From: Hyphobacterium sp. CCMP332
GTDB taxonomy: Bacteria; Bacteroidota; Bacteroidia; Cytophagales; CCMP332
DNA: 64,000 bases
Reading direction: 5' to 3'
NCBI GenBank assembly: GCA_014323545.1
Contig: CP058647.1
Span: 2,830,001-2,894,000, forward strand
The stretch's first letter is position 1, and every line of letters begins with the position of its first letter. The notes under the pieces were generated by a model, which saw nothing but the letters and a program-made list of their open reading frames with translations, was not told the origin of the DNA and did not search any database. A program made the translations under genes and the position numbers. This document shows, piece after piece, positions 1 to 64,000 of the stretch.

Positions 1-2589
1 ATCACTGAACTGGATCGCGAGATTATCATTACCATCGAGCCGAGCGAGTTCACCATTGTCAACCAGGGTGAGCGTCAGGCGATGAACACGGAGACTTATC
101 GCGAATTTGAAGCCAATATTGGAGACTTCTACAATTTTGAAGGTTACCTCTTCTATCAATTGGCTGACAATACGGTTACCGAGGCCGATCTTGACAACGC
201 GGACCGTGCCAGACTGATCGCGCAGTGCGATGTTGCCAATGGGGTGACCACGATCATCAATTATGAAAACGATGTGACGCTGGGCGAAGATATTTTTGTG
301 CCGATCATCAAAGTGGAAGGCCAGGACAATGGCATTTTCAGAACGTTGAGAATCAGCGATGATGCTTTTGCCGAGGGCGATCCGAAATTGGTGAATCACA
401 AGAGCTATACCTTCCTTGTGCTCTCTTACGGTTACAATGCGGCAATGGCGCAGGCCAACCTGGGCGATAACGTAGGGGACCGAAAAGAGCAGCCTTTTAT
501 TCTGGGTCGTAGAAACGGTATCCGGAAAGTGGCGGTCCCGCATCCGAACGTAGGGCAGGTGCTGAACTCGGGCTATGGCGATGAGTTTGTGCTGACTGCC
601 GAGAGCGGCATTGGCAACGGGGGCAACATCCTGGAGTTTGTCGGAGGCGTGGAAGAGAGCATTTTAAACAAGACGCCATTTGAGCGTACCTACAGAGCGG
701 GCTCTGGCCCGATATCGGTGAAGGTCTACGATCCGAAGCTGGTGAAGGCCATCGACAACATGGAGCTTCGTTTGACCAGCCGATTGCAGTACAACAGCGC
801 TGATAATGATTACAAATTCCTTCCGGGCGATACGCTGGTTTCGCTGGGCAATTACACGGGACAGGAAGTGGATAACTCCTCGGGAGCCACGATCGCTTAT
901 ACGATCAGTCCTTACAAACGTCAGACTAAAGGAAGAGCGGTTGTGGTACGTGAAGTACCGGAGCTGGAGACCTCCGATAGCAAGACATTAGAGATCCGGA
1001 TGCTGAACGGGGATGAGAACGGGGCCTTTGTCCGGGATGTGATCGCGATCCGAAGAGAAGGCGGCGAGGAGAGTTACCTGGGCGGTACCAAGCGTCCGGC
1101 CAACTTCTGGCTGGAAGGCGACAGTTCATCGATAGCTCAGGCGATCGACTTTAAAGAGCATGACCTCTGGACCCTTGAAGGGAACGGGGTCGTGGTGAAG
1201 GGCGTTGTGCCGGTGAGCGCCGGTGGCGAGCAGACGGTGCCTGAGTTTGGTTTATCGGTACAGATGAGCCGCGGCTTTAACCCGGGTTTTAGAAACAGGG
1301 ATAAGGGCTTTGAGGAGAACGGCTTCCAGGACGCGAGCATTGAGTACGCCGACCGTCTTCAGGATTGGCTGATCCCGATCGATTTTAGTGATTTACCCTG
1401 GATCGGACAGGCCCCGCGTTCATTGACCACCTATGATCAGCTGGACGTGTATCAGAATGTATTGGATGGCTCCTGGAGCACCTGGTTATCGACCAAAGCG
1501 GCCTTTGCCGATGAGAGCATTGCTCCTGGCGTGGACGCAAGAAACCCCGAAGGCTGGGCCTATATGCAGGACTTGCCAAACGTGGACGTGGTCTTTACCC
1601 AGGACAGAAGCAAGTGGACGCGTTGTATGGTAGTTCAGATGGCACCGCCAACGGTGAGCATTGTGAACCCGGTGGTGAACAGGGTACAGAAAAGCGAGTT
1701 GCTGAGCGTCAACAAAGACGGGCAACCGGATGGCGCAGTGGCGGCCTTCCCAGATGGCAGCACCGATCCGGCGACAGGCTATAGCTGGTTCCCGGGTTAT
1801 GCGATCGATGTGGACAAGGGCATACGATTGAACATGGCCTTTACCGAAAACAAACTGGTCGACTCGGTGCTGGGTAACGATGGCTTGTACAACCCGACCA
1901 GCAACGATACCAATAATCACTACATCATTGTGACCAATATGGAATACGACTTTGAAGTGGCAGGACAACCGAGTGCTTACCAGCGCTTGATGGACAGCAC
2001 CTTCCAGGATCAAACCACCAGTCGAACCAGTCAGTACAGGGTGACCTACGAGGAGACCTTTAGCTGGATAGGGATGATGAAGATCAATCCGAGTTTTGCC
2101 TCGCTGCCGGTGGAAGACCGCGGCGATGTCAGGATCCGCCTGCGAGTGGACAGGGATTACGAGGCCACCGAAAATGGCGTGCCACCGACGTATACCTTTA
2201 GCACGATAGGCTCACAGGCGATCCTTGCAAGCAAGGAGAAAGCCCAAAGTGATCTGGATATCATAAGATTGGTACCGAATCCATACTACGCTTATTCGGA
2301 ATACGAACAAAGCCAGGTGGATAAAAATGTCAAGATCACCAATTTACCGGCACAGTGTACCATCTCGATCTTCTCGATGAACGGATCACTGGTGCGACAG
2401 TTCAACAGAAATGTGGCAGAAGATGTGGCCGGATTGGGTCTGAGCAGTCAGAACTGGGAGTTGACCAATGAAGAAGGCATCCCGATAGCCAGTGGCGTGT
2501 ACATCGTCCATATCGATGCCGGAGAACTCGGGGAGAAAGTGGTGAAATTCTTCCATATCAACAGACCAATTGACCTTGATACTTTCTAA
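1..2589 (+). CDS. Large surface protein with T9SS-like C-terminus, 3' part (5' end outside window)
   Basis: The reading frame is open from base 1, so the gene begins upstream; the first in-window ATG is at 82 but nothing marks it as the start. At least 863 residues are visible. The C-terminus resembles a T9SS sorting domain: an RLVPNPYYAYS segment, then short beta strands ending GVYIVHID and GEKVVKFF, but it closes with an extra RPIDLDTF tail that ordinary type A domains lack. I recognise this from memory as a conserved Bacteroidetes family usually encoded just before PorV/PorQ-like genes, which fits the gene 19 bp downstream. The role is unknown; cell-surface location is inferred. GC is about 55% in a counted line, against about 33% in the next gene, with a matching third-position shift. 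Several long antisense frames here are by-products of that composition. Confidence 0.75.
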   Translation: MTELDREIIITIEPSEFTIVNQGERQAMNTETYREFEANIGDFYNFEGYLFYQLADNTVTEADLDNADRARLIAQCDVANGVTTIINYENDVTLGEDIFVPIIKVEGQDNGIFRTLRISDDAFAEGDPKLVNHKSYTFLVLSYGYNAAMAQANLGDNVGDRKEQPFILGRRNGIRKVAVPHPNVGQVLNSGYGDEFVLTAESGIGNGGNILEFVGGVEESILNKTPFERTYRAGSGPISVKVYDPKLVKAIDNMELRLTSRLQYNSADNDYKFLPGDTLVSLGNYTGQEVDNSSGATIAYTISPYKRQTKGRAVVVREVPELETSDSKTLEIRMLNGDENGAFVRDVIAIRREGGEESYLGGTKRPANFWLEGDSSSIAQAIDFKEHDLWTLEGNGVVVKGVVPVSAGGEQTVPEFGLSVQMSRGFNPGFRNRDKGFEENGFQDASIEYADRLQDWLIPIDFSDLPWIGQAPRSLTTYDQLDVYQNVLDGSWSTWLSTKAAFADESIAPGVDARNPEGWAYMQDLPNVDVVFTQDRSKWTRCMVVQMAPPTVSIVNPVVNRVQKSELLSVNKDGQPDGAVAAFPDGSTDPATGYSWFPGYAIDVDKGIRLNMAFTENKLVDSVLGNDGLYNPTSNDTNNHYIIVTNMEYDFEVAGQPSAYQRLMDSTFQDQTTSRTSQYRVTYEETFSWIGMMKINPSFASLPVEDRGDVRIRLRVDRDYEATENGVPPTYTFSTIGSQAILASKEKAQSDLDIIRLVPNPYYAYSEYEQSQVDKNVKITNLPAQCTISIFSMNGSLVRQFNRNVAEDVAGLGLSSQNWELTNEEGIPIASGVYIVHIDAGELGEKVVKFFHINRPIDLDTF

Positions 2590-2608
2590 AAAATTGAAAT
2601 AGAGAACT

Positions 2609-3664
2609 ATGAGAAAATTCTATATATATAAGTTGATCTTTTGTTCACTTTTTATCTCTACTGCACTATTTGCAGGAAACGATAATAAAAGAGGACAAGC
2701 CGGTGCTACTGAATTATTAATAAATCCCTGGTCGAGAAGTTCGGGATTTGCAGGAGCCAATACTGCCATGGTAACAGGTGTAGAAGCTATGCGATTAAAT
2801 GTAGCCGGCCTTTCACAAATAAATAAAACAGAAGTTATTTTCAGTAATTCCAATTGGCTCGGTGGAGCTGGTGTATCGATTAATTCTGTTGGATTTGGAC
2901 AGAAATTAGGAGATAACGGCGGAGTAATGGGCGTATCCCTGATGTCCATGAATTTTGGAGAATTTATTGAAACTACTGTAGAGTTGCCGGAAGGAACTGG
3001 TAGTACTTTTAGTCCTAACTTTTTCAATATAGGATTAAGTTATTCTAAGGTATTTTCAAATAATATCTCGGGTGGTATTACGGTAAGAATTATTTCTGAA
3101 TCCATACCGCAAGCCAGTGCTCAAGGCGTTTGTTTTGACGGTGGCGTGCAATATAGAACCGGTGAAAGGAATCAGTTTAAATTCGGTGTATCCATGAGAA
3201 ACCTTGGGCCAACGATGAGATATTCGGGTGATGGTTTAAGTTTTAGAGGATCTCCTCCGCAAGGCGGTGGTGATTATCAACTTCGTCTTGATCAGAGATC
3301 GGATAAGTTTGAAATTCCATCTTTAATGAACATTGGAATATCCTATGATTTCCAGCCGGGTCTTGAACACAGAATAACTCCTGTAGCTAATTTTGTATCC
3401 AGTACTTTTACAAATGACCATATTCAGATTGGTGTAGAGTACGGATTTAAAAACTATTTAATGCTAAGAGCCGGATTTGATTACAGAGATGGTATTTTTG
3501 ATAGCGAGCTTCATACGGATGCATTTAATGGACCTGCATTTGGAGCTACCTTACAATTGCCATTTGGAATTGAAAAGGACAAATCTTTTGGTGTTGATTT
3601 TTCATACAGAACTACAGATTATTTCAGCGGAACAACTTCTGTTGGAGTAATATTATCGTTGTAA
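2609..3664 (+). CDS. PorV/PorQ-family outer-membrane protein
   Basis: This 351-residue protein has an N-terminal signal peptide (about residues 1-22, ending LFAG), then a region typical of the PorV/PorQ family: RGQAGATELLINPW, GFAGANTAMVTG and EAMRLNVAGLS. The rest alternates short amphipathic strands as in an outer-membrane beta barrel and ends in hydrophobic residues. PorV-type proteins of the type IX secretion system shuttle cargo to the attachment complex at the outer membrane. Whether this is the true PorV or one of the several related paralogues usual in Bacteroidetes cannot be told here. It follows the large surface-protein gene by 19 bp, so the two are probably co-transcribed and may be functional partners. 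A stem-loop lies downstream. Confidence 0.8.
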   Translation: MRKFYIYKLIFCSLFISTALFAGNDNKRGQAGATELLINPWSRSSGFAGANTAMVTGVEAMRLNVAGLSQINKTEVIFSNSNWLGGAGVSINSVGFGQKLGDNGGVMGVSLMSMNFGEFIETTVELPEGTGSTFSPNFFNIGLSYSKVFSNNISGGITVRIISESIPQASAQGVCFDGGVQYRTGERNQFKFGVSMRNLGPTMRYSGDGLSFRGSPPQGGGDYQLRLDQRSDKFEIPSLMNIGISYDFQPGLEHRITPVANFVSSTFTNDHIQIGVEYGFKNYLMLRAGFDYRDGIFDSELHTDAFNGPAFGATLQLPFGIEKDKSFGVDFSYRTTDYFSGTTSVGVILSL

Positions 3665-3677
3665 GAAATAATTTTTA

Positions 3678-3685
3678 TAATTTTG
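3678..3685 (+). promoter_or_regulatory. Possible -7 element (TAATTTTG) upstream of greA
   Basis: The octamer TAATTTTG fits the Bacteroidetes housekeeping -7 consensus TAnnTTTG and lies about 56 bp before the greA start. The nearest upstream TTG (3659-3661) is only 16 nt away, shorter than the usual 19-20. A transcript from here would begin at about the stem-loop at 3692-3713. The call rests on the match alone. Confidence 0.3.
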
Positions 3686-3691
3686 CATTGG

Positions 3692-3713
3692 GAACGGCCA
3701 GTAATGGCCGTTC
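3692..3713 (+). terminator. Intrinsic terminator after the PorV-like gene
   Basis: A 9-bp perfect stem (GAACGGCCA / TGGCCGTTC) with a GTAA loop is followed by TTTTATTTTAT. It lies 28 bp past the PorV-like stop codon and before greA, as expected for a rho-independent terminator. Confidence 0.75.
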
Positions 3714-3740
3714 TTTTATTTTATACATTTTACAACCGGT

Positions 3741-4208
3741 ATGGCAAATTATTATACTAAAGAAGGCTTACAAAAACTAAAAGATGAATTGCATCATTTA
3801 AAAACAAAGGTGCGTCCCGATATTTCAAAGCAAATAGCAGAAGCGAGAGACAAAGGTGATTTAAGCGAGAATGCCGAATACGACGCCGCTAAAGATGCTC
3901 AGGGTTTGGTTGAAATGAAGATTTCCCAATTGGAGTCTTTGGTAGCAGAAGCGAAAGTCCTTGATCCATCAACTTTAAACAATTCTAAAGTTTCCATTTT
4001 GACCAAAGTTAAAATTCAAAATGTTAAAAATGGAGCAGAATTTACTTATTTACTGGTCTCCGAAGAAGAAGCAGATTTGAAAAAAGGAAAAATATCGATA
4101 CAGTCACCCATTGGAAAGGGTCTAATGGGAAAAGTTAAAGGAGATGTGGCGGCGATTGAAGCTCCTGCCGGAAAAATGGAATTTAAAATCATTGATATAA
4201 GCATTTAA
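3741..4208 (+). CDS. greA: Transcription elongation factor GreA
   Basis: At 155 residues this is standard GreA length. The N-terminal half is the charged coiled coil whose tip carries GDLSENAEYDAAK (about residues 39-51). Its acidic residues D40 and E43 correspond to those that reach the RNA polymerase active site and stimulate cleavage of back-tracked RNA. The C-terminal half has the FKBP-like fold seen in this family, with the conserved SPIGKGLMGKVKGD segment. The stop codon overlaps the next gene's ATG (TAATG), so the HIT protein is translationally coupled to it. Confidence 0.95.
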   Translation: MANYYTKEGLQKLKDELHHLKTKVRPDISKQIAEARDKGDLSENAEYDAAKDAQGLVEMKISQLESLVAEAKVLDPSTLNNSKVSILTKVKIQNVKNGAEFTYLLVSEEEADLKKGKISIQSPIGKGLMGKVKGDVAAIEAPAGKMEFKIIDISI

Positions 4209-4597
4209 TGTCTGGCCTGTTTCTAAAAATAATTAAAGGAGAGATTCCTTCATACAAAGTGTATGAGGACGAAAATACCTTTGCCTTTTTAGATATCAAT
4301 CCGGCTGCCAAAGGGCATACTCTGGTTATTCCTAAAAGGGAGATTGACCTTTTATGGGATTTGGAAAATGAAGATTACAAAGCTGTTATGGATTCAGCTA
4401 AAAAAATTGCCATTGCAATTCAAAAGAGCGTAGAATGCAAAAGAGTGGGGATGGCAGTTGTGGGTTTGGAAGTTCCACATGCGCATGTTCATTTAATTCC
4501 TTTAAATGCAATGTCAGATTTCTCTTTCTCTAATAAATTGCAATTAAGCGAAGAAGAATTTAAGTCTATTCAGAAAAGAATTGTCAGGAACCTTTGA
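4208..4597 (+). CDS. HIT-family nucleotide hydrolase/transferase
   Basis: A 129-residue histidine-triad protein. The N-terminus FLKIIKGEIPSYKVYEDE and the FLDINPAAKGHTLVIPK segment are typical of the HINT/Fhit-like branch, and the catalytic triad HAHVHL occupies about residues 91-96. Family members hydrolyse nucleoside phosphoramidates or dinucleotides; the substrate here is unknown. The ATG shares one base with the greA stop. Its 3' end overlaps the 3' end of convergent ruvC by 14 bp, leaving no room for a terminator between them. Confidence 0.92.
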   Translation: MSGLFLKIIKGEIPSYKVYEDENTFAFLDINPAAKGHTLVIPKREIDLLWDLENEDYKAVMDSAKKIAIAIQKSVECKRVGMAVVGLEVPHAHVHLIPLNAMSDFSFSNKLQLSEEEFKSIQKRIVRNL

Positions 4598-5138
4598 TCC
4601 TGTCTTTGTTTTCCTCAGCAAATTTAGCCCAACTTTTACTGGATCTTTGATTAATCCCCTTTTGATAGTGATGACACATGGCGACCGCTATTGCATCAGT
4701 TGAATCCAGATAAAAATCCTCTTTTGTTTGGATTTTCAATTCTCGTATTATCATCTCGGCCACTTGTTCCTTTGAGGCATTGCCATTACCTGTAATGGAT
4801 TGTTTAACCTTTTTTGGGGCATATTCCACTACAGGGATATCTTTCTCAAGACAGGCGGCAATTGCAACTCCCTGGGCACGTCCCAATTTTAACATAGCCT
4901 GCACATTTTTGCCATAAAATTGCGCTTCAATTGCCATTTCATCGGGCATGTACTCAGTAACAATTTCTTTTATGCGATCTTGTATTTTTTTGAGTCTTAG
5001 ATGATGATCTTTATATTTATCAAGTTTTATTACACCATATTGAATTATATCCACTTTGTTTGACCTTACGCTAATAAGTGCATAACCTGTTATCTTTGTT
5101 CCGGGGTCTATTCCTAATATGATTTTATCGCTTTTCAA
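4584..5138 (-). CDS. ruvC: Crossover junction endodeoxyribonuclease RuvC
   Basis: This 184-residue protein has the RuvC fold signature: GIDPGT with D11, EAQFYGKN with E71, and the C-terminal LDSTDAIAVAMCH with D145 and D148. These are the four acidic residues that bind the two metal ions cutting Holliday junctions. RuvC works with RuvAB in recombinational repair; no ruvA or ruvB is in this window. The gene is convergent with the HIT gene (14-bp overlap). Its start lies inside the 5' end of the divergent membrane-protein gene, a 20-bp head overlap that is unusual. Confidence 0.95.
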   Translation of the reverse strand: MKSDKIILGIDPGTKITGYALISVRSNKVDIIQYGVIKLDKYKDHHLRLKKIQDRIKEIVTEYMPDEMAIEAQFYGKNVQAMLKLGRAQGVAIAACLEKDIPVVEYAPKKVKQSITGNGNASKEQVAEMIIRELKIQTKEDFYLDSTDAIAVAMCHHYQKGINQRSSKSWAKFAEENKDRIKGS

Positions 5139-6021
5139 TTCTTTTTTTTACAAAATATTTAGCAACAAGGTAATTAAGAGATATGCTAATTACGCCAAAA
5201 TTGCTATTGTAATTTTAAGTATTTGTGTAATTGCAAACCGTATATTATTTGGTGATTTGGAATTGCAATCTTTAAAGTTACAGCATATTAACATCTTTCT
5301 GACTTTGCTGCTTCTTTCACTGATTAATTTAATTATAGAAAGTAAAGCCTGGCAATATATTCTACAATCACATCAAAAAATTAATTTTAAAAATGCTTTT
5401 CGAGTAGTTTGCGAATGCTATCCAATAATGAGCTTTTCAAGTAATTTTTTTGGAGCGGTTCTTGGGAAGCAATCAATTTTTGGTACTCGAAAAGTTGGAA
5501 CCAATATTTATAAGAACATTACTTTTGGAATCTATCAAAGCATTTCTAGTATTATTATTGGCCTTTTTGCTATTGTTTATTTTGGTTTTGGAACTATTAA
5601 TGTCTTTGATAGTTGGAATGATGCTATTTATATCCTAATCGCCCTTTTTATTGTCTCCACCTTATTTACCATTGTTTTGAAGAATGGCCTGGAAAAAATT
5701 AAAATACTTTCAATGACTTCTTCCAGGTCCATTGTATATTATCTTCAATATATGTTGGTAATTCTTCACTTTTACGACCAAAGCCAATTTACATTGGCTA
5801 TTTCAATTATAGCACTGTACTTCTTAATTAAGACGTTTATACCTCTGTTAAACATTTTTGGAGGGATTGGGACACGGGAATTAACACTTTCGGTGCTTTT
5901 TACTCAATTGGGAATGGATGCCACATATATCGTATTTGGAGCAGTGATGATTTGGTTGAGTAATTTTGTATTCCCGAATATCCTTGGATTAATTTCATTT
6001 TGTAAGAGAAGATTTGCTTAG
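5119..6021 (+). CDS. LPG-synthase-like transmembrane protein (flippase/AglD-YbhN type)
   Basis: A 300-residue integral membrane protein with seven or eight hydrophobic segments. The late GGIGTREL motif (around residues 250-257) corresponds to the GG-G-RE signature of the lysylphosphatidylglycerol synthase membrane domain family (YbhN, AglD). These proteins lack the cytosolic synthase domain and are thought to act in lipid or glycolipid translocation; the function here is inferred. It is followed with an 8-bp overlap by a glycosyltransferase, which supports a glycolipid role. The ATG at 5119 overlaps the divergent ruvC start, and there is no nearby in-frame ATG, so the true start is uncertain. 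Confidence 0.75.
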   Translation: MILSLFNSFFYKIFSNKVIKRYANYAKIAIVILSICVIANRILFGDLELQSLKLQHINIFLTLLLLSLINLIIESKAWQYILQSHQKINFKNAFRVVCECYPIMSFSSNFFGAVLGKQSIFGTRKVGTNIYKNITFGIYQSISSIIIGLFAIVYFGFGTINVFDSWNDAIYILIALFIVSTLFTIVLKNGLEKIKILSMTSSRSIVYYLQYMLVILHFYDQSQFTLAISIIALYFLIKTFIPLLNIFGGIGTRELTLSVLFTQLGMDATYIVFGAVMIWLSNFVFPNILGLISFCKRRFA

Positions 6022-7132
6022 TCTCTTCGTATTTATAAATGTTTTTTACGCAGGTTTTATCCTGTATCTTATTGTTTTCTTAGTAAAACAGAAAAGTCAT
6101 TCCATTAAATTAGAAATTGACAACTTGAAGCCGGTGTCCCTTATTATTCCAATGAGAAATGAATTGGAAAACATTCCCAATTTATTGCTTGGCATTGAGG
6201 ATCTGTTTAAGAACTCTAAAAACTTTGAACTAATACTTATCGACGATAATTCGGTCGAGGCCACTTTGGAAAAACTGAAAGAATGGCATGACAATTTTGA
6301 AAATAAGGACAAAATTGAAATCCTTTCTATAAAAGATGGGATACCTTCTAAGAAAAAAGCGATTAGCAAAGCTTTGGAAAAAGCTAAATACCATTGGATC
6401 GTGCAAACGGATGCCGATTGTGAAATTACAAGCACCTGGTTTAATTCAATCCGACAAAAAAATAATGATAAATATAATCTGATTGCCGGCCCGGTAATTT
6501 TTAAGACCGAAGGTTTCTGGTCTTCTTTACTGACTGTGGAATCCTGGGCCCTGGTATTAATATCTTACCTGGGTTTTCAAAAAGAAAAACCACAAATGTG
6601 CAGTGCGGCTAATTTATGTTGGGACAGATCGGTTTTAAAAAATCAGGCTTATTCAGAAATAATTGAAATGGAGGTTCCTTCAGGAGATGATGCCTATCTT
6701 CTAAATTATTATAACTCTGTCTATCCAAAAAAGAACTATTATGAATGGAGCCGGGGGTCCTTATTAATAACCAGAGCTCCCCGTTCTTTTGCACAATTTG
6801 TAAATCAGCGATTACGCTGGGCGTCAAAATGGGGTGCGATTAAAGGACTTTCACAAAGACTCTTTCCTATTGCTTTGTGGGTTTATCATTTCCTTCACAT
6901 TTCGCTAATTCTTGCATTAAGCCTAAAAGGATATTTCCAAATTGTTTTAATCGTGATTTTGCTTAAAGCGCTTCTCGAAATGAAAATGCTCAACGAAGTG
7001 GCTAAAAACTTTGAGCATTCCATTAATTTGCTGTATGTCCTGGTATTACAATTTCTTTATTCCCCCTATGTTGTAATCTTCGGACTTTTGAGCCAATTTG
7101 CAGTTTATCGCTGGAAAAATGTAAATCGATGA
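6014..7132 (+). CDS. Family 2 glycosyltransferase, membrane-anchored
   Basis: A 372-residue GT-A fold enzyme. An N-terminal membrane helix (about 3-24) is followed by the GT2 domain with VSLIIPMRNE, LIDDNS (77-80), TDADC (DAD 133-135), SGDD (224-226) and the QRLRW acceptor motif (265-269). Two or three C-terminal membrane helices follow. The set matches processive or membrane-anchored GT2 enzymes that transfer sugars to lipid carriers; donor and acceptor are unknown. It begins with TTG and overlaps the preceding membrane-protein gene by 8 bp; no ATG fits. It shares ATGA with the next small gene. Confidence 0.88.
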   Translation: MLSLFVFINVFYAGFILYLIVFLVKQKSHSIKLEIDNLKPVSLIIPMRNELENIPNLLLGIEDLFKNSKNFELILIDDNSVEATLEKLKEWHDNFENKDKIEILSIKDGIPSKKKAISKALEKAKYHWIVQTDADCEITSTWFNSIRQKNNDKYNLIAGPVIFKTEGFWSSLLTVESWALVLISYLGFQKEKPQMCSAANLCWDRSVLKNQAYSEIIEMEVPSGDDAYLLNYYNSVYPKKNYYEWSRGSLLITRAPRSFAQFVNQRLRWASKWGAIKGLSQRLFPIALWVYHFLHISLILALSLKGYFQIVLIVILLKALLEMKMLNEVAKNFEHSINLLYVLVLQFLYSPYVVIFGLLSQFAVYRWKNVNR

Positions 7133-7383
7133 ACGATGTACAATTTGAAATACTGGACGAATTGTATTTTGTAATATCATTTAAAGATATACGTGCTTCA
7201 CTTGATATTGAAAATGATACTCTTCTTCATCAATTAAGGGAAATGGTAAAAAAAGGATGGGTAAAATGTTTTGAAAAAGAAACAGAAATAGCCATTAGCG
7301 ATATAGATTATAGCGATGAAAAATTTAAAAGCTATTTATTTTTAGCAAGTAAAAAAGGATTATTTGCACATAATTCTATTTAG
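7129..7383 (+). CDS. Small hypothetical protein, 84 aa
   Basis: A charged cytosolic protein with no signal peptide or membrane segment. Residues 15-50 (SFKDIRASLDIENDTLLHQLREMVKKGWV) look like a winged-helix fragment, where a helix-turn-helix is followed by a K-G-W strand, but this is only a visual impression. It overlaps the glycosyltransferase by 4 bp (ATGA) and lies 14 bp before the phosphatase gene, so it belongs to the same transcript. I do not recognise the family. Confidence 0.65.
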   Translation: MNDVQFEILDELYFVISFKDIRASLDIENDTLLHQLREMVKKGWVKCFEKETEIAISDIDYSDEKFKSYLFLASKKGLFAHNSI

Positions 7384-7397
7384 CTAATTCATTGAAA

Positions 7398-8603
7398 ATG
7401 GAAGAATTAAGTCGAAAACTCATAATACAGGAACTCGAGATTAACTCTCTGTTTGAGATCAGTAAATCTATCAATGAAAACAAGTCAGTTGATGAACTCT
7501 ATAGAATTTATGAACATGCCCTTAAATCACATTTGAAAATTAAGCGTCTTGCTTTGTTTGTGGAAGACGAAGCCTGGATTTGCAAGGTAAATTTTGGCAC
7601 CAGAGAGAACTTTGAGGGCGAAGAAATTCATCCGAAAGTATTGGACATCAAAGAAGAATGTCAGATTCTGAAAAATGTAATTTCTGAAGCTTATAATGGA
7701 TTTCAACTCGTTTGCCCTATTCGTCACGATAAGCACATAATCGCTTATTTACTTTTAGGAGGAATGTACGATAAAGGTAAAATAGCGATTGAAATAGACA
7801 TTCCTTTTGTACGCACATTTACAAATCTAATTGTAGTGGCAATAGAAAACCGAAGATTGGCACAAGAGGCCATAAAACAGGAAGCCGTAAAAAAGGAATT
7901 AGAGATAGCCAATCGTGTTCAATCCAATTTGTTCCCCGAATTTTTACCTACCAATGGCAAATTGACGGTCGAAGCCAGAAATATTCCTCATCAAAGCATT
8001 GGTGGAGATTATTACGATTATGTTCCATTTAATGAAGGCTTCTTTTTATGTGTGGCCGATGTCTCTGGAAAGGGTGTACCTGCAGCACTCTTAATGTCTA
8101 ATTTTCAGGCGGCATTCAGAACTCTGGTCCGGCAAACCAAAGATCTCAAGAAGATTATTCATGAACTAAATCGATTGCTGATACAGAACGCCAAGGCGGA
8201 ACTCTTTGTCACCTTCTTTTTATTCAAATTTGATGAATCAAAAAAATTAATTGAATACGTCAATGCAGGTCATAATCCAGGATTGTTGATGGCAGAAGGC
8301 ACAGTTAATGAACTGACTGCCGGAACCACTGTGCTTGGAGCTTTCGATAAACTGCCCTTCATGAATTACGAGGAAATTAAAGCGAATAAATTCAAATTGA
8401 TATTATTTTCCGATGGGGTAAGTGAAACAGAAAATGAAGACGGCGTGCATTTTGGAGAAGACAGTATCATTAAAATTCTTAAGAAATCCAGCTCAAAATC
8501 GGCCAAGGTAATTTGCGATACGATTTTAGAAGAACTCGATCATTTTAGAAAAAAGATGCCATTTAATGATGATCTGACTTTGGTTGTTTGCGATAAAACA
8601 TGA
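7398..8603 (+). CDS. GAF-like plus SpoIIE-type (PP2C) serine phosphatase
   Basis: A 401-residue protein: an N-terminal GAF-like sensory region (about 15-150), a helical linker, then a SpoIIE/RsbU-type PP2C domain. Metal-binding motifs are GGDYYDY (about 202-208) and ADVSGKG (220-226), and the C-terminus has FNDDLTLVV. Such phosphatases dephosphorylate anti-sigma-factor antagonists or other regulators in response to a signal. I chose ATG at 7398; a TTG six bases upstream (7392) is possible. It overlaps the deacetylase gene by 4 bp. The position inside a polysaccharide-related run suggests control of envelope or exopolysaccharide synthesis, an inference. Confidence 0.88.
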   Translation: MEELSRKLIIQELEINSLFEISKSINENKSVDELYRIYEHALKSHLKIKRLALFVEDEAWICKVNFGTRENFEGEEIHPKVLDIKEECQILKNVISEAYNGFQLVCPIRHDKHIIAYLLLGGMYDKGKIAIEIDIPFVRTFTNLIVVAIENRRLAQEAIKQEAVKKELEIANRVQSNLFPEFLPTNGKLTVEARNIPHQSIGGDYYDYVPFNEGFFLCVADVSGKGVPAALLMSNFQAAFRTLVRQTKDLKKIIHELNRLLIQNAKAELFVTFFLFKFDESKKLIEYVNAGHNPGLLMAEGTVNELTAGTTVLGAFDKLPFMNYEEIKANKFKLILFSDGVSETENEDGVHFGEDSIIKILKKSSSKSAKVICDTILEELDHFRKKMPFNDDLTLVVCDKT

Positions 8604-9223
8604 TTTTCCCCTTTAAAACACCCTTTTTTATCCAAATGATTTTCCCCGCTCTGGTTTGGAAAATTAATACGAAAGAAAAAATCATCTATCTCACATTTGA
8701 CGATGGCCCTGTGGAAGAAGTCACCCCATTTGTACTTGATGAGCTAAAACAAGTAAATGCCAAAGCCACTTTTTTTTGTATTGGAGATAATATCCGAAAA
8801 CACCCACATATTTACCATAGAATAAATGCCGAAGGCCATATTACTGCCAATCATACATTTAATCATTTATCCGGTTGGAAAACAGATAATCGTGAATATT
8901 TTGAAAATATAAACAAATGTGAATCCTATCTTAAACAAAATCAAAAACTGTTTAGACCTCCCTATGGCAAACTGACATTTGCTCAGATGAGAAAACTAAA
9001 ACAGAACTATAAGATTATCATGTGGGATGTACTCTCCGGTGATTTTGAAAAAAAACTTGATTCTGAAATGTGTTTGGAATCCTGTATAAAAAAAACAAGT
9101 CAGGGTTCTATTGTTGTTTTCCATGATAGTTTTAAAGCTTTTCCAATTCTAAAAGAGGTATTACCTAAGTATTTAAAGCACTTTAATGAATTGGGTTATA
9201 AATTTGAAGCCATTCAATTATGA
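8600..9223 (+). CDS. Polysaccharide deacetylase (NodB domain)
   Basis: A 207-residue enzyme with the NodB motifs in order: TFDDGP (base D34, metal D35), HTFNH (metal H85 and H89) and RPPYG (119-123). The late VVFHDS motif supplies the C-terminal His. The family is carbohydrate esterase 4, removing N-acetyl groups from peptidoglycan or exopolysaccharide. There is no cleavable signal peptide, only a hydrophobic start, so it may be anchored or cytosolic. It overlaps both neighbours by 4 bp, and the glycosyltransferase and flippase-like gene upstream favour a polysaccharide or glycolipid substrate. Confidence 0.92.
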   Translation: MIFPFKTPFFIQMIFPALVWKINTKEKIIYLTFDDGPVEEVTPFVLDELKQVNAKATFFCIGDNIRKHPHIYHRINAEGHITANHTFNHLSGWKTDNREYFENINKCESYLKQNQKLFRPPYGKLTFAQMRKLKQNYKIIMWDVLSGDFEKKLDSEMCLESCIKKTSQGSIVVFHDSFKAFPILKEVLPKYLKHFNELGYKFEAIQL

Positions 9224-9981
9224 TTGACTCTCACGCGCATATTTATCTCGATCAGTTTGATGAAGATCAAAATGAAATGATTGAAAGAGCCCAAAAAGTG
9301 GGTGTTTCAAAAATTTATATGCCAAATATTGATTCTTCATCAATCGACAGAATGCTGAAAACAGAAGATAAGTATAAAGCGTATTGTATTCCAATGATGG
9401 GCTTACACCCCTGTTCTGTTAAAAGTAATTTCGAAGAAGAATTAAAAATTGTAGAAAATCATTTATCCAATCGTAAATGGTCTGCCATCGGTGAAATCGG
9501 ATTGGATTTATTCTGGGATAAAAGTACTCTTGAGATACAAATTGAAGCATTAAAAATTCAGATTGAATGGGCCAGGCAATACAATTTGCCTATTGTACTT
9601 CATTGCCGGGATGCATTTGATGAATTATTTAATGTACTTCATGAAGTTGGTACTGATAATCTCAAAGGCGTATTTCATTGTTTTACCGGAGATGAAAAGG
9701 AACTCAATACTATCAATGAACTGGATTTTTACATAGGTATAGGTGGTGTTTTTACATATAAAAAGCAAAATTTGACCAATATTATACATAAAGCGAAAAG
9801 AAATAGAATTCTTCTTGAAACGGATAGTCCTTATCTTGCTCCAGTACCGAAAAGAGGAAAACGAAACGAACCTTCTTATCTTGAATTTATAAAAATGAGA
9901 TTGGCAGAGGTATTGAAAATGGAATCAAATGAACTTGAAGATCTCAGTTCAAATAATTGTATAGACTTTTTTAATTACTAA
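9220..9981 (+). CDS. TatD-family metal-dependent hydrolase (DNase)
   Basis: A 253-residue TIM-barrel hydrolase of usual length. Metal-binding motifs are visible: DSHAH (H5, H7), GEIGLD (E92), LHCR (H128), HCF (H153) and LLETDSPYLAP (D202). TatD proteins are 3'-5' exonucleases or D-aminoacyl-tRNA deacylases in different organisms; the exact substrate cannot be assigned. The gene shares ATGA with the deacetylase and stops one base before the asparaginase ATG. Confidence 0.93.
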   Translation: MIDSHAHIYLDQFDEDQNEMIERAQKVGVSKIYMPNIDSSSIDRMLKTEDKYKAYCIPMMGLHPCSVKSNFEEELKIVENHLSNRKWSAIGEIGLDLFWDKSTLEIQIEALKIQIEWARQYNLPIVLHCRDAFDELFNVLHEVGTDNLKGVFHCFTGDEKELNTINELDFYIGIGGVFTYKKQNLTNIIHKAKRNRILLETDSPYLAPVPKRGKRNEPSYLEFIKMRLAEVLKMESNELEDLSSNNCIDFFNY

Positions 9982-9982
9982 A

Positions 9983-11047
9983 ATGTTCAGGGAAATAACA
10001 GTTGATCAACATGGCCTAAAGAGTGATAGTAAATTACTCTTAATTTATACCGGCGGTACTTTGGGTATGTTGGCCAGGGAAAAAGAGGGATCCATGGAAG
10101 CCCTGAATTTCGAAGAAATACTGGAATTTATTCCTGAATTAAAAAAGTTGAATTGCGAAATATCCATTTCTGCATTGGAGAAGCCCATCGATTCTTCGGA
10201 TATGACCCCATCTTATTGGATATTATTTGGTGAGCATATTTATAAGCATTACAATGATTACGATGGTTTTGTAATTATTCACGGTACGGATACTATGGCT
10301 TATACCGCCGCTGCATTGAGCTTTATGTTCGAAAATCTTGATAAACCAATAATTCTAACCGGTTCACAAATGCCATTGGGATTAAATCGTTCGGATGCGA
10401 GAAATAATTTAATCACATCTCTTGAAATAGCAGGGTTAAAACGAAACTCTAAACCACTTATAACTGAGGTTTGCGTGTTTTTCAACAATTTATTGTTAAG
10501 AGGAACAAGAGCCAAAAAAATTGAGAGCGATCATTTTGACGCTTTTCATTCAGAGAATTTTCCCGAACTGGCCGAAGCAGGAGTTGAAATTGAAGTGCAT
10601 GAGCACTATTTATGGAAAACATTGAATGATGGCAAGTTAAAATTCAGAAATAAATTCTCATCTGATGTGATCAATTGGAAAATATTCCCGGGAATGCGAA
10701 TTGGAGGCATATCTGATGTTTATCTTAATGCAGGTTTTAAGGGTATTATCATTGAAACCTTTGGTTCAGGCAATGCTCCAACCAATAAGAAGTTTTTAGA
10801 TGAAATTAAAAAGCTTATCAATGAAGGCGTCTACATTTACAATGTTTCTCAATGTTTGGGAGGCAGTGTAAAGCAGGGCCGATATGCAACAAGCAAGAAA
10901 TTGGATGATTTTGGCGTTATAAGCGGAAAAGACATCACATCGGAGGCAGCCATAGTAAAAATGATGTACATTTTGGAGAATTTTGAAGAAGAAGGTGATA
11001 TACGCCATTTGCTGGAATCTTCGCTTCGCGGCGAATTGACAATTTGA
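9983..11047 (+). CDS. ansA: Type I L-asparaginase
   Basis: A 354-residue asparaginase with both active-site threonine motifs: YTGGTLG (T23-T26) and HGTDTMAYTA (H100-T102-D103). The TGSQMPLG segment and the absence of a signal peptide match the cytoplasmic type I enzymes, which deaminate asparagine to aspartate. In Bacteroidetes the gene often sits next to tatD, as here. It is the last gene of the packed plus-strand run starting at 5119; no strong terminator is seen before the tRNA gene. Confidence 0.93.
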   Translation: MFREITVDQHGLKSDSKLLLIYTGGTLGMLAREKEGSMEALNFEEILEFIPELKKLNCEISISALEKPIDSSDMTPSYWILFGEHIYKHYNDYDGFVIIHGTDTMAYTAAALSFMFENLDKPIILTGSQMPLGLNRSDARNNLITSLEIAGLKRNSKPLITEVCVFFNNLLLRGTRAKKIESDHFDAFHSENFPELAEAGVEIEVHEHYLWKTLNDGKLKFRNKFSSDVINWKIFPGMRIGGISDVYLNAGFKGIIIETFGSGNAPTNKKFLDEIKKLINEGVYIYNVSQCLGGSVKQGRYATSKKLDDFGVISGKDITSEAAIVKMMYILENFEEEGDIRHLLESSLRGELTI

Positions 11048-11071
11048 TTGAATTCAAATGAGGGCTAAAAC

Positions 11072-11102
11072 TTGCATATACCTTAATTTCTTAATTTATT
11101 TG
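11072..11102 (+). promoter_or_regulatory. Putative promoter for tRNA-Ser
   Basis: A TTG at 11072-11074 is followed, after exactly 20 nt, by TTTATTTG at 11095-11102. This is close to the Bacteroidetes consensus TTG-N19/20-TAnnTTTG, with one mismatch in the TA. The predicted start is about 25 bp before the mature tRNA. Support is pattern and position only. Confidence 0.35.
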
Positions 11103-11133
11103 TACGCCCTTGAAAAGGCATGGGAAAAGAGAG

Positions 11134-11224
11134 GGAGAGGTGACCGAGCGGTCGAAGGTGCACGCCTGGAAAGCGTGTGTGCCCCAAAAGGGTACCCAGG
11201 GTTCGAATCCCTGTCTCTCCGCCA
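11134..11224 (+). tRNA. tRNA-Ser (GGA anticodon)
   Basis: A complete class II tRNA. The acceptor stem GGAGAGG pairs with TCTCTCC (one G-U), with discriminator G at 11221 and an encoded CCA at 11222-11224. The anticodon stem CACGC/GCGTG closes the loop CTGGAAA, giving anticodon GGA at 11168-11170, which reads UCC and UCU. A long variable arm (GCCCCAAAAGGGTACC region) and the GGTTCGAATCC T arm confirm serine identity. It lies 54 bp before the exbB start with no terminator hairpin between. Confidence 0.97.
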
Positions 11225-11278
11225 TGAAATGTAAATAATATAAATAAAGAATAAACACGTATAACTAATACCTAAATT

Positions 11279-12130
11279 ATGAAAAAGCTAATCAATACCT
11301 TGATGCTTATTGCTTTAATGGCCTTTCAGGCTCCTCTTCTTATGGCGCAGGATGCCGATGCTGAGACAGGAGATGAAACAGAAATGACTTCAGATACAAC
11401 AGAGGCGGACACTGCCGCAATGGAGGAAGCTGAACCTGTTGAAGAAGCAGCCCCACTTCCTACGGTTGAAGAATCTGAGCCAATAGAAGAAGAATCTACT
11501 TTTCACCAAAGAGTAAAAGAAAAATTTATTGAAGGTGGATGGGAGTTTATGGGGATCGTTCTTCTGTGTTTGATTCTGGGATTAGCCATTTCAATTGAAA
11601 GAATTATCACATTAAACCTGGCAACGACCAATACTAAAAAATTATTGGATGAAGTTGAGGATGCCCTTAACAGCGGTGGCGTTGAAGAAGCTAAAAAAAT
11701 ATGTGCTTCTCACCGAGGTCCTGTTGCTTCTATATTTTCTCAGGGATTATTGAGAATTTCTGAAGGTATAGAAATGGTAGAAAAATCCATTATCTCTTAC
11801 GGTTCCGTGGAAATGGGAAGACTAGAAAGAGGCTTGGTTTGGATATCTTTATTTATCTCACTTGCACCAATGTTGGGATTCATGGGTACTGTAATTGGTA
11901 TGATTGAGGCTTTTGATTCTATTCAGGCTGCCGGTGATATTTCACCTCAGGTAGTAGCTGGTGGTATTAAAGTGGCCCTCCTTACAACAGTGGGTGGTTT
12001 GATTGTAGCTGTAATTCTTCAATTGTTTTACAATTACAATGTGGCCAAAATTGACTCATTGGTAAATCAAATGGAAGATTCTTCCATTGCATTTATTGAT
12101 TTGTTGGTAAAACATAATTTAGACAAGTAA
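11279..12130 (+). CDS. exbB: MotA/TolQ/ExbB proton-channel protein
   Basis: A 283-residue inner-membrane protein. A signal-like segment (1-23, ending LMAQ) is followed by a very acidic, low-complexity stretch (about 24-73), then three membrane helices (near 91-108, 185-208 and 225-250). The APMLGFMGTVIGMI and GGIKVALLTTVGGL segments are the ExbB/TolQ channel signatures. With ExbD it converts proton-motive force to mechanical energy for TonB- or Tol-type machines. It begins a four-gene operon with a small membrane protein and two ExbD genes. The acidic N-terminal extension, absent from E. coli ExbB, is common in Bacteroidetes and would face the periplasm. Confidence 0.9.
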   Translation: MKKLINTLMLIALMAFQAPLLMAQDADAETGDETEMTSDTTEADTAAMEEAEPVEEAAPLPTVEESEPIEEESTFHQRVKEKFIEGGWEFMGIVLLCLILGLAISIERIITLNLATTNTKKLLDEVEDALNSGGVEEAKKICASHRGPVASIFSQGLLRISEGIEMVEKSIISYGSVEMGRLERGLVWISLFISLAPMLGFMGTVIGMIEAFDSIQAAGDISPQVVAGGIKVALLTTVGGLIVAVILQLFYNYNVAKIDSLVNQMEDSSIAFIDLLVKHNLDK

Positions 12131-12149
12131 TCCAAATAGAACCAAAATT

Positions 12150-12473
12150 ATGGATGGATTTGATATAGTATTGTATATAGGATATGCCCTTATAGTTATT
12201 GCAGCAGCAGGTTCAGTTATTCTGCCACTGATTAATTCTCTGGGTAATCCTAAAAGCCTAATCCAGTCGGGAATAGGCATTGTAGCACTGCTCGTTATTT
12301 TTGGAATTTCCTATGCACTCTCAGGGAGTGAGGTAACCAATGTTTATAGCGAATTTGACGTGGATGAATCCGGGTCTAAAACAATAGGTGGTCTGATTAT
12401 AATGATGTACATGTTAATTGGATTAGCTGTTATCGGTATAGTATTTACTGAAGTCAATAAAATGTTGAAATAA
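12150..12473 (+). CDS. Small membrane protein of the ExbB-ExbD operon
   Basis: A 107-residue protein with three hydrophobic helices: about 7-28, 39-58 and 79-101. Between the second and third lies an acidic loop (about 60-76). It is not an ExbB or ExbD homologue by eye, but it sits 19 bp after exbB and overlaps exbD by one base (TAATG). Similar proteins recur between exbB and exbD in Bacteroidetes, from memory. An accessory subunit of the proton channel is the obvious inference; no function is established that I can name. Confidence 0.75.
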   Translation: MDGFDIVLYIGYALIVIAAAGSVILPLINSLGNPKSLIQSGIGIVALLVIFGISYALSGSEVTNVYSEFDVDESGSKTIGGLIIMMYMLIGLAVIGIVFTEVNKMLK

Positions 12474-13024
12474 TGAGAAAGAAAGACAGAGGAGGCGCTG
12501 AGGTAAACTCCAGTTCTATGGCAGACATAGCATTCCTGCTTTTGGTATTCTTTCTTGTGACAACGACTATTGCCAGTGATAAGGGTATACCAATGGTACT
12601 CCCCCCTAAATCCGATCAACAGGATGAAGTAAAACTTAAAGAGAAAAATATCTTTAAAGTTTTGATCAATTCTAAAGATCAGCTTTTAGTTGAGAATGAG
12701 CCAATGGAAACCGAAGCGATTAAAGATGCGGCCATGAAATTTCTCAATAACAGAGGAAGAGATCCGCAATCTTCAGATAGCCCAAAAGATGCTGTCGTTT
12801 CAATTAAAGCTGACAGAGGTACATCTTATGAGAAGTATCTGACTGTTTTGGATGAGGTAACCGCTGCATATAACCAGTCAAGAGCCGATTATCTGGGTAT
12901 TTCTCTGGAGGATTTTTTAAATCTGGACATGGAAAACTCCGATCATAAAAGAGCTTATGATGCAGCAAGAGCAGAATATCCGCTTCAAATTTCTGAAGCT
13001 GAACCAACAGATATAGGAGGATAA
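12473..13024 (+). CDS. exbD: ExbD/TolR-family protein (first copy)
   Basis: A 183-residue protein. A basic N-terminus and SSSMADIAFLLLVFFLVTTT place the proton-binding aspartate at D18 at the start of the single membrane helix, as in ExbD and TolR. The periplasmic part (about 45-183) is longer than in E. coli ExbD and contains an insert around 85-100. It starts one base into the preceding stop and is followed after one base by a second exbD. Two ExbD paralogues per ExbB is common in Bacteroidetes and suggests a mixed stoichiometry. Confidence 0.9.
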   Translation: MRKKDRGGAEVNSSSMADIAFLLLVFFLVTTTIASDKGIPMVLPPKSDQQDEVKLKEKNIFKVLINSKDQLLVENEPMETEAIKDAAMKFLNNRGRDPQSSDSPKDAVVSIKADRGTSYEKYLTVLDEVTAAYNQSRADYLGISLEDFLNLDMENSDHKRAYDAARAEYPLQISEAEPTDIGG

Positions 13025-13025
13025 T

Positions 13026-13496
13026 ATGTCAAAGTTTAAGAAAAAGGCAAGTTCAAAACAGGAAATACCGACATCGGCATTGCCCGATATCATTTTCATG
13101 CTTTTATTCTTCTTTATGGTGACTACAGTTATGCGTGAAAACACCATTAAAGTTGAACAAAGAATACCTCCTGCTTCTCAGCTAAAGAAAATTGAGAGGA
13201 AATCATTGGTAAGCTATATGTATGTGGGTAAACCACAGTCCTATCTCGTTGATCAATTTGGTACCGAGCCTAAAATTCAGGTAAATGATGTCTTTATTGA
13301 AACCGACGAAATAATCCAGTTTGTCGAAGAAGAAAGAAATAAACTGGATGAAGTTGAAAGGGATCAAATGATCATTTCACTGAAAGTGGATAAGGAAACG
13401 AAGATGGGAATAATTACAGACATCAAGTTGGAATTGAGAGATGCCAATGCCAGACTCTTGAATTATTCTTCGAGACTGGGAGATGTTGTGAAGTAA
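13026..13496 (+). CDS. exbD: ExbD/TolR-family protein (second copy)
   Basis: A 156-residue ExbD paralogue. The lysine-rich N-terminus leads into PTSALPDIIFMLLFFFMVTT, with the key aspartate D21 and one membrane helix. The periplasmic domain ends in the short strand-helix pattern of the family (LKVDKETKMGIITDIKLEL). It is the last gene of the operon and is followed at 13522 by a strong terminator. It differs clearly from the first copy, so the pair is not a recent duplication. Confidence 0.9.
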   Translation: MSKFKKKASSKQEIPTSALPDIIFMLLFFFMVTTVMRENTIKVEQRIPPASQLKKIERKSLVSYMYVGKPQSYLVDQFGTEPKIQVNDVFIETDEIIQFVEEERNKLDEVERDQMIISLKVDKETKMGIITDIKLELRDANARLLNYSSRLGDVVK

Positions 13497-13521
13497 GATT
13501 GTCATATTTTTATAAATTGAG

Positions 13522-13551
13522 CCCTGAAGCTATTCGCCTCAGGGTTTTTTT
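13522..13551 (+). terminator. Intrinsic terminator of the exbBD operon
   Basis: CCCTGA (13522-13527) pairs with TCAGGG (13539-13544) around an 11-nt loop and is followed directly by seven T. It lies 25 bp past the second exbD stop and abuts the ATG of the MFS gene, so that gene needs another signal or read-through. Confidence 0.85.
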
Positions 13552-14859
13552 ATGGAATTAAACAATAAGAAAATTATCAGAGCCTGGTGCATGTATGACT
13601 GGGCCAACTCGGTTTACAGTCTTACAATCACTACGGCGGTTTTTCCTATTTATTACGAGACCATAACAAAAAATGCAGGACAAGGCGACCTCGTAGATTT
13701 TTTCTTCTGGAAATTGCCAAATACAGTCTTATACAGTTATTCACTTTCATTTTCATTTTTATTCGTGGCATTTATACTTCCCTTGCTTACAGGTATAGCT
13801 GACTACAGCGGAAAGAAAAAGATGTTTATGAAAATGTTTGCTTATCTAGGCTCATTGGCTTGTTGCGGAATGTATTTTTTTACTTCGGCTAAAAATGTAG
13901 AATGGGGCATTACATGTTCTGTTTTGGCAAGTATTGGTTACTCTGGTTCTTTGGTTTTTTACAATTCATTTTTACCTGAAATTGTAAGCGAGGACAAATT
14001 CGATAAAGTCAGTGCTCAGGGTTTTTCATACGGCTATGTGGGCAGTGTAATTCTATTGATTATCAATTTGTTAATGATACAGACACCTGAATTGTTTGCT
14101 TTGCCTGAAGGCTCATTGCCAGCCAGAATTTCATTTATAATGGTAGGGATTTGGTGGATAGGGTTTTCCCAATATACTTTTTACTATTTACCCGAAAATG
14201 TTTACGACCGGGAACCACAGGATAATATTTTCACCAAGGGTTATAAAGAAATAAAATCGGTATTCAAGTCATTAAAAAATTTACCGAATTTGCGGAAATT
14301 TTTAGTATCCTTTTTCTTTTACAGTGTTGGTGTACAAACCGTAATGTATTTGGCACCATTATTCGGATCCAAAGAATTGCAGCTTGAAACTTCCAAACTA
14401 ATTCTTACGGTTTTAATCATACAATTGGTAGCCGTTGGTGGATCATTCTTATTCGCCAAGATTTCAGAATTGAGAGGCAATAAATTTTCATTGGGCCTGA
14501 TGATTATTTTATGGATAGGGGTATGCATTATGGCCTATTTTATCCAGGGTGAAATGGGCTTTTATATTTTGGGCTTCCTGGTAGGAATGGTGATGGGTGG
14601 AATACAAGCACTTTCACGAGCGACTTATTCTAAACTCATACCTGTCAATACCATTGACCATGCATCTTATTTTAGTTTCTATGATGTGACCTATAATGTT
14701 TCCATAGTCATTGGTACATTTGCATATGGTTTAATTGAACACATAACCGGAAGCATGCGCAACAGTGCTATCGCACTTGCCGTTTTCTTTATTATCGGTT
14801 TTGCCATGTTATTGTTTGTATCTGTTCCCAAAAGAAATTTGAGTGAAAAGGAAATATAG
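13552..14859 (+). CDS. MFS transporter, UMF1 family
   Basis: A 435-residue, twelve-helix major facilitator protein. The N-terminal AWCMYDWANSVYSLTITTAVFP block and the GGIQALSRATYSKLIP loop between the later helices are characteristic of the UMF1/Atg22-like bacterial family. The substrate is unknown; fungal Atg22 exports amino acids from vacuoles. The start is the ATG directly after the terminator T-run, leaving almost no leader, so it may depend on read-through from the exbBD operon or a promoter inside it. Its 3' end overlaps the amidase gene by 17 bp. Confidence 0.88.
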   Translation: MELNNKKIIRAWCMYDWANSVYSLTITTAVFPIYYETITKNAGQGDLVDFFFWKLPNTVLYSYSLSFSFLFVAFILPLLTGIADYSGKKKMFMKMFAYLGSLACCGMYFFTSAKNVEWGITCSVLASIGYSGSLVFYNSFLPEIVSEDKFDKVSAQGFSYGYVGSVILLIINLLMIQTPELFALPEGSLPARISFIMVGIWWIGFSQYTFYYLPENVYDREPQDNIFTKGYKEIKSVFKSLKNLPNLRKFLVSFFFYSVGVQTVMYLAPLFGSKELQLETSKLILTVLIIQLVAVGGSFLFAKISELRGNKFSLGLMIILWIGVCIMAYFIQGEMGFYILGFLVGMVMGGIQALSRATYSKLIPVNTIDHASYFSFYDVTYNVSIVIGTFAYGLIEHITGSMRNSAIALAVFFIIGFAMLLFVSVPKRNLSEKEI

Positions 14860-16072
14860 CATCTTAGTTTTTATTCTTTCATTGACCCAATTTGTCAATG
14901 CACAATCTGATTTTATAGATAAAATTGAAATAAACCTTATTCCGGGTAAAGTTCAGCACTTAAACTTATCAGAAGAGCATAGCAGCCTTGCTTTTAAATC
15001 TGCCAGAAAACTGGAAGAATTAAGCGTGAAATTGGATAATGAAATTGTAGAACTAAAGCCGGATATGCATGTAGAAAATGAAAGTGTCTATACATCTTAT
15101 CTCATTTTTTTAAATCCAGGGTCAAAAAGCCTATCTATTTCCTCACAATTCAGAACAAACCTTCAGTTATTTCTCCTGAAAGTACCTAAAATCAATGTCA
15201 ATCAATCTCTTTCAAAGCTCCAAACGGATTCATGTGAAAAACCAGCGGGCATAGATCAGGATGTTTGGAGATCTGGGCTACCTGCGCCAACAGTATCTCC
15301 CACTTTAAACCAGGTGAATCATTGTGTAATTCACCACAGCGCAGGCTCAAATACCGCCACAGATTATACAGAAGTAGTCAGGAATATTTATCTATATCAT
15401 ACCGGCGTCAACGGATGGGATGACATCGGTTATAATTATTTGATAGCACAGGACGGGACCCTTTTTCATGGAAGAGATGGTCAAAATTTATATTCCGATG
15501 ATAATGTAAGAGGAGCTCATTTTTGCGGAAAAAACACAGGTACGATGGGTGTTTGTTTGTTAGGTGATTATACTACTGTTGTTCCTACTTTGGCTGCACT
15601 TAGTACTCTGGAAGATTTACTTCTCTGGAAATTGAATAAGGAATCCCTCCAGCCCGCTGACAGTGCCCGACACCCTTTGCCGGGAGGAGCCTATTTGGGT
15701 AGAGTGGTCGGTCATCAGGACGGTTGTGCTACTGCTTGCCCAGGCACGTTTTTATATGCGGATATCCCGGGAATAATTGATAGTCTTGAAAATAGAATAG
15801 ACAATTGCCTGACTCCAAGTTCAATTCATTTTACAAATACTTCTTATGAATTAGCAATATACCCTCAACCCGCTTCAGATATTATATTTATAAGGTCAGA
15901 GGAAAACGGAATGTTATACATCTTTGATTTAATGGGAAGAGAAATCTTAAGGATCAAAAAAACTAAAAATCCATTGAAGATAAATACAAATGCCTATCCC
16001 CATGGAACTTATACTTTAAAGCTCTTGAATAAAGACAGGCAATTGAAAGGCAAAATTGTAATTCAACCCTAA
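14843..16072 (+). CDS. Secreted PGRP-type N-acetylmuramoyl-L-alanine amidase with T9SS tag
   Basis: A 409-residue protein: signal peptide (1-20, ending VNAQ), an N-terminal region of unclear fold (about 25-130), an Amidase_2/PGRP domain (about 150-320) and a T9SS type A sorting domain (about 335-409, YPQPASDIIFI to GKIVIQP). Zinc ligands are H164 (VIHHSAG), H291 (GHQDG) and C299 (TACPG). It should cleave the lactyl-L-alanine bond of peptidoglycan outside the cell, perhaps attacking other bacteria. The start is GTG, 17 bp inside the MFS gene. It ends with a 4-bp tail overlap with the minus-strand gene. Confidence 0.9.
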   Translation: MKRKYSILVFILSLTQFVNAQSDFIDKIEINLIPGKVQHLNLSEEHSSLAFKSARKLEELSVKLDNEIVELKPDMHVENESVYTSYLIFLNPGSKSLSISSQFRTNLQLFLLKVPKINVNQSLSKLQTDSCEKPAGIDQDVWRSGLPAPTVSPTLNQVNHCVIHHSAGSNTATDYTEVVRNIYLYHTGVNGWDDIGYNYLIAQDGTLFHGRDGQNLYSDDNVRGAHFCGKNTGTMGVCLLGDYTTVVPTLAALSTLEDLLLWKLNKESLQPADSARHPLPGGAYLGRVVGHQDGCATACPGTFLYADIPGIIDSLENRIDNCLTPSSIHFTNTSYELAIYPQPASDIIFIRSEENGMLYIFDLMGREILRIKKTKNPLKINTNAYPHGTYTLKLLNKDRQLKGKIVIQP

Positions 16073-16422
16073 TTTCCTTCTGTAATTATTACAGTTACCT
16101 TATTTTTTTTACCGGCTTCCAATGGAATGGTTTTTTCACTTTCACCATAGTTATCAGCCTTTCCTTTTTGAGCTTGAATATAATAGCTTTTAGCGGCCAG
16201 GTCTTTGTACAAGACTTCACCATTTGAATCGGTGAATTTTTTACCCTCAATGGCATTTTTACCCGCCAAATAGTCATCTTCCGAAGCATATAGCATGACT
16301 TCAGCTCCTGCCTCGGGATTTCCTGTGGTGTTAAGTACAGTAATTTCTAATTTGGTTTTTAACAGTTGTGCATTGCTATTTATCCAGATAAAGGACAAGG
16401 CAATAATTAATAATAGTCTCAT
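16069..16422 (-). CDS. Small secreted protein with carboxypeptidase-regulatory/CnaB-like fold
   Basis: 117 residues: signal peptide 1-18 (INSNAQ), then one beta-sandwich-like domain. The pattern LEITVLNTTGNPEAGAEVML, FTDSNGEVLYKDLAAKSYYIQAQ and a final KVTVII strand matches transthyretin-like or carboxypeptidase regulatory-like domains, which are often surface or periplasmic modules. No catalytic residues are expected. It stands alone, divergent from the sensor kinase and tail-overlapping the amidase gene by 4 bp. Confidence 0.75.
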   Translation of the reverse strand: MRLLLIIALSFIWINSNAQLLKTKLEITVLNTTGNPEAGAEVMLYASEDDYLAGKNAIEGKKFTDSNGEVLYKDLAAKSYYIQAQKGKADNYGESEKTIPLEAGKKNKVTVIITEGN

Positions 16423-16515
16423 AACTTTTTCTTTATTTGATAAACGTATTCAGTATAAATAGATTTTAAAAATAAAATAATTCTAAATCGTAAATTGAAC
16501 CTGCATCTGTATAGC

Positions 16516-19485
16516 ATGAATTTCAATATAGCTGAAAATACTAAAATCCACATTCAATTTTACAATTGGTCTCTAATTTTCCTTTGCATTTTTTTTTCTA
16601 CTAATGACATCAGTGCTCAGTTTTATCGACTGGATAAATACTCAGAACTGGATGGTTTAATCTCATCTTCCGTCAATACTATTTTTCAGGATAACAGGGA
16701 TTATATTTGGCTGGGAACAGAAAAAGGTCTTTCAATTTACAATGGTTATGAGTTTAAAAACTATACAAAAGCCGATGGACTCAACAATAATTTTATAAAA
16801 TGTATTTATCAGAGTTCTGATAATAGTATCTGGGTTGGAAGCAATGAAGGAATAAATAAAATTAATCCTTCACTGGGGCCTGATGCACCATTTATCAATA
16901 TTCAAAAAGGCCTGATTGTAACCTCAATAATTGAGTACAATAATGCCATGTTCTTTAGCTCAAACATTGGATTACATAAATTGATAAACAATGATTCAAT
17001 TGAACTAATTGAATTACCCAGAATAAGGGACCTTAACCTTTGTGAAGGGAAACTTTTAATAGGTTCTACCAGTGGATTATACGAATACCTTACCGAAAGC
17101 AAATCAATTGAAAAAATATGGGCTTCATCGGGATCTGAATCTGTAAGATCAATAATGGATAACGGCAATTCATCATTGCTGATCGGCACTATGAATGAAA
17201 TTATTGAATTAAACAAAGACTATACCTCAAGTCATAAAATAGCCGATGTTGAGCGCATTTCACATCTTATGCAAGACTCTCAAAAACGCACATGGATTGC
17301 CTCTGAAAATGGATTGAATATTTTGACGGATGATAGCTTAAGATCATTTAAAGATTCCGATTTAAAAAAAACCTGCTCTTATGTGTTAGAAGATCGCGAA
17401 AAAAATATTTGGATTGCCGGTATTGATGGATTAATGAAATATTCAGAATACCCTTTCGACCGAATTGATTTTACAAGCTCAATTGAAAGCAATGGTATTA
17501 GTGCAGTTCTCAACAGCACTGAAGGAAAACTGTGGTATGGCACATCAGCAGGGCAGATTTGGATCGAAGATTTAAAGGGAGATAAATATCAATTTGAGCC
17601 GGTGAATCAATATTCAGGCAACAAACCCATCAATGATATATTTGAAGATTCCAATGGCAAAATTTGGATTAGCACACTTCTCAATGGTGTATTAACATGG
17701 GATGGGAATAATCTGCAATCTCTAAAGGATCCCAAAGGGCTTCTTCGGTTTTTTATTTTTGATATTGAAGAAGCATCCAATGGTGCAATGTGGTTTGGAG
17801 GAGCGAGAGGCTTGATAAAATATGAAAATGACGCTTTTGAATACTTCACCTTCGCTAATTCTGATCAAACTCCTTTTGTCAATGATATTTTCATTGATTC
17901 AGACGAACGAATCTGGCTTTCATTAAATTCCGGACTTGGAGTGATTAGAAATAATAAAATTTTCAAATTCTCTGAATTTGAAGGCATTAGCTGCAATCAA
18001 CTCAGTGCGACTAAGGAAAATACATTTTATGCTGCGACATCTACGTTTGGAATAATTCGATTTAAATTTTTTAATGATTCCATCAAGTTTGAAGCAGATA
18101 TAACGATTCAAGAGGGACTTGCAAATAATAATGTTAATGCCCTTCATATTGATGTAAATGAAAATGTTTGGGCCGGAACAGAATTGGGTATAAATAAAAT
18201 CAAAAATGGAAATCCAACAGAGTTATTCAAGGTAGGAGAAAATCTAAAAAGGTCGAAATGCTTTTTGCGAGCAATTGCAGAAAATAGCTCAGATATATTA
18301 GTCGGTACCTACGACGGAGCCATAAAAATTTCCAAAACTTCGGAAAAAGATACCTATGTAAGGCCCAAAACTTATATCACTAAAATCTCCATCTTAAACG
18401 ACAATTTTGATAGCACTAAGGTCAAGCAGGATGGTTTTGTTTATAATTTACCGGTAAACCTTCGATTGCCATATAATGCGAATTTTATTGCTTTCAGTTT
18501 TGAGGGACTTTCATTTGAAACTGCCGAAAGACCAGAATATCAGTTCAGGTTAAAAGGATTGGAGAAAGAGTTTTCGGAACCCGGTAAAGAACGAAATTTT
18601 ACCTATGCCAATCTGGATAATGGGAAATATACATTTGAAGTCAGATCGCGTAAAACTAATGAGAAATGGTCGGATGAAGTTGCCAGTTTTTCTTTTGAAA
18701 TAAAACCTCCATTTTGGGAAGAATGGTGGTTCCGGATTTTGATAGTAACACTCTTTTTTGGTTCTATTTTTTTAATAGTAAATGGCAGGATACAAAACAT
18801 AAGAAAAGAAGAAAAAGAAAAATCAGACTTGAACAGGAAAATAGCAGAATTCAGACTGACTGCTCTAAGAGCCCAAATGAATCCACATTTTATTTTCAAT
18901 GCCCTTTATTCGATTCAGCATTTCATAACCACAAATGAAAAAGAAGCAGCTATTAATTATCTGGCCAAATTCGCTAGTTTAATCCGCTTGATTCTTGAGA
19001 AGTCGGATAAAAATGAGATTCAGCTTTCCGAAGAGGTCAAAATGCTGGATTTATATCTGGATCTTGAAAAACTCCGTTTTGATAATAAATTTGAATACGC
19101 AATACAGGTGGATCGGGCCATTCATGAAGAAGATACTGCCATTCCTTATTTACTAATACAGCCTTTTGTGGAAAATGCGGTAATTCACGGAGTTGGTTAC
19201 AAGAAAGAAAATGGCCTCATCAGTATTAAATTTTTACCATGCGATGATGAAAACCACTTGCTTTGTATTGTTGAGGATAATGGTGTGGGACGAGAAGAGG
19301 CTGAAAGACTAAAAAAACCTAGCCCAATAAAAAGTCAATCACTGGGACTCAAAGTAAATAATGAACGATTGGAAATTTTGAATCCAAATAAAATAAAGGA
19401 AACATCCGTGAAAATTACTGATCTTTCAAATGAAAAAGGTGACCCTGAGGGTACAAGGGTAGAAATTAGAATTCCAATAAGCTAA
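16516..19485 (+). CDS. Propeller-sensor histidine kinase (Y_Y_Y, LytS-type His_kinase)
   Basis: A 989-residue membrane sensor. A signal peptide ending DISAQ is followed by about a dozen two-component propeller repeats (IWLGTEKGLSIYNG type, about 40-600). A Y_Y_Y domain (YQFRLKGLEKEFSE, around 660-730), one membrane helix (about 735-755), a His_kinase domain with AQMNPHFIFNAL containing the phospho-accepting His, and a HATPase region (VEDNGVGREEA) follow. This is the non-hybrid LytS/YehU arrangement. It should sense an extracellular ligand and phosphorylate the LytTR regulator 4 bp downstream. I chose the ATG at 16516; a TTG at 16495 would add seven residues before the signal peptide. Confidence 0.92.
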   Translation: MNFNIAENTKIHIQFYNWSLIFLCIFFSTNDISAQFYRLDKYSELDGLISSSVNTIFQDNRDYIWLGTEKGLSIYNGYEFKNYTKADGLNNNFIKCIYQSSDNSIWVGSNEGINKINPSLGPDAPFINIQKGLIVTSIIEYNNAMFFSSNIGLHKLINNDSIELIELPRIRDLNLCEGKLLIGSTSGLYEYLTESKSIEKIWASSGSESVRSIMDNGNSSLLIGTMNEIIELNKDYTSSHKIADVERISHLMQDSQKRTWIASENGLNILTDDSLRSFKDSDLKKTCSYVLEDREKNIWIAGIDGLMKYSEYPFDRIDFTSSIESNGISAVLNSTEGKLWYGTSAGQIWIEDLKGDKYQFEPVNQYSGNKPINDIFEDSNGKIWISTLLNGVLTWDGNNLQSLKDPKGLLRFFIFDIEEASNGAMWFGGARGLIKYENDAFEYFTFANSDQTPFVNDIFIDSDERIWLSLNSGLGVIRNNKIFKFSEFEGISCNQLSATKENTFYAATSTFGIIRFKFFNDSIKFEADITIQEGLANNNVNALHIDVNENVWAGTELGINKIKNGNPTELFKVGENLKRSKCFLRAIAENSSDILVGTYDGAIKISKTSEKDTYVRPKTYITKISILNDNFDSTKVKQDGFVYNLPVNLRLPYNANFIAFSFEGLSFETAERPEYQFRLKGLEKEFSEPGKERNFTYANLDNGKYTFEVRSRKTNEKWSDEVASFSFEIKPPFWEEWWFRILIVTLFFGSIFLIVNGRIQNIRKEEKEKSDLNRKIAEFRLTALRAQMNPHFIFNALYSIQHFITTNEKEAAINYLAKFASLIRLILEKSDKNEIQLSEEVKMLDLYLDLEKLRFDNKFEYAIQVDRAIHEEDTAIPYLLIQPFVENAVIHGVGYKKENGLISIKFLPCDDENHLLCIVEDNGVGREEAERLKKPSPIKSQSLGLKVNNERLEILNPNKIKETSVKITDLSNEKGDPEGTRVEIRIPIS

Positions 19486-19489
19486 GCTT

Positions 19490-20236
19490 ATGATCAATTG
19501 TATAATAGTTGATGATGAAAGAAGAGGAAGAGAGGCCCTTTCAAATATGATTTCTGAATACTGTCCTCAAATCCAGGTTTTGGAGACTTTAGAGTCTGTA
19601 GATCAGGCATTAAAAGCAATTTCTGCACTTAAGCCGGAATTGGTTTTTCTGGATGTTGAGCTGCAGGGGGAAACGGGTTTTGATTTATTGGACATGGTTC
19701 CAAAAATTGATTTTGAAGTCATATTCACCACCGCTCATGAACATTATGCGCTTAAGGCCATTAAATTTTCGGCCATTGATTATATTTTGAAACCTATTAG
19801 CACGGAGGATTTAAAAGAAGCTGTTAAAAAGGCCGAAGAAAAATTGTCAAATAAATCACTACATGAAAATTTTGACATTCTCCTCAAGAACATAAAAAAC
19901 TCCAATAAAAAACAACATAAAATTGCTTTGGCTTCCTCGGACGGATATATGTTTACTGAAGTGTCTGATATTTTGTATTGCACCGCGGATGGAAATTACA
20001 CCTACTTTTTTACCAAAAACACCGGTAAAATTCTGGTTTCCAAAAACATCAAAGAATACGAAGGGCTTTTAAATGACCATAATTTTTTCCGTATTCACCG
20101 TTCTCATTTAATAAATATGGATGAAGTTAAAAAATATGTGAGGGGAGAAGGTGGCTATGTCATCATGTCCGACGGGTCATCATTAGACGTTTCCAAGCGG
20201 AGAAAAGAGCAATTTATTTCTTTACTTGCGAAGTAG
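19490..20236 (+). CDS. LytTR-family response regulator
   Basis: A 248-residue regulator: receiver domain (1-120) with acidic pocket D8/D9 and phosphoacceptor D55 (LVFLDVEL), K in ILKPIS, and a C-terminal LytTR DNA-binding domain (about 145-245; EVSDILYCTADGNYT, FFRIHRSHLIN). LytTR proteins bind direct repeats upstream of targets. Its partner is the sensor kinase just upstream; the target genes are not visible. Confidence 0.94.
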   Translation: MINCIIVDDERRGREALSNMISEYCPQIQVLETLESVDQALKAISALKPELVFLDVELQGETGFDLLDMVPKIDFEVIFTTAHEHYALKAIKFSAIDYILKPISTEDLKEAVKKAEEKLSNKSLHENFDILLKNIKNSNKKQHKIALASSDGYMFTEVSDILYCTADGNYTYFFTKNTGKILVSKNIKEYEGLLNDHNFFRIHRSHLINMDEVKKYVRGEGGYVIMSDGSSLDVSKRRKEQFISLLAK

Positions 20237-20239
20237 TTT

Positions 20240-22219
20240 ATGCTTCGTTTTTTATTCCTTTTATCAGTTTGCACGATCATTTTATCTTGCTCGGAAAAAA
20301 GTGAAATCTTCAAAAATCAAGCCTTTGAATATCAAAGAGATTTCAATCGAGATGAAATTTGTGCAATACTAATCCACAAAGATCACAGACAAGGAGATAG
20401 TTTAAAGCAATTTATTAATTCTAATGATCTGGATGTCCAGTATGAATTGGCCCTGGCATTTGCTTCTATGCAGGAATGTGAATTGGCTGCTTTATTATTA
20501 GACAAAGCACCCTTTATAGAATATCCGACTGTCCGAGCGATGATTTATTATGCATATGGTCAAAGTTGTAGAAATGCGAATACCGAAAAACTTCTGGAAT
20601 TGGCAAAATACGAAAAGGACAGTCTTGCACAGGTACAATTGGCTGAAGCCGTAGGGAAATCTTCCAAATCCGAGGATTTAGTTTCATTCATTAATAAGAG
20701 CAATTTATTTAATGATTATGCCATCGCGCGATGCTTGTATCAGTTTTCACAGCGTAATGTGTTCTACGATAAAAGCATAGAAAAAATGGTTGGTCTTTTG
20801 GAACACGGATCTTCAAAAGTGAGAATGACTGCTTCTAACATGCTGGCAAGATTAAAAGGCGAAGACCTGGTAAATTATGCAGAAAAGCTCATCGAAGTTT
20901 TAAAATCTGATAGTTCTGCAGGGGTTAGAATGAATATTGCTACAGCCTTTAATAAAATTAATGGTTCCCAATTTGCAGAGACATTAATAGAAATAGCTTT
21001 GGACAGTACCGAAAATTTTAGAGTCAGGGTCAATGCCATCAACTCGCTGAATTATTATCATTATGCGACTTATGCACCTAAACTAATTTCATTGTTTAAT
21101 GAATCTAAGCTCAATATCCAATTGGAAACAGGCGGCTATTTTCTAAATCGTTGTGAACGTACAGAATGGAATAAAATAGCGCTGCTCAAGGATAATTCAC
21201 AAAATCCGCAGGTAAAAGCAATGATGCACGAAATCCTATTGAAGTTTGCAAACAAGGATGAAAAACCGGCGGTCAACTCACATATTCTATCCAACATGAA
21301 CAATGAAATTGACCCATTTGCAAAGTCGTTTTATATAAAAGCCCTTAAAAGCTGGCCGGATAACTATAATGTTCTGGCAGATATTGTTTTAGGCTCTCAT
21401 GATCTTGTTTCTAAGTCCAATGCAATGCAAGTCTTTTTCGAGTTAAGCAAAGCTGATATGTTTAAAAGTATTAGTGATTATCAGGAGCAAAAAACAAGAA
21501 ATAAACTCATATCCTATTTTAGTCGTGTTTTTCAAATGGCCATATTGTCGGGAGATCCGACATTAATCGGATACGGTGCCAAAGGTTTGAGAAATGAAGA
21601 AATAGATTTTGTAGGACAATTGGAAAACACTGACTTCATAGCAGTAACCATGAACAATATTCCATTGCCAAAGGATATAGAAACTTATATTGATCTTGAA
21701 AAAACATTGGCATTTGTGCAGGGGAAAGAAATTCCCAAAAAAAGGCCTCCTTTAAATCATTTTGTTGATATCGATCAGTTAAAATCATTTTCTTCTTTAA
21801 AAAAGGCCAGGGTCAAAACCAATAAAGGAGCTTTCCAATTGGAATTTGATCATAAAATGGCTCCGGCTACCGTTGCTAATTTTATAGAACTGAGTCAAAA
21901 TAGCTTTTATGATTCACTGAGGTTTCACCGCGTTGAAAATAATTTTGTTGTTCAGGGCGGATGCCCACGAGGCGATGGATGGGGTTCATCGGGAGAATCC
22001 ATTCGATCTGAATTTGGCCCAAAATATTATAAAACCGGATCTGTAGGCATGGCCTCTGCTGGTAAGGATACCGAAAGTTGTCAATGGTTTGTTACGCATT
22101 ATCCCAGCATTCACCTTGATGGTTCTTATACCAATTTTGCAAGGGTCACAGAAGGGATGGAAGTAGTTTTTAATTTGGCAGTAGGTGACACTGTTTTAAG
22201 CGTAGAAATTTTCCCATAA
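20240..22219 (+). CDS. HEAT-repeat/cyclophilin peptidyl-prolyl isomerase lipoprotein
   Basis: A 659-residue lipoprotein: lipobox ILSC with C17, a long alpha-helical region of HEAT-like repeats (about 40-500), then a cyclophilin domain (about 515-655). The domain shows FHRVENNFVVQGG, SVGMASAGKDTESCQWFV and LDGSYTNFARV, where canonical cyclophilins have GSQFFI. It should isomerise or chaperone proline-containing proteins at the periplasmic face; a scaffold role for the repeats is inferred. It begins 3 bp after the LytTR gene and probably shares its transcript. A terminator follows at 22226. Confidence 0.9.
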   Translation: MLRFLFLLSVCTIILSCSEKSEIFKNQAFEYQRDFNRDEICAILIHKDHRQGDSLKQFINSNDLDVQYELALAFASMQECELAALLLDKAPFIEYPTVRAMIYYAYGQSCRNANTEKLLELAKYEKDSLAQVQLAEAVGKSSKSEDLVSFINKSNLFNDYAIARCLYQFSQRNVFYDKSIEKMVGLLEHGSSKVRMTASNMLARLKGEDLVNYAEKLIEVLKSDSSAGVRMNIATAFNKINGSQFAETLIEIALDSTENFRVRVNAINSLNYYHYATYAPKLISLFNESKLNIQLETGGYFLNRCERTEWNKIALLKDNSQNPQVKAMMHEILLKFANKDEKPAVNSHILSNMNNEIDPFAKSFYIKALKSWPDNYNVLADIVLGSHDLVSKSNAMQVFFELSKADMFKSISDYQEQKTRNKLISYFSRVFQMAILSGDPTLIGYGAKGLRNEEIDFVGQLENTDFIAVTMNNIPLPKDIETYIDLEKTLAFVQGKEIPKKRPPLNHFVDIDQLKSFSSLKKARVKTNKGAFQLEFDHKMAPATVANFIELSQNSFYDSLRFHRVENNFVVQGGCPRGDGWGSSGESIRSEFGPKYYKTGSVGMASAGKDTESCQWFVTHYPSIHLDGSYTNFARVTEGMEVVFNLAVGDTVLSVEIFP

Positions 22220-22225
22220 TAAAAA

Positions 22226-22250
22226 GCCCCGATAAGATATTTATCGAGGC
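22226..22250. terminator. Bidirectional terminator between PPIase and htrA
   Basis: GCCCCGATAA pairs with TTATCGAGGC over ten positions with one C-A mismatch and a five-base loop. It is flanked by A5 on the left, which gives U5 for minus-strand transcription (htrA); the T-run on the right (CTTTTA) is weaker for the plus strand. It lies between two convergent genes. Confidence 0.8.
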
Positions 22251-22270
22251 CAATCTTTTATAGCTGATAA

Positions 22271-23728
22271 TTATTTTCCAAATGCGTAATAAAATTCCCC
22301 CTCTTTGCCCGGGTAAATTCCTTCCAGCATGACACCACCTTCTTCATTTTCAATCATCTTTAAAAAGTGATCGGTATCTCTTACTTCTTTTTTATTCACC
22401 TTAAGGACAATAAAGCCGGGTGCGATCGAAGTGAATCTCCTCACTTTTCCGGGACCTATTTTTTCAATTTTTATGCCATTGCTGAGTTTTAATTCTTCTT
22501 TTTCGGATTCAGTCAATTCACTGACCGAAATACCTAAATCCGATAATAATTCCGGCTTTTCAACTTTGGCCAGATATTCAGTATTTCCATTTTTATTGTT
22601 AAGTACTACGAGATAATCCTTTTCGTCGCCATTGCGCAAAACGGTTATATTGACCTCTTCACCCGGACGTTTTCTGCCCACTTTCTCCTGCAACTCAGGT
22701 GAACTTTTTACTTCTGCACCATCCACAGCTATTATCACGTCTCCTTTTTTTATTCCCGCCTGGGCTGCCGCACTATTTGCAGTAAGGGAATCGACCAATA
22801 CTCCGGTATTTGTTCCCAGATTTTGATCATCCGCTATCATGGGGTTTACATTTCTGATCATGACCCCAAGGAATCCTCTTTGAACCGTTCCATATTCGAT
22901 TAAATCCTGCGTTACTTTTTGAACTATATTCGAGGGTACCGCAAAAGCATAACCGGTATAAGTTCCTGTAGGAGTGGCAATGGCAGTATTTATTCCAATT
23001 AAATCACCATTGAGATCTACCAGCGCCCCCCCGCTATTCCCTCGGTTTATTGCGGCATCTGTTTGAATAAATGATTCTATCGCATAGTTATCCCTAAGTA
23101 TATTGATGTTTCTTGCTTTTGCACTTACGATACCTGCAGTTACGGTAGAGGCCAGATTAAAAGGATTTCCTACAGCCAATACCCAGGAGCCTACTTTCAC
23201 CTGATCGCTATTGGCAAAAGCCACATAAGGCAAATTTTCTTCATCAATTTTAATAACTGCGAGATCAGTAGAAGGATCCGTACCTATTAGGGTAGCCTCA
23301 AAAGTCCTGTTATCGTTGAGGGTAACTTCTAATTTATTTGATCTGTCTACCACATGATTATTGGTGACGATATAACCATTATCAGCAATGAGTACACCGG
23401 ATCCCGAGGCCTGACTTTCTCTTGGTTGGCTGGGAAACATGTCTTCACCAAAAAATTCTCTAAAGGGGTTGGGTGGCATCACCGGATTTACATTGTTAGA
23501 TACAGTTGATTTGATGTGTACAACTGCTTCTGTAGTTTTTTCAGCTGCATAGGTAAAATCCAAACCGGGAAAATTGCCCTGTTCTCCCGGCTGACTTGCA
23601 AATACTGCTGGAGTGTTCGACTCCTTTAGAATGACCTTTTCGCTGTCTTTGTTAAATAAATGGGTTATTGATGTTGCCAGTGCGGTACTCAGTATCGCAA
23701 CAAGCAAAACAAGCTTGATATTTTTCAT
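22271..23728 (-). CDS. htrA: HtrA/DegP-family periplasmic serine protease
   Basis: A 485-residue protease: a hydrophobic N-terminal segment (about 5-24), then a trypsin-like domain with catalytic H125 (TNNHVV), D155 (STDLAV) and S232 (RGNSGGAL). Two PDZ domains follow (about 285-375 and 405-480), the second divergent. HtrA proteins degrade or refold misfolded envelope proteins under stress. A putative sigma-54 type promoter and a perfect inverted repeat precede it (see those entries), suggesting stress-responsive control. It is separated from kdsB by 106 bp and so is probably transcribed alone. Confidence 0.95.
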   Translation of the reverse strand: MKNIKLVLLVAILSTALATSITHLFNKDSEKVILKESNTPAVFASQPGEQGNFPGLDFTYAAEKTTEAVVHIKSTVSNNVNPVMPPNPFREFFGEDMFPSQPRESQASGSGVLIADNGYIVTNNHVVDRSNKLEVTLNDNRTFEATLIGTDPSTDLAVIKIDEENLPYVAFANSDQVKVGSWVLAVGNPFNLASTVTAGIVSAKARNINILRDNYAIESFIQTDAAINRGNSGGALVDLNGDLIGINTAIATPTGTYTGYAFAVPSNIVQKVTQDLIEYGTVQRGFLGVMIRNVNPMIADDQNLGTNTGVLVDSLTANSAAAQAGIKKGDVIIAVDGAEVKSSPELQEKVGRKRPGEEVNITVLRNGDEKDYLVVLNNKNGNTEYLAKVEKPELLSDLGISVSELTESEKEELKLSNGIKIEKIGPGKVRRFTSIAPGFIVLKVNKKEVRDTDHFLKMIENEEGGVMLEGIYPGKEGEFYYAFGK

Positions 23729-23795
23729 TTCTAATAAGTTTAATTATGACAATTCTTCAACGCCTTGACCTGCGTTTTTCTTGCATTTTTATAAA

Positions 23796-23809
23796 CAATC
23801 TTTGTGCCA
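23796..23809 (-). promoter_or_regulatory. Putative sigma-54-like promoter of htrA
   Basis: On the minus strand TGGCAC (23809-23804) is followed after five bases by TTG (23798-23796). This fits the -24/-12 consensus TGGCAC-N5-TTGC except that T replaces the C after TTG. The predicted start is about 56 bases before the htrA ATG. The match is by eye; the activator and RpoN are not in the window. Confidence 0.5.
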
Positions 23810-23818
23810 ATGCGGGTT

Positions 23819-23835
23819 AATGTCAGAATGACATT
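23819..23835. promoter_or_regulatory. Perfect palindrome (possible operator/UAS) upstream of htrA
   Basis: AATGTCA-GAA-TGACATT is a perfect 7-bp inverted repeat with a 3-bp centre. It lies nine bases upstream of the TGGCAC element, and its last base overlaps the kdsB stop codon. Symmetry and position suggest a regulator site for the htrA promoter. From memory, similar TGTCA-N3-TGACA palindromes precede chaperone and protease genes in Bacteroidetes, but I cannot verify that here. Confidence 0.5.
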
Positions 23836-24581
23836 TATATAAGTCCCTGATTTTTGAGTTTTTCTAGGTCGGCTGGCGAATCTATATTGGGTGATTCAAA
23901 ATCTGTAAAAGCCAGTTTTATTTTGTATCCGTTTTCTATCCAGCGCAATTGCTCCAATGATTCTGAGCTTTCCAGATTTGATCTTTTCAGTTTACAAATT
24001 GCTTTTAATACATCACTTCTGTAAGCGTAAATTCCAATATGTTTGAAATAATCATTATGAGCTAGCCAATTGCTTATTTCGGGTTCATCTCTGTTAAATG
24101 GGATCGGATGCCTGCTGAAATAGATTGCATCTCCGTTTTTAGCAAAAACAACTTTTACGGAATTGGCGTCGATTAACCGGCCGGGATCAGTGATTTTCTT
24201 TGCCAATGTTGCAAGTTCTACTTTTTGAGGATCGAGTATGTCAATTAGGGCTTCGAGCTGTCCCGGATCGATAAAAGGCTCATCACCCTGAATATTGATT
24301 ATGAAATCTCCATTAAAGCCCGATTTCTCATAGGCTTCAAAACAGCGATCTGTTCCGCTGGGATGTTCTTCTGAGGTCAATATAACTTCTGCACCTATTC
24401 TCAGTGCCTCATTTTTAATTCTTTTGTCATCTGTAGCAATGACAACTTTTTCAAAACCCGAACATTTTTTTGCCTGTTCATAAACCCTTTGGATCATTGT
24501 TTTTCCGGCAATATCAATCAATGGTTTGCCCGGAAAACGTGTAGAAGCGTATCTGGCAGGGATAATACCAAGTACTCTCAT
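23835..24581 (-). CDS. kdsB: 3-deoxy-manno-octulosonate cytidylyltransferase (CMP-KDO synthetase)
   Basis: A 248-residue nucleotidyltransferase of standard length. The N-terminal IIPARYASTRFPGKPL loop binds CTP; VIATDD, GDEPF and the SRHPIPF motif (about 153-159) mark the KdsB family, as does the late RWIENGYKI. It activates KDO for lipid A inner-core synthesis, so lipopolysaccharide is made. Its start shares one base with the stop of the NfeD gene, so the two form an operon that reads towards htrA. Confidence 0.95.
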   Translation of the reverse strand: MRVLGIIPARYASTRFPGKPLIDIAGKTMIQRVYEQAKKCSGFEKVVIATDDKRIKNEALRIGAEVILTSEEHPSGTDRCFEAYEKSGFNGDFIINIQGDEPFIDPGQLEALIDILDPQKVELATLAKKITDPGRLIDANSVKVVFAKNGDAIYFSRHPIPFNRDEPEISNWLAHNDYFKHIGIYAYRSDVLKAICKLKRSNLESSESLEQLRWIENGYKIKLAFTDFESPNIDSPADLEKLKNQGLI

Positions 24582-25918
24582 CAGACTTTCTTTACTTTTA
24601 AGGATGTGCCTTCCTCGCTTACAACAACAATATCAGAGCCCTGATCAATATGTTCGCCTCTGGAATAGGCATCGTAAATTTCATCGTCTATAATAACCTT
24701 TCCGCTTGGTCGCAATATGGTGTGAGCCTTTCCTTTTTTACCCTGAAGACTCATGGTTTTAAAATTTGATGAATAGCCTTGGGATCTCTCAAAAGTTGTT
24801 TCAAGAGCGATTCTTTTAAACATATTTGATTGACTCAGCCGTACTCCGCCAATAAACATTAGGATGATTGCTCCAAATAATCCGGCGAGAATGCTGGCCA
24901 GGGAAATAAAAATATCTGTGTTTGGTACAAAAGTAAAATCAAGCCAGTCATTGTTGAGCATTACCAATACCAATCCTCCAATTGTAAAGGTCAGACCGGC
25001 AATTCCCGCAATACCAAAACCCGGAATAATAAATACTTCAAGAATCAGCAAAACAATTCCAATAGCAAACATCAATATTTCCCAATTAGCAGCCAGGCCG
25101 TTCAAGTAATAGGGAATAAAATAAAGAATGGCAGCAATCAATGATGCCAAAATTGGAAAACCAACTCCGGGAGTTTGCAGCTCAAAATATATTCCACCTA
25201 CAATAATTAAAATTAGAACACTGCTAATAACAGGGTTGAGAAATATTGAAATGATTTTTTCAGCACTGTCTACTTCAAATTCGATAATCTCTGCATTCTC
25301 CCAGCCATTTAATTCAAGTATTTCTTCAATTGATCTCACCTTAGCCTCACAATAGTCATTCTCAATGGCTTCATCGACTGTAAAAGTCAAAACCGTTCCT
25401 TCAGGACTTACAGTATCTAAATTGATTTTTTCATCAACCATGGCTTCGGCAATTTTAGGATCTCTGCCTTTGGTTTCCGCAGTGGATCGCATGATAGAAC
25501 GCATAAAAGATTGGTATTTATCTGGTGCGGCCGCACCATCCTGAGTTACAACAGTTGCAGCACCGATGTTTGCTCCGGGTGCCATATAAATACTATCACA
25601 GGCAATGGAGATAAGTGCACCTGCTGAGATTGCTTTGGTGTTAATAAAGACATGAATAGGTTTATCGTATTCAAGAATGGCATTTCTAATGTCATTGGCA
25701 TCTGTTACCGCACCTCCATAGGTGTCCATTTCTATGATTACTGCATCCATGCTATCGGATTCAGCTTTTTCCAATGCCAAATCAATCAATCGATTTGTTC
25801 TCGGATCGATATTTGCTTTTAATTGTACTTTAAGTATTCTCTCATTTTCTGCTTTGGAAATATTGAAAACAGAAAATAGAATTAATACAGCGATTAATGA
25901 TAAAAGTCGGTTCTTCAC
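24581..25918 (-). CDS. NfeD-family membrane serine protease
   Basis: A 445-residue protein: signal peptide 1-23, a ClpP-like Ser-Lys protease domain (about 28-215) with TYGGAV, the nucleophile S98 in AISAGALIS and a candidate general base K134, then four or five membrane helices (about 225-360) and a C-terminal OB-fold NfeD domain (about 380-445). The family cleaves membrane-associated substrates such as stomatins or SPFH partners. No stomatin gene lies beside it. The start is GTG; the divergent gene begins only 21 bp away. It is coupled to kdsB by a one-base overlap. Confidence 0.9.
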   Translation of the reverse strand: MKNRLLSLIAVLILFSVFNISKAENERILKVQLKANIDPRTNRLIDLALEKAESDSMDAVIIEMDTYGGAVTDANDIRNAILEYDKPIHVFINTKAISAGALISIACDSIYMAPGANIGAATVVTQDGAAAPDKYQSFMRSIMRSTAETKGRDPKIAEAMVDEKINLDTVSPEGTVLTFTVDEAIENDYCEAKVRSIEEILELNGWENAEIIEFEVDSAEKIISIFLNPVISSVLILIIVGGIYFELQTPGVGFPILASLIAAILYFIPYYLNGLAANWEILMFAIGIVLLILEVFIIPGFGIAGIAGLTFTIGGLVLVMLNNDWLDFTFVPNTDIFISLASILAGLFGAIILMFIGGVRLSQSNMFKRIALETTFERSQGYSSNFKTMSLQGKKGKAHTILRPSGKVIIDDEIYDAYSRGEHIDQGSDIVVVSEEGTSLKVKKV

Positions 25919-25939
25919 GTTTTTAAAATAAAAAATCTT

Positions 25940-26728
25940 TTGTTAAAGGATAAATCCCTTCATGCACAACAAATAACATTTGAATCTGCAATTACGCGTA
26001 TTGAAGTAGATTTATTTACATCAAACATATGGATAACACAAAAAGACAAAGAAGATTCAATACTTTTCTTCAAAATATCTGCTAATCACGGATTTAAAAA
26101 GGAGAAATTAAATTTTGTGCAAAAGGGAAAAGATTTCATTCTTAATTCGGTACATAATGATTTTCTGATTCTAACAAAGATAATTGACCCGGGAAATCCT
26201 GAAGACAATGAGATTATAATAATTGATACTAAATCAGAAAAAAAGGTAAAAATAGTAAAGGGTTATCGCTTCCTTGGGTTTAAAGATTATAGTACCTGTG
26301 AAATAGAAAAATCAGGATTTGAAACGACTCACAGGGAAGCTATTGATCTTTCAGAATTCAGGCGAAATTCGATATCAAAATCCACGAATTTATTACACCC
26401 ACAATTAATTTTCCCCAGCCAGGAATTATTTGATTCAATTGAGAAATATTTAAATAATATGGTCAACTTGGAGCTAATTGCACCAATTGAAATACTGGAA
26501 TACAATCCTTATGTCTATTTATGCGTTCATTTTGAAGAAGAAGGTTCAATGTGTAAACGACTTTTAATACTCAATAAAGAGGGGGAATTAATTTTTAATA
26601 GCAAACTTTACGATAAGCTTGAGAAACGTATAGCCGACTCTTTTTTTGTTTCTGGCAATTTTTTGATTTTTGTATCCCAATTCAATGTTCTCAACATATT
26701 AAATATTAAATCTGATAATGCGAACTAA
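25940..26728 (+). CDS. Hypothetical protein, 262 aa
   Basis: I do not recognise this protein with certainty. It has no signal peptide and alternates short strands with charged loops, starting QQITFESAITRIEVDLFTSNIWIT, which resembles a WD-like or beta-propeller layout. It may be the Cytophagales family DUF4905, from memory only. The start is TTG; no in-frame ATG or GTG lies near, and the divergent nfeD start is 21 bp away. The 3' end overlaps the LysM gene by 11 bp, so the pair is one transcript. Confidence 0.65.
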   Translation: MLKDKSLHAQQITFESAITRIEVDLFTSNIWITQKDKEDSILFFKISANHGFKKEKLNFVQKGKDFILNSVHNDFLILTKIIDPGNPEDNEIIIIDTKSEKKVKIVKGYRFLGFKDYSTCEIEKSGFETTHREAIDLSEFRRNSISKSTNLLHPQLIFPSQELFDSIEKYLNNMVNLELIAPIEILEYNPYVYLCVHFEEEGSMCKRLLILNKEGELIFNSKLYDKLEKRIADSFFVSGNFLIFVSQFNVLNILNIKSDNAN

Positions 26729-27899
26729 ACTTTTATCGACAATCACATTAATGCTTTTGGTATTCGGTTTTGCATTCTCAAGACCGGATTCGGTAGGGGT
26801 AGTTCAAAGAAATGGTAAAACATTTATCAAACACCTGGTTGAGAAAGGAGAAACACATTTTGCGATCAGCAGAAGATATGGAGTGAATGTCAATGAAATT
26901 ATCGAATACAATCCAGATACCAAAGGTGGGCTTGTAGCAGGGACGATGATCGTTGTACCCTTTAAGGAATTAACAGGTAAAATACATGTGGTAAAAGCAG
27001 GTGAGACACTTTTTAGTCTTTATCGAATGTACGGTGTGAGTGTAGAGCAAATCAAAGAATGGAATAATTTGACTGACAATAATTTGCAATTGGGACAAAG
27101 AATTATTGTAGGCAAAGAGGAAAACAATAGCGAAAGCCCTGAATCCGAAAAGGAAAAAGAAGAAATAACCGGGAAAATCCACGAAGTCAAAAAAGGGGAG
27201 ACTCTTTTTTCCATTTCGAGAATTTACAATGTCAAATGGCAGGACATTAAGGTTTATAATGGTTTGGAGACAAATAATTTAAGCGAGGGCCAAAAGCTGG
27301 GAATTCCACCTTCCAATATAGAGGTATTGAAGAAGGAAGAAATCGTTGCGAACATTGATACAATTGATCGTCCGGATAAGCATATTGTTAAAGCCGGAGA
27401 GACCATGTATTCCATTAGTAAAAAATACCAGTTGAGCAGTAAAGACATTATTGAATGGAATGATCTATTAGGTCCAGATATTCAGATCGGGCAGGAGTTG
27501 GCCTTGAAGGCCTCTGAAAAAAACAATCTTGTCGCCAGCCCAAAAGAGAAGACTGATCCCATTGTCACAAAAGAAGAAGAGTACATGAAGGGCGAGCCAA
27601 AAGTAAAGATTACCAATATTGGAGGGCATGAAAAAGTGATAGAAAAAGGAATGGCCGAGCTCATTGAAGGAGGCACTGATACCAATCGTTTTCTGGGACT
27701 ACACAAAACCGCTCCTATTGGCACAATCATTCAGGTCAAAAATGAAATCAATGGCTACAGCGTATTTGTGAGAGTTGTGGGAAAACTACCCGATATAGAT
27801 CTAAACAAAGACATTGTATTAAAAATTACTCCGCGTGCATTTGAAGCATTGAAGGGAGTAGATAAAAAGTTCAAAGTGGAAATTTCCTGGTTGCCTTGA
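26718..27899 (+). CDS. Secreted protein with four LysM domains and an RlpA-like double-psi barrel
   Basis: A 393-residue envelope protein: signal peptide (1-22), four LysM domains (about 38-81, 88-131, 155-198 and 222-266; each with the VEKGETHFAIS / VKAGETLFSLY type start), and a C-terminal domain (about 305-392) with the GTIIQVKN and VFVRVVGKLPD pattern of RlpA-like double-psi barrels. LysM modules bind peptidoglycan. The catalytic Asp of RlpA-type lytic transglycosylases is not obvious, so it may be a scaffold rather than an enzyme. It overlaps its neighbours by 11 and 4 bp. Confidence 0.88.
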   Translation: MRTKLLSTITLMLLVFGFAFSRPDSVGVVQRNGKTFIKHLVEKGETHFAISRRYGVNVNEIIEYNPDTKGGLVAGTMIVVPFKELTGKIHVVKAGETLFSLYRMYGVSVEQIKEWNNLTDNNLQLGQRIIVGKEENNSESPESEKEKEEITGKIHEVKKGETLFSISRIYNVKWQDIKVYNGLETNNLSEGQKLGIPPSNIEVLKKEEIVANIDTIDRPDKHIVKAGETMYSISKKYQLSSKDIIEWNDLLGPDIQIGQELALKASEKNNLVASPKEKTDPIVTKEEEYMKGEPKVKITNIGGHEKVIEKGMAELIEGGTDTNRFLGLHKTAPIGTIIQVKNEINGYSVFVRVVGKLPDIDLNKDIVLKITPRAFEALKGVDKKFKVEISWLP

Positions 27900-28672
27900 A
27901 GCACAAAGAATTGAAAGAACTTCTTGATGAAGCCTACAATCATTATTCATCTTCCGATTTTATTGTAAATGATCCTATACAGATACCCCATGCTTTTACA
28001 TTAAAACAGGACATTGAGATTACAGCCTTTTTTGCTGCCATGCTGGCCTGGGGGCAGCGTATAACCATTATTAATAAAAGCAAAGAATTGTTTCGTTTAA
28101 TGGACAATGCACCTTATTCCTTTGTTATTGACCATTCGGAAAGCGATTTAAAGCCCTTGATGAAATTCAAACACAGAACATTCAATACCACCGATTTATT
28201 GCACTTTATAAGTTTTCTTAACTATTGGTTTTCAAATAATGAGAGTCTGGAGACCGCTTTTAGTCAGCACCTGTCAAATAACGATACAAATGTTGAAAAG
28301 GCTCTGATAGGTTTTCATAAAACGTTTTTCTCTCTAAAGGACTCCCCGGAAAGAACAAGAAAACATGTGGCTACGCCAGCAAGAAAATCGGCATGCAAGC
28401 GATTAAATATGTTTTTGCGTTGGATGGTTAGAAAAGATGAGTATGGTATTGATTTTGGAATGTGGAAATCCATTTTGCCGCGACAATTGGTATGTCCTTT
28501 TGATGTTCATGTCAGCAATGTCAGTCGCGATCTGGGACTGGTTAAAAGAAAACCAGGCGACTGGCAAACCGCACTGGAATTGACTGAAAATTTAAAAAAA
28601 TTTGATCCTCTAGACCCTGTCAAATACGATATAGCGCTATTTGGGATTGGTATAAATGTGAAAATTCATTGA
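27896..28672 (+). CDS. TIGR02757-family protein
   Basis: 258 residues with the recognisable family blocks FFAAMLAWGQR, HRTFNTTDL, ARKSACKRLNMFLRWMVRKD and CPFDVHVSNVSR, ending DPVKYDIALFGIG. Members occur across Bacteroidetes and a few other phyla and have no assigned function; the helix-rich sequence with conserved R, K and D resembles HhH-type DNA glycosylases only loosely. It starts with TTG inside the LysM stop (TTGA overlap), so translation is coupled. Confidence 0.88.
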   Translation: MKHKELKELLDEAYNHYSSSDFIVNDPIQIPHAFTLKQDIEITAFFAAMLAWGQRITIINKSKELFRLMDNAPYSFVIDHSESDLKPLMKFKHRTFNTTDLLHFISFLNYWFSNNESLETAFSQHLSNNDTNVEKALIGFHKTFFSLKDSPERTRKHVATPARKSACKRLNMFLRWMVRKDEYGIDFGMWKSILPRQLVCPFDVHVSNVSRDLGLVKRKPGDWQTALELTENLKKFDPLDPVKYDIALFGIGINVKIH

Positions 28673-28797
28673 CCATTTTTGGACATTCAGTCCAATCTCG
28701 GCCATTTTATTTTTTTTACAAAGCTTACAACCATCAGATAGTCAAATAGATAGCCTTATGGTATAAAAATTGGTATATTAATTCCAAAGATTGTGCT

Positions 28798-29061
28798 ATG
28801 GACTCTTTATCTATCCAAATACCCAGACTTCAGGGCGAACAGGAAATCGAAGTTGATGTTAAAATCAACGGAATACGCAAGACATACAACTATCGGATTG
28901 AGATATTTTTCTGGGAAGATTGCAAAACTCCCAAAGACGACCGCGCGGGCTGTATTCGGGAGTTGGTTGAAAAGTACGATCCCAGCTGGGAACTAATACA
29001 TATTGGTAATCCTACGGAAGAGTACATTCCCATTACTTTTAGAAAAAAAAACGGTAAATAA
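28798..29061 (+). CDS. Small hypothetical protein, 87 aa
   Basis: An 87-residue, acidic, soluble protein with a beta-strand-rich start (DSLSIQIPRLQGEQEIEVDVKI) and a central FFWEDCKTPKDDRAG. It has no signal peptide or cysteine pair. The ATG at 28798 gives the only convincing frame; a 67-residue frame on the same strand starts at 28793 and is a shadow. It is 125 bp downstream of the TIGR02757 gene and ends 3 bp before the convergent 1639-residue gene. Codon use fits the neighbours. The family is not recognised. Confidence 0.6.
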   Translation: MDSLSIQIPRLQGEQEIEVDVKINGIRKTYNYRIEIFFWEDCKTPKDDRAGCIRELVEKYDPSWELIHIGNPTEEYIPITFRKKNGK

Positions 29062-29064
29062 TCC

Positions 29065-32000
29065 TTACCTGAGCACAGTAATGTATCCTCCAACGGGCTC
29101 ATCCAGATGCTGAAATACAGCCTGAAAGAAATAGGTACCCGACGGTAAATTATCCGCAGCCCAATCGCCTTTATAATCGGAAGTTTTATATACTTCTGTT
29201 CCGTATCTGTTAAATATTTTCACTTCCGTTCCGGGGTATAATTCAATATTGTCAATTTTCCATGTGTCGTTTTTTCCATCTCCATTGGGAGTGATCACAT
29301 CGGCAACCTTGGCTGTATTTAGGAATATGACCAGGAATTCATTGGACCATGACTCGTTTTCTCCGCCTCCTTCAATAGCGCGAACTCTAAAGAAATGTCT
29401 GAAACCATCATTGGCGGAAAAATCGGTGTATGAATTGGCGCCGGTATTCTGGAATATTTCAAAGCTGTCCTGATCGTCCAATCTTCGATAAATTTCGTAT
29501 TCCTGAAGGCCATTGGAATAATTGACATACTCATTCCAGAACAATTCCAATTGATCGAGGTCTTCGATACCTTCTCCTTCCAGCTTAATGGTATTGTGCT
29601 GAGGACTGAATATTTCGTTTGAACATAGATTTCTTGAACTCACCTGGTATTCATAATAATTGTCCAATCGGTTGAGATTATCCGTATCCAGATAAATTGA
29701 ATCAGCACTTGATACTTCGGCAATTGGAGTCCAGTTGGAGGATGTAGCGATTTTTCTATACATGGTTAAGGTATCAGGTATCAATTCTGAATAGTCGAAA
29801 CCTTTATTGTAAGAAATTAGGACATTGGAAAAAGTATCCTCCGGGTTTGTGAGACTTACATTTGATACCAAAGGAAGTGAAAGATCCAATGTTGGACTGA
29901 AACTTACCGGATCACCCGTACAGTTGAATTCCGAAACTTCAAATACATTGATTTCTAAATTGTTTTGATCCGGATCCCAGGTGACCAATGCAGTCTGGCT
30001 GGAATCATTTTGCTCAAAAGATCCTCCCACGACATCCCAGATATAATTTGAATTAGCAAAGCCATCGGCCACATAAGAATTGCCGTTTACGGTTTCAGCA
30101 CAAACAAATGTATCAACCGAAGTAAAATCCGTTTCTGGAATCGGATTGATTTGTACATCCAAGACCAAATTTCCGGAAGTACATCCAAATTCGGTGGTTT
30201 CAAAAGCAATGACCTGATAATTTCCTGCCGCGCCCCAGCTTAAAGTCAATAAATTCGTGGAATCGCCGGCCGGGCCTCCTGGTAAAACAGACCATTGATA
30301 GGTAGAATTTGGAAAACCATTTACAGTATAGTCAATGCCCTGCGTAAATTCACATAATGATGTATCGCCTACAATCGGTACCGACAAATCCGGATCGGGA
30401 TGAATGGTGACAGTTAATGTATCTGAGAATCCAAGACATGTACTCGTGGTTGTGGTCACCTGCTGTTCAACAAATATTTGCGCTACACCGGGTTCAAGAA
30501 AATCATAGGCCACCTGATTGCCGGGTAAAATGGTATTGATGTTGTGATTGATAAGCGGACTCGACCAAACGTAATTATATCCTGAGGTAAAAGGCACAGA
30601 ATAGACCACGGTGTTCGCATTGCTCAAACAAATACTATTTGGCCCAACCGGTGGTGGTGAACTCAATATGGGATTGATGTCAATTGGAAGAAAAGTCGTA
30701 TCGCCGATACAATTAAAACTATTGGTCGGAATCATATACAAGGAAGCATTGGGATTTAATCCTCCCCAATCTACCAGTACAGAATCATTATTAGTAGGAG
30801 AGATAAACAAACCACCACTAATGCCCCATGTGTAATTTATAAAACCCACAGTATCTAATACCGTGTACAATACATCTTCTAAATTTGGACAAATAGAAAC
30901 CCCGCCAATTATGGTATCTACCACGGGCTTAGGATTAACCGTCACAAATACTGAATCATCGTCAAAACAACCATTCCATTCAATTTGCAAATCGTATTTC
31001 AGAACCACAGGATTATTTCCTGTTATCGGGCTGATTTCAGGACGGGCAAGTGTAGAATCATCCAAAAACTGTGCAGTACCCCATAGGTAATTATAACCGC
31101 TTGTCGCAGCAACACCCAAAGTATCACTTGATTCAGAGCATATGGCCAAATCCGGCCCCGGATCGACAATAGGAAGTGGTTTGATTTCCACGTCTACATC
31201 CGAAGAATCAATGCACCCTGAAACCGTATTTTCTACGACCAACTGGTAATTAAAAAACTGAGAAACCTGCGTGGTATTATTAATTGAAAGCGTAGGGTCT
31301 GATATGGTAGAGTCATTCAATCCTGACTGCGTGCTCCATGTATAGGTAAATATGCTATTATTAGGGCCTCCAATATCGATAGAATCTTCAGAACAAATCA
31401 CGGTATCCGGAATGACCTGAACATTTGGAAGGTTTCTTACGAAAACATCGATTGTATCTCTATTGGTACATAAATTGGAAGGATCCGTATTTATCGCAGT
31501 CACGATGCTTTGAAAATTTCCCGAAGTATTAAAAGTCTGATTTGGGTTTGAGCTATTGGTTGGAGAAATGGGCGATCCGGTAGCAGTTGTTACCCAGGAA
31601 TAAACCACACCCGGTGTAGCACTTCCTCCCAATTGTATGGTTTGGAGCCGGCAAACTGCTGTATCTAAGCCAGCATTGACCGGAGGCAAAGGTTTGGAAA
31701 TCACCTCAACCGTATCGGAATTTTCACAAGTAGTACTAGAATTAATAACGTTAAGCACGTATTGGTATGTCAGATTGGTGCTTCCCGGATTGACAGGTGT
31801 AACCAGTGTTTGACAAGAATTAGGATTAGCAACAAAATTACCTATCCATGAGCAATTAGAATTAGGCCCGGGGTTTAAGATGCCTAAAGTTGTTGATTCC
31901 CCCGAGCAAATGGTATCTGCCATTCCTGCATCTGCTATTGGCAATGGATTCGTAACAACAACGATTTCATCATTAAAAATACAGCCATTGATAGTGTCTG

Positions 32001-33984
32001 TAGCAGTTACAATCAAAGTATCAATAATTGGTGAGGGCCCGGATATTACATTGGTGTAAAAAGGATCAGAAATGCTTCCATCACTCAGATTAAGCGCGCT
32101 TGACCAGGTATAGGTTTTATTAGTCAAGGATGCAGAACCAATTTGGATCGTGTCGCCTGAACAAAAGTCTTCATCGACACCAGCTTCTGCAAAATTTTTC
32201 ACCACGCTAACCTTCACCGAATCGTTGAGCACACAGGCCGAAGCATTGGGATTACTAACGATATAAATTGTAGTATCTGTAGGAAAAACAAAAGGATTTG
32301 GTGTGAAATTGTTAGAAATAAACTGATTTGGTGTCCATTGATAACCACTCGTTCCGCTAGCATTTAATTGTACCGAATCGCCTTCACATATAAATAGATC
32401 AGCTGATGCAACAATTGTGTCCAGCGCAATAACATTGATATTAAAAGTACTGGTATCGGTGCAGGAGAGGGAATTGGTTTCAATTAAACTCAACTGATTC
32501 AAACCGGTATTGGTCCAGACCACTCGTATTGTATCGGAGGAATTTGAACCAATAATATTTCCTCCGGAAGCAGCCCAGGTGACGGTATTCGGTGCATTGA
32601 TCTGAGCGACATATTCTATGGTATCAAAGCCAAAACAAATGGAATCTACTTCAAGACCCGGATCTGTTGTAGCGATCTGATCCGTAGCTTCAAATGGTCT
32701 GACGTTAATGTTTATAAAATAAATATCATTTTTTGGAGGACAACCATTATCTCTTAAATCAATCCTTACCACAAATTGTCCGGTGATACCACATACTGTC
32801 TGCCAGTTGAAATTCGTTGTAGCACTCCCTTGACCGACAGTATCGGGAAATATAGCCAATGGACCTGTATAGCCATTAGACCCATCTAAAATACTTCCAC
32901 TTGGTTCAATATTTACAGAATCGTTGTTTGGATCATTTGACGTAAATGAAAATGAAAGCGACTCTCCTTCATTTATGTCGATATCACCTGTATTACCTAC
33001 AATTGGAACCGGACTACCGTTGACGTTAACCGGAGATATAACTGGTGTCGGATTCGGAGCACAAGCCTCTGCAATGAAAATTATTTCTCTGTAAATCGTA
33101 CCAATAAGATCTTGAATTCCATCGTTATTGATATCTCTATATTCTTGAATTTCAATAGCTAGAGAATATTTACCAGCGTTTGGAGTAAAGTATTTTGTTA
33201 ATCCGTTTGATGCATTAATGAAGGCATAAGAACCTGGACCAAAAGGATCTTGAATGGAATAATTTGGGGCATAAGGTGCACCTGGAATGGCATTGGCATT
33301 ATAGGTAGGTGCACAGCTAGGAGCAGTTCCTCCTGTAAATTGATCATAGGGTTGGACAAAATTATACACCAGAAAATCACCATCAGGGTCAATGGCATTA
33401 TTTGACAGTGTTATGGTATCATTAGTACATAAAAATGGAATAACAACATCCTGAAACTGAGGTGAAGAATTTTGAACAAAATTGGGTGGCATTTCAGTGA
33501 TAAAGGTATTACCCGTTGCACCCGCATTTTGAAGATTGTCAATTGCATTTTCACGACAGCATCTTTCATGAATGGCATAGTATTCGTTAAACGGACCTGG
33601 TAAATCGATAACTTCTGTAAATCGGTTTAGTCTAGAGCATAAAACCTGATTTATAATTGGAACACTACATCCTGGCGGCAAATCAGGCTGAACAAATTGC
33701 CTAAAGGGGTTGGTCATTGTACGTGAAGTGAACAAAGCATTTGTAGCACCATTATAGATACATAAATCAAGATTGTTTACTTCGCCATTTGGAAAATTTG
33801 AAGTGGGAAGACAGTTGACATATACATCTAATTGGAATCGATATCGGTATTGGCCTCCAAAAATTCCAAGAAACTCATAGGTGATATCTCCGCCCTGATA
33901 ATGTGTAGCTTGAGAGGGCAAGGCTATCAATGCAAAAATGAAAACAATAAAGGATTTCTTAACCCAGGTAAAAATATTCGTCAT
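29065..33984 (-). CDS. Giant PKD-like surface protein with T9SS type B (gliding-motility-associated) C-terminus
   Basis: A 1639-residue secreted protein. A signal peptide (1-26) precedes a first region beginning THYQGGDITYEF that is typical of Bacteroidetes surface proteins. About a dozen PKD/Ig-like repeats follow, each with a conserved Cys in an IC-x-G/S/E segment. Two FN3-like modules then appear (about 1380-1540), and the C-terminus (about 1550-1639) has VITPNGDGKNDTW, FNRYG-EVY and LPSGTYFF, the CHU-type type B T9SS sorting domain (TIGR04131). Likely roles are adhesion or gliding, inferred. It is separated by 17 bp from the upstream large protein, so the two may be co-transcribed. Confidence 0.9.
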   Translation of the reverse strand: MTNIFTWVKKSFIVFIFALIALPSQATHYQGGDITYEFLGIFGGQYRYRFQLDVYVNCLPTSNFPNGEVNNLDLCIYNGATNALFTSRTMTNPFRQFVQPDLPPGCSVPIINQVLCSRLNRFTEVIDLPGPFNEYYAIHERCCRENAIDNLQNAGATGNTFITEMPPNFVQNSSPQFQDVVIPFLCTNDTITLSNNAIDPDGDFLVYNFVQPYDQFTGGTAPSCAPTYNANAIPGAPYAPNYSIQDPFGPGSYAFINASNGLTKYFTPNAGKYSLAIEIQEYRDINNDGIQDLIGTIYREIIFIAEACAPNPTPVISPVNVNGSPVPIVGNTGDIDINEGESLSFSFTSNDPNNDSVNIEPSGSILDGSNGYTGPLAIFPDTVGQGSATTNFNWQTVCGITGQFVVRIDLRDNGCPPKNDIYFININVRPFEATDQIATTDPGLEVDSICFGFDTIEYVAQINAPNTVTWAASGGNIIGSNSSDTIRVVWTNTGLNQLSLIETNSLSCTDTSTFNINVIALDTIVASADLFICEGDSVQLNASGTSGYQWTPNQFISNNFTPNPFVFPTDTTIYIVSNPNASACVLNDSVKVSVVKNFAEAGVDEDFCSGDTIQIGSASLTNKTYTWSSALNLSDGSISDPFYTNVISGPSPIIDTLIVTATDTINGCIFNDEIVVVTNPLPIADAGMADTICSGESTTLGILNPGPNSNCSWIGNFVANPNSCQTLVTPVNPGSTNLTYQYVLNVINSSTTCENSDTVEVISKPLPPVNAGLDTAVCRLQTIQLGGSATPGVVYSWVTTATGSPISPTNSSNPNQTFNTSGNFQSIVTAINTDPSNLCTNRDTIDVFVRNLPNVQVIPDTVICSEDSIDIGGPNNSIFTYTWSTQSGLNDSTISDPTLSINNTTQVSQFFNYQLVVENTVSGCIDSSDVDVEIKPLPIVDPGPDLAICSESSDTLGVAATSGYNYLWGTAQFLDDSTLARPEISPITGNNPVVLKYDLQIEWNGCFDDDSVFVTVNPKPVVDTIIGGVSICPNLEDVLYTVLDTVGFINYTWGISGGLFISPTNNDSVLVDWGGLNPNASLYMIPTNSFNCIGDTTFLPIDINPILSSPPPVGPNSICLSNANTVVYSVPFTSGYNYVWSSPLINHNINTILPGNQVAYDFLEPGVAQIFVEQQVTTTTSTCLGFSDTLTVTIHPDPDLSVPIVGDTSLCEFTQGIDYTVNGFPNSTYQWSVLPGGPAGDSTNLLTLSWGAAGNYQVIAFETTEFGCTSGNLVLDVQINPIPETDFTSVDTFVCAETVNGNSYVADGFANSNYIWDVVGGSFEQNDSSQTALVTWDPDQNNLEINVFEVSEFNCTGDPVSFSPTLDLSLPLVSNVSLTNPEDTFSNVLISYNKGFDYSELIPDTLTMYRKIATSSNWTPIAEVSSADSIYLDTDNLNRLDNYYEYQVSSRNLCSNEIFSPQHNTIKLEGEGIEDLDQLELFWNEYVNYSNGLQEYEIYRRLDDQDSFEIFQNTGANSYTDFSANDGFRHFFRVRAIEGGGENESWSNEFLVIFLNTAKVADVITPNGDGKNDTWKIDNIELYPGTEVKIFNRYGTEVYKTSDYKGDWAADNLPSGTYFFQAVFQHLDEPVGGYITVLR

Positions 33985-34001
33985 GGTATGTTTTTCTTGT
34001 C

Positions 34002-37000
34002 TTAATTCTTAATGAATTTCAATGTTTTATTAAAGTCTTTATTTTCTATCCTTAAAAAATAAATACCCTTATTTAAGTTTTCAATTGCTATTTCAATTGA
34101 ATTTTGATTCCTTTCTTTTACCAGCTCCATTACTTCATTTCCGTATTGCCCGAATACTGAAATTTTGCTCGCTTTTAGCTGGGCTGGCAAATCCAGTCTG
34201 ATAATGGTTTTAGCTGGATTAGGATACAAAGAAATCAGTTCCCCGAGTTCATCACTAATACCGATTGTTCCTTTTACTAATATTCCATAGTCTTCGACTT
34301 GCCCATATTCCGGATTTGTGCAGGCAAAACTGGCCGGCAGCGGAACCGCCGCTTCATCGGCCCAAACACGCATACGAAGCAATTTATTTTTAACGGAAGA
34401 AGCCGGTACGGTCAGTGTTCCTACGTGGTTTTGAATTCGATTGTTGGAAAGTAGAAACAATTCTGTGCTTTCCTGAAATATGCCATCATCGTTGAAATCG
34501 ACAAAGACCCGAACATTCGCTCTTACATTATCCGAAGTTATGACTTGAATGGGATAACTCTGTCCTTCTTCTAAATGAGTGGTGTCTGAACAGGTGTAAT
34601 TCTCATAGCCATCCACAATGCTATTGGTATTGCTAATTCCGGCTAAGGATACACCCACGATGCCAAAATCAGGGTTAGAATGTTCAGTCATAGGATAGCA
34701 ATTGGCGGCTTCAGGCCCCTGAACCTGGGAAACGATAGCGTAATTGAGACGAACCAGGCTATCAACACCAAATCCATTTTGTACTCTTAATTTTACCGTA
34801 TAAGAACCCGTATTGGAATATTGATGTACGGGGTTTTCATCAATTGATGTATTCCCATCTCCAAAATCCCATAAAAAGTTGGTAGGATTATTATACGATT
34901 GATTGACAAAGGCAATTTCACCATTACAGCTATTTGGATCAAAAGATTCAAAATCAGCAATAGGAGCAGCATTGGCCGATCGGATTAAAACCCCATAATC
35001 CTCAATTTCACCAACAGGTACATTTGCACAAGGATCAAAAGGGGCACCACCAGAAGAAGTACTATTGCTCATTACCCTTAATCTTAGAAATTTGTTTTTT
35101 ACCGCATTGGCCGGCAGAATGACCACATTGCTCAATTGACCAAATCCACTGGCTGTCATTACTTTTTCATTGGAAGTAAATGTGCCATTGTTATTATAGT
35201 CTATCCAGGCTTCCACTGTTTGATTAAAGAAAGTGCTAACGGTAACGTTTAATTGATAGGCATTGCCATCAACCAATTCGGCGAACTTATCGCAAGCAAA
35301 ATCGCTGTATCCTGTAGTAGAAATGGTAGATACATTTAAATCATTCAAGGTAACATTAAAAATGCCTATTAAATTATTGATTGAATTTGTACCTGGAGTA
35401 CATACGGCAGGTTTTACTCCATTCAAATCTGTAATATTTATGGTCTTCTGAATTGAATCACATCCAAAGGCATTGCAAGCTTTTAGCTCTACAAAAAATG
35501 AACCTACAGAAGTATATAAATGGCTTGGGTTTTGAAGGGTCGAAGTATTTCCATCGCCAAAGTCCCAGAACCATTGGGTTGGGCCAAAACCTGAAATATC
35601 GGTAAAATCTATATCCCCTGTACAGGCTGTAAAACTGGAAACGCTGAAATCGGCAGCCGGTGGCAGCATTGGCGCATTGATTACAACGGTATAATCTTCA
35701 GTTTGTCCAAATTCAAGATCACCACAGGGAATAGGACCATTCAGGGAGTTGACAAAATCTGAGGCAATCCTCAATCTTAGCCCTTTGCCAGTCACTACAG
35801 ATGTTGCTGCAGAAATAGTAACGGGCGCTGTATGCACAATGGCATTGGTAGAATTAAATACCTCCTCATTGCTTTCAAAAATACCATTGTCATTATAATC
35901 CAGCCAGGCTTTTACATCAGAAGGCGTAAAATTACTTTGTGATTCAACGGTCAAATTAACCGTTTGCCCTTGTGTGACTGTGGTTGAAAAATCACAGGCA
36001 AAATCTTCATATGGGGGGAAATTAGCTGAAGAAGAGGTGATATTATTGATCGTATTAAACACTACACGTTCTATACCCAAAGGAAAAAATGTTTGTAAAG
36101 TATTTGGAATACAAACCGGTGGCCTTGCCCCATCTGTTACTGTGAAATTTCTGCTTGTGGAATCTGCTCCATTGGAATTAGTTACAACCAGTTTTACCGT
36201 AAAAGTTCCATTCGATGTGTATTTGTGCACTGGATTTTGAAGATTGGATGTATCACCATCACCAAAATCCCAAAACCAGCTTTGCGGAGCATTAATACTG
36301 TTGTCTGTGAATACTATAGAATCCTGACAGGCATTGACCTGATTGTCCAGGAAGTTTGCAATAGGTGGAAATGGGTTGGGGTCAATTAATACTGTATAAT
36401 CTTCCGCCTGCCCTCTGGTAAGATTGGTACAAGAATTAAAAGTTGAGCCTACCGCATCTGTCATGATCCGCATTCTCAATGCCTGAGTATAAGGAGCTTT
36501 TGCCGCAGGTATAATTACATTGGTGGAAGGATTGGAAACGTTGTTTGCAGAATAAATTAATTCCCCCGGGTCTTGAAATGAACCATTGGCATTCATGTCA
36601 ATATACATTTTCAAATTAACCGCAGCACTTTGATTTGTCGTGAAGGAAACCGGATAAGATAATCCTTCAATGACGTGTGTGAAATCCGTGCAAGTGAAAT
36701 CCTCATATCCCACGGAAGCATCTGAAGAGGAATTATTAATATTTTCAAATTGAAAATTTGTAATTCCATAACCACAACAATAAGCATTGGTCAAAGGAGT
36801 ACAAGAGGCGGCCGGTGGAATAAAGCCCGTCCTTACGATAAAATCGTTTTTTACGATCGTGTCTGATCCATTGGCATTACTCGCAATTAAAGTGACATCA
36901 AAAGTGTCGTTAATGGTATAGGTCTTAAGCGGATTTTGCAAGGTAGAAAAAGTGCCATCACCAAAATCCCAAATCCATGATGAAGGCCCGTTAATGCTAA

Positions 37001-37694
37001 GATCCTGAAATTGAACGACCCCGTTACAGCTAATTTGTGGATTAGCACTAAAGTCCGCAGCGGGTGGCAATACATTCACCTGAACCACAATTTTATAATC
37101 TTCAACCTGTGAATATTCTCGGTCTGTACAGGCTGTTGGAATTGAGTTATTCGCTCCGACCCATTCCGAGGCAACCCGCATACGAAGCGGTACATTGGTC
37201 AGTGCAGTTGGAGGTACGGTAATATTTCCGCTGTGAATTTGTTTATTATTTGAAGAAAAGGCCAATTCAGTTGCACTAAAAGAACCGTCATTATTATAAT
37301 CAATCCAAACCCTCACATTTTCATTTTGCGTACCCGTGGGAGGGTTTCCATTGGTGGTAACAGAAATGTTATATGGAATTCCGGCTGTTAAAGTTGTAGA
37401 ATCCGTACAGGAAAAATCTTCATATGAATTGGATAAGGTGGAATTGATAAAAGATGATGTCTTGTCGAGCGTATTAATTGTAACTCGACGAATACCCATA
37501 TTGAATAATTCCGCGTTGGCTGCTGTAGGGCCTCCCGGTGTACAACTTGCCGGAATCGGGCATTGGGCATTAACTTCTAAAAATATTAGGCTAAAAAGTA
37601 CTAGGAAGATACTCGTTTTCAAGTGTAAATGGGATTTTATTTTAAAACACGTGAAAACGCATTTCACGGTTGGAATTAATACTTGTTTTCTCAT
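34002..37694 (-). CDS. Modular GEVED-PKD surface protein with T9SS type A C-terminus
   Basis: A 1230-residue protein from ATG at 37694. It alternates five GEVED modules (VWIDYNNDGSF or AWLDYNDNG start, VEDY end) with four PKD modules (WDFGDG core), beginning with a GEVED and ending with a GEVED, then a T9SS type A domain (SLYPNPAKTIIRLD to FIKN). The N-terminal signal peptide is preceded by a long basic region. A TTG at 37622 would start right at the hydrophobic part (MKTSIF) and a GTG at 37724 is also open, but the putative promoter at 37732-37739 argues against the latter. Its role is probably cell-surface binding. Confidence 0.85.
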   Translation of the reverse strand: MRKQVLIPTVKCVFTCFKIKSHLHLKTSIFLVLFSLIFLEVNAQCPIPASCTPGGPTAANAELFNMGIRRVTINTLDKTSSFINSTLSNSYEDFSCTDSTTLTAGIPYNISVTTNGNPPTGTQNENVRVWIDYNNDGSFSATELAFSSNNKQIHSGNITVPPTALTNVPLRMRVASEWVGANNSIPTACTDREYSQVEDYKIVVQVNVLPPAADFSANPQISCNGVVQFQDLSINGPSSWIWDFGDGTFSTLQNPLKTYTINDTFDVTLIASNANGSDTIVKNDFIVRTGFIPPAASCTPLTNAYCCGYGITNFQFENINNSSSDASVGYEDFTCTDFTHVIEGLSYPVSFTTNQSAAVNLKMYIDMNANGSFQDPGELIYSANNVSNPSTNVIIPAAKAPYTQALRMRIMTDAVGSTFNSCTNLTRGQAEDYTVLIDPNPFPPIANFLDNQVNACQDSIVFTDNSINAPQSWFWDFGDGDTSNLQNPVHKYTSNGTFTVKLVVTNSNGADSTSRNFTVTDGARPPVCIPNTLQTFFPLGIERVVFNTINNITSSSANFPPYEDFACDFSTTVTQGQTVNLTVESQSNFTPSDVKAWLDYNDNGIFESNEEVFNSTNAIVHTAPVTISAATSVVTGKGLRLRIASDFVNSLNGPIPCGDLEFGQTEDYTVVINAPMLPPAADFSVSSFTACTGDIDFTDISGFGPTQWFWDFGDGNTSTLQNPSHLYTSVGSFFVELKACNAFGCDSIQKTINITDLNGVKPAVCTPGTNSINNLIGIFNVTLNDLNVSTISTTGYSDFACDKFAELVDGNAYQLNVTVSTFFNQTVEAWIDYNNNGTFTSNEKVMTASGFGQLSNVVILPANAVKNKFLRLRVMSNSTSSGGAPFDPCANVPVGEIEDYGVLIRSANAAPIADFESFDPNSCNGEIAFVNQSYNNPTNFLWDFGDGNTSIDENPVHQYSNTGSYTVKLRVQNGFGVDSLVRLNYAIVSQVQGPEAANCYPMTEHSNPDFGIVGVSLAGISNTNSIVDGYENYTCSDTTHLEEGQSYPIQVITSDNVRANVRVFVDFNDDGIFQESTELFLLSNNRIQNHVGTLTVPASSVKNKLLRMRVWADEAAVPLPASFACTNPEYGQVEDYGILVKGTIGISDELGELISLYPNPAKTIIRLDLPAQLKASKISVFGQYGNEVMELVKERNQNSIEIAIENLNKGIYFLRIENKDFNKTLKFIKN

Positions 37695-37731
37695 CTGTAT
37701 GAAGCTAAGCGCTGGTAAGAGCACTTGAATT

Positions 37732-37739
37732 CAAAGTTA
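37732..37739 (-). promoter_or_regulatory. Putative -7 element (TAACTTTG) of the GEVED-PKD gene
   Basis: The minus-strand octamer TAACTTTG matches TAnnTTTG perfectly. The predicted transcription start, about seven bases downstream, is near 37725, about 31 bases before the ATG at 37694. No TTG occurs at the usual spacing upstream. Confidence 0.4.
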
Positions 37740-37835
37740 AAGATATTACATGCAATTTTAATATTATTCAATAATGAATTTACTTCACTTTTGGCTTAAT
37801 GAAAGGTCGGATTTCTAATTGAGCGGTCAATTCTA

Positions 37836-38993
37836 TTAAATAAGCGATAATGATTGTTGTAAATCATTGATAAGTGAATCTTGGTCTTCCAGGCCTATGG
37901 CCATTCTTATCATATTTTGGTCTTCAAGTGGTTTATCTTTACCCTGATATGTGACACAGGCGGGAAAAATCAGGGACTCATAACTGCCCCATGAGCAGGC
38001 CAATTTAAATTTCACGAGATGATTGCAAAACATTTCCACTTTATTGATTTCGCTTGTTTTTAGTTTTAAAGTGAATAGTCCACCGGATTTCTTTAAATAT
38101 TTTCGAGCAAGGTCATTCTGTTCATAACTATCTGAACCAGGATACAGAACTCTATCTACTTTTTCATGCCCCTCGAGAAATTTCACAATGTTTTCAGTGG
38201 TTTTTGAAATTCTTTCCATTCGAATTTCAAGGGTTCTTAAACTTCGAATCATCAACCAGGCATTCCAGGGTGACATAACACCGCCCAAAGTCATAAATTC
38301 TGTAGAGAATAATTTCTTGTATCTTTCTTCTGAGCAACAAAGTATTCCACCCAGAGCATCGCTATGGCCGCCGATGTATTTGGTGGCGGAATGTACAATC
38401 ATATCAATCCCGTAATCCTCTCCACATTGATTGAGAGGAGAGGCATAGCTGTTATCTAATATTGTTGTGATCTTTCCCGATTTTGCAATTGATGAAATGG
38501 CCTCCAGATCCTGCATATCGAAATAAAATGAATTGGGGCTTTCCAGGAAAATCAATCCGGTATTTTCTTTAACCGCCTCTGAAAAATTTTTAGGATTTCG
38601 GCCGTCTACAAAAGTACACTCAACACCATAGCCCGGAAGATAATTTTCAAATAATTGTCTGGTCCAGGTATAGGGGTTTTTTACACAAATGGCATGGTCT
38701 CCTTTTTTAAGTGTGTTCATCACAGCAGCTGCAATTGCAGCACTTCCGGAAGCAAATGCCAGGGCTTTGTCTTTGTTTTCAAGCGCGGCCATTTTATCAC
38801 ATAAAATCCTAACTGTTGGATTGACGCCCCTCGAATAGAATGGTTGCAAATGTTCTTTTTGCAAACACTGTCGCATTTCCTCAACCGTATTGAAAAAATA
38901 ATTACTGGAAGGGTGAAGTCCCGGGCTAACATTGTTAAAATCATCTGGGCCGAACTCGCCGGTTTCATTAATTATTTCTGTAAAGGATTTCAT
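37836..38993 (-). CDS. Cys/Met-metabolism PLP-dependent enzyme
   Basis: A 385-residue fold-type I PLP enzyme of the cystathionine gamma-synthase/beta-lyase family. The PLP lysine lies in SATKYIGGHSD, the phosphate-binding segment in ASGSAAIAAA, and DNSYASP is the PLP-nitrogen aspartate region. The family covers cystathionine synthases and lyases and methionine gamma-lyase; the specificity cannot be set from sequence alone. It overlaps aroB by 4 bp, so they are co-transcribed, an unusual pairing of amino-acid pathways. No terminator is obvious downstream. Confidence 0.85.
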   Translation of the reverse strand: MKSFTEIINETGEFGPDDFNNVSPGLHPSSNYFFNTVEEMRQCLQKEHLQPFYSRGVNPTVRILCDKMAALENKDKALAFASGSAAIAAAVMNTLKKGDHAICVKNPYTWTRQLFENYLPGYGVECTFVDGRNPKNFSEAVKENTGLIFLESPNSFYFDMQDLEAISSIAKSGKITTILDNSYASPLNQCGEDYGIDMIVHSATKYIGGHSDALGGILCCSEERYKKLFSTEFMTLGGVMSPWNAWLMIRSLRTLEIRMERISKTTENIVKFLEGHEKVDRVLYPGSDSYEQNDLARKYLKKSGGLFTLKLKTSEINKVEMFCNHLVKFKLACSWGSYESLIFPACVTYQGKDKPLEDQNMIRMAIGLEDQDSLINDLQQSLSLI

Positions 38994-40024
38994 GAAAGAA
39001 AGTCATTATAATTACTAATGGCCATTTTAATATCATCCATTTTAACTTCCTGATCAATTAATACTTCACCAATTTTTTTTGGGAGAACAAAGAGGTATTT
39101 ATTGGATTTGTTTTTCTTATCCTGATTAATATTTTCGAGGACGTACTTTTGACAATCTTCGCTGACAGTATTTAACTCAAAAATGACAGATATTCGATTG
39201 CAAATGCTTGCAAGTTCTTTTTCTGAAAGAAGATACATTTGATAGGCTAGAAATGATTCTATCATCATGCCTTCAGCAATAGCTTCTCCGTGAAATTTCG
39301 GATCATCATTAAATTGATATGATTCCAAAAGATGGCCGATGCTATGGCCAAAATTCAATTTTTTTCGCAGCCCATCTTCCTTGTAATCTGCACTGACTAT
39401 GCCGCTTTTGATTTTGGCAGAACGTTCAATTAAGGGCTCCCAATCTTCCCTTGTTTGTTCTGAAAAATGAAGCTGTTCCCAAAGTTCTGCATCGGCAATT
39501 ATGGCGTGTTTTAATACTTCCCCATATCCGGATCGCAATTGACGGGTTTCGAGGGTTTCAAGAAATACCGGATTTATAATGACCACTTCGGCATTGTTGA
39601 AGGCACCGATATGATTTTTATACTTGCCAAAATTTATTCCTGTTTTACCACCAATGGCGGCATCCGTCATCGCTAATAAGGTAGTAGGAACATTTACAAA
39701 GCGGATCCCTCGTTTAAAAGTGGAGGCACAAAAACCTCCGATATCGCAAATGACACCGCCCCCCAAATTAATCAACAAAGAGTCCCTGTCAAGTTTATAC
39801 TCCGTCATTTTTTCCCATATCATTTCGCAATGTGATATAGTTTTAGAAGATTCGCCGGAAGGTATTCTGATGATATTTTTTGTAAATCGATCGCTAAGCA
39901 GATGCAAACAATTTTTTTCTGTGTTTTCATCTACTAAAATTGCAGAAGCACTAAATTCACCCTTTTCAAATAAATGCTTAAGGGAGATTGAAACGCTGCT
40001 GGAAAAAATTAAATTATCATTCAT
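38990..40024 (-). CDS. aroB: 3-dehydroquinate synthase
   Basis: 344 residues, the usual AroB length. The NAD-binding GGGVICDIGGF and the PTTLLAMTDAAIGGKTGIN block are diagnostic. The zinc ligands are in GYGEVLKHA (E), NFGHSIGH (H) and FHGEAIAEG (H). It makes 3-dehydroquinate from DAHP, step two of the shikimate pathway. The last bases overlap the PLP-enzyme gene. It is divergent from the proline dehydrogenase gene, with 86 bp between starts. Confidence 0.95.
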   Translation of the reverse strand: MNDNLIFSSSVSISLKHLFEKGEFSASAILVDENTEKNCLHLLSDRFTKNIIRIPSGESSKTISHCEMIWEKMTEYKLDRDSLLINLGGGVICDIGGFCASTFKRGIRFVNVPTTLLAMTDAAIGGKTGINFGKYKNHIGAFNNAEVVIINPVFLETLETRQLRSGYGEVLKHAIIADAELWEQLHFSEQTREDWEPLIERSAKIKSGIVSADYKEDGLRKKLNFGHSIGHLLESYQFNDDPKFHGEAIAEGMMIESFLAYQMYLLSEKELASICNRISVIFELNTVSEDCQKYVLENINQDKKNKSNKYLFVLPKKIGEVLIDQEVKMDDIKMAISNYNDFLS

Positions 40025-40084
40025 GTTAGCTTATAAAAACCCTTGTTCAGGTTCTAATGTTCTAATCTGCGTACCGAAATTTAA

Positions 40085-40092
40085 TATATTTG
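40085..40092 (+). promoter_or_regulatory. Putative -7 element (TATATTTG) of the proline dehydrogenase gene
   Basis: TATATTTG matches the TAnnTTTG consensus and would start transcription about twelve bases before the ATG at 40111. It lies in the 86-bp divergent region shared with aroB. No clear -33 TTG sits at the standard spacing. Confidence 0.4.
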
Positions 40093-40110
40093 GTCTAATC
40101 ATACCTATCT

Positions 40111-41292
40111 ATGAAAGATACAAAACTTAACTTCGATAATACTTCAATCGCATTTTCCTCCAAATCAAATTGGGACTTGAGAAAAGCCAAATGGATTTTC
40201 ACTTCATTTAATTCCAATTTTTTAGTCAAAATAGGGTCTGATATCATGTTGAAAGCATTGAAAATCAAACTTCCGGTTAAAGGGATAATTAAAAATACGG
40301 TATTTGCTCAGTTTTGTGGGGGCGAGACCATCAATGATTCAATTTCAAGTGTTGAAAATCTGGCTGAATATGGAATAGGGTCTATTTTGGATTATTCTGT
40401 GGAAGGCGAAAAAAATGAAAAGGGTTTTGACAAAGGGGCAGAAGAAATAATCCGCACAATAAAAAAAGCGAAAGACCAGGAAAATATTCCATTTAGCGTA
40501 TTTAAAACCTCGGGAATTGCTTCGGTTAAGCTTTTGGAAAAAATACAGGCAGGTAAGGAATTAAATGAGAAAGAAAAGAATTCCCACATCAAATTGAAGC
40601 AAAGGTTTGAAAGAATTTGTCGATTTGCATACGACACACAGGTGCCTTTGATGATAGATGCAGAAGAGACCTGGATTCAAAAAATCGTGGATGAAATGGT
40701 GCTGGAAATGATGCGAAAATTCAATCGCGAAAAGTGCATTATTCATATCACCTACCAGATGTATCGAAAAAAGAGTCTGGAAGAATTAGTCAAACTGGAA
40801 GAAACAGCCAGAAAAGAAGGTTTCTTTGCAGGTGCAAAATTAGTTAGAGGTGCATATATGGAGAAAGAAGCCGATCGGGCAGAAGAGAAGGGTTATGAAA
40901 ACCCCATTAACCCAAGTAAGGAGCTAACGGATAAAATGTACGATGATGGCCTTCGTTTTTGTGTGAAGAAAAGAGATATTATGACTGTATGTGCGGGTAC
41001 ACATAATGAGAAAAGTTCCTTGCTTTTGGCGCAATTGATGGATGAAAATAATATTGAACACCATGATAAACGATTTTGGTTTGCTCAACTCTATGGAATG
41101 AGCGATCATATTTCATTTAATCTTGCAAATGCCGGTTATAATGTAGCAAAATACCTTCCTTACGGTCCTATAGATAAAGTAATGCCTTATCTCGTAAGAA
41201 GAGCTCAGGAGAATAAATCGGTGTCTGGTCAAAGCAGCAGGGAACTGTCCTTGATTGTAAGCGAAATTAAAAGAAGAAAACAAGCCAGCTGA
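40111..41292 (+). CDS. Proline dehydrogenase
   Basis: A 393-residue FAD-dependent TIM-barrel enzyme. Family blocks include LMIDAEETW, AKLVRGAYMEKE, AGTHNEKSS, QLYGMSDHISF and the C-terminal YLPYGPIDKVMPYLVRRAQEN. It oxidises proline to pyrroline-5-carboxylate and passes electrons to the membrane quinone pool. It is single-domain, without the P5C dehydrogenase of long PutA proteins. The predicted -7 element is just upstream, and lysS follows after 54 bp under its own promoter. Confidence 0.92.
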   Translation: MKDTKLNFDNTSIAFSSKSNWDLRKAKWIFTSFNSNFLVKIGSDIMLKALKIKLPVKGIIKNTVFAQFCGGETINDSISSVENLAEYGIGSILDYSVEGEKNEKGFDKGAEEIIRTIKKAKDQENIPFSVFKTSGIASVKLLEKIQAGKELNEKEKNSHIKLKQRFERICRFAYDTQVPLMIDAEETWIQKIVDEMVLEMMRKFNREKCIIHITYQMYRKKSLEELVKLEETARKEGFFAGAKLVRGAYMEKEADRAEEKGYENPINPSKELTDKMYDDGLRFCVKKRDIMTVCAGTHNEKSSLLLAQLMDENNIEHHDKRFWFAQLYGMSDHISFNLANAGYNVAKYLPYGPIDKVMPYLVRRAQENKSVSGQSSRELSLIVSEIKRRKQAS

Positions 41293-41323
41293 TTTCAAAG
41301 CAAGCTTTTTCGTATTAAACCAT

Positions 41324-41331
41324 TACTTTTG
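41324..41331 (+). promoter_or_regulatory. Putative -7 element (TACTTTTG) of lysS
   Basis: TACTTTTG followed by CG matches TAnnTTTG perfectly and lies 16 bp before the lysS ATG, so the mRNA would have almost no leader. No TTG is found at the standard upstream spacing. Confidence 0.45.
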
Positions 41332-41346
41332 CGCAAAATTTAATAT

Positions 41347-43074
41347 ATGCCACTCAGCGAACAGGAAATACAACGCAGGGAAGACTTGAAAGCAATGATG
41401 GAATTGGGAATAAACCCATTCCCGTCTGAATTATTTGAAGTCAATACCAATAGCCGCGAAATCCATAAAAACTATAAGGAGGGGTCCAAAGATTTTGAAT
41501 CTGTAAACCTGGCAGGTCGAATTATGAGCAAAAGGATTATGGGGAAAGCCTCATTTGCCGAAATCCAGGATTCCAAAGGTAGAATTCAAATCTATGTTAA
41601 CAGGGATGAGATTTGCCCCGGTGAAGACAAAACCCTTTATAATACCGTTTTTAAAAGACTCTTAAGTCTTGGTGATTTTATTGGAATCAAAGGCCATGTA
41701 TTTAAAACACAGGTAGGTGAAATTTCAATTCATGTTAAAGATTTAACAGTATTGTCAAAATCTCTAAAGCCATTGCCTATCGTAAAGGAAACCAAAGAAG
41801 AAGATGGCAGCATAAAAAAGCACGATGCCTTTACTGATCCCGAACAAAGATACCGTCAGAGATATGTTGACCTTGTAGTCAATCCACAGGTTAAAGAGGC
41901 TTTTTTGAAAAGAACACAGATGGTTCAGAAAATAAGAGAGTTTTTGAATGAAAAAGGCTATCTGGAGGTAGAAACGCCCATTCTGCAACCGCTTTACGGT
42001 GGTGCGGCGGCACGCCCTTTTAAAACATTTCACAATACATTGGATATGACTCTCTATTTGCGAATAGCCAATGAATTATATCTCAAAAGACTGATTGTTG
42101 GAGGCTTTGATGGCGTCTATGAATTTTCCAAGGATTTCAGAAACGAAGGTATGTCGCGTTTTCACAATCCGGAATTTACCCAGGTAGAGCTGTATGTGGC
42201 TTACAAAGACTATATCTGGATGATGGAACTCACTGAAAAAATGATTGAGCAAGTGGCCCTTGCACTTCATGGAGACACTAAAGTTCAGGTGGGAAAAAAC
42301 ACCATTGATTTTAAAACACCCTGGAAACGCTTTACAATGTTTGAGGCCATTGAAGAATATACAAAAATAGACATTTCAGCAATGGGTGAGGATGAATTGC
42401 GCAAAACCGCAAGAGCGTTGAAAGTGCCCATTGATGACAGCATGGGTAAAGGCAAGCTCATCGATGAAATTTTTGGTGAGAAAGTTGAACCACATTTAAT
42501 TCAACCGACATTTATTACAGATTATCCTATTGAAATGTCGCCTTTGGCCAAAAAGCACCGAAGCAAAGAGGGTTTGGTGGAACGATTCGAAGCTATAGCC
42601 AATGGAAAAGAGATTTGCAATGCTTTTTCTGAGTTAAACGATCCAATTGATCAGAGGCAGCGATTTGAAGAACAGCTTGAATTGGGCAAAAGGGGTGATG
42701 AGGAGGCCATGAAGTTGGATGAGGATTTCCTCAGGGCACTGGAATACGGTATGCCGCCGACAGCCGGTCTGGGCATCGGGATAGATCGTCTTGCGATGAT
42801 GATGACCAATTCAAATTCTATTCAGGACGTCTTGTTTTTCCCACAAATGAAGCCCGAAAAAGCAAAGGTAACAGCAGGTCCTGAAGCATTTAAAAAAATT
42901 GGAATCTCATCCGATTGGATTCCAGTGTTAAACAAGATTGGCATCGAATCGCCTGAAGATTTAAAGGGTATGAATCCAAATAAACTGCACAACGATGTCT
43001 GTGGGATGCGCAAAAAAATGAAACTCGATATTTCTAATCCCAGCAAAGAAGAAGTACAGAAATGGGTAGAATAA
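41347..43074 (+). CDS. lysS: Lysyl-tRNA synthetase (class II)
   Basis: A 575-residue class II synthetase: N-terminal OB-fold anticodon-binding domain (about 45-150), motif 2 [18 protein letters not shown] and motif 3 [15 protein letters not shown]. It is about 70 residues longer than E. coli LysS because of a C-terminal extension (about 505-575), seen in Bacteroidetes, which contains the [14 protein letters not shown] helical segment. It charges tRNA-Lys in the cytosol. A DUF2141 gene follows 13 bp downstream. Confidence 0.96.
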
Positions 43075-43087
43075 TTTTCTTAAAATA

Positions 43088-43516
43088 ATGTTCCTTAAAT
43101 GCCTTTTCTGTACATTGTTTTGCTCTTTCATTTTTTTAAATGGTATAGCACAGGATTGTCAATTAAAAGTAAAAGTCACCGGCATTAAAAAAATTGAAGG
43201 AGATCTAATCATTGCTGTTTTCGACAACGAGAATGACTATTTAGAAAAACCGGTAAAAGCCATCACAATCAAGGTTCAAAATGGTGTTAACGAGGCTTGT
43301 TTTAACGCGCTTCCTTCGGGTATATATGCGATTTCTGTTATTCACGATCTCGATAAAAACGGCAAACTAAATACAAGACTCTATGGCCCTCCGGCGGAAC
43401 CATATGGTTTTTATAATAATGTAAAAGGAACTTTTGGACCTCCGGCTTTTGAGAATACTTCTTTTCAATTAAAAAAAGACGAAAGCAAAAGCGCTACAAT
43501 ACATCTCTTTGATTAA
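43088..43516 (+). CDS. DUF2141 secreted protein
   Basis: 142 residues: signal peptide (1-21, NGIAQ) and one DUF2141 domain, with the typical GDLIIAVFDNENDYLE strand, the LPSGIYAISVIHDLDKNGKLNT stretch, GPPAEPYGF and GTFGPPAFE. Function is unknown; periplasmic or surface location is inferred. It is 13 bp after lysS and may ride on its transcript. The stem-loop at 43534-43558 ends both this gene and the convergent protease gene. Confidence 0.9.
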   Translation: MFLKCLFCTLFCSFIFLNGIAQDCQLKVKVTGIKKIEGDLIIAVFDNENDYLEKPVKAITIKVQNGVNEACFNALPSGIYAISVIHDLDKNGKLNTRLYGPPAEPYGFYNNVKGTFGPPAFENTSFQLKKDESKSATIHLFD

Positions 43517-43533
43517 TTTTATTGCATAAAAAA

Positions 43534-43558
43534 ACCCGTCAATGAGACATTGACGGGT
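43534..43558. terminator. Bidirectional terminator between DUF2141 and metalloprotease 1
   Basis: An 11-bp perfect stem (ACCCGTCAATG / CATTGACGGGT) with a three-base loop. Seven A precede it on the plus strand, giving U7 for transcription from the right. It is strongest for the minus-strand protease gene and less so for the DUF2141 side. Confidence 0.9.
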
Positions 43559-43575
43559 CATTTATATTATTCTAA

Positions 43576-46560
43576 TTAGTTTTTATAAAACTTTGTATTT
43601 AAGGTTCTACCATCGCTCAAAGTGAAATTCATGATATAAATACCACCTGGAAGTTCATTAATATCAATATTCATTTTATGTGAATCAGATAAAGTTGAAT
43701 TAGCAATGTTAATCATCTTTTTACCTTCAATTGAAATAATTTCCATTTCAACTTTTACTGGTGTATTTAAATTCAGATCGATATTCAAACTGTTTTTAGC
43801 CGGATTTGGGAAAATACTGATATTCTCATTTATACCTAAGCCCGACAGCCCTGTTGTTTCAAGAATCAATATGTTTTTACTGATTTCATCAATACATCCA
43901 TTTGAATGAGTAGAAGTCAATTTTACATTTTTAATTCCTATATGACTGTAAATGTGCACAGGATTTTGCTGTGTGGATGTTGTTGAATCTCCAAAATTCC
44001 ACAACCAGGAAACAGCACCAACGGATTGATCGGTGAAAGTCACCGTACTTTTATTGATACTGGATGTGAAATTGGCATCCGGTCCTGTATTGACGTTTAC
44101 TGTTCCTGAACCCGTAAAATTGCTTGTACTGCAATTATTATCATCGCTTAAAGACAATAATGAATAAGTGCTTGTATTTGAGGGCATTACGGTGATTATG
44201 GCACCATCGGAAACTCCATTTATTTGACCAAGGCCATTATTGATACTGATATCATAAGGGCCTGTACCTCCGAGCACATTAAATGTAATACTGGTTGTAT
44301 CACCATCACAAATTGTACTGTTACCACTAAGTGATCCTGAACTCGGATTTGCATTTACCGTAATTACCGCACTTCCTGAAATCGCCGGATCGGGTGCGGT
44401 AATTGTATCGTTTTGATCAATGACAGATACGATGGTGTATGTTGTTGCTCCAATTGATGGAGAAACAGGAATCAATAATGGGAAAGGTCCATTCACATTG
44501 TTTACGCTAAAATTGTTGCTTCCATCGGTATACACGATATCAAATGGCGGAGTACCTGCGAGGTTTATGGATAAATCGCTAGAGTTACCATCACAAATGG
44601 TGGCTGTTCCTGAAATACCTGCTGATACAGGAGGGAAAGTCACTACGAAATTATTAGCACTTTGTGCGGTACCCACATTATTATCAATTTCTATTTTTCC
44701 TGTAGTTGCTCCTGTTGGCACATTCACTGTTACCTGATTTCCGGATTGATTAAAACCAGGCGCAACCACACCATTAAACCTGACTTGGTTGACAGTTCCA
44801 AGATTTGATCCAAAAATCAATACCGAAGTCCCTACCGGACCGGATTGCGGTGTGAAATTGGTGATTGCCGGTTGAGGAGTTGTTATTGTAAATATTCCTG
44901 CGCTTACATCACTTCCTGTTGGAGACGTAACGGTAATTGGCCCTGTTGTACTTCCAAAAGGTACATTAACTCTTATCGAGTCATCGCTAAGTACAATAAA
45001 GAAACTTGTTGCGGTGTTATTGAATTTTACTTCGCTTGCGCTGGTGAAATTTTCACCAACTATAAACACAATAGAGTTGACCGTACCTGAAGTAGGACTA
45101 AATGAAGTAATGCTTGGAGGTGGCGCCTGGATTTGGATGGCATAATCTTCGGTTTCCCCGTTTAAATAACTAGCACAGGGTCCTGTAACACCACCATCTG
45201 TAGCGATCACCCGCATTCCCGTCCTGTCGAGTGGTGCATTCGATGGAACCGTGATAGTAACCGTACCGGTTCCGGCCGGTCCATTGGCTTTTACAAGATA
45301 CTCTTCCCCTATATCAGCAAAACTCCCGTTCCTATCCCAGTCGATATATGCTTTTACTTCATGGTTTGGTGCAGTACCATTTGTACAGTGTCCTGTTGTT
45401 ACAGAAAGAGTATATGAACTATCCTGTGTTAATAAAGGAAAACTAGTAGTATAGTCCGAGTATCCTGTGCAATTGTTTGCTGAAGAATTATTTAGCGATT
45501 CTATATTTACATTTCGAATTTCAGTTCCTGTGGAATCCGTGGCTTCGGAATTACAGTAGGTTATACCAAGACAACCATACAATCCCGCATTAATCGCGTT
45601 CATAGAATCCAGCATTAACGACCTAAATTGCGTAAGTGCGCTATTCATTCGTCCAAGCTGATCGGCTGTAAACCTATCAAAGCATGGATCATCAGAATAA
45701 TCCATGTAATTTTCTACCTGATCCACGTTACCACATGAAACATGGCCAGTTGCACATCCAAAATTGGGATTATCCACTGGTGGGGTGTCTGCACATTGAT
45801 CTCCACCGGTACAACCTCCCTGAAAAGTGTGAAATAGCTCGAGCCAGTGCCCTATTTCATGCGTTGCAGTTCGACCCAGGCCATAAGGTCCTGTTCCTGA
45901 AGATGTCCCTTCATCTCCGACATATTCATCAGCGCAAACAATTCCATCCAATGCAGGAGTGCCCCCGGGGAATGTGGCATAACCCAGAACTCCTCCCATG
46001 GTATTGACTACCCAGAAATTTAAATATCTGGTATTATCCCACCAGCTCAATGCTTTAAGTTGTGCAGCCTGAGAAGGGGTGTGATTGGTAAGACTGCTTT
46101 GGACCCTAACCACGCCATCTGTACAATTCCCATTAGGATCTTTTTGAGCCAGGAAAAACTCTATTTTAGTATCAACACCAGGTCCAAAACCATTTGTACC
46201 AGGAATTCGTCTGAAGTCCTCGTTAAGGATTCTTATTTGACTTTCAATTTGGCTTAGAGCAATATTTTCAGCGCCTCCATTGTGAATGACATGAAAAACT
46301 ACAGGAATACGCACAATACTATCTGCGAATCTATGAACCGCATTTGCATTGTTATTGCTTTTATTCTGACTAAATCCATTATCCACCACAAATCTGAAAC
46401 TTGGATTTGTATTGTATTCTTCATGAGCTATCTGATCCGAAAAACATCGGTGTATCCCATTATGAGAAGGGATATTTTTGGCAAAAGGATTTGACTGACC
46501 GTGGGCACTTATTGAAAGCGCAATCCATAAGCAGGTGCTTAGTAAAAGATTAAATTTCAT
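43576..46560 (-). CDS. Secreted M43-type zinc metalloprotease 1, GEVED/IPT/Ig-like/PKD modules, T9SS type A
   Basis: A 994-residue secreted protease. Signal peptide (1-21, AHGQ), then an M43/pappalysin-like domain with HEIGHWLELFH (H234, E235, H238, H244) and the Met-turn region VENYMDYSDD. Next come a GEVED module (around 380-475), two IPT/TIG-like modules, two Ig-like repeats with TICDG starts, one PKD module (WNFGDS) and a T9SS type A domain (SIFPNPAKN to TKFYKN). It probably degrades extracellular protein. The nearest relative is the gene at 46701. A bidirectional terminator follows. Confidence 0.92.
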   Translation of the reverse strand: MKFNLLLSTCLWIALSISAHGQSNPFAKNIPSHNGIHRCFSDQIAHEEYNTNPSFRFVVDNGFSQNKSNNNANAVHRFADSIVRIPVVFHVIHNGGAENIALSQIESQIRILNEDFRRIPGTNGFGPGVDTKIEFFLAQKDPNGNCTDGVVRVQSSLTNHTPSQAAQLKALSWWDNTRYLNFWVVNTMGGVLGYATFPGGTPALDGIVCADEYVGDEGTSSGTGPYGLGRTATHEIGHWLELFHTFQGGCTGGDQCADTPPVDNPNFGCATGHVSCGNVDQVENYMDYSDDPCFDRFTADQLGRMNSALTQFRSLMLDSMNAINAGLYGCLGITYCNSEATDSTGTEIRNVNIESLNNSSANNCTGYSDYTTSFPLLTQDSSYTLSVTTGHCTNGTAPNHEVKAYIDWDRNGSFADIGEEYLVKANGPAGTGTVTITVPSNAPLDRTGMRVIATDGGVTGPCASYLNGETEDYAIQIQAPPPSITSFSPTSGTVNSIVFIVGENFTSASEVKFNNTATSFFIVLSDDSIRVNVPFGSTTGPITVTSPTGSDVSAGIFTITTPQPAITNFTPQSGPVGTSVLIFGSNLGTVNQVRFNGVVAPGFNQSGNQVTVNVPTGATTGKIEIDNNVGTAQSANNFVVTFPPVSAGISGTATICDGNSSDLSINLAGTPPFDIVYTDGSNNFSVNNVNGPFPLLIPVSPSIGATTYTIVSVIDQNDTITAPDPAISGSAVITVNANPSSGSLSGNSTICDGDTTSITFNVLGGTGPYDISINNGLGQINGVSDGAIITVMPSNTSTYSLLSLSDDNNCSTSNFTGSGTVNVNTGPDANFTSSINKSTVTFTDQSVGAVSWLWNFGDSTTSTQQNPVHIYSHIGIKNVKLTSTHSNGCIDEISKNILILETTGLSGLGINENISIFPNPAKNSLNIDLNLNTPVKVEMEIISIEGKKMINIANSTLSDSHKMNIDINELPGGIYIMNFTLSDGRTLNTKFYKN

Positions 46561-46658
46561 TCGATTTTTATTAAATAGGGATTGTAAAAATATAAAAACA
46601 AGGTTTGAAAATATAATTGAAGTTTTAATTTTCTGATACCTAACTACATTGCAATTGA

Positions 46659-46690
46659 AAAAGCCTCAATTGCAATCCAATGAGGCTTTT
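46659..46690 (-). terminator. Intrinsic terminator of metalloprotease 2
   Basis: AAAAGCCTCA pairs with TGAGGCTTTT over ten bases around a 12-base loop. It lies 10 bp past the stop of the minus-strand gene, and the A-rich left arm supplies the U-tract. Confidence 0.85.
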
Positions 46691-46700
46691 CTTTTAAAAA

Positions 46701-49700
46701 TTAATTTTTATAAAACTTCGTATTGAAAATTCTTCCATTGCTCAATTCAATTTTAAGGATATAGATACCAGAGGGAAAATCATCCACATTTAATTTAATT
46801 GTATGATTATTCATATCCTTAGAATCAGCAATATTCATCATTTTTTTACCATCAATGCCAACTATGTCAACACTTACTTTTTCAGCACGATTGAGCCTGA
46901 TATCCATCGTGAGTTCATTTTCTGCAGGATTTGGATAAATATTGATAATTTCTCCTTCGCCAAGCCCTTCAAAACCTGATACTTCAGTTATTAGTAAATT
47001 CTTGGTGATTTGATCAATACAACCATTTGAATTAGTTGAAGTAAGTCTAACGTTTTTAATCCCAATATGTAAATAGGCGTGTACGGGGTTTTGTTGGGTT
47101 GAGCTTGTTGAATCCCCAAAATCCCATAGCCACGAAACCGCTCCGACAGATAGATCGGTAAATGTGACGATACTTTTATTGATCGCTGTGTTAAAATTGG
47201 CATTGGGGCCAGCATTGACATTTATACTTGCTGAACCTGTAAAATTATTAGTAGAGCAACCATTGTTGTCATTTAAGGTAAGTATTGAATAGGTACTGGT
47301 ACTTGAAGGATTTACGTCTATGATTGCGCCATCCGGTAAATTATTGAAGGTTCCAAGTCCATTATTGATACTAATATCATAAGGCCCTGATCCACCACTT
47401 GCATTAAATGTTATACTGGCAGTATCTCCTTCACAAATAGTGGCAGTTCCGCTCAGGGATGCTGAACTCGGATTGGCATTGACTGTGATGGTCGCGTTTC
47501 CGGTAATGGCCGGATTTGGAGCTGTCACAATTTTGTTGGTATCCGATACGGAAACTATGGTATATGTTGTTGCACCAATTCCGGGATTAACCGTCTCAAC
47601 ATGCAGACTGTTTACATTATTCAATGTAAAGTTATTGGTACCATCGGTGTAAACTACATCATATGGAGGTGTACCTGTCAAATTGAAAGTCAAATTGGCA
47701 CTTGTTCCATCACACACCTGACTTGTACCGGAGATACTTGCTGTGGTAGGAGGTACCCTTACAATAAAATCATTTGCACTAGTAGCAATACCAACTGCGT
47801 TTTGCACTTGTATTTTTCCGGTAGTTGCACCTGGAGGGACTGTTGTATTTATTTCGATGCCCTGTGGTTGAGTAAAGCTTGTTACGGGGGTACTATTGAA
47901 AAACACCTGCTGAACCGTTCCAAGATTAGAACCAAAAATAACGACAGGATCTCCTACAAACCCGGAGTCGGGTGAAAATGTATTTACGGTTGGCAATTGT
48001 GTGGTAACATTAAAACTGCCTGCACTTACATCAGAACCAATGGGTGTTGTAACTGTAATCGGGCCGGAAGTAGCATTAGCAGGTACATTTACTCTCAATG
48101 AATCATCACTAATTACTGTAACTGCAGCTGTTGTCGTATTGTTGAAAGTTACGGAACTAGCTCCAGTAAAATTATCTCCGGTGACATAGACCAATTGGCC
48201 AATAGGACCAGAAGCAGGAGCAAATGATGTAATGGTTGGTGGTGGGGCCAAAACCTGAATCCCATAATCCTCTGTTTCTCCAAAGGCATAAGTCGCACAA
48301 GGACCAATTACACCGCCATCCGTGGCAATAACACGAAGACCGGTACGATCCAAAGGCGCATTTCCGGGTACGGTAATTGAAACGGTTCCTGTTCCTGAAG
48401 GTCCTAAAGCTTTAACCAGATATTCCTCACCCGGATCAACGAAGTCCCCATCTCTGTTCCAATCGATAAAGGCCTTTACTTCATGGTTTGGAGCAGTTCC
48501 TCCGCTGCAATGTCCGGTAGTTACCGACAAAATATAGGTACTGTCTTGGGTAACATTGGCAAAAGTTGTGTTAAAGGATGAATAGCCTGTACATTCATTG
48601 GCAGTGTTTTTATTGACATTGGTTAATGTCATATTTTGAATTTCTGTTCCGGAGGTGTTGCTGGCCTGAGACTGGCAATAGGTGATGCCAAGACAACCAT
48701 AATAGCCGGCATCAACAGCATTTGTTGAATCCATTAAATTTGGTCTGTGTTGAGTAATTGCTGCCTGCATTCTGTTTTTCTGGTCATTGGTAAACATGTT
48801 GAAGCAATTGTCACTTCCGTAATCCATGTAATTATTAATGTTATTTGGAGTACCACATGAATTAGCAGGGTTGCAACCGTTGGGTGAGGCACTCTGTTGC
48901 GGTGGGGTATCACAAATAAAATCTCCGGTAGTATTGCAATTGCCTGAAGGGCAAGAGCCTTGTGGCTCAAATACATGTAAAAGATTCAGCCAATGCCCGG
49001 CCTCATGTGCAAGTACTGTTCCTGAACTAATCGCAGGAAAAACAGTTCCCGCAGTACCAATATCACCAATTGCATGGTGAGCTATATAAATTGAATTAAA
49101 TTGATCTCCGCCATTATTATTGGCAAGGTAAGTATATCCTATTGTTCCACCGGTACCAATACTTGTGACCACATAAACATTTAAATATTTTGTATAATCC
49201 ATAGGAGGGAATGTATTGGATAACTGAGGTCCAACGTTGTGAACTGTTAAAGAACTTTGATGTCTTTCAATTCCATCAATGCAATTGCCATTTGGATCCT
49301 TTTGAGCCAAGAAAAACTCAATCTTGGTATCTACTCCATTTCCAAAACCCGGCGTTCCGGGAATTTTTCTATAAGACTCATTTAGAATTCTTATTTGACT
49401 TTCTATTTGGGCCTGAGAGATATTTTCAGCACCACCATTGTGTACAACAATGAAATTAACAGGAATGCGAATTACACTATCGCTAAATGGAACAGAAGAT
49501 GCCTTTCTATTTAATAATAGACCGGAATTTTCCAGATCAACTTTATTTCTATAGGCGGGATCGGTTTCGTACTTCTCATGAGCAAGCTCTGAGGTATAAC
49601 ACAAACGATAACCATCCTTATTCAGAGGTGTAGATTCTGAAAAAGGGTTTGTCTGAGCTAATAATGAAAGGCTAAAGAATAAAACTATTGAAGTATTAAG

Positions 49701-49718
49701 TAGCAGTTTAAATCTCAT
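46701..49718 (-). CDS. Secreted M43-type zinc metalloprotease 2, GEVED/IPT/Ig-like/PKD modules, T9SS type A
   Basis: A 1005-residue paralogue of the gene at 43576 with the same module order: signal peptide (1-22), M43 domain with HEAGHWLNLLH (H238, E239, H242, H248) and the NYMDYGSD turn, GEVED, two IPT/TIG-like modules, two Ig-like repeats, PKD (WDFGDS) and the type A domain (NIYPNPAEN to TKFYKN). The catalytic domain differs more than the GEVED and sorting modules, so specificity may have diverged. Its own terminator follows at 46659-46690. The interval to gene 1 (141 bp) probably holds a separate promoter. Confidence 0.92.
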   Translation of the reverse strand: MRFKLLLNTSIVLFFSLSLLAQTNPFSESTPLNKDGYRLCYTSELAHEKYETDPAYRNKVDLENSGLLLNRKASSVPFSDSVIRIPVNFIVVHNGGAENISQAQIESQIRILNESYRKIPGTPGFGNGVDTKIEFFLAQKDPNGNCIDGIERHQSSLTVHNVGPQLSNTFPPMDYTKYLNVYVVTSIGTGGTIGYTYLANNNGGDQFNSIYIAHHAIGDIGTAGTVFPAISSGTVLAHEAGHWLNLLHVFEPQGSCPSGNCNTTGDFICDTPPQQSASPNGCNPANSCGTPNNINNYMDYGSDNCFNMFTNDQKNRMQAAITQHRPNLMDSTNAVDAGYYGCLGITYCQSQASNTSGTEIQNMTLTNVNKNTANECTGYSSFNTTFANVTQDSTYILSVTTGHCSGGTAPNHEVKAFIDWNRDGDFVDPGEEYLVKALGPSGTGTVSITVPGNAPLDRTGLRVIATDGGVIGPCATYAFGETEDYGIQVLAPPPTITSFAPASGPIGQLVYVTGDNFTGASSVTFNNTTTAAVTVISDDSLRVNVPANATSGPITVTTPIGSDVSAGSFNVTTQLPTVNTFSPDSGFVGDPVVIFGSNLGTVQQVFFNSTPVTSFTQPQGIEINTTVPPGATTGKIQVQNAVGIATSANDFIVRVPPTTASISGTSQVCDGTSANLTFNLTGTPPYDVVYTDGTNNFTLNNVNSLHVETVNPGIGATTYTIVSVSDTNKIVTAPNPAITGNATITVNANPSSASLSGTATICEGDTASITFNASGGSGPYDISINNGLGTFNNLPDGAIIDVNPSSTSTYSILTLNDNNGCSTNNFTGSASINVNAGPNANFNTAINKSIVTFTDLSVGAVSWLWDFGDSTSSTQQNPVHAYLHIGIKNVRLTSTNSNGCIDQITKNLLITEVSGFEGLGEGEIINIYPNPAENELTMDIRLNRAEKVSVDIVGIDGKKMMNIADSKDMNNHTIKLNVDDFPSGIYILKIELSNGRIFNTKFYKN

Positions 49719-49807
49719 AGTATTGAATTAATTATCCTATAAAAATAGGAATTTCAATTATGAATTACACAAACAATTAGTTGCGCTAAACAAGGCTATA
49801 AAAAAAA

Positions 49808-49833
49808 GCCCAAACTCCACATGGAGTTTGAGC
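49808..49833 (-). terminator. Intrinsic terminator of metalloprotease 3
   Basis: GCCCAAACTCC pairs with GGAGTTTGAGC over eleven positions with one C-A mismatch, leaving a short loop, and A7 on its left gives the U-tract on the minus strand. It lies 23 bp past the stop of the 49856 gene. Confidence 0.85.
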
Positions 49834-49855
49834 CTTATTTGAAAGGATCTTAAAA

Positions 49856-51982
49856 TTACTTTTTGTAGATTTTTGAATTTAATACACGACCATCTTCTGT
49901 ACTTAATTTAAATATATAAATTCCAGAAGGGAAATGCTCCAGTTTAAATAAATAATTATGTTCAGCAGCTTTTACATTTGAGTTTTGAATTGCAACCTGC
50001 TCTGAACTAACATTGTAAATTTCTATTTTAATATTCTGCTCTGAATTCAATTGAATTCTGAATTGGACTTGATTCTCAACAGGATTAGGGTATAGTTCAA
50101 AACTCTCTCCTGCAAGAAGACCCCGTATGGATGAAATCTCTGATATTGTTATGATTTCGGAATAGGTATTTGAGCAGGATTGGTTGTTTGTGCTTGTTAA
50201 TGAAACGGTAAATTGTCCTGTAGTCAAATAAGCATGAACCGGGTTTTGTTGTGTTGATGTATTGCCATCTCCAAAATCCCATAAATAGGAACTCGCTCCG
50301 GAAGTTGAGTTGTTAAATGTTACTATTCCTTTATTGATAGATTTCAGGAAAAATGAATTTGGACTTTGGGTCACATTAAAACTGGCGGTAGATGAAAAAA
50401 CCGTTGTCATACAACCGTTGGCATCCGAAACATTTAAAAGCGTAAATGTTGAAGTATCAGAAGGTGTAACAAGAATATCAGAATTATTTGCAACACCTAA
50501 AATTGAACCGACCCCATTATTAATTTCAATATCGAATGGACTTGTACCTCCATTGGCAGAAAAGTTAATGATACTTGTATCACCTTCACAAATGGAACCA
50601 GTACCGCTTAAAGTAGCATCATTTGCACCGGTAAACAAAGCAGTAATTTCAGCGCTGCCACTTAAAGATGGATCCGGAGCAGTTTTGGTAGAATCCTGAT
50701 CAGTAACTGATACAATGGTATATGTAAATGTGCCCTGGGCTGCTGTGATAACCTCCGTATGAGGATTGCTGGCACCGGTAATTGTGAAATTATTGCTACC
50801 ATCGGTAAAAACAATGTCAAATGGAGGATTTCCTGTTAAATTAAATGTTATAGTGGCATCTTCTCCCACGCAGACTGTGTCTGAACCCGATATAGCTGCA
50901 GTTACAGGACATCCGTAATATCCTGCAGAAACCGCATTCATTGAATCGAGTAATAAAGGCCTGTATTGAGTCACCTGGGCAATCATTCTGTCTTTTTGTC
51001 CCTGTGTGTAACGGTCCATACACAAATCATTGGTATAGTCCATATAGTTTTGAACCATGTCATTGGCATCACCGCCTAAAATACTAATATTCTCTGCGCA
51101 GGAATTTGCATTTGTGTTGCATGTAAAATTAGGTTGGTTGACCGGTGGAGTATCACAAACACCATCACCGGCACTTCCGGGGTTTGTAGCATTGCTAAAG
51201 CAATTAGAATCAGTCATACCGGTACAAGAACCATTAAAAGTATGTCTTAAACCCAACCAATGGCCTACTTCATGTGTGGTTGTTCTTCCAAAGCCATAGG
51301 AACCCGAGCCCGATGTCCCCTGATCTCCGAAATATTGATCGGCGATTACCACACCATCCAAATTGGGTTGACTTAAAATAGATGCAGGCAAATAAGCATA
51401 TCCCAATGTACCTCCCGATAAACTATTGACAACATAGATATTCAGGTATTTATTCGGATCCCAATTCGGCGAAGTTGATTTAATGGCTGCATCGGAACCA
51501 TTATTAGTGTTTGAACTCTGCACTCTTACTATTCCATCCGTACATTGACCGTTTTCATCTTTTCTCGCAAGAAAAAATTCAAATTTTGTATCTACGCCAG
51601 GACCAAAGCCATTGGTGCCGGAAATTCGACGAAAATCCTCATTCAAAATTCTAATCTGACTTTCAATCTGTGCTTTCGAAATATTTTCTGATCCATTATT
51701 GTGAATCACATGAACCACTGTAGGAATGCGAATTACACTATCTCCAAATAGTCTTGCAATGATTGCGCCTGAATTTCTGGATTGATTAAATACTTCGTAA
51801 TCAACGGTATTTCTAAAGGTAGGATTTTGCTCGTAAAGCGAATGTGCAATTTGTTCGGTATAACATCTGTGAACACCTGAAGGTGTTTTTGGGATATCCT
51901 TACTAAAAGGGTTTACTTGTGCCTTTACAGTTGAATTTGAAAAAATAAAAGCAAATAGGAGAAAAAGATATTGTCGAATCAT
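49856..51982 (-). CDS. Secreted M43-type zinc metalloprotease 3 (short), Ig-like/PKD, T9SS type A
   Basis: A 708-residue third paralogue. Signal peptide (1-22, VKAQ), M43 domain with HEVGHWLGLRH (H237, E238, H241, H247) and QNYMDYTNDL, then two Ig-like repeats (SGSDTVCVGED, SGTGSICEGDT), one PKD (WDFGDG) and a type A domain (ELYPNPVEN to SKIYKK). The GEVED and IPT modules of the other two are absent, which accounts for the shorter length. The mature N-terminal region (NPFSKDIP start) matches paralogue 1 closely. A terminator follows at 49808. Confidence 0.92.
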   Translation of the reverse strand: MIRQYLFLLFAFIFSNSTVKAQVNPFSKDIPKTPSGVHRCYTEQIAHSLYEQNPTFRNTVDYEVFNQSRNSGAIIARLFGDSVIRIPTVVHVIHNNGSENISKAQIESQIRILNEDFRRISGTNGFGPGVDTKFEFFLARKDENGQCTDGIVRVQSSNTNNGSDAAIKSTSPNWDPNKYLNIYVVNSLSGGTLGYAYLPASILSQPNLDGVVIADQYFGDQGTSGSGSYGFGRTTTHEVGHWLGLRHTFNGSCTGMTDSNCFSNATNPGSAGDGVCDTPPVNQPNFTCNTNANSCAENISILGGDANDMVQNYMDYTNDLCMDRYTQGQKDRMIAQVTQYRPLLLDSMNAVSAGYYGCPVTAAISGSDTVCVGEDATITFNLTGNPPFDIVFTDGSNNFTITGASNPHTEVITAAQGTFTYTIVSVTDQDSTKTAPDPSLSGSAEITALFTGANDATLSGTGSICEGDTSIINFSANGGTSPFDIEINNGVGSILGVANNSDILVTPSDTSTFTLLNVSDANGCMTTVFSSTASFNVTQSPNSFFLKSINKGIVTFNNSTSGASSYLWDFGDGNTSTQQNPVHAYLTTGQFTVSLTSTNNQSCSNTYSEIITISEISSIRGLLAGESFELYPNPVENQVQFRIQLNSEQNIKIEIYNVSSEQVAIQNSNVKAAEHNYLFKLEHFPSGIYIFKLSTEDGRVLNSKIYKK

Positions 51983-52090
51983 GATGAATAATTAGGCATA
52001 AAAAGCTGTGAAAATAGCAAATTATTCGGTCAGAATATGAGTTAAATAACAATGAATTTGGTTATTTAATTAAATATATCAGGGCTGATA

Positions 52091-52555
52091 TTAATCCCGA
52101 ACTATGATATAAACGTCTTCAGGTTGACAATCTTCACATAATGGCTCCGAATTTAAAGTGGCCGAGAATTCTCTTAATTCCACACCGCAACAATCGGAAT
52201 TGTCCAAAATATAATCAGTTCTTAACGTATCCGTGATGGTGGTATCGCTTGTTATTGTTCTGATTAAATACCGGAGGTGTACGTTATCCACGCTAAATTG
52301 AAAAACGGGAATGGTATCAAATAATTTAACGCTAATTTCCTTTTGCAAATTTGATATGGCACCCGGATTACTGCCCAAAACTTTGATTGAATCCTTATCG
52401 ATTTGATTGAGTTCATAAACCATATCAAAACCATTGGAATTTAATACCCTGAAACTGAATAATGCAGAACGACCTGAACAATCGGATTCATCGCAAGTAT
52501 CCTGACAGGAAAGCATCAGGATGGCGATGATTACTAACACGAATAAATTTCTCAT
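52091..52555 (-). CDS. Small lipoprotein, 154 aa
   Basis: A lipoprotein by its lipobox (LMLSC, C17), then a single beta-rich region with eight further cysteines clustered near both ends (CDESDC, DCCGVE, CEDCQPED). The paired cysteines suggest disulfides after export. I do not recognise the family. It is 46 bp downstream of LptD on the same strand and may share its transcript. Confidence 0.7.
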   Translation of the reverse strand: MRNLFVLVIIAILMLSCQDTCDESDCSGRSALFSFRVLNSNGFDMVYELNQIDKDSIKVLGSNPGAISNLQKEISVKLFDTIPVFQFSVDNVHLRYLIRTITSDTTITDTLRTDYILDNSDCCGVELREFSATLNSEPLCEDCQPEDVYIIVRD

Positions 52556-52601
52556 TTAATGCCTTTAGATCGTAAAATTATGAAAATACCCTTTATAATA
52601 C

Positions 52602-55355
52602 CTATCGATCATACCAAGAGTTTCTTTTACTCAATTTCATATCCTGCAAAATCGAAGCCTTAACATTTATGTCAAATGTAAAGGAAGCTCTTCTCGATGG
52701 AAAAGGAATCCAGTTCAAACTCATCTGCCAACAATGTAAATCCCGATATATGGATATGCTTGTTGTTGAAAATTCACCCTTTGTGATATCCAAAGCAGAT
52801 CTAAACCCGACTTTCCATTTATTTGTGAGTTTAACATCTCCATTAAACTGAAGATTCTGAGTTACCACTGCTTCTTCAAAACCATTTTTACTGCGATTAA
52901 GTGTGTACCTCAAACCCAGGTTCCACGGAATGGTAAAATCTACATAGAGGTCGGGGTTTTCTTCAATATATCTAAGTTCTTCTTGCTCCTGAATGGTTAA
53001 TTCTTCCAGAGGAATTTCATCTTCAAGCGATTCTTCTTCCGGTTTTGCTCCGCCTTTAAAGGATTTGGGATTAAATTTCGTACTTATGTTTACGCTGTAT
53101 CGCCTCACCTGTTGGCTTAGTTTAAAACCTTCATTCCAAAAGTATCTTTCGCGTTTGGTTTGATAAACCACATCATCTACTATGGAATCCAATTTGTAAA
53201 CATAGGGGTCAATGGTAGCATTACTGTTAATGTCGAAAGGGCCGATTTTGGTTCGGGCTGTTACATTAAAGTTACTAAACCCAAACTCTTCCGCTGCGAA
53301 GTTGTATCCGGAAGAAATATTCAGGTTTTCCAGAAGTTTTACTTTATCAAAACTGTCGGTTGTATCTTTTTTCTTTTTGACTTTGGCTTCCAGGATGTTT
53401 GTAAGACTAAAATTTAAACTGGCACTTTCACCTGCAGCAGGAACACCAAATATTCCATTTTGAAAAACCGATAAATTTTTCGTTTCACCTGTGGTATCAT
53501 TTATTATGACTTCCTGATAGGCATTTGATGTTTTTGAAAAATCAGGACGGTATGAACCGGAGATATTGGGGATCATTGTATGTCTGATGGCCTCCAAACC
53601 TTTAAATTTTGGAAAAAAGAAAGTTCCATAAAGACGGGTTGTAACACCAGTTGAAGTACTCCATTCTCCGGTTCTGAAAAATCCATCGAGTGTATCTACA
53701 CGTATTCCTTCATTTCTGAAATCATCGAAATACTCTAATTTCTGAAAATACCAGCGCTCAGTATAATTGAAACCGGGATTCAGATTAAAATACTTCATTA
53801 TTTTCATACTTGTACTAATGGGAATGGTATGTCTGGCACCAATTCTTTTTCTTTCCCACATTAAGTCAAAATTATCTCCATTTGCTTTAAATACATCGCT
53901 ATCCGTTCCTTCCCGCTCATTGACACCATTTCTCACATCAATTCCCTGCACACTTGTCGTATTAATTAATCGATTGTCCAATTGATTTCTAAAAGTTCCG
54001 TTGTAGCTGATATTGAATTTATTGAGGGGTTCAATTTTCCGAAGAGGTCGAATCTTCTTAAAAGGACTTTGTCTTGCCATCGATAAGTTAAAATCAGGTA
54101 AGGTAACATCCATAACCCCAGTTCTTGTATTTTGTGATTGTCTTAATGATGAGTTGAATGAAAAAGGCGTATTTCTAATGGCCTTGCTATAGGAAATATT
54201 CGAATTAAACGTGGCAGTCTGTAACTCATCAATATTAAATGAATTCCGCTGGTTGTAATTTTGTGAACCCAGACTTACATCTGCGCTAAATCGCCCACCG
54301 TAAGTTCCTTTTTGAACCGGGCTATGTCTCCATTTTAGCCAGAAATCTTCGAGAATTGTTTCTTCATCGTCTTCGCCCTGAATCCTTTTATTAAATCTAA
54401 AGTTGAGATTGCCATCAAATCCATAGCGTTTTTTGTAGGTATTGTTAAACTGGGTCCCCCAGGATCCATTGGTATAAATTTCTCCGAGAAACTTTAGTCC
54501 CATATAATCTCCGACGGCCCAATAATAGCCCCCATCTCTCAAAAAGAATCCCCTGTCCGATGATTCACCGTATTTTGGAATTATTACACCGGAGGCTTTT
54601 TCCTTGGGAATTGGAAACATTCCAAAAGCAAATCCAATTGGCGTAGGCACATCATTGATTACAAGATTAAAAGGGCCCGTGATCACGCGTTTTTCGGGTA
54701 TCATTTTAATTTTTCTTGCCCTAATTCTGAAATGCGGATCGGGCAGGTTGCAGGTAGTGTATAAGGCATCATCGATAAAAGATTCATTTTTTTCATTCAC
54801 TTTTACTCTTTCACCATGGACAAAACCTTCACCTTGTTGTGTAATTACACCGGATACTATGCCCTTTTTAGTTTTGAAATTATAGCGGATTTTGTCGGCT
54901 TCAAAAGTTTGACTTCCTTCTTTAAAAACCGGTTTGCCGACTTTCTCACCTGCAGAATCCAAAGTATAATTCGCTTCAAGCTCATTTAATTCCCAGTTGA
55001 TAGCGATTTCATCTGCTTCAAGCTCAATATCGCCATAAGTTACTTTAGCATCGCCGTACAGAAATGCCTTTTTGTTTAGAATATTTGTAACGATTGAATC
55101 TCTTGCACTGTAAAATACTGTCGATTTAATATCACTTTTAGGACTGGCAATACTATCGCTTTTTATACTGTCAGCGCTTAATGTATCAACATTAAGCAGA
55201 CTGCTGTCAAAAACACTTATATTAGTATTGTCAATAATTAGGCTGTCAGTTTCGTTTTGAATAGGAATAGGCTTAATTTCACTCTCGTCCTCAAGGCTTT
55301 GAGAATAACCGACAATGGTGAGGAGGCATAGTAAAATTAGAGCTGTTATTTTCAA
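52602..55355 (-). CDS. lptD: LPS-assembly outer-membrane protein LptD (Bacteroidetes type)
   Basis: A 917-residue protein from TTG at 55355, which opens a clean signal peptide (MKITALILLCLLTIVGYSQ). An N-terminal low-complexity acidic region (about 20-75) precedes the OstA/LptA-like domain (YGDAKVTYGDIELEADEI, KTKKGIVSGV) and a large beta barrel. With LptE it inserts LPS into the outer leaflet; kdsB at 23835 confirms LPS synthesis. Upstream TTG codons extend the frame to 55418, overlapping the divergent amidase gene, so I judge them less likely. Confidence 0.85.
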   Translation of the reverse strand: MKITALILLCLLTIVGYSQSLEDESEIKPIPIQNETDSLIIDNTNISVFDSSLLNVDTLSADSIKSDSIASPKSDIKSTVFYSARDSIVTNILNKKAFLYGDAKVTYGDIELEADEIAINWELNELEANYTLDSAGEKVGKPVFKEGSQTFEADKIRYNFKTKKGIVSGVITQQGEGFVHGERVKVNEKNESFIDDALYTTCNLPDPHFRIRARKIKMIPEKRVITGPFNLVINDVPTPIGFAFGMFPIPKEKASGVIIPKYGESSDRGFFLRDGGYYWAVGDYMGLKFLGEIYTNGSWGTQFNNTYKKRYGFDGNLNFRFNKRIQGEDDEETILEDFWLKWRHSPVQKGTYGGRFSADVSLGSQNYNQRNSFNIDELQTATFNSNISYSKAIRNTPFSFNSSLRQSQNTRTGVMDVTLPDFNLSMARQSPFKKIRPLRKIEPLNKFNISYNGTFRNQLDNRLINTTSVQGIDVRNGVNEREGTDSDVFKANGDNFDLMWERKRIGARHTIPISTSMKIMKYFNLNPGFNYTERWYFQKLEYFDDFRNEGIRVDTLDGFFRTGEWSTSTGVTTRLYGTFFFPKFKGLEAIRHTMIPNISGSYRPDFSKTSNAYQEVIINDTTGETKNLSVFQNGIFGVPAAGESASLNFSLTNILEAKVKKKKDTTDSFDKVKLLENLNISSGYNFAAEEFGFSNFNVTARTKIGPFDINSNATIDPYVYKLDSIVDDVVYQTKRERYFWNEGFKLSQQVRRYSVNISTKFNPKSFKGGAKPEEESLEDEIPLEELTIQEQEELRYIEENPDLYVDFTIPWNLGLRYTLNRSKNGFEEAVVTQNLQFNGDVKLTNKWKVGFRSALDITKGEFSTTSISIYRDLHCWQMSLNWIPFPSRRASFTFDINVKASILQDMKLSKRNSWYDR

Positions 55356-55433
55356 AAACAGGGTTTTCAGATTAATTAAAAATTTACAATTTTGCGTAAT
55401 ACTCAAGAACAACACCAAATTACCGGGACTAAG

Positions 55434-56222
55434 GTGCGCAAAAATATTGCCGTCATTTCCATTTTAACAATTTTTTTTACCCTGGGGGCATTTTCTTTCT
55501 TAAATCCTAAACAGGTAAAAGTCGTAAAAATTGTAATTGACCCCGGTCATGGGGGCAAAGATCCCGGCTGCATTGGAAAAATTTCCAATGAGAAAGACGT
55601 TGCCCTGGACGTCTCGCTGGAACTTGGAAAAATAATTAAAGAATATCTTCCCGACGTAAAAATTTATTTTACACGTTCAGATGACCGATTTATCGGATTG
55701 TATGAACGAGCCAAACTTGCCAATGTTAATGATGCAGATCTTTTTGTTTCCATTCACTGCAATGCCGACCCTCAAAAAAGAGCCTATGGAACGGAAACCT
55801 GGGTTATGGGAATAAATAAAAGCGATAAAAATTTAGAGGAAGTTGTGATTCGTGAAAACTCAGTAATTCTCTTGGAAGAAGATCATGTGGAAAATTACGA
55901 TGGCTTTGACCCAAAATCACCCGAATCCTATATACTTTTCAATCTATATCAAAGCGCTTATATCAATAACAGCCTCAACCTTGCGGGAAAAATAGAAGGC
56001 CAATTTAAAGATCGAGTTCAGCGGCACAGCAGGGGTGTAAAACAAGCAGGTTTCCTGGTTTTGTGGAAAACTTCAATGCCAAGTGTGCTTGTAGAACTGG
56101 GCTTTCTTACCCATAATCAGGAGGAGCGCTATCTTAATGATGATCTCGGACAAACTTATTTAGCCTCAGCAATTTACAGAGCAATTAGAGATTATAAGCA
56201 GGATATCGAATCAATGAATTAA
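55434..56222 (+). CDS. N-acetylmuramoyl-L-alanine amidase (Amidase_3)
   Basis: A 262-residue zinc amidase from GTG at 55434, with an N-terminal hydrophobic segment (about 4-22). Zinc ligands are H39 (IDPGHGGKD), E53 (SNEKD) and H108 (SIHCNAD), and the catalytic Glu is in LVELGFLTH. It cleaves the peptide side chain from MurNAc during cell separation or remodelling. A TTG at 55392 would add 14 hydrophilic residues. It is divergent from lptD, with 78 bp between the chosen starts, and is followed after 9 bp by the mlaD-like gene. Confidence 0.88.
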   Translation: MRKNIAVISILTIFFTLGAFSFLNPKQVKVVKIVIDPGHGGKDPGCIGKISNEKDVALDVSLELGKIIKEYLPDVKIYFTRSDDRFIGLYERAKLANVNDADLFVSIHCNADPQKRAYGTETWVMGINKSDKNLEEVVIRENSVILLEEDHVENYDGFDPKSPESYILFNLYQSAYINNSLNLAGKIEGQFKDRVQRHSRGVKQAGFLVLWKTSMPSVLVELGFLTHNQEERYLNDDLGQTYLASAIYRAIRDYKQDIESMN

Positions 56223-56231
56223 TTTAGCGCT

Positions 56232-57158
56232 GTGAAATTTAATAAAGAAATTAAGATCGGCATTTTAGCCCTGGTATCGATCTCCATACTATATTTTGGA
56301 TTTAATTTCCTCAAGGGTTCCGACTTCCTGACAAGCAATCATACTTATTATGCCTATTATGAAGAAATAAGTGGTTTAACAGTATCAAATCAGGTCTTGG
56401 TCAATGGATATTCTGTAGGTCGTGTTTCTAGCATATCAATCGAACAAGGTGAAAATACACGTGTAAAAGTAAGTCTCGATGTTTCAAAAGAAGTGATCGT
56501 AGGTAAAGATGCTGTCGCTTTATTAATGGATACGGATTTACTTGGCGGCAAAGCAATCGAATTACAGACCGGAGATATTAAAAATCCTGCTAAAAATTAC
56601 GATACCATCCAGGGACGAATGGATAAAAGCCTCCCCGAAGTATTTGCAGATAAAGCCATGCCCATTGTGGAAGGATTGGATTCTACCATTACCAATATCA
56701 ACGAATTTTTTAAGTCATATGCCTTCGCCTCAAAGGAAATTCAGGAAATGTTTGTCCAGGCCAAAGAGCTAATGGCAGCATCTCAAAAAATTGTATATGA
56801 AAACCGACAAAACCTAAAAGCCATTTCGGACAATTTGAAATCGAGTACGGATGAATTTAAAAAGAGCTCAGAGGACGTAAGAATAATTCTTGAAAATATG
56901 CGCTCCGTATCGGATAGCCTGACTCAAATTGAAATCAATAAGACTTTAAAATCACTCAACCGTTCTCTGGTTTCAATGGATTCCATTACCACACAAATCT
57001 CCTCCGGTGAAGGCTCCCTGGGTAAATTGGTTTACAATGATTCCCTTTATGATAATCTCAATGCTGTGTCTTCAGATTTGGATAAACTATTGATCGACTT
57101 CAGAGAAAAACCCAAACGCTACGTACATTTTTCAATTTTTGGTAAAAAAGATAAGTAA
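56232..57158 (+). CDS. MlaD/MCE-domain lipid-transport protein
   Basis: A 308-residue protein: membrane anchor (about 10-26), MCE/MlaD domain (about 38-125; ISGLTVSNQVLVNGYSVGRV, LLMDTDLLGGKAIEL) and a long C-terminal coiled-coil-like helix. MCE proteins form periplasmic rings that move phospholipids between membranes, usually with an MlaEF ABC transporter; none is visible in the window. It begins with GTG nine bases past the amidase, so both are probably co-transcribed. Confidence 0.88.
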   Translation: MKFNKEIKIGILALVSISILYFGFNFLKGSDFLTSNHTYYAYYEEISGLTVSNQVLVNGYSVGRVSSISIEQGENTRVKVSLDVSKEVIVGKDAVALLMDTDLLGGKAIELQTGDIKNPAKNYDTIQGRMDKSLPEVFADKAMPIVEGLDSTITNINEFFKSYAFASKEIQEMFVQAKELMAASQKIVYENRQNLKAISDNLKSSTDEFKKSSEDVRIILENMRSVSDSLTQIEINKTLKSLNRSLVSMDSITTQISSGEGSLGKLVYNDSLYDNLNAVSSDLDKLLIDFREKPKRYVHFSIFGKKDK

Positions 57159-57165
57159 TACAGCA

Positions 57166-57189
57166 AATTAGTCCTCTTATTGACTAATT
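57166..57189. repeat. Perfect inverted repeat after the mlaD-like gene
   Basis: AATTAGTC and GACTAATT form an 8-bp perfect stem with an 8-base loop, and a third GACTAAT half-site occurs at 57203. No T-run follows. It could be a weak terminator or a regulator site for the DUF2652 gene. Confidence 0.45.
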
Positions 57190-57220
57190 GAGTAATTCAA
57201 ATGACTAATATTGATCCCTG

Positions 57221-58279
57221 ATGAGTGATCAGGAAAAATCAATTGTATTCATACCCGATATCAGCGGTTTCAGTCATTTTGTCAATAGCACAGCGATTTC
57301 TCATAGTGAGCACATCATTTCAGAACTGTTAGAGCTCATAATTGAACAGAATTCTTTGGGTATGGAGGTTTCAGAAGTTGAAGGGGATGCGGTATTGTTT
57401 TACAAGGAAAAACAAGTACCTGAGTTTCAACAACTGATTGAACAAGCAGAACAAATGTACATTGCTTTTCATGCGCATTTATTGCAATATGAAAAATACC
57501 GAATTTGTACTTGTGGAGCCTGTACCTCTGCTTCAAAATTAAGTTTAAAATTTGTGGCTCACTCGGGAGAACTTGGATTTTTAAATATTCAGGGGAAGAA
57601 AAAACCTCATGGAAACAATATTGTAATTCCTCATAGATTATTAAAAAATAACATTTCCTCTTCTTCCTATGTGTTACTTTCTGAAAGCCTTTTCACGAGC
57701 TATCAACTCGACGAAAATTGGCAAAAAGATCAATATGAATACGAAGGCACGGGGATTTTAAAATACTATTATCGCGATTTAAATTATTTAAATTCAAAAA
57801 TTCCCGAACCCATTTCGTTTAATCCACCCGACAGGATTGATAATCCGATAAAAGACAGCTTAATTATAAATGCGGATATCAATAATCTGATAGAGTACAT
57901 CGCCAATTTTTCATTTCGCTCAATTTGGCAAAAGGGCGTAGATCGCTTGGAATACAATCCTAATGAGGTCAATAGGCTGGGAACATCACATATCTGTGTA
58001 ATAAACAAAAAAGAATTTCAATTTGAGACTGTGGCCACTGATATTTCTGATCAACACAGAGTTATAGGTGAGAAGAACAAAAATCCTCCTTTTTTTAAGG
58101 AATTATTGAGCTATTACATTCTTGATCAAATGGAAGATGGAGTTAAATTAAGTGTCGAAATTCACTATTTTCAAAAAAATATTGTTTCCAGATTGATGAC
58201 ACCTATACTTAAAATGATTTTGCTTAAAAATCTTAGAAATAGTATTAAGTCATTAAAAAGTTATGCAGAAAATAATTAA
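57221..58279 (+). CDS. DUF2652 (cyclase-like) protein
   Basis: A 352-residue protein. The N-terminus resembles class III nucleotidyl cyclases, with FIPDISGFSHF (D13) and EVEGDAVLFY, then a region with CTCGACTSA, and a C-terminal SRPBCC/START-like part (around 215-345). DUF2652 proteins are common in Bacteroidetes and of unknown function; the cyclase fold may be catalytically altered, as only some metal residues are evident. It is 6 bp before the SDR gene, so they probably share a transcript. Confidence 0.85.
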   Translation: MSDQEKSIVFIPDISGFSHFVNSTAISHSEHIISELLELIIEQNSLGMEVSEVEGDAVLFYKEKQVPEFQQLIEQAEQMYIAFHAHLLQYEKYRICTCGACTSASKLSLKFVAHSGELGFLNIQGKKKPHGNNIVIPHRLLKNNISSSSYVLLSESLFTSYQLDENWQKDQYEYEGTGILKYYYRDLNYLNSKIPEPISFNPPDRIDNPIKDSLIINADINNLIEYIANFSFRSIWQKGVDRLEYNPNEVNRLGTSHICVINKKEFQFETVATDISDQHRVIGEKNKNPPFFKELLSYYILDQMEDGVKLSVEIHYFQKNIVSRLMTPILKMILLKNLRNSIKSLKSYAENN

Positions 58280-58285
58280 TGTTAA

Positions 58286-58975
58286 ATGTCAAAAATAGCT
58301 TTAGTAACGGGAGGGAATAGAGGCATCGGATTTGAAGTATGTCGGCAATTGGGGCAAATGGGTTTCAAAGTGATTATTGGAGCCAGAAAAGTTGCGGATG
58401 GTAAAAAAGCAGCAGAAATCCTAAAAGCGGAAAATCTTGATGTGACTTTTCAACCTTTGGATGTACAAGACGAGGATCAGATAGGTTTTATCGCTGCCTG
58501 GATGGAAATGGAATTTGGAGCTTTGGACGTGCTTGTAAATAATGCAGGAATTGGTGTGGGTAATAAAGGACTTGTTGATGTTGACCTTGATGAGATTCGA
58601 AAAATAATGGAAATCAATTTTTACGGACCAATAAAAATGTCACGAATGTTTATCCCCCTTCTTAAAAAAAGTAAAGGCCGGATAATTAATGTTTCAAGCG
58701 GAATGGGTGCTATTTCGGATATGGGCACAGGCTATGCCGGATATAGATTGTCAAAGGCAGGCTTGAACGTACAAACCATGTTGCTGGCTAATGAGCTGGA
58801 ACCTTATGGTGTAAAGGTAAATTCTGTTTGTCCGGGTTGGGTAAAAACCGAGATGGGTGGAAGCTCAGCTCCCAGAGATGTAATTCAGGGTGCAGATACC
58901 ATTGCCTGGCTGGCATCAGAAGAAAATATCCCGAATGGCAAATTTTTAAGAGACAGAAAAGTTATAGACTGGTAA
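58286..58975 (+). CDS. Short-chain dehydrogenase/reductase
   Basis: A 229-residue classical SDR. The cofactor motif VTGGNRGIGFEV (Rossmann G-x3-G-x-G), NNAG (around 89-92) and the active-site set with Ser in VSSGMG and YRLSK (Y-x3-K) are complete. An arginine in GARK favours NADPH. The substrate is unknown; its sequence resembles carbonyl-reductase-like SDRs. Its stop is immediately followed by the stop of the convergent gene with no spacer. Confidence 0.9.
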   Translation: MSKIALVTGGNRGIGFEVCRQLGQMGFKVIIGARKVADGKKAAEILKAENLDVTFQPLDVQDEDQIGFIAAWMEMEFGALDVLVNNAGIGVGNKGLVDVDLDEIRKIMEINFYGPIKMSRMFIPLLKKSKGRIINVSSGMGAISDMGTGYAGYRLSKAGLNVQTMLLANELEPYGVKVNSVCPGWVKTEMGGSSAPRDVIQGADTIAWLASEENIPNGKFLRDRKVIDW

Positions 58976-60181
58976 TCAGAAAGTAAAAAATTCTTCTCTA
59001 ATCAATTCCAGTTCCAGAACCTCTTCATCAACACCTGATAAAACTTTTATTCTTAAGTCATTCCCACTGGGGATGAGTGATTCTGATAAAAATTGTTCAC
59101 AATAATCTTCAAACCCGGCATCTGAAAGATTGAACTCATTTAGCTCCAGAACCTTGTCACCTGGCCGCAACCCATAATCATAAGCCTGACTTTCAATGAT
59201 AACGGTTGCAATAATCCATTGGCCATTTCTGTATTTTAGTTTAAATCCAAATTCTTCTTTGGAAGGCTGTATATCTTTTTGTTTATGTAAATAAATGACT
59301 TTGTCCTTGTAATTTATCTGAACTTTGAAGTTGTCCCAGACCCGATTGCCAATGGTTCTATCGGAGTATTCCGAACATTTTATCCAATAAGGGCCAAGAC
59401 TTGAATTACCTATGAGAAGCGGATTTGTATAACGAAAATACGCGGTGTCAAAAGTGGAACCAAAAAGAGCGGAATTTTCCCATCCATAAGATTTTACCTG
59501 TTTAAATGTATTCAACAAATCTTCCGGTTTTAAATGAACTCCGCCATTACTTCCAAGATCAAAAGTGATATTGTTTTTAATTTCAGTGCCAAGCCCGAGT
59601 TTAATTTTTGGTATTTTCTGGAAGTCCGGATTAAAATCCAATTTTATATCTGCATCATGTTGATCTTCAAAAGTTTTAGAATCGCTGAAATTTATTATTC
59701 GTTTTTGATAGTCAATTTCCCAGTTGAGTTTTGCCATTAAATTGCTTCCAATAATCCCATCAATATTTAGACATTTTATTTCTTCTGAAGCATTCAGATC
59801 TGATACTGCTGCAATTGATTTGCTTACAGTAATTCCTGCAATTTCAATTTCATCGATATAAACGAAGTCGAGAATATGCCGGACACCGCGACTATCCATT
59901 GTGCCATTTCTGAGTTTAACCTTCTGTTGCAATTCTTCTTGCAAATCCTGCGATATGATGTTCGGGGCACCGGAATCAAAAAGCAAACGTCTCTCCTTCC
60001 CGGCAATGGTCGCATTTACAATTATCAGATGATTGGGGTATTCGAAATTAATCGACTTTGAGAAATTGCGAGACTGTACCTTTCCTTTTTTTAAATAATA
60101 CTCAAGACTGCAAGAGCTCAGTAAAAATAATAGAATAGTAAAATGAACAAAATGAAATTTTTTTAAAAGTATTCTTTTCAA
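58976..60181 (-). CDS. Aspartyl-protease-family lipoprotein with C-terminal PDZ domain
   Basis: A 401-residue lipoprotein (lipobox LSSC, C24). Residues 45-180 form a retropepsin-like lobe with LLFDSGAPNII carrying the catalytic D-S-G. A second lobe (about 190-310) has ITFDLGSNGGVH, a degenerate D-L-G. A C-terminal PDZ domain (about 320-395) carries the carboxylate-binding YGLRPGDKV region. It may be a periplasmic protease or a substrate-binding relative. It overlaps the YciI gene by 4 bp and is tail-to-tail with the SDR gene. Confidence 0.82.
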   Translation of the reverse strand: MKRILLKKFHFVHFTILLFLLSSCSLEYYLKKGKVQSRNFSKSINFEYPNHLIIVNATIAGKERRLLFDSGAPNIISQDLQEELQQKVKLRNGTMDSRGVRHILDFVYIDEIEIAGITVSKSIAAVSDLNASEEIKCLNIDGIIGSNLMAKLNWEIDYQKRIINFSDSKTFEDQHDADIKLDFNPDFQKIPKIKLGLGTEIKNNITFDLGSNGGVHLKPEDLLNTFKQVKSYGWENSALFGSTFDTAYFRYTNPLLIGNSSLGPYWIKCSEYSDRTIGNRVWDNFKVQINYKDKVIYLHKQKDIQPSKEEFGFKLKYRNGQWIIATVIIESQAYDYGLRPGDKVLELNEFNLSDAGFEDYCEQFLSESLIPSGNDLRIKVLSGVDEEVLELELIREEFFTF

Positions 60182-60648
60182 ATCTTCTTCTTTGAAATTT
60201 TTGGATAAATATCTTTTAATTTAAGAAGAGCCGCAGAACCGTACCATTCCCTCAGGTCCATAATCAATGACCCAGCTTTAATGGCCGGATCGGTAGACGT
60301 GAGTTCTTTTGCCTCCTGAATGGATTGAACATCAAATATATAAATCCCTCGAATTTCACCATCGCCAAAAAACGGACCGGCTAGAACCAATTTTCCTGCT
60401 TCTGCAAGCTGTGTGATATTATCGAGATGAGCTCTTTGCAATTTGGCCCTTTCTTCTTTGTCTTCACTTCTGTTAGGTCCTTTTCTCAAAAAAGCCATGA
60501 CATATTTTTTCATTCCGTAATCATCAGCGCCTAATTCTTTTGCAAGTACAGAATCGTATTCCGGATTGTTGTTTTCCAACTGCTCCTGGGCACACATTGG
60601 TGCCGATACAAATATTAGAAATGCGAAAAATAGATAATCCAACTTCAT
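60178..60648 (-). CDS. Secreted YciI-like protein
   Basis: 156 residues: signal peptide (about 1-20), then a YCII-related domain (about 46-145) with MKKYVMAFLRKGPNR, the conserved H in RAHLDN and GPFFGDGEIRGIYIFDV. YciI folds as a ferredoxin-like dimer with a putative His-Asp active site; function is unknown. The exported location is unusual for YciI. Its end overlaps the aspartyl-protease gene by 4 bp, so both are on one transcript. Confidence 0.8.
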   Translation of the reverse strand: MKLDYLFFAFLIFVSAPMCAQEQLENNNPEYDSVLAKELGADDYGMKKYVMAFLRKGPNRSEDKEERAKLQRAHLDNITQLAEAGKLVLAGPFFGDGEIRGIYIFDVQSIQEAKELTSTDPAIKAGSLIMDLREWYGSAALLKLKDIYPKISKKKI

Positions 60649-60836
60649 GTATATAAAATTTTCAAACTGAAATTAAACCTATCAAAATAGAAATATAAAA
60701 GCTTTTTAAATAATCCGTTCATAAGACAAGGTTTTCAAATACAATGAGTAAAACTCTCAAATTGGAATTGCGATGGAACAATATTAAATTTATCCACGTT
60801 TTAACACATAATTAAAACAGTACTTATAAAATCGCT

Positions 60837-61214
60837 TTGAGAGCAGTTATATCAACCATAGCATCAATATACTTATTCTTTAACCTTGGTTTTGGAATAA
60901 ATCAGCATTACTGCATGGGACTATTGAAAGATGTTTCATTCGGTCACGAAAGCCATGAATGTTGCTGTGGAGAAAGCGAAATGATGGAGGGCTGCTGTAA
61001 AGACGTTCATGTTAGTCTTTCCATTGAGCATGACCAAATTCAAAACCATTTTCAAAGTATTGATCCTGATTGGAAATTTGAAAAGCTTGTTTTCATCTTA
61101 AGTGATGTTTTATTTTCTAAGAATAATGCTTTGGAGATACCTCAATATACAGGACCTCCTCCCAAAAAATCCAATTCGAGAATTTTTATTCAATCCCTGG
61201 TATTATACGCATGA
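60837..61214 (+). CDS. HYC_CC_PP-family protein
   Basis: A 125-residue exported or membrane-anchored protein. The hydrophobic start (MRAVISTIASIYLFF) is followed by HYC (24-26), cysteine clusters CCC (42-44) and CC (53-54) and a PPP segment (107-109), which give the family its name. The cysteine and histidine content suggests binding of copper or another soft metal, an inference. The start is TTG; no ATG fits. It is 52 bp before the HMA gene and 188 bp after the YciI gene, so it begins a new three-gene unit. Confidence 0.8.
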   Translation: MRAVISTIASIYLFFNLGFGINQHYCMGLLKDVSFGHESHECCCGESEMMEGCCKDVHVSLSIEHDQIQNHFQSIDPDWKFEKLVFILSDVLFSKNNALEIPQYTGPPPKKSNSRIFIQSLVLYA

Positions 61215-61218
61215 TATA

Positions 61219-61253
61219 AAATTTAAATATCTGAAAATCAAGTATTTAAATTT
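61219..61253. repeat. AT-only inverted repeat between the HYC_CC_PP and HMA genes
   Basis: AAATTTAAATA (61219-61229) pairs with TATTTAAATTT (61243-61253) perfectly over 11 bases, with a 13-base spacer. It contains only A and T, so the hairpin is weak; it may be a regulator site or chance in AT-rich DNA. Confidence 0.35.
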
Positions 61254-61266
61254 AAATTATATCATC

Positions 61267-61614
61267 ATGTATAAATCAATATTATTTTTCATTTTAGGTC
61301 TTTTTATTACAATTAATTCCTATTCGCAGGATAAAAAAATAATTGAAACAGCATTTAATGTCAGCGGAGTATGTGAAATGTGCAAAGCCAGGATTGAAAA
61401 TGCGGCTCTTTTAAATGGAGTTAAAAAAGTTAATTGGGACAAAAATTCCCAGACCTTGCATATCATCTACCGTAAGGATAAAGTGGAATTAATGGATATC
61501 CATAAGGCTGTAGCTGCTGCCGGACACGACACTTCAGAATTAAAAGCCAATGATGAAGCTTATAAAAAAATTCCTGCTTGCTGTTCCTATAAGGATGGAG
61601 TAAAAGTTCACTGA
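61267..61614 (+). CDS. Secreted heavy-metal-associated (HMA) domain protein
   Basis: A 115-residue protein: signal peptide (about 1-20), then an HMA domain with the metal-binding CxxC (C36EMC39) and the VKKVNWDKNSQTLHI strand. Near the end a second pair C105-C106 (IPACCSYK) could add a metal site. HMA domains carry Cu+ or other soft ions; location in the periplasm is inferred. An open frame upstream to 61102 overlaps the HYC gene, but the ATG at 61267 starts the signal peptide. The TonB receptor begins one base after its stop. Confidence 0.85.
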   Translation: MYKSILFFILGLFITINSYSQDKKIIETAFNVSGVCEMCKARIENAALLNGVKKVNWDKNSQTLHIIYRKDKVELMDIHKAVAAAGHDTSELKANDEAYKKIPACCSYKDGVKVH

Positions 61615-61615
61615 T

Positions 61616-63838
61616 ATGCGAATCTTTTTCTTATTATTTCTACTTGTGATTCTTTCACAGTCAGGATACACGCAGGAAATACTCAAGGGTAAAGTTGGCG
61701 GTGATTATGCAGAGGGAGGCAAAGGACCGCTTGCAGGAGCCAATGTTTTTTGGCTGAATTCAAAAATTCAAACGACTACAGATCCTGAGGGCTTGTTTGA
61801 AATTGAAAAACCTGATTCGGTGCGCTATCTTATTACAAGTTTTGTTGGTTATGAAACAGATACAATCGATACAAAAGGTAAAGATTTTATTCATAATCAT
61901 AAAATGCTTTCAGGCTTACTCGAGGAAGTTGAAATTGAACACAGAGTAGGAGGATTGGAGGTTAACACGCTTGACCCATTGAATGTCAGCTTGGTCAGTG
62001 AAAGGGAATTACAGAAAGCGGCATGTTGTAACCTGAGTGAAAGTTTTGAAACCAATCCGAGCATTGATGTTTCATTTTCCGATGCAATTACCGGTACACG
62101 TCAAATTCAAATGCTCGGACTTTCCGGTCCCAATATTCTTATTACCAGAGAAATGATTCCCGATCTCAGGGGAATCGGTGCTGTCAATGGATTGCAGTTT
62201 TACCCCGGCACCTGGATTCAAAGTATGCAGATAAGCAAGGGAAGTGGATCTGTTGTAAATGGTTTTGAAAGTGTTGTGGGACAAATCAACATTGAACTCA
62301 AAAAAGCTGAATCTGGCAAAAAGGCCATGATGAATGTTTATGGCAATGCAGGCTCGGCCATGGAATTCAATGGAGATGTCAGGTCTGATATTAGCAAGAG
62401 GGTAAGTACGGCATCCATGATTCAATTGCGAAATCTATCAATCGAAAATGATAATAATTCCGATGGCTTTCGCGACATGCCCCTTTCAAATAAACTGATT
62501 GCTTTAAACCGCTGGAAGTTTGATTGGGGTAAGGGATATTTTAGCCAGGTAGGTGTCAGAGCATTATTCGTTGATAATGAAGGTGGACAATTATCCGGAA
62601 AGATCAATGAAAACCACGGAGTATGGCGACTGAATCATATGACACAAAGAATGGATGTATGGGCAAAAACTGGAAAAATATGGCAAGGAAAACCATGGAG
62701 GAGTACCGGTATTCAATTGAATGGAACCTTCCACGAACAAAATTCTAATTATGGAATGAGAACCTACGATGCCCGACAGAGAAGTCTTTATTTCAATTGG
62801 ATTTATCAATCAATTATTTCCAATACCGCTCATGTGGTAAAAATGGGACTGAGTTATCAGCAGGATAATTTTAATGAACAAGTCGATTCAATAGATTTTT
62901 TGAGAGATGAATATGTGCCGGGTCTTTTTACAGAGTATACTTTTTTGCCAAATGATCGTTTTACGTTGGTAGTTGGACTTCGAGCGGATCACCATAATTC
63001 ATACGGTACTTTTTTAACGCCAAGACTGCATTTACGGTATGGCATTTTTGAAAAAACCACTATTAAACTATCCGCTGGAAGATCATTACGCACGGCTAGT
63101 ATTTTTGCAGAAAACCAACAAATTTTTGCTTCGGCTCGCGATATCAGAGTATTTTCTCAAAATGAATCAAGTCCCTATGGCCTTGATGCAGAAGTATCCT
63201 GGAACTATGGAATAAATCTGATTCAAAAATTTGAACTGGATTACAGAGAAGGCGCATTGATTCTTGATTTGTATCGTACAGATTTTGAGAATCAAATTGT
63301 AGTAGATTACGATCGAAGTCCACAGCAGGTATTATTTTATAATTTGAATGGGCGTTCTTATTCGAACAGTATTCAGGCCCAATTGGATTACGAATTGATC
63401 AACCGGCTGGACATGCGCCTGGCCTATCGCTGGTACGATGTAAAAACGCAATATCATTTTGACATTCTTCAAAAACCCTTGATTTCTCAACACAGGGCAT
63501 TTATCAATCTTGAATACAAAACAAGGAATTACTGGAGTTTTGATTGGACCCTCAACTGGAATGGAAGCAAGCGTTTGCCTTCAACCCAAAGTAATCCTGA
63601 ATCATTCAGGCTAAGAGCGAATTCACCAGATTTTTACTTAATGAATGCTCAAATTACCAAAACCTTTAACGAACGTTTCGACATTTATTTAGGATCTGAA
63701 AATATTTTAAATTTCCGTCAGTCGAACCCGATTATTTCTGCTGATGACCCTTATGGAGAATATTTTGATGCTTCCTTAGTTTGGGCACCTGTATTTGGGC
63801 GAATGGTATATTTGGGCGCTAGATTGAAATGGTTATAA
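61616..63838 (+). CDS. TonB-dependent outer-membrane receptor (probable metal-related)
   Basis: A 740-residue receptor: signal peptide (about 1-19), a carboxypeptidase-regulatory-like N-terminal module (about 22-105, as in Bacteroidetes receptors), plug domain (about 120-240) with C137-C138 in AACCNLSES and the QIQMLGLSGPNILI strand, then the beta barrel ending in an aromatic/hydrophobic strand (YLGARLKWL). It depends on TonB-ExbBD energy. No SusD partner follows, so it is unlikely to be a glycan-type Sus system. Substrate is inferred to be a metal complex from the two upstream genes. Confidence 0.88.
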   Translation: MRIFFLLFLLVILSQSGYTQEILKGKVGGDYAEGGKGPLAGANVFWLNSKIQTTTDPEGLFEIEKPDSVRYLITSFVGYETDTIDTKGKDFIHNHKMLSGLLEEVEIEHRVGGLEVNTLDPLNVSLVSERELQKAACCNLSESFETNPSIDVSFSDAITGTRQIQMLGLSGPNILITREMIPDLRGIGAVNGLQFYPGTWIQSMQISKGSGSVVNGFESVVGQINIELKKAESGKKAMMNVYGNAGSAMEFNGDVRSDISKRVSTASMIQLRNLSIENDNNSDGFRDMPLSNKLIALNRWKFDWGKGYFSQVGVRALFVDNEGGQLSGKINENHGVWRLNHMTQRMDVWAKTGKIWQGKPWRSTGIQLNGTFHEQNSNYGMRTYDARQRSLYFNWIYQSIISNTAHVVKMGLSYQQDNFNEQVDSIDFLRDEYVPGLFTEYTFLPNDRFTLVVGLRADHHNSYGTFLTPRLHLRYGIFEKTTIKLSAGRSLRTASIFAENQQIFASARDIRVFSQNESSPYGLDAEVSWNYGINLIQKFELDYREGALILDLYRTDFENQIVVDYDRSPQQVLFYNLNGRSYSNSIQAQLDYELINRLDMRLAYRWYDVKTQYHFDILQKPLISQHRAFINLEYKTRNYWSFDWTLNWNGSKRLPSTQSNPESFRLRANSPDFYLMNAQITKTFNERFDIYLGSENILNFRQSNPIISADDPYGEYFDASLVWAPVFGRMVYLGARLKWL

Positions 63839-63862
63839 CTTGAATTAGGCCTTCGGGATTAA

Positions 63863-64000
63863 CTAAACTCTGACACCCAGTACACAAACATCATCCAGTT
63901 GATCTTGATTGCCTTTCCAATCATCAAATTCTTTGCTTAATACATTTTTCTGTTCGTGAATGTCGGATTCCACCAGATTCAAAACCAATTGTTTAAGTGG
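63863..64000 (-). CDS. C-terminal fragment, probable SpoIIE-type phosphatase (gene continues beyond window)
   Basis: The minus-strand frame from 64000 gives 45 residues to a TAG at 63863-63865, ending QLDDVCVLGVRV. This resembles the last strand of SpoIIE/PP2C phosphatases (a D-D acidic pair then V-LG-R). The gene is cut at the right edge, so its start and domains are unknown. It converges on the TonB receptor gene with 24 bp between them. Confidence 0.55.
   Translation of the reverse strand, partial: PLKQLVLNLVESDIHEQKNVLSKEFDDWKGNQDQLDDVCVLGVRV

Follow-up and report, generated by a model that had tools for sequence, protein, structure and literature searches.

A conserved HYC–HMA–TonB-dependent receptor module with invariant cysteine pairs in Bacteroidota and its possible role in copper handling

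A small HYC_CC_PP family protein, an HMA-domain protein and a TonB-dependent receptor (TBDR), encoded in a row in Hyphobacterium sp. CCMP332, form a conserved module in which each of the three products has an invariant cysteine pair. The module was recognized in a stretch of 64,000 nucleotides (contig CP058647.1, positions 2,830,001 to 2,894,000), hereafter the window, and was followed across the phylum. The best explanation is that it is a TonB-powered copper-acquisition module working by periplasmic thiol hand-off, a reading to which we give a probability of about one half. The features of the window locus are as follows.

60837–61214, + strand: HYC_CC_PP family protein, 125 aa, small, exported and Cys-rich (NF047658; family alignment)
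60906–60914, + strand: HYC motif, H24 Y25 C26 (sequence; alignment of relatives)
60960–60968, + strand: CCC of HYC, C42–C44 (sequence)
60993–60998, + strand: CC of HYC, C53–C54 (sequence; conservation count)
61267–61614, + strand: secreted HMA-domain protein, 115 aa (PF00403; homologue starts)
61372–61383, + strand: CxxC of the HMA domain, C36-E-M-C39 (46/46 neighbouring or fused HMA domains)
61579–61584, + strand: second HMA CC, C105–C106, in an LPxCCxY-type C-terminal tail (46/46)
61616–63838, + strand: TBDR, 740 aa, CC-plug family (CarbopepD_reg_2 and Plug)
62024–62029, + strand: plug vicinal cysteines C137–C138, AACCNLSESF (64/64 relatives, 3/3 plasmid-borne, 0/12 sister family)

The intergenic gaps measure only 52 bp (HYC–HMA) and 1 bp (HMA–TBDR), so the three genes likely constitute an operon, of which the TBDR is the last gene. 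The operon is flanked by genes on the − strand, a YciI-like gene upstream and a SpoIIE-like phosphatase gene downstream. The preliminary description had reported three consecutive + strand genes with cysteine pairs in every product, and the genes and cysteines are exactly as it gave them. For the HYC gene, TTG is the sole usual start codon in frame, with an in-frame TAA 8 codons before it. The longest HMA open reading frame starts with GTG at 61102; the ATG at 61267 is preferred, as it gives a signal-peptide-like start and homologues begin with a signal peptide at the matching point. The HYC protein belongs to the NF047658 family (HYC_CC_PP; 49.8 bits, cut-off 28); it has a hydrophobic stretch at the N-terminus without a lipobox, and may be membrane-anchored, as the preliminary description put forward. 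The HMA product is likewise a PF00403 member (26.8 bits; cut-off 24.8) with its CEMC motif present. The receptor scores 37.2 bits for CarbopepD_reg_2 (cut-off 32.2) and 23.9 bits, exactly at the cut-off, for Plug (PF07715); the plug match and the alignment of its barrel to FepA/CirA structures (E 1e-9 to 1e-6) place it in the TBDR superfamily. In this 3.3-Mb genome the HYC gene is single-copy, and no close paralogue of the receptor was found. Elsewhere in the window, positions 57221–58279 encode a DUF2652 protein that contains the cysteine motif CTCGAC and at its C-terminus gives a weak match of the polyketide-cyclase-like type.

Lack of conservation of the plug CC had been set beforehand as a finding on which the proposal would fall, and the pair proved invariant. 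HYC matches gathered from 296 genomes of the phylum fell in 91 genomes, and 100 surrounding regions were fetched. A receptor like that of the window was present in 31 of these loci, with the CC in all whose plug is present. A receptor profile was built from 19 receptors 33–50% identical to that of the window, and the same 296 genomes were searched irrespective of HYC. The scores were bimodal: 77 of the 296 genomes had a receptor scoring over 500 bits, and no other match exceeded 392 bits. The CC was found in all 29 previously unseen loci fetched from the strong class, so that overall it is kept in 64/64 receptors, and in 3/3 further receptors on plasmid records. In contrast, the weak class, a sister TBDR family, has the CC in 0/12 members and its own plug CxxC (NCNVCNTGDIHINGLEGPYT and alike). 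This sister family (L203–L213; L177 7887–10166), with NCNVCN or DCAVCG in the plug and without the CC, is common across the phylum. In L177 a member of it shares a cluster with HYC, HMA and an HMA-fused CC receptor, and comes immediately after them.

Several receptors of the CC family depart from the standard form. A third plug cysteine (ACCDLxGCF) is present in the CC receptors of L194, L196, L197, L200 and L216 (7944–10172); their HMA-like neighbours are without CxxC (GCSAD, VCCNGD) or missing, L194 having a YHS-domain-like protein instead. The apparent covariation of the third cysteine with CxxC-less HMA proteins comes from one clade and one plasmid copy and is not taken as proof. In L128 (9463–11716) a CC receptor is split into two open reading frames by an in-frame stop or frameshift, and is likely a pseudogene or an assembly error.

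When aligned to the solved TBDR 9gbc, the CC lies just before the plug helix nLsESF, ahead of the strand leading to the apex loop. We take this position to be nearer the periplasmic half of the plug than the ligand-binding apices, and it would therefore suit a hand-off to HMA. The placement is that given by the sequence alignment; AlphaFold modelling of the whole receptor from 4 sequences gave a mean pLDDT of 51 with the plug at ∼25, the barrel strands being predicted at low confidence, and the plug modelled alone reached a pLDDT of 38.

C137 and C138 are the only cysteines of the window receptor, and most relatives have few or no others. In the window receptor the pair is therefore no ordinary intraprotein disulfide. 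The vicinal cysteines could instead serve redox chemistry, as a vicinal disulfide or in thiol-disulfide exchange with HMA, rather than act as metal ligands. The periplasm is oxidising, vicinal disulfides are known to exist, and a TlpA/thioredoxin-like gene occurs in the L177 cluster; however, no other receptor operon was seen to hold such a gene, and the HMA CxxC, HYC and the copper pumps of the same operons all belong to metal-handling families, which makes a redox role improbable.

The HMA protein has a conserved pattern of its own: all 46 HMA domains neighbouring or fused to a receptor have the CxxC and a second CC 63–66 residues later. A separate HMA gene stands beside 40 of the 64 receptors, 7 receptors carry an HMA domain fused at their N-terminus, and one locus has both (46/64 in total); its position relative to the receptor varies, being upstream, downstream or fused. 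The fusions form two separate clades, L098, L124 (5394–8096) and L177 on the one hand and L185 and L187–L189 on the other, each with a support of 1.0. These natural fusions support a physical link between HMA and the receptor, and would put HMA on the periplasmic N-terminal side of the receptor. They also bear on the idea that the receptor is an ordinary siderophore receptor that has metal-type neighbours by chance. Its barrel does show weak similarity to FepA/CirA-type receptors, but coincidence can hardly be credited when the neighbours are conserved across many families and two clades have HMA–receptor fusions. In L064 (9276–10055) and L053, a gene between HYC and the CC receptor encodes a membrane protein in which HMA is fused to MauE (in L064, PF00403 and PF07291), possibly an inner-membrane partner.

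HYC and the receptor also co-occur across the phylum. A significant HYC match is found immediately upstream of 45 of the 77 strong-class receptors, in the same orientation, and the genome-level co-occurrence has an odds ratio of 11.5 (p 3e-17, uncorrected for phylogeny). With an HYC profile built here, HYC was detected in 51 of the 64 receptor loci, and another 11 encode HYC-like small Cys-rich exported proteins; the resulting 62/64 is partly selected, as 32 of these loci were found via HYC or are the window itself. For loci found via the receptor alone, an HYC or HYC-like neighbour is present in 28 of 29. HMA was not found beside or fused to 18 of the 64 receptors, so the steadiest pair is the HYC-like protein and the CC receptor, with HMA as a frequent third. 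The three-gene system that had been proposed thus holds as a real and conserved module, although HMA is missing at those 18 receptors and HYC is not specific to the module.

This last point follows from the other HYC loci: HYC is found at the head of CusA-type efflux operons even more often than with the receptor. The 100 HYC loci include 45 with an RND pump that carries an AIGxxVD-type motif, and the RND proteins tested from HYC-headed operons matched TIGR00914 (CusA/CzcA) best; one such operon also holds HMBD and DUF3347 proteins. A P-type ATPase lies within 4.5 kb downstream in 3 of the 100 loci, one of which is also a receptor locus. HYC stands at the head of copper-type operons generally, and its body CC is kept in 46/46 receptor-linked copies and 72/72 other HYC proteins. 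A search upstream of 121 HYC genes yielded no shared regulatory site, only promoter-like TAnnTTTG and start-codon words.

The metal is most likely copper, as Cu(I), judging from neighbours and families, by which silver is indistinguishable. Each of the receptor operons L059 and L190 encodes a P1B ATPase with CPC and YNxxxxP motifs, which passes TIGR01511, a model of the copper type. The best-matching models for the HMA protein are CopZ, and the one relative of it with a solved structure is a domain of a copper ATPase. These observations make Cu(I) the likeliest ion. Against CopZ NF033795 itself, the HMA protein scores 31.1 bits, below the curated cut-off of 91. The same relay might serve a soft metal other than copper, namely Ag, Hg, Zn or Cd. 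MerT uses vicinal cysteines to handle Hg(II), and the HMA protein has a weak MerTP score, 24.5 bits and far under the cut-off of 180. Nevertheless, no mer genes were seen beside the receptors examined and the receptor-operon ATPases score best against copper models, so a metal other than copper is quite improbable.

Is copper brought in or fended off? Most receptor operons, including that of the window, have no pump. In the Haliscomenobacter plasmid pHALHY01, a CC receptor lies a few genes upstream of CusA/CzcA. COX1 was found in 283 of the 296 genomes; the module is present in G238, which has no COX1 match, and in Parabacteroides distasonis, an anaerobe, which suggests that supply of haem-copper oxidases is not its sole role. 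Another explanation is copper defence, in which HYC and HMA would be periplasmic buffers feeding Cus/CopA export and the receptor would belong to a copper-stress regulon, which it might serve by importing a chelate that protects the cell, for instance, or by trapping outer-membrane copper, rather than by feeding on copper. The HYC-headed efflux operons at 45/100 loci, the copper-type ATPases within the L059 and L190 operons, the pHALHY01 arrangement and the COX1-less G238 all fit with defence. However, TBDRs of known function import ligands, as is generally known (PMC8610252; PMC12914433), and most receptor operons lack a pump. We regard defence as rather unlikely, and retain copper acquisition as the preferred reading. 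Regulatory genes also adjoin some of these operons. In L215 (8383–12369), a Parabacteroides distasonis plasmid record, the HYC-like protein, CC receptor and HMA are followed by a factor of the sigma-70 family that may be a regulator dedicated to them, and two genomes have an AraC-type regulator next to the CC receptor operon (L059 9191–9781; L137 5218–5784).

Under copper acquisition, copper, free or chelated, would cross the outer membrane via the receptor, and the invariant vicinal thiols of the plug would hold Cu(I) in transit. The periplasmic HMA protein would then take Cu(I) from the plug by thiol exchange via its CxxC and second CC, and HYC, as an exported Cys/His protein, may buffer the copper or deliver it to a Cus/Cop pump or for the assembly of cuproproteins. 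This order of hand-off, from receptor to HMA to HYC as in the preliminary description, is inferred, and the relay itself is put forward as a hypothesis. Direction is its weakest point: a TBDR speaks for uptake, whereas operons shared with exporters would speak for a copper-stress role.

Few copper TBDRs have been described, and the entry of copper into the periplasm and its acceptor there are poorly known (PMC8610252; PMC12914433). OprC has been shown to import copper, which is bound by a plug CxxxM and a barrel HxM (PMC8610252). The CC receptors resemble OprC/NosA in being TBDRs with a plug cysteine for which copper handling is proposed or shown (PMC8610252). They are not members of that group: the plug CC has no Met at +4 of either Cys, and the family has no invariant Met. 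In addition, the periplasmic acceptor of OprC is not known (PMC8610252), whereas a candidate HMA acceptor is encoded alongside the CC receptors or fused to them. An OprC-like receptor with CxxxM-HxM has been proposed for copper uptake in Bizionia argentinensis (PMC11213822), and is of a different family because of that motif type. The recently described copper-importing TBDR family of the copper-responsive CrtA of Bordetella lacks any conserved Cys or Met, and PepSY_TM proteins come after it; it occurs mostly in beta-/gamma-Proteobacteria (PMC12914433). The present family is distinct from it, since its CC is invariant and the window receptor is last in its operon, so that no PepSY_TM gene follows; it also differs in belonging to Bacteroidota and having HYC/HMA partners.

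The partner proteins have known relatives as well. CopZ/MerP-type metallochaperones share the ferredoxin-like HMA domain with CxxC; the window HMA protein differs from them in being exported, in its second CC 63–66 residues on, and in scoring far under the CopZ and MerTP cut-offs. The CusCBA/CusA-type RND operons of Bacteroidota likewise have an HYC family gene at the head and sometimes the same HMA type, with an efflux pump where the receptor would be. The NCBIfam TBDRs FCYXU, PUIUD and PCPU are similar in being named for a Cys/Sec motif; the window receptor had no match to these models, and the plug-CxxC sister family matches them weakly.

In the open-access literature, no description of a copper TBDR/HMA system in Bacteroidota was found, which agrees with the preliminary description that this seems to be no named pathway. 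HYC_CC_PP was named in no open-access paper found, and searches on Cytophaga copper and on copper-stress transcriptomes returned nothing relevant. The receptor-chaperone module is apparently undescribed and is best placed with TonB-dependent metal handling. We tentatively propose that the CC receptors may be an undescribed copper TBDR family, in which a plug Cu(I) site on the exit path would hand the ion directly to a dedicated HMA domain, sometimes fused to the receptor. If true, this would define the periplasmic acceptor of a metal-ion TBDR. The hand-off is directly testable, because the candidate acceptor accompanies the receptor family, sometimes in the same polypeptide, and the relay hypothesis now has clear residues for mutation.
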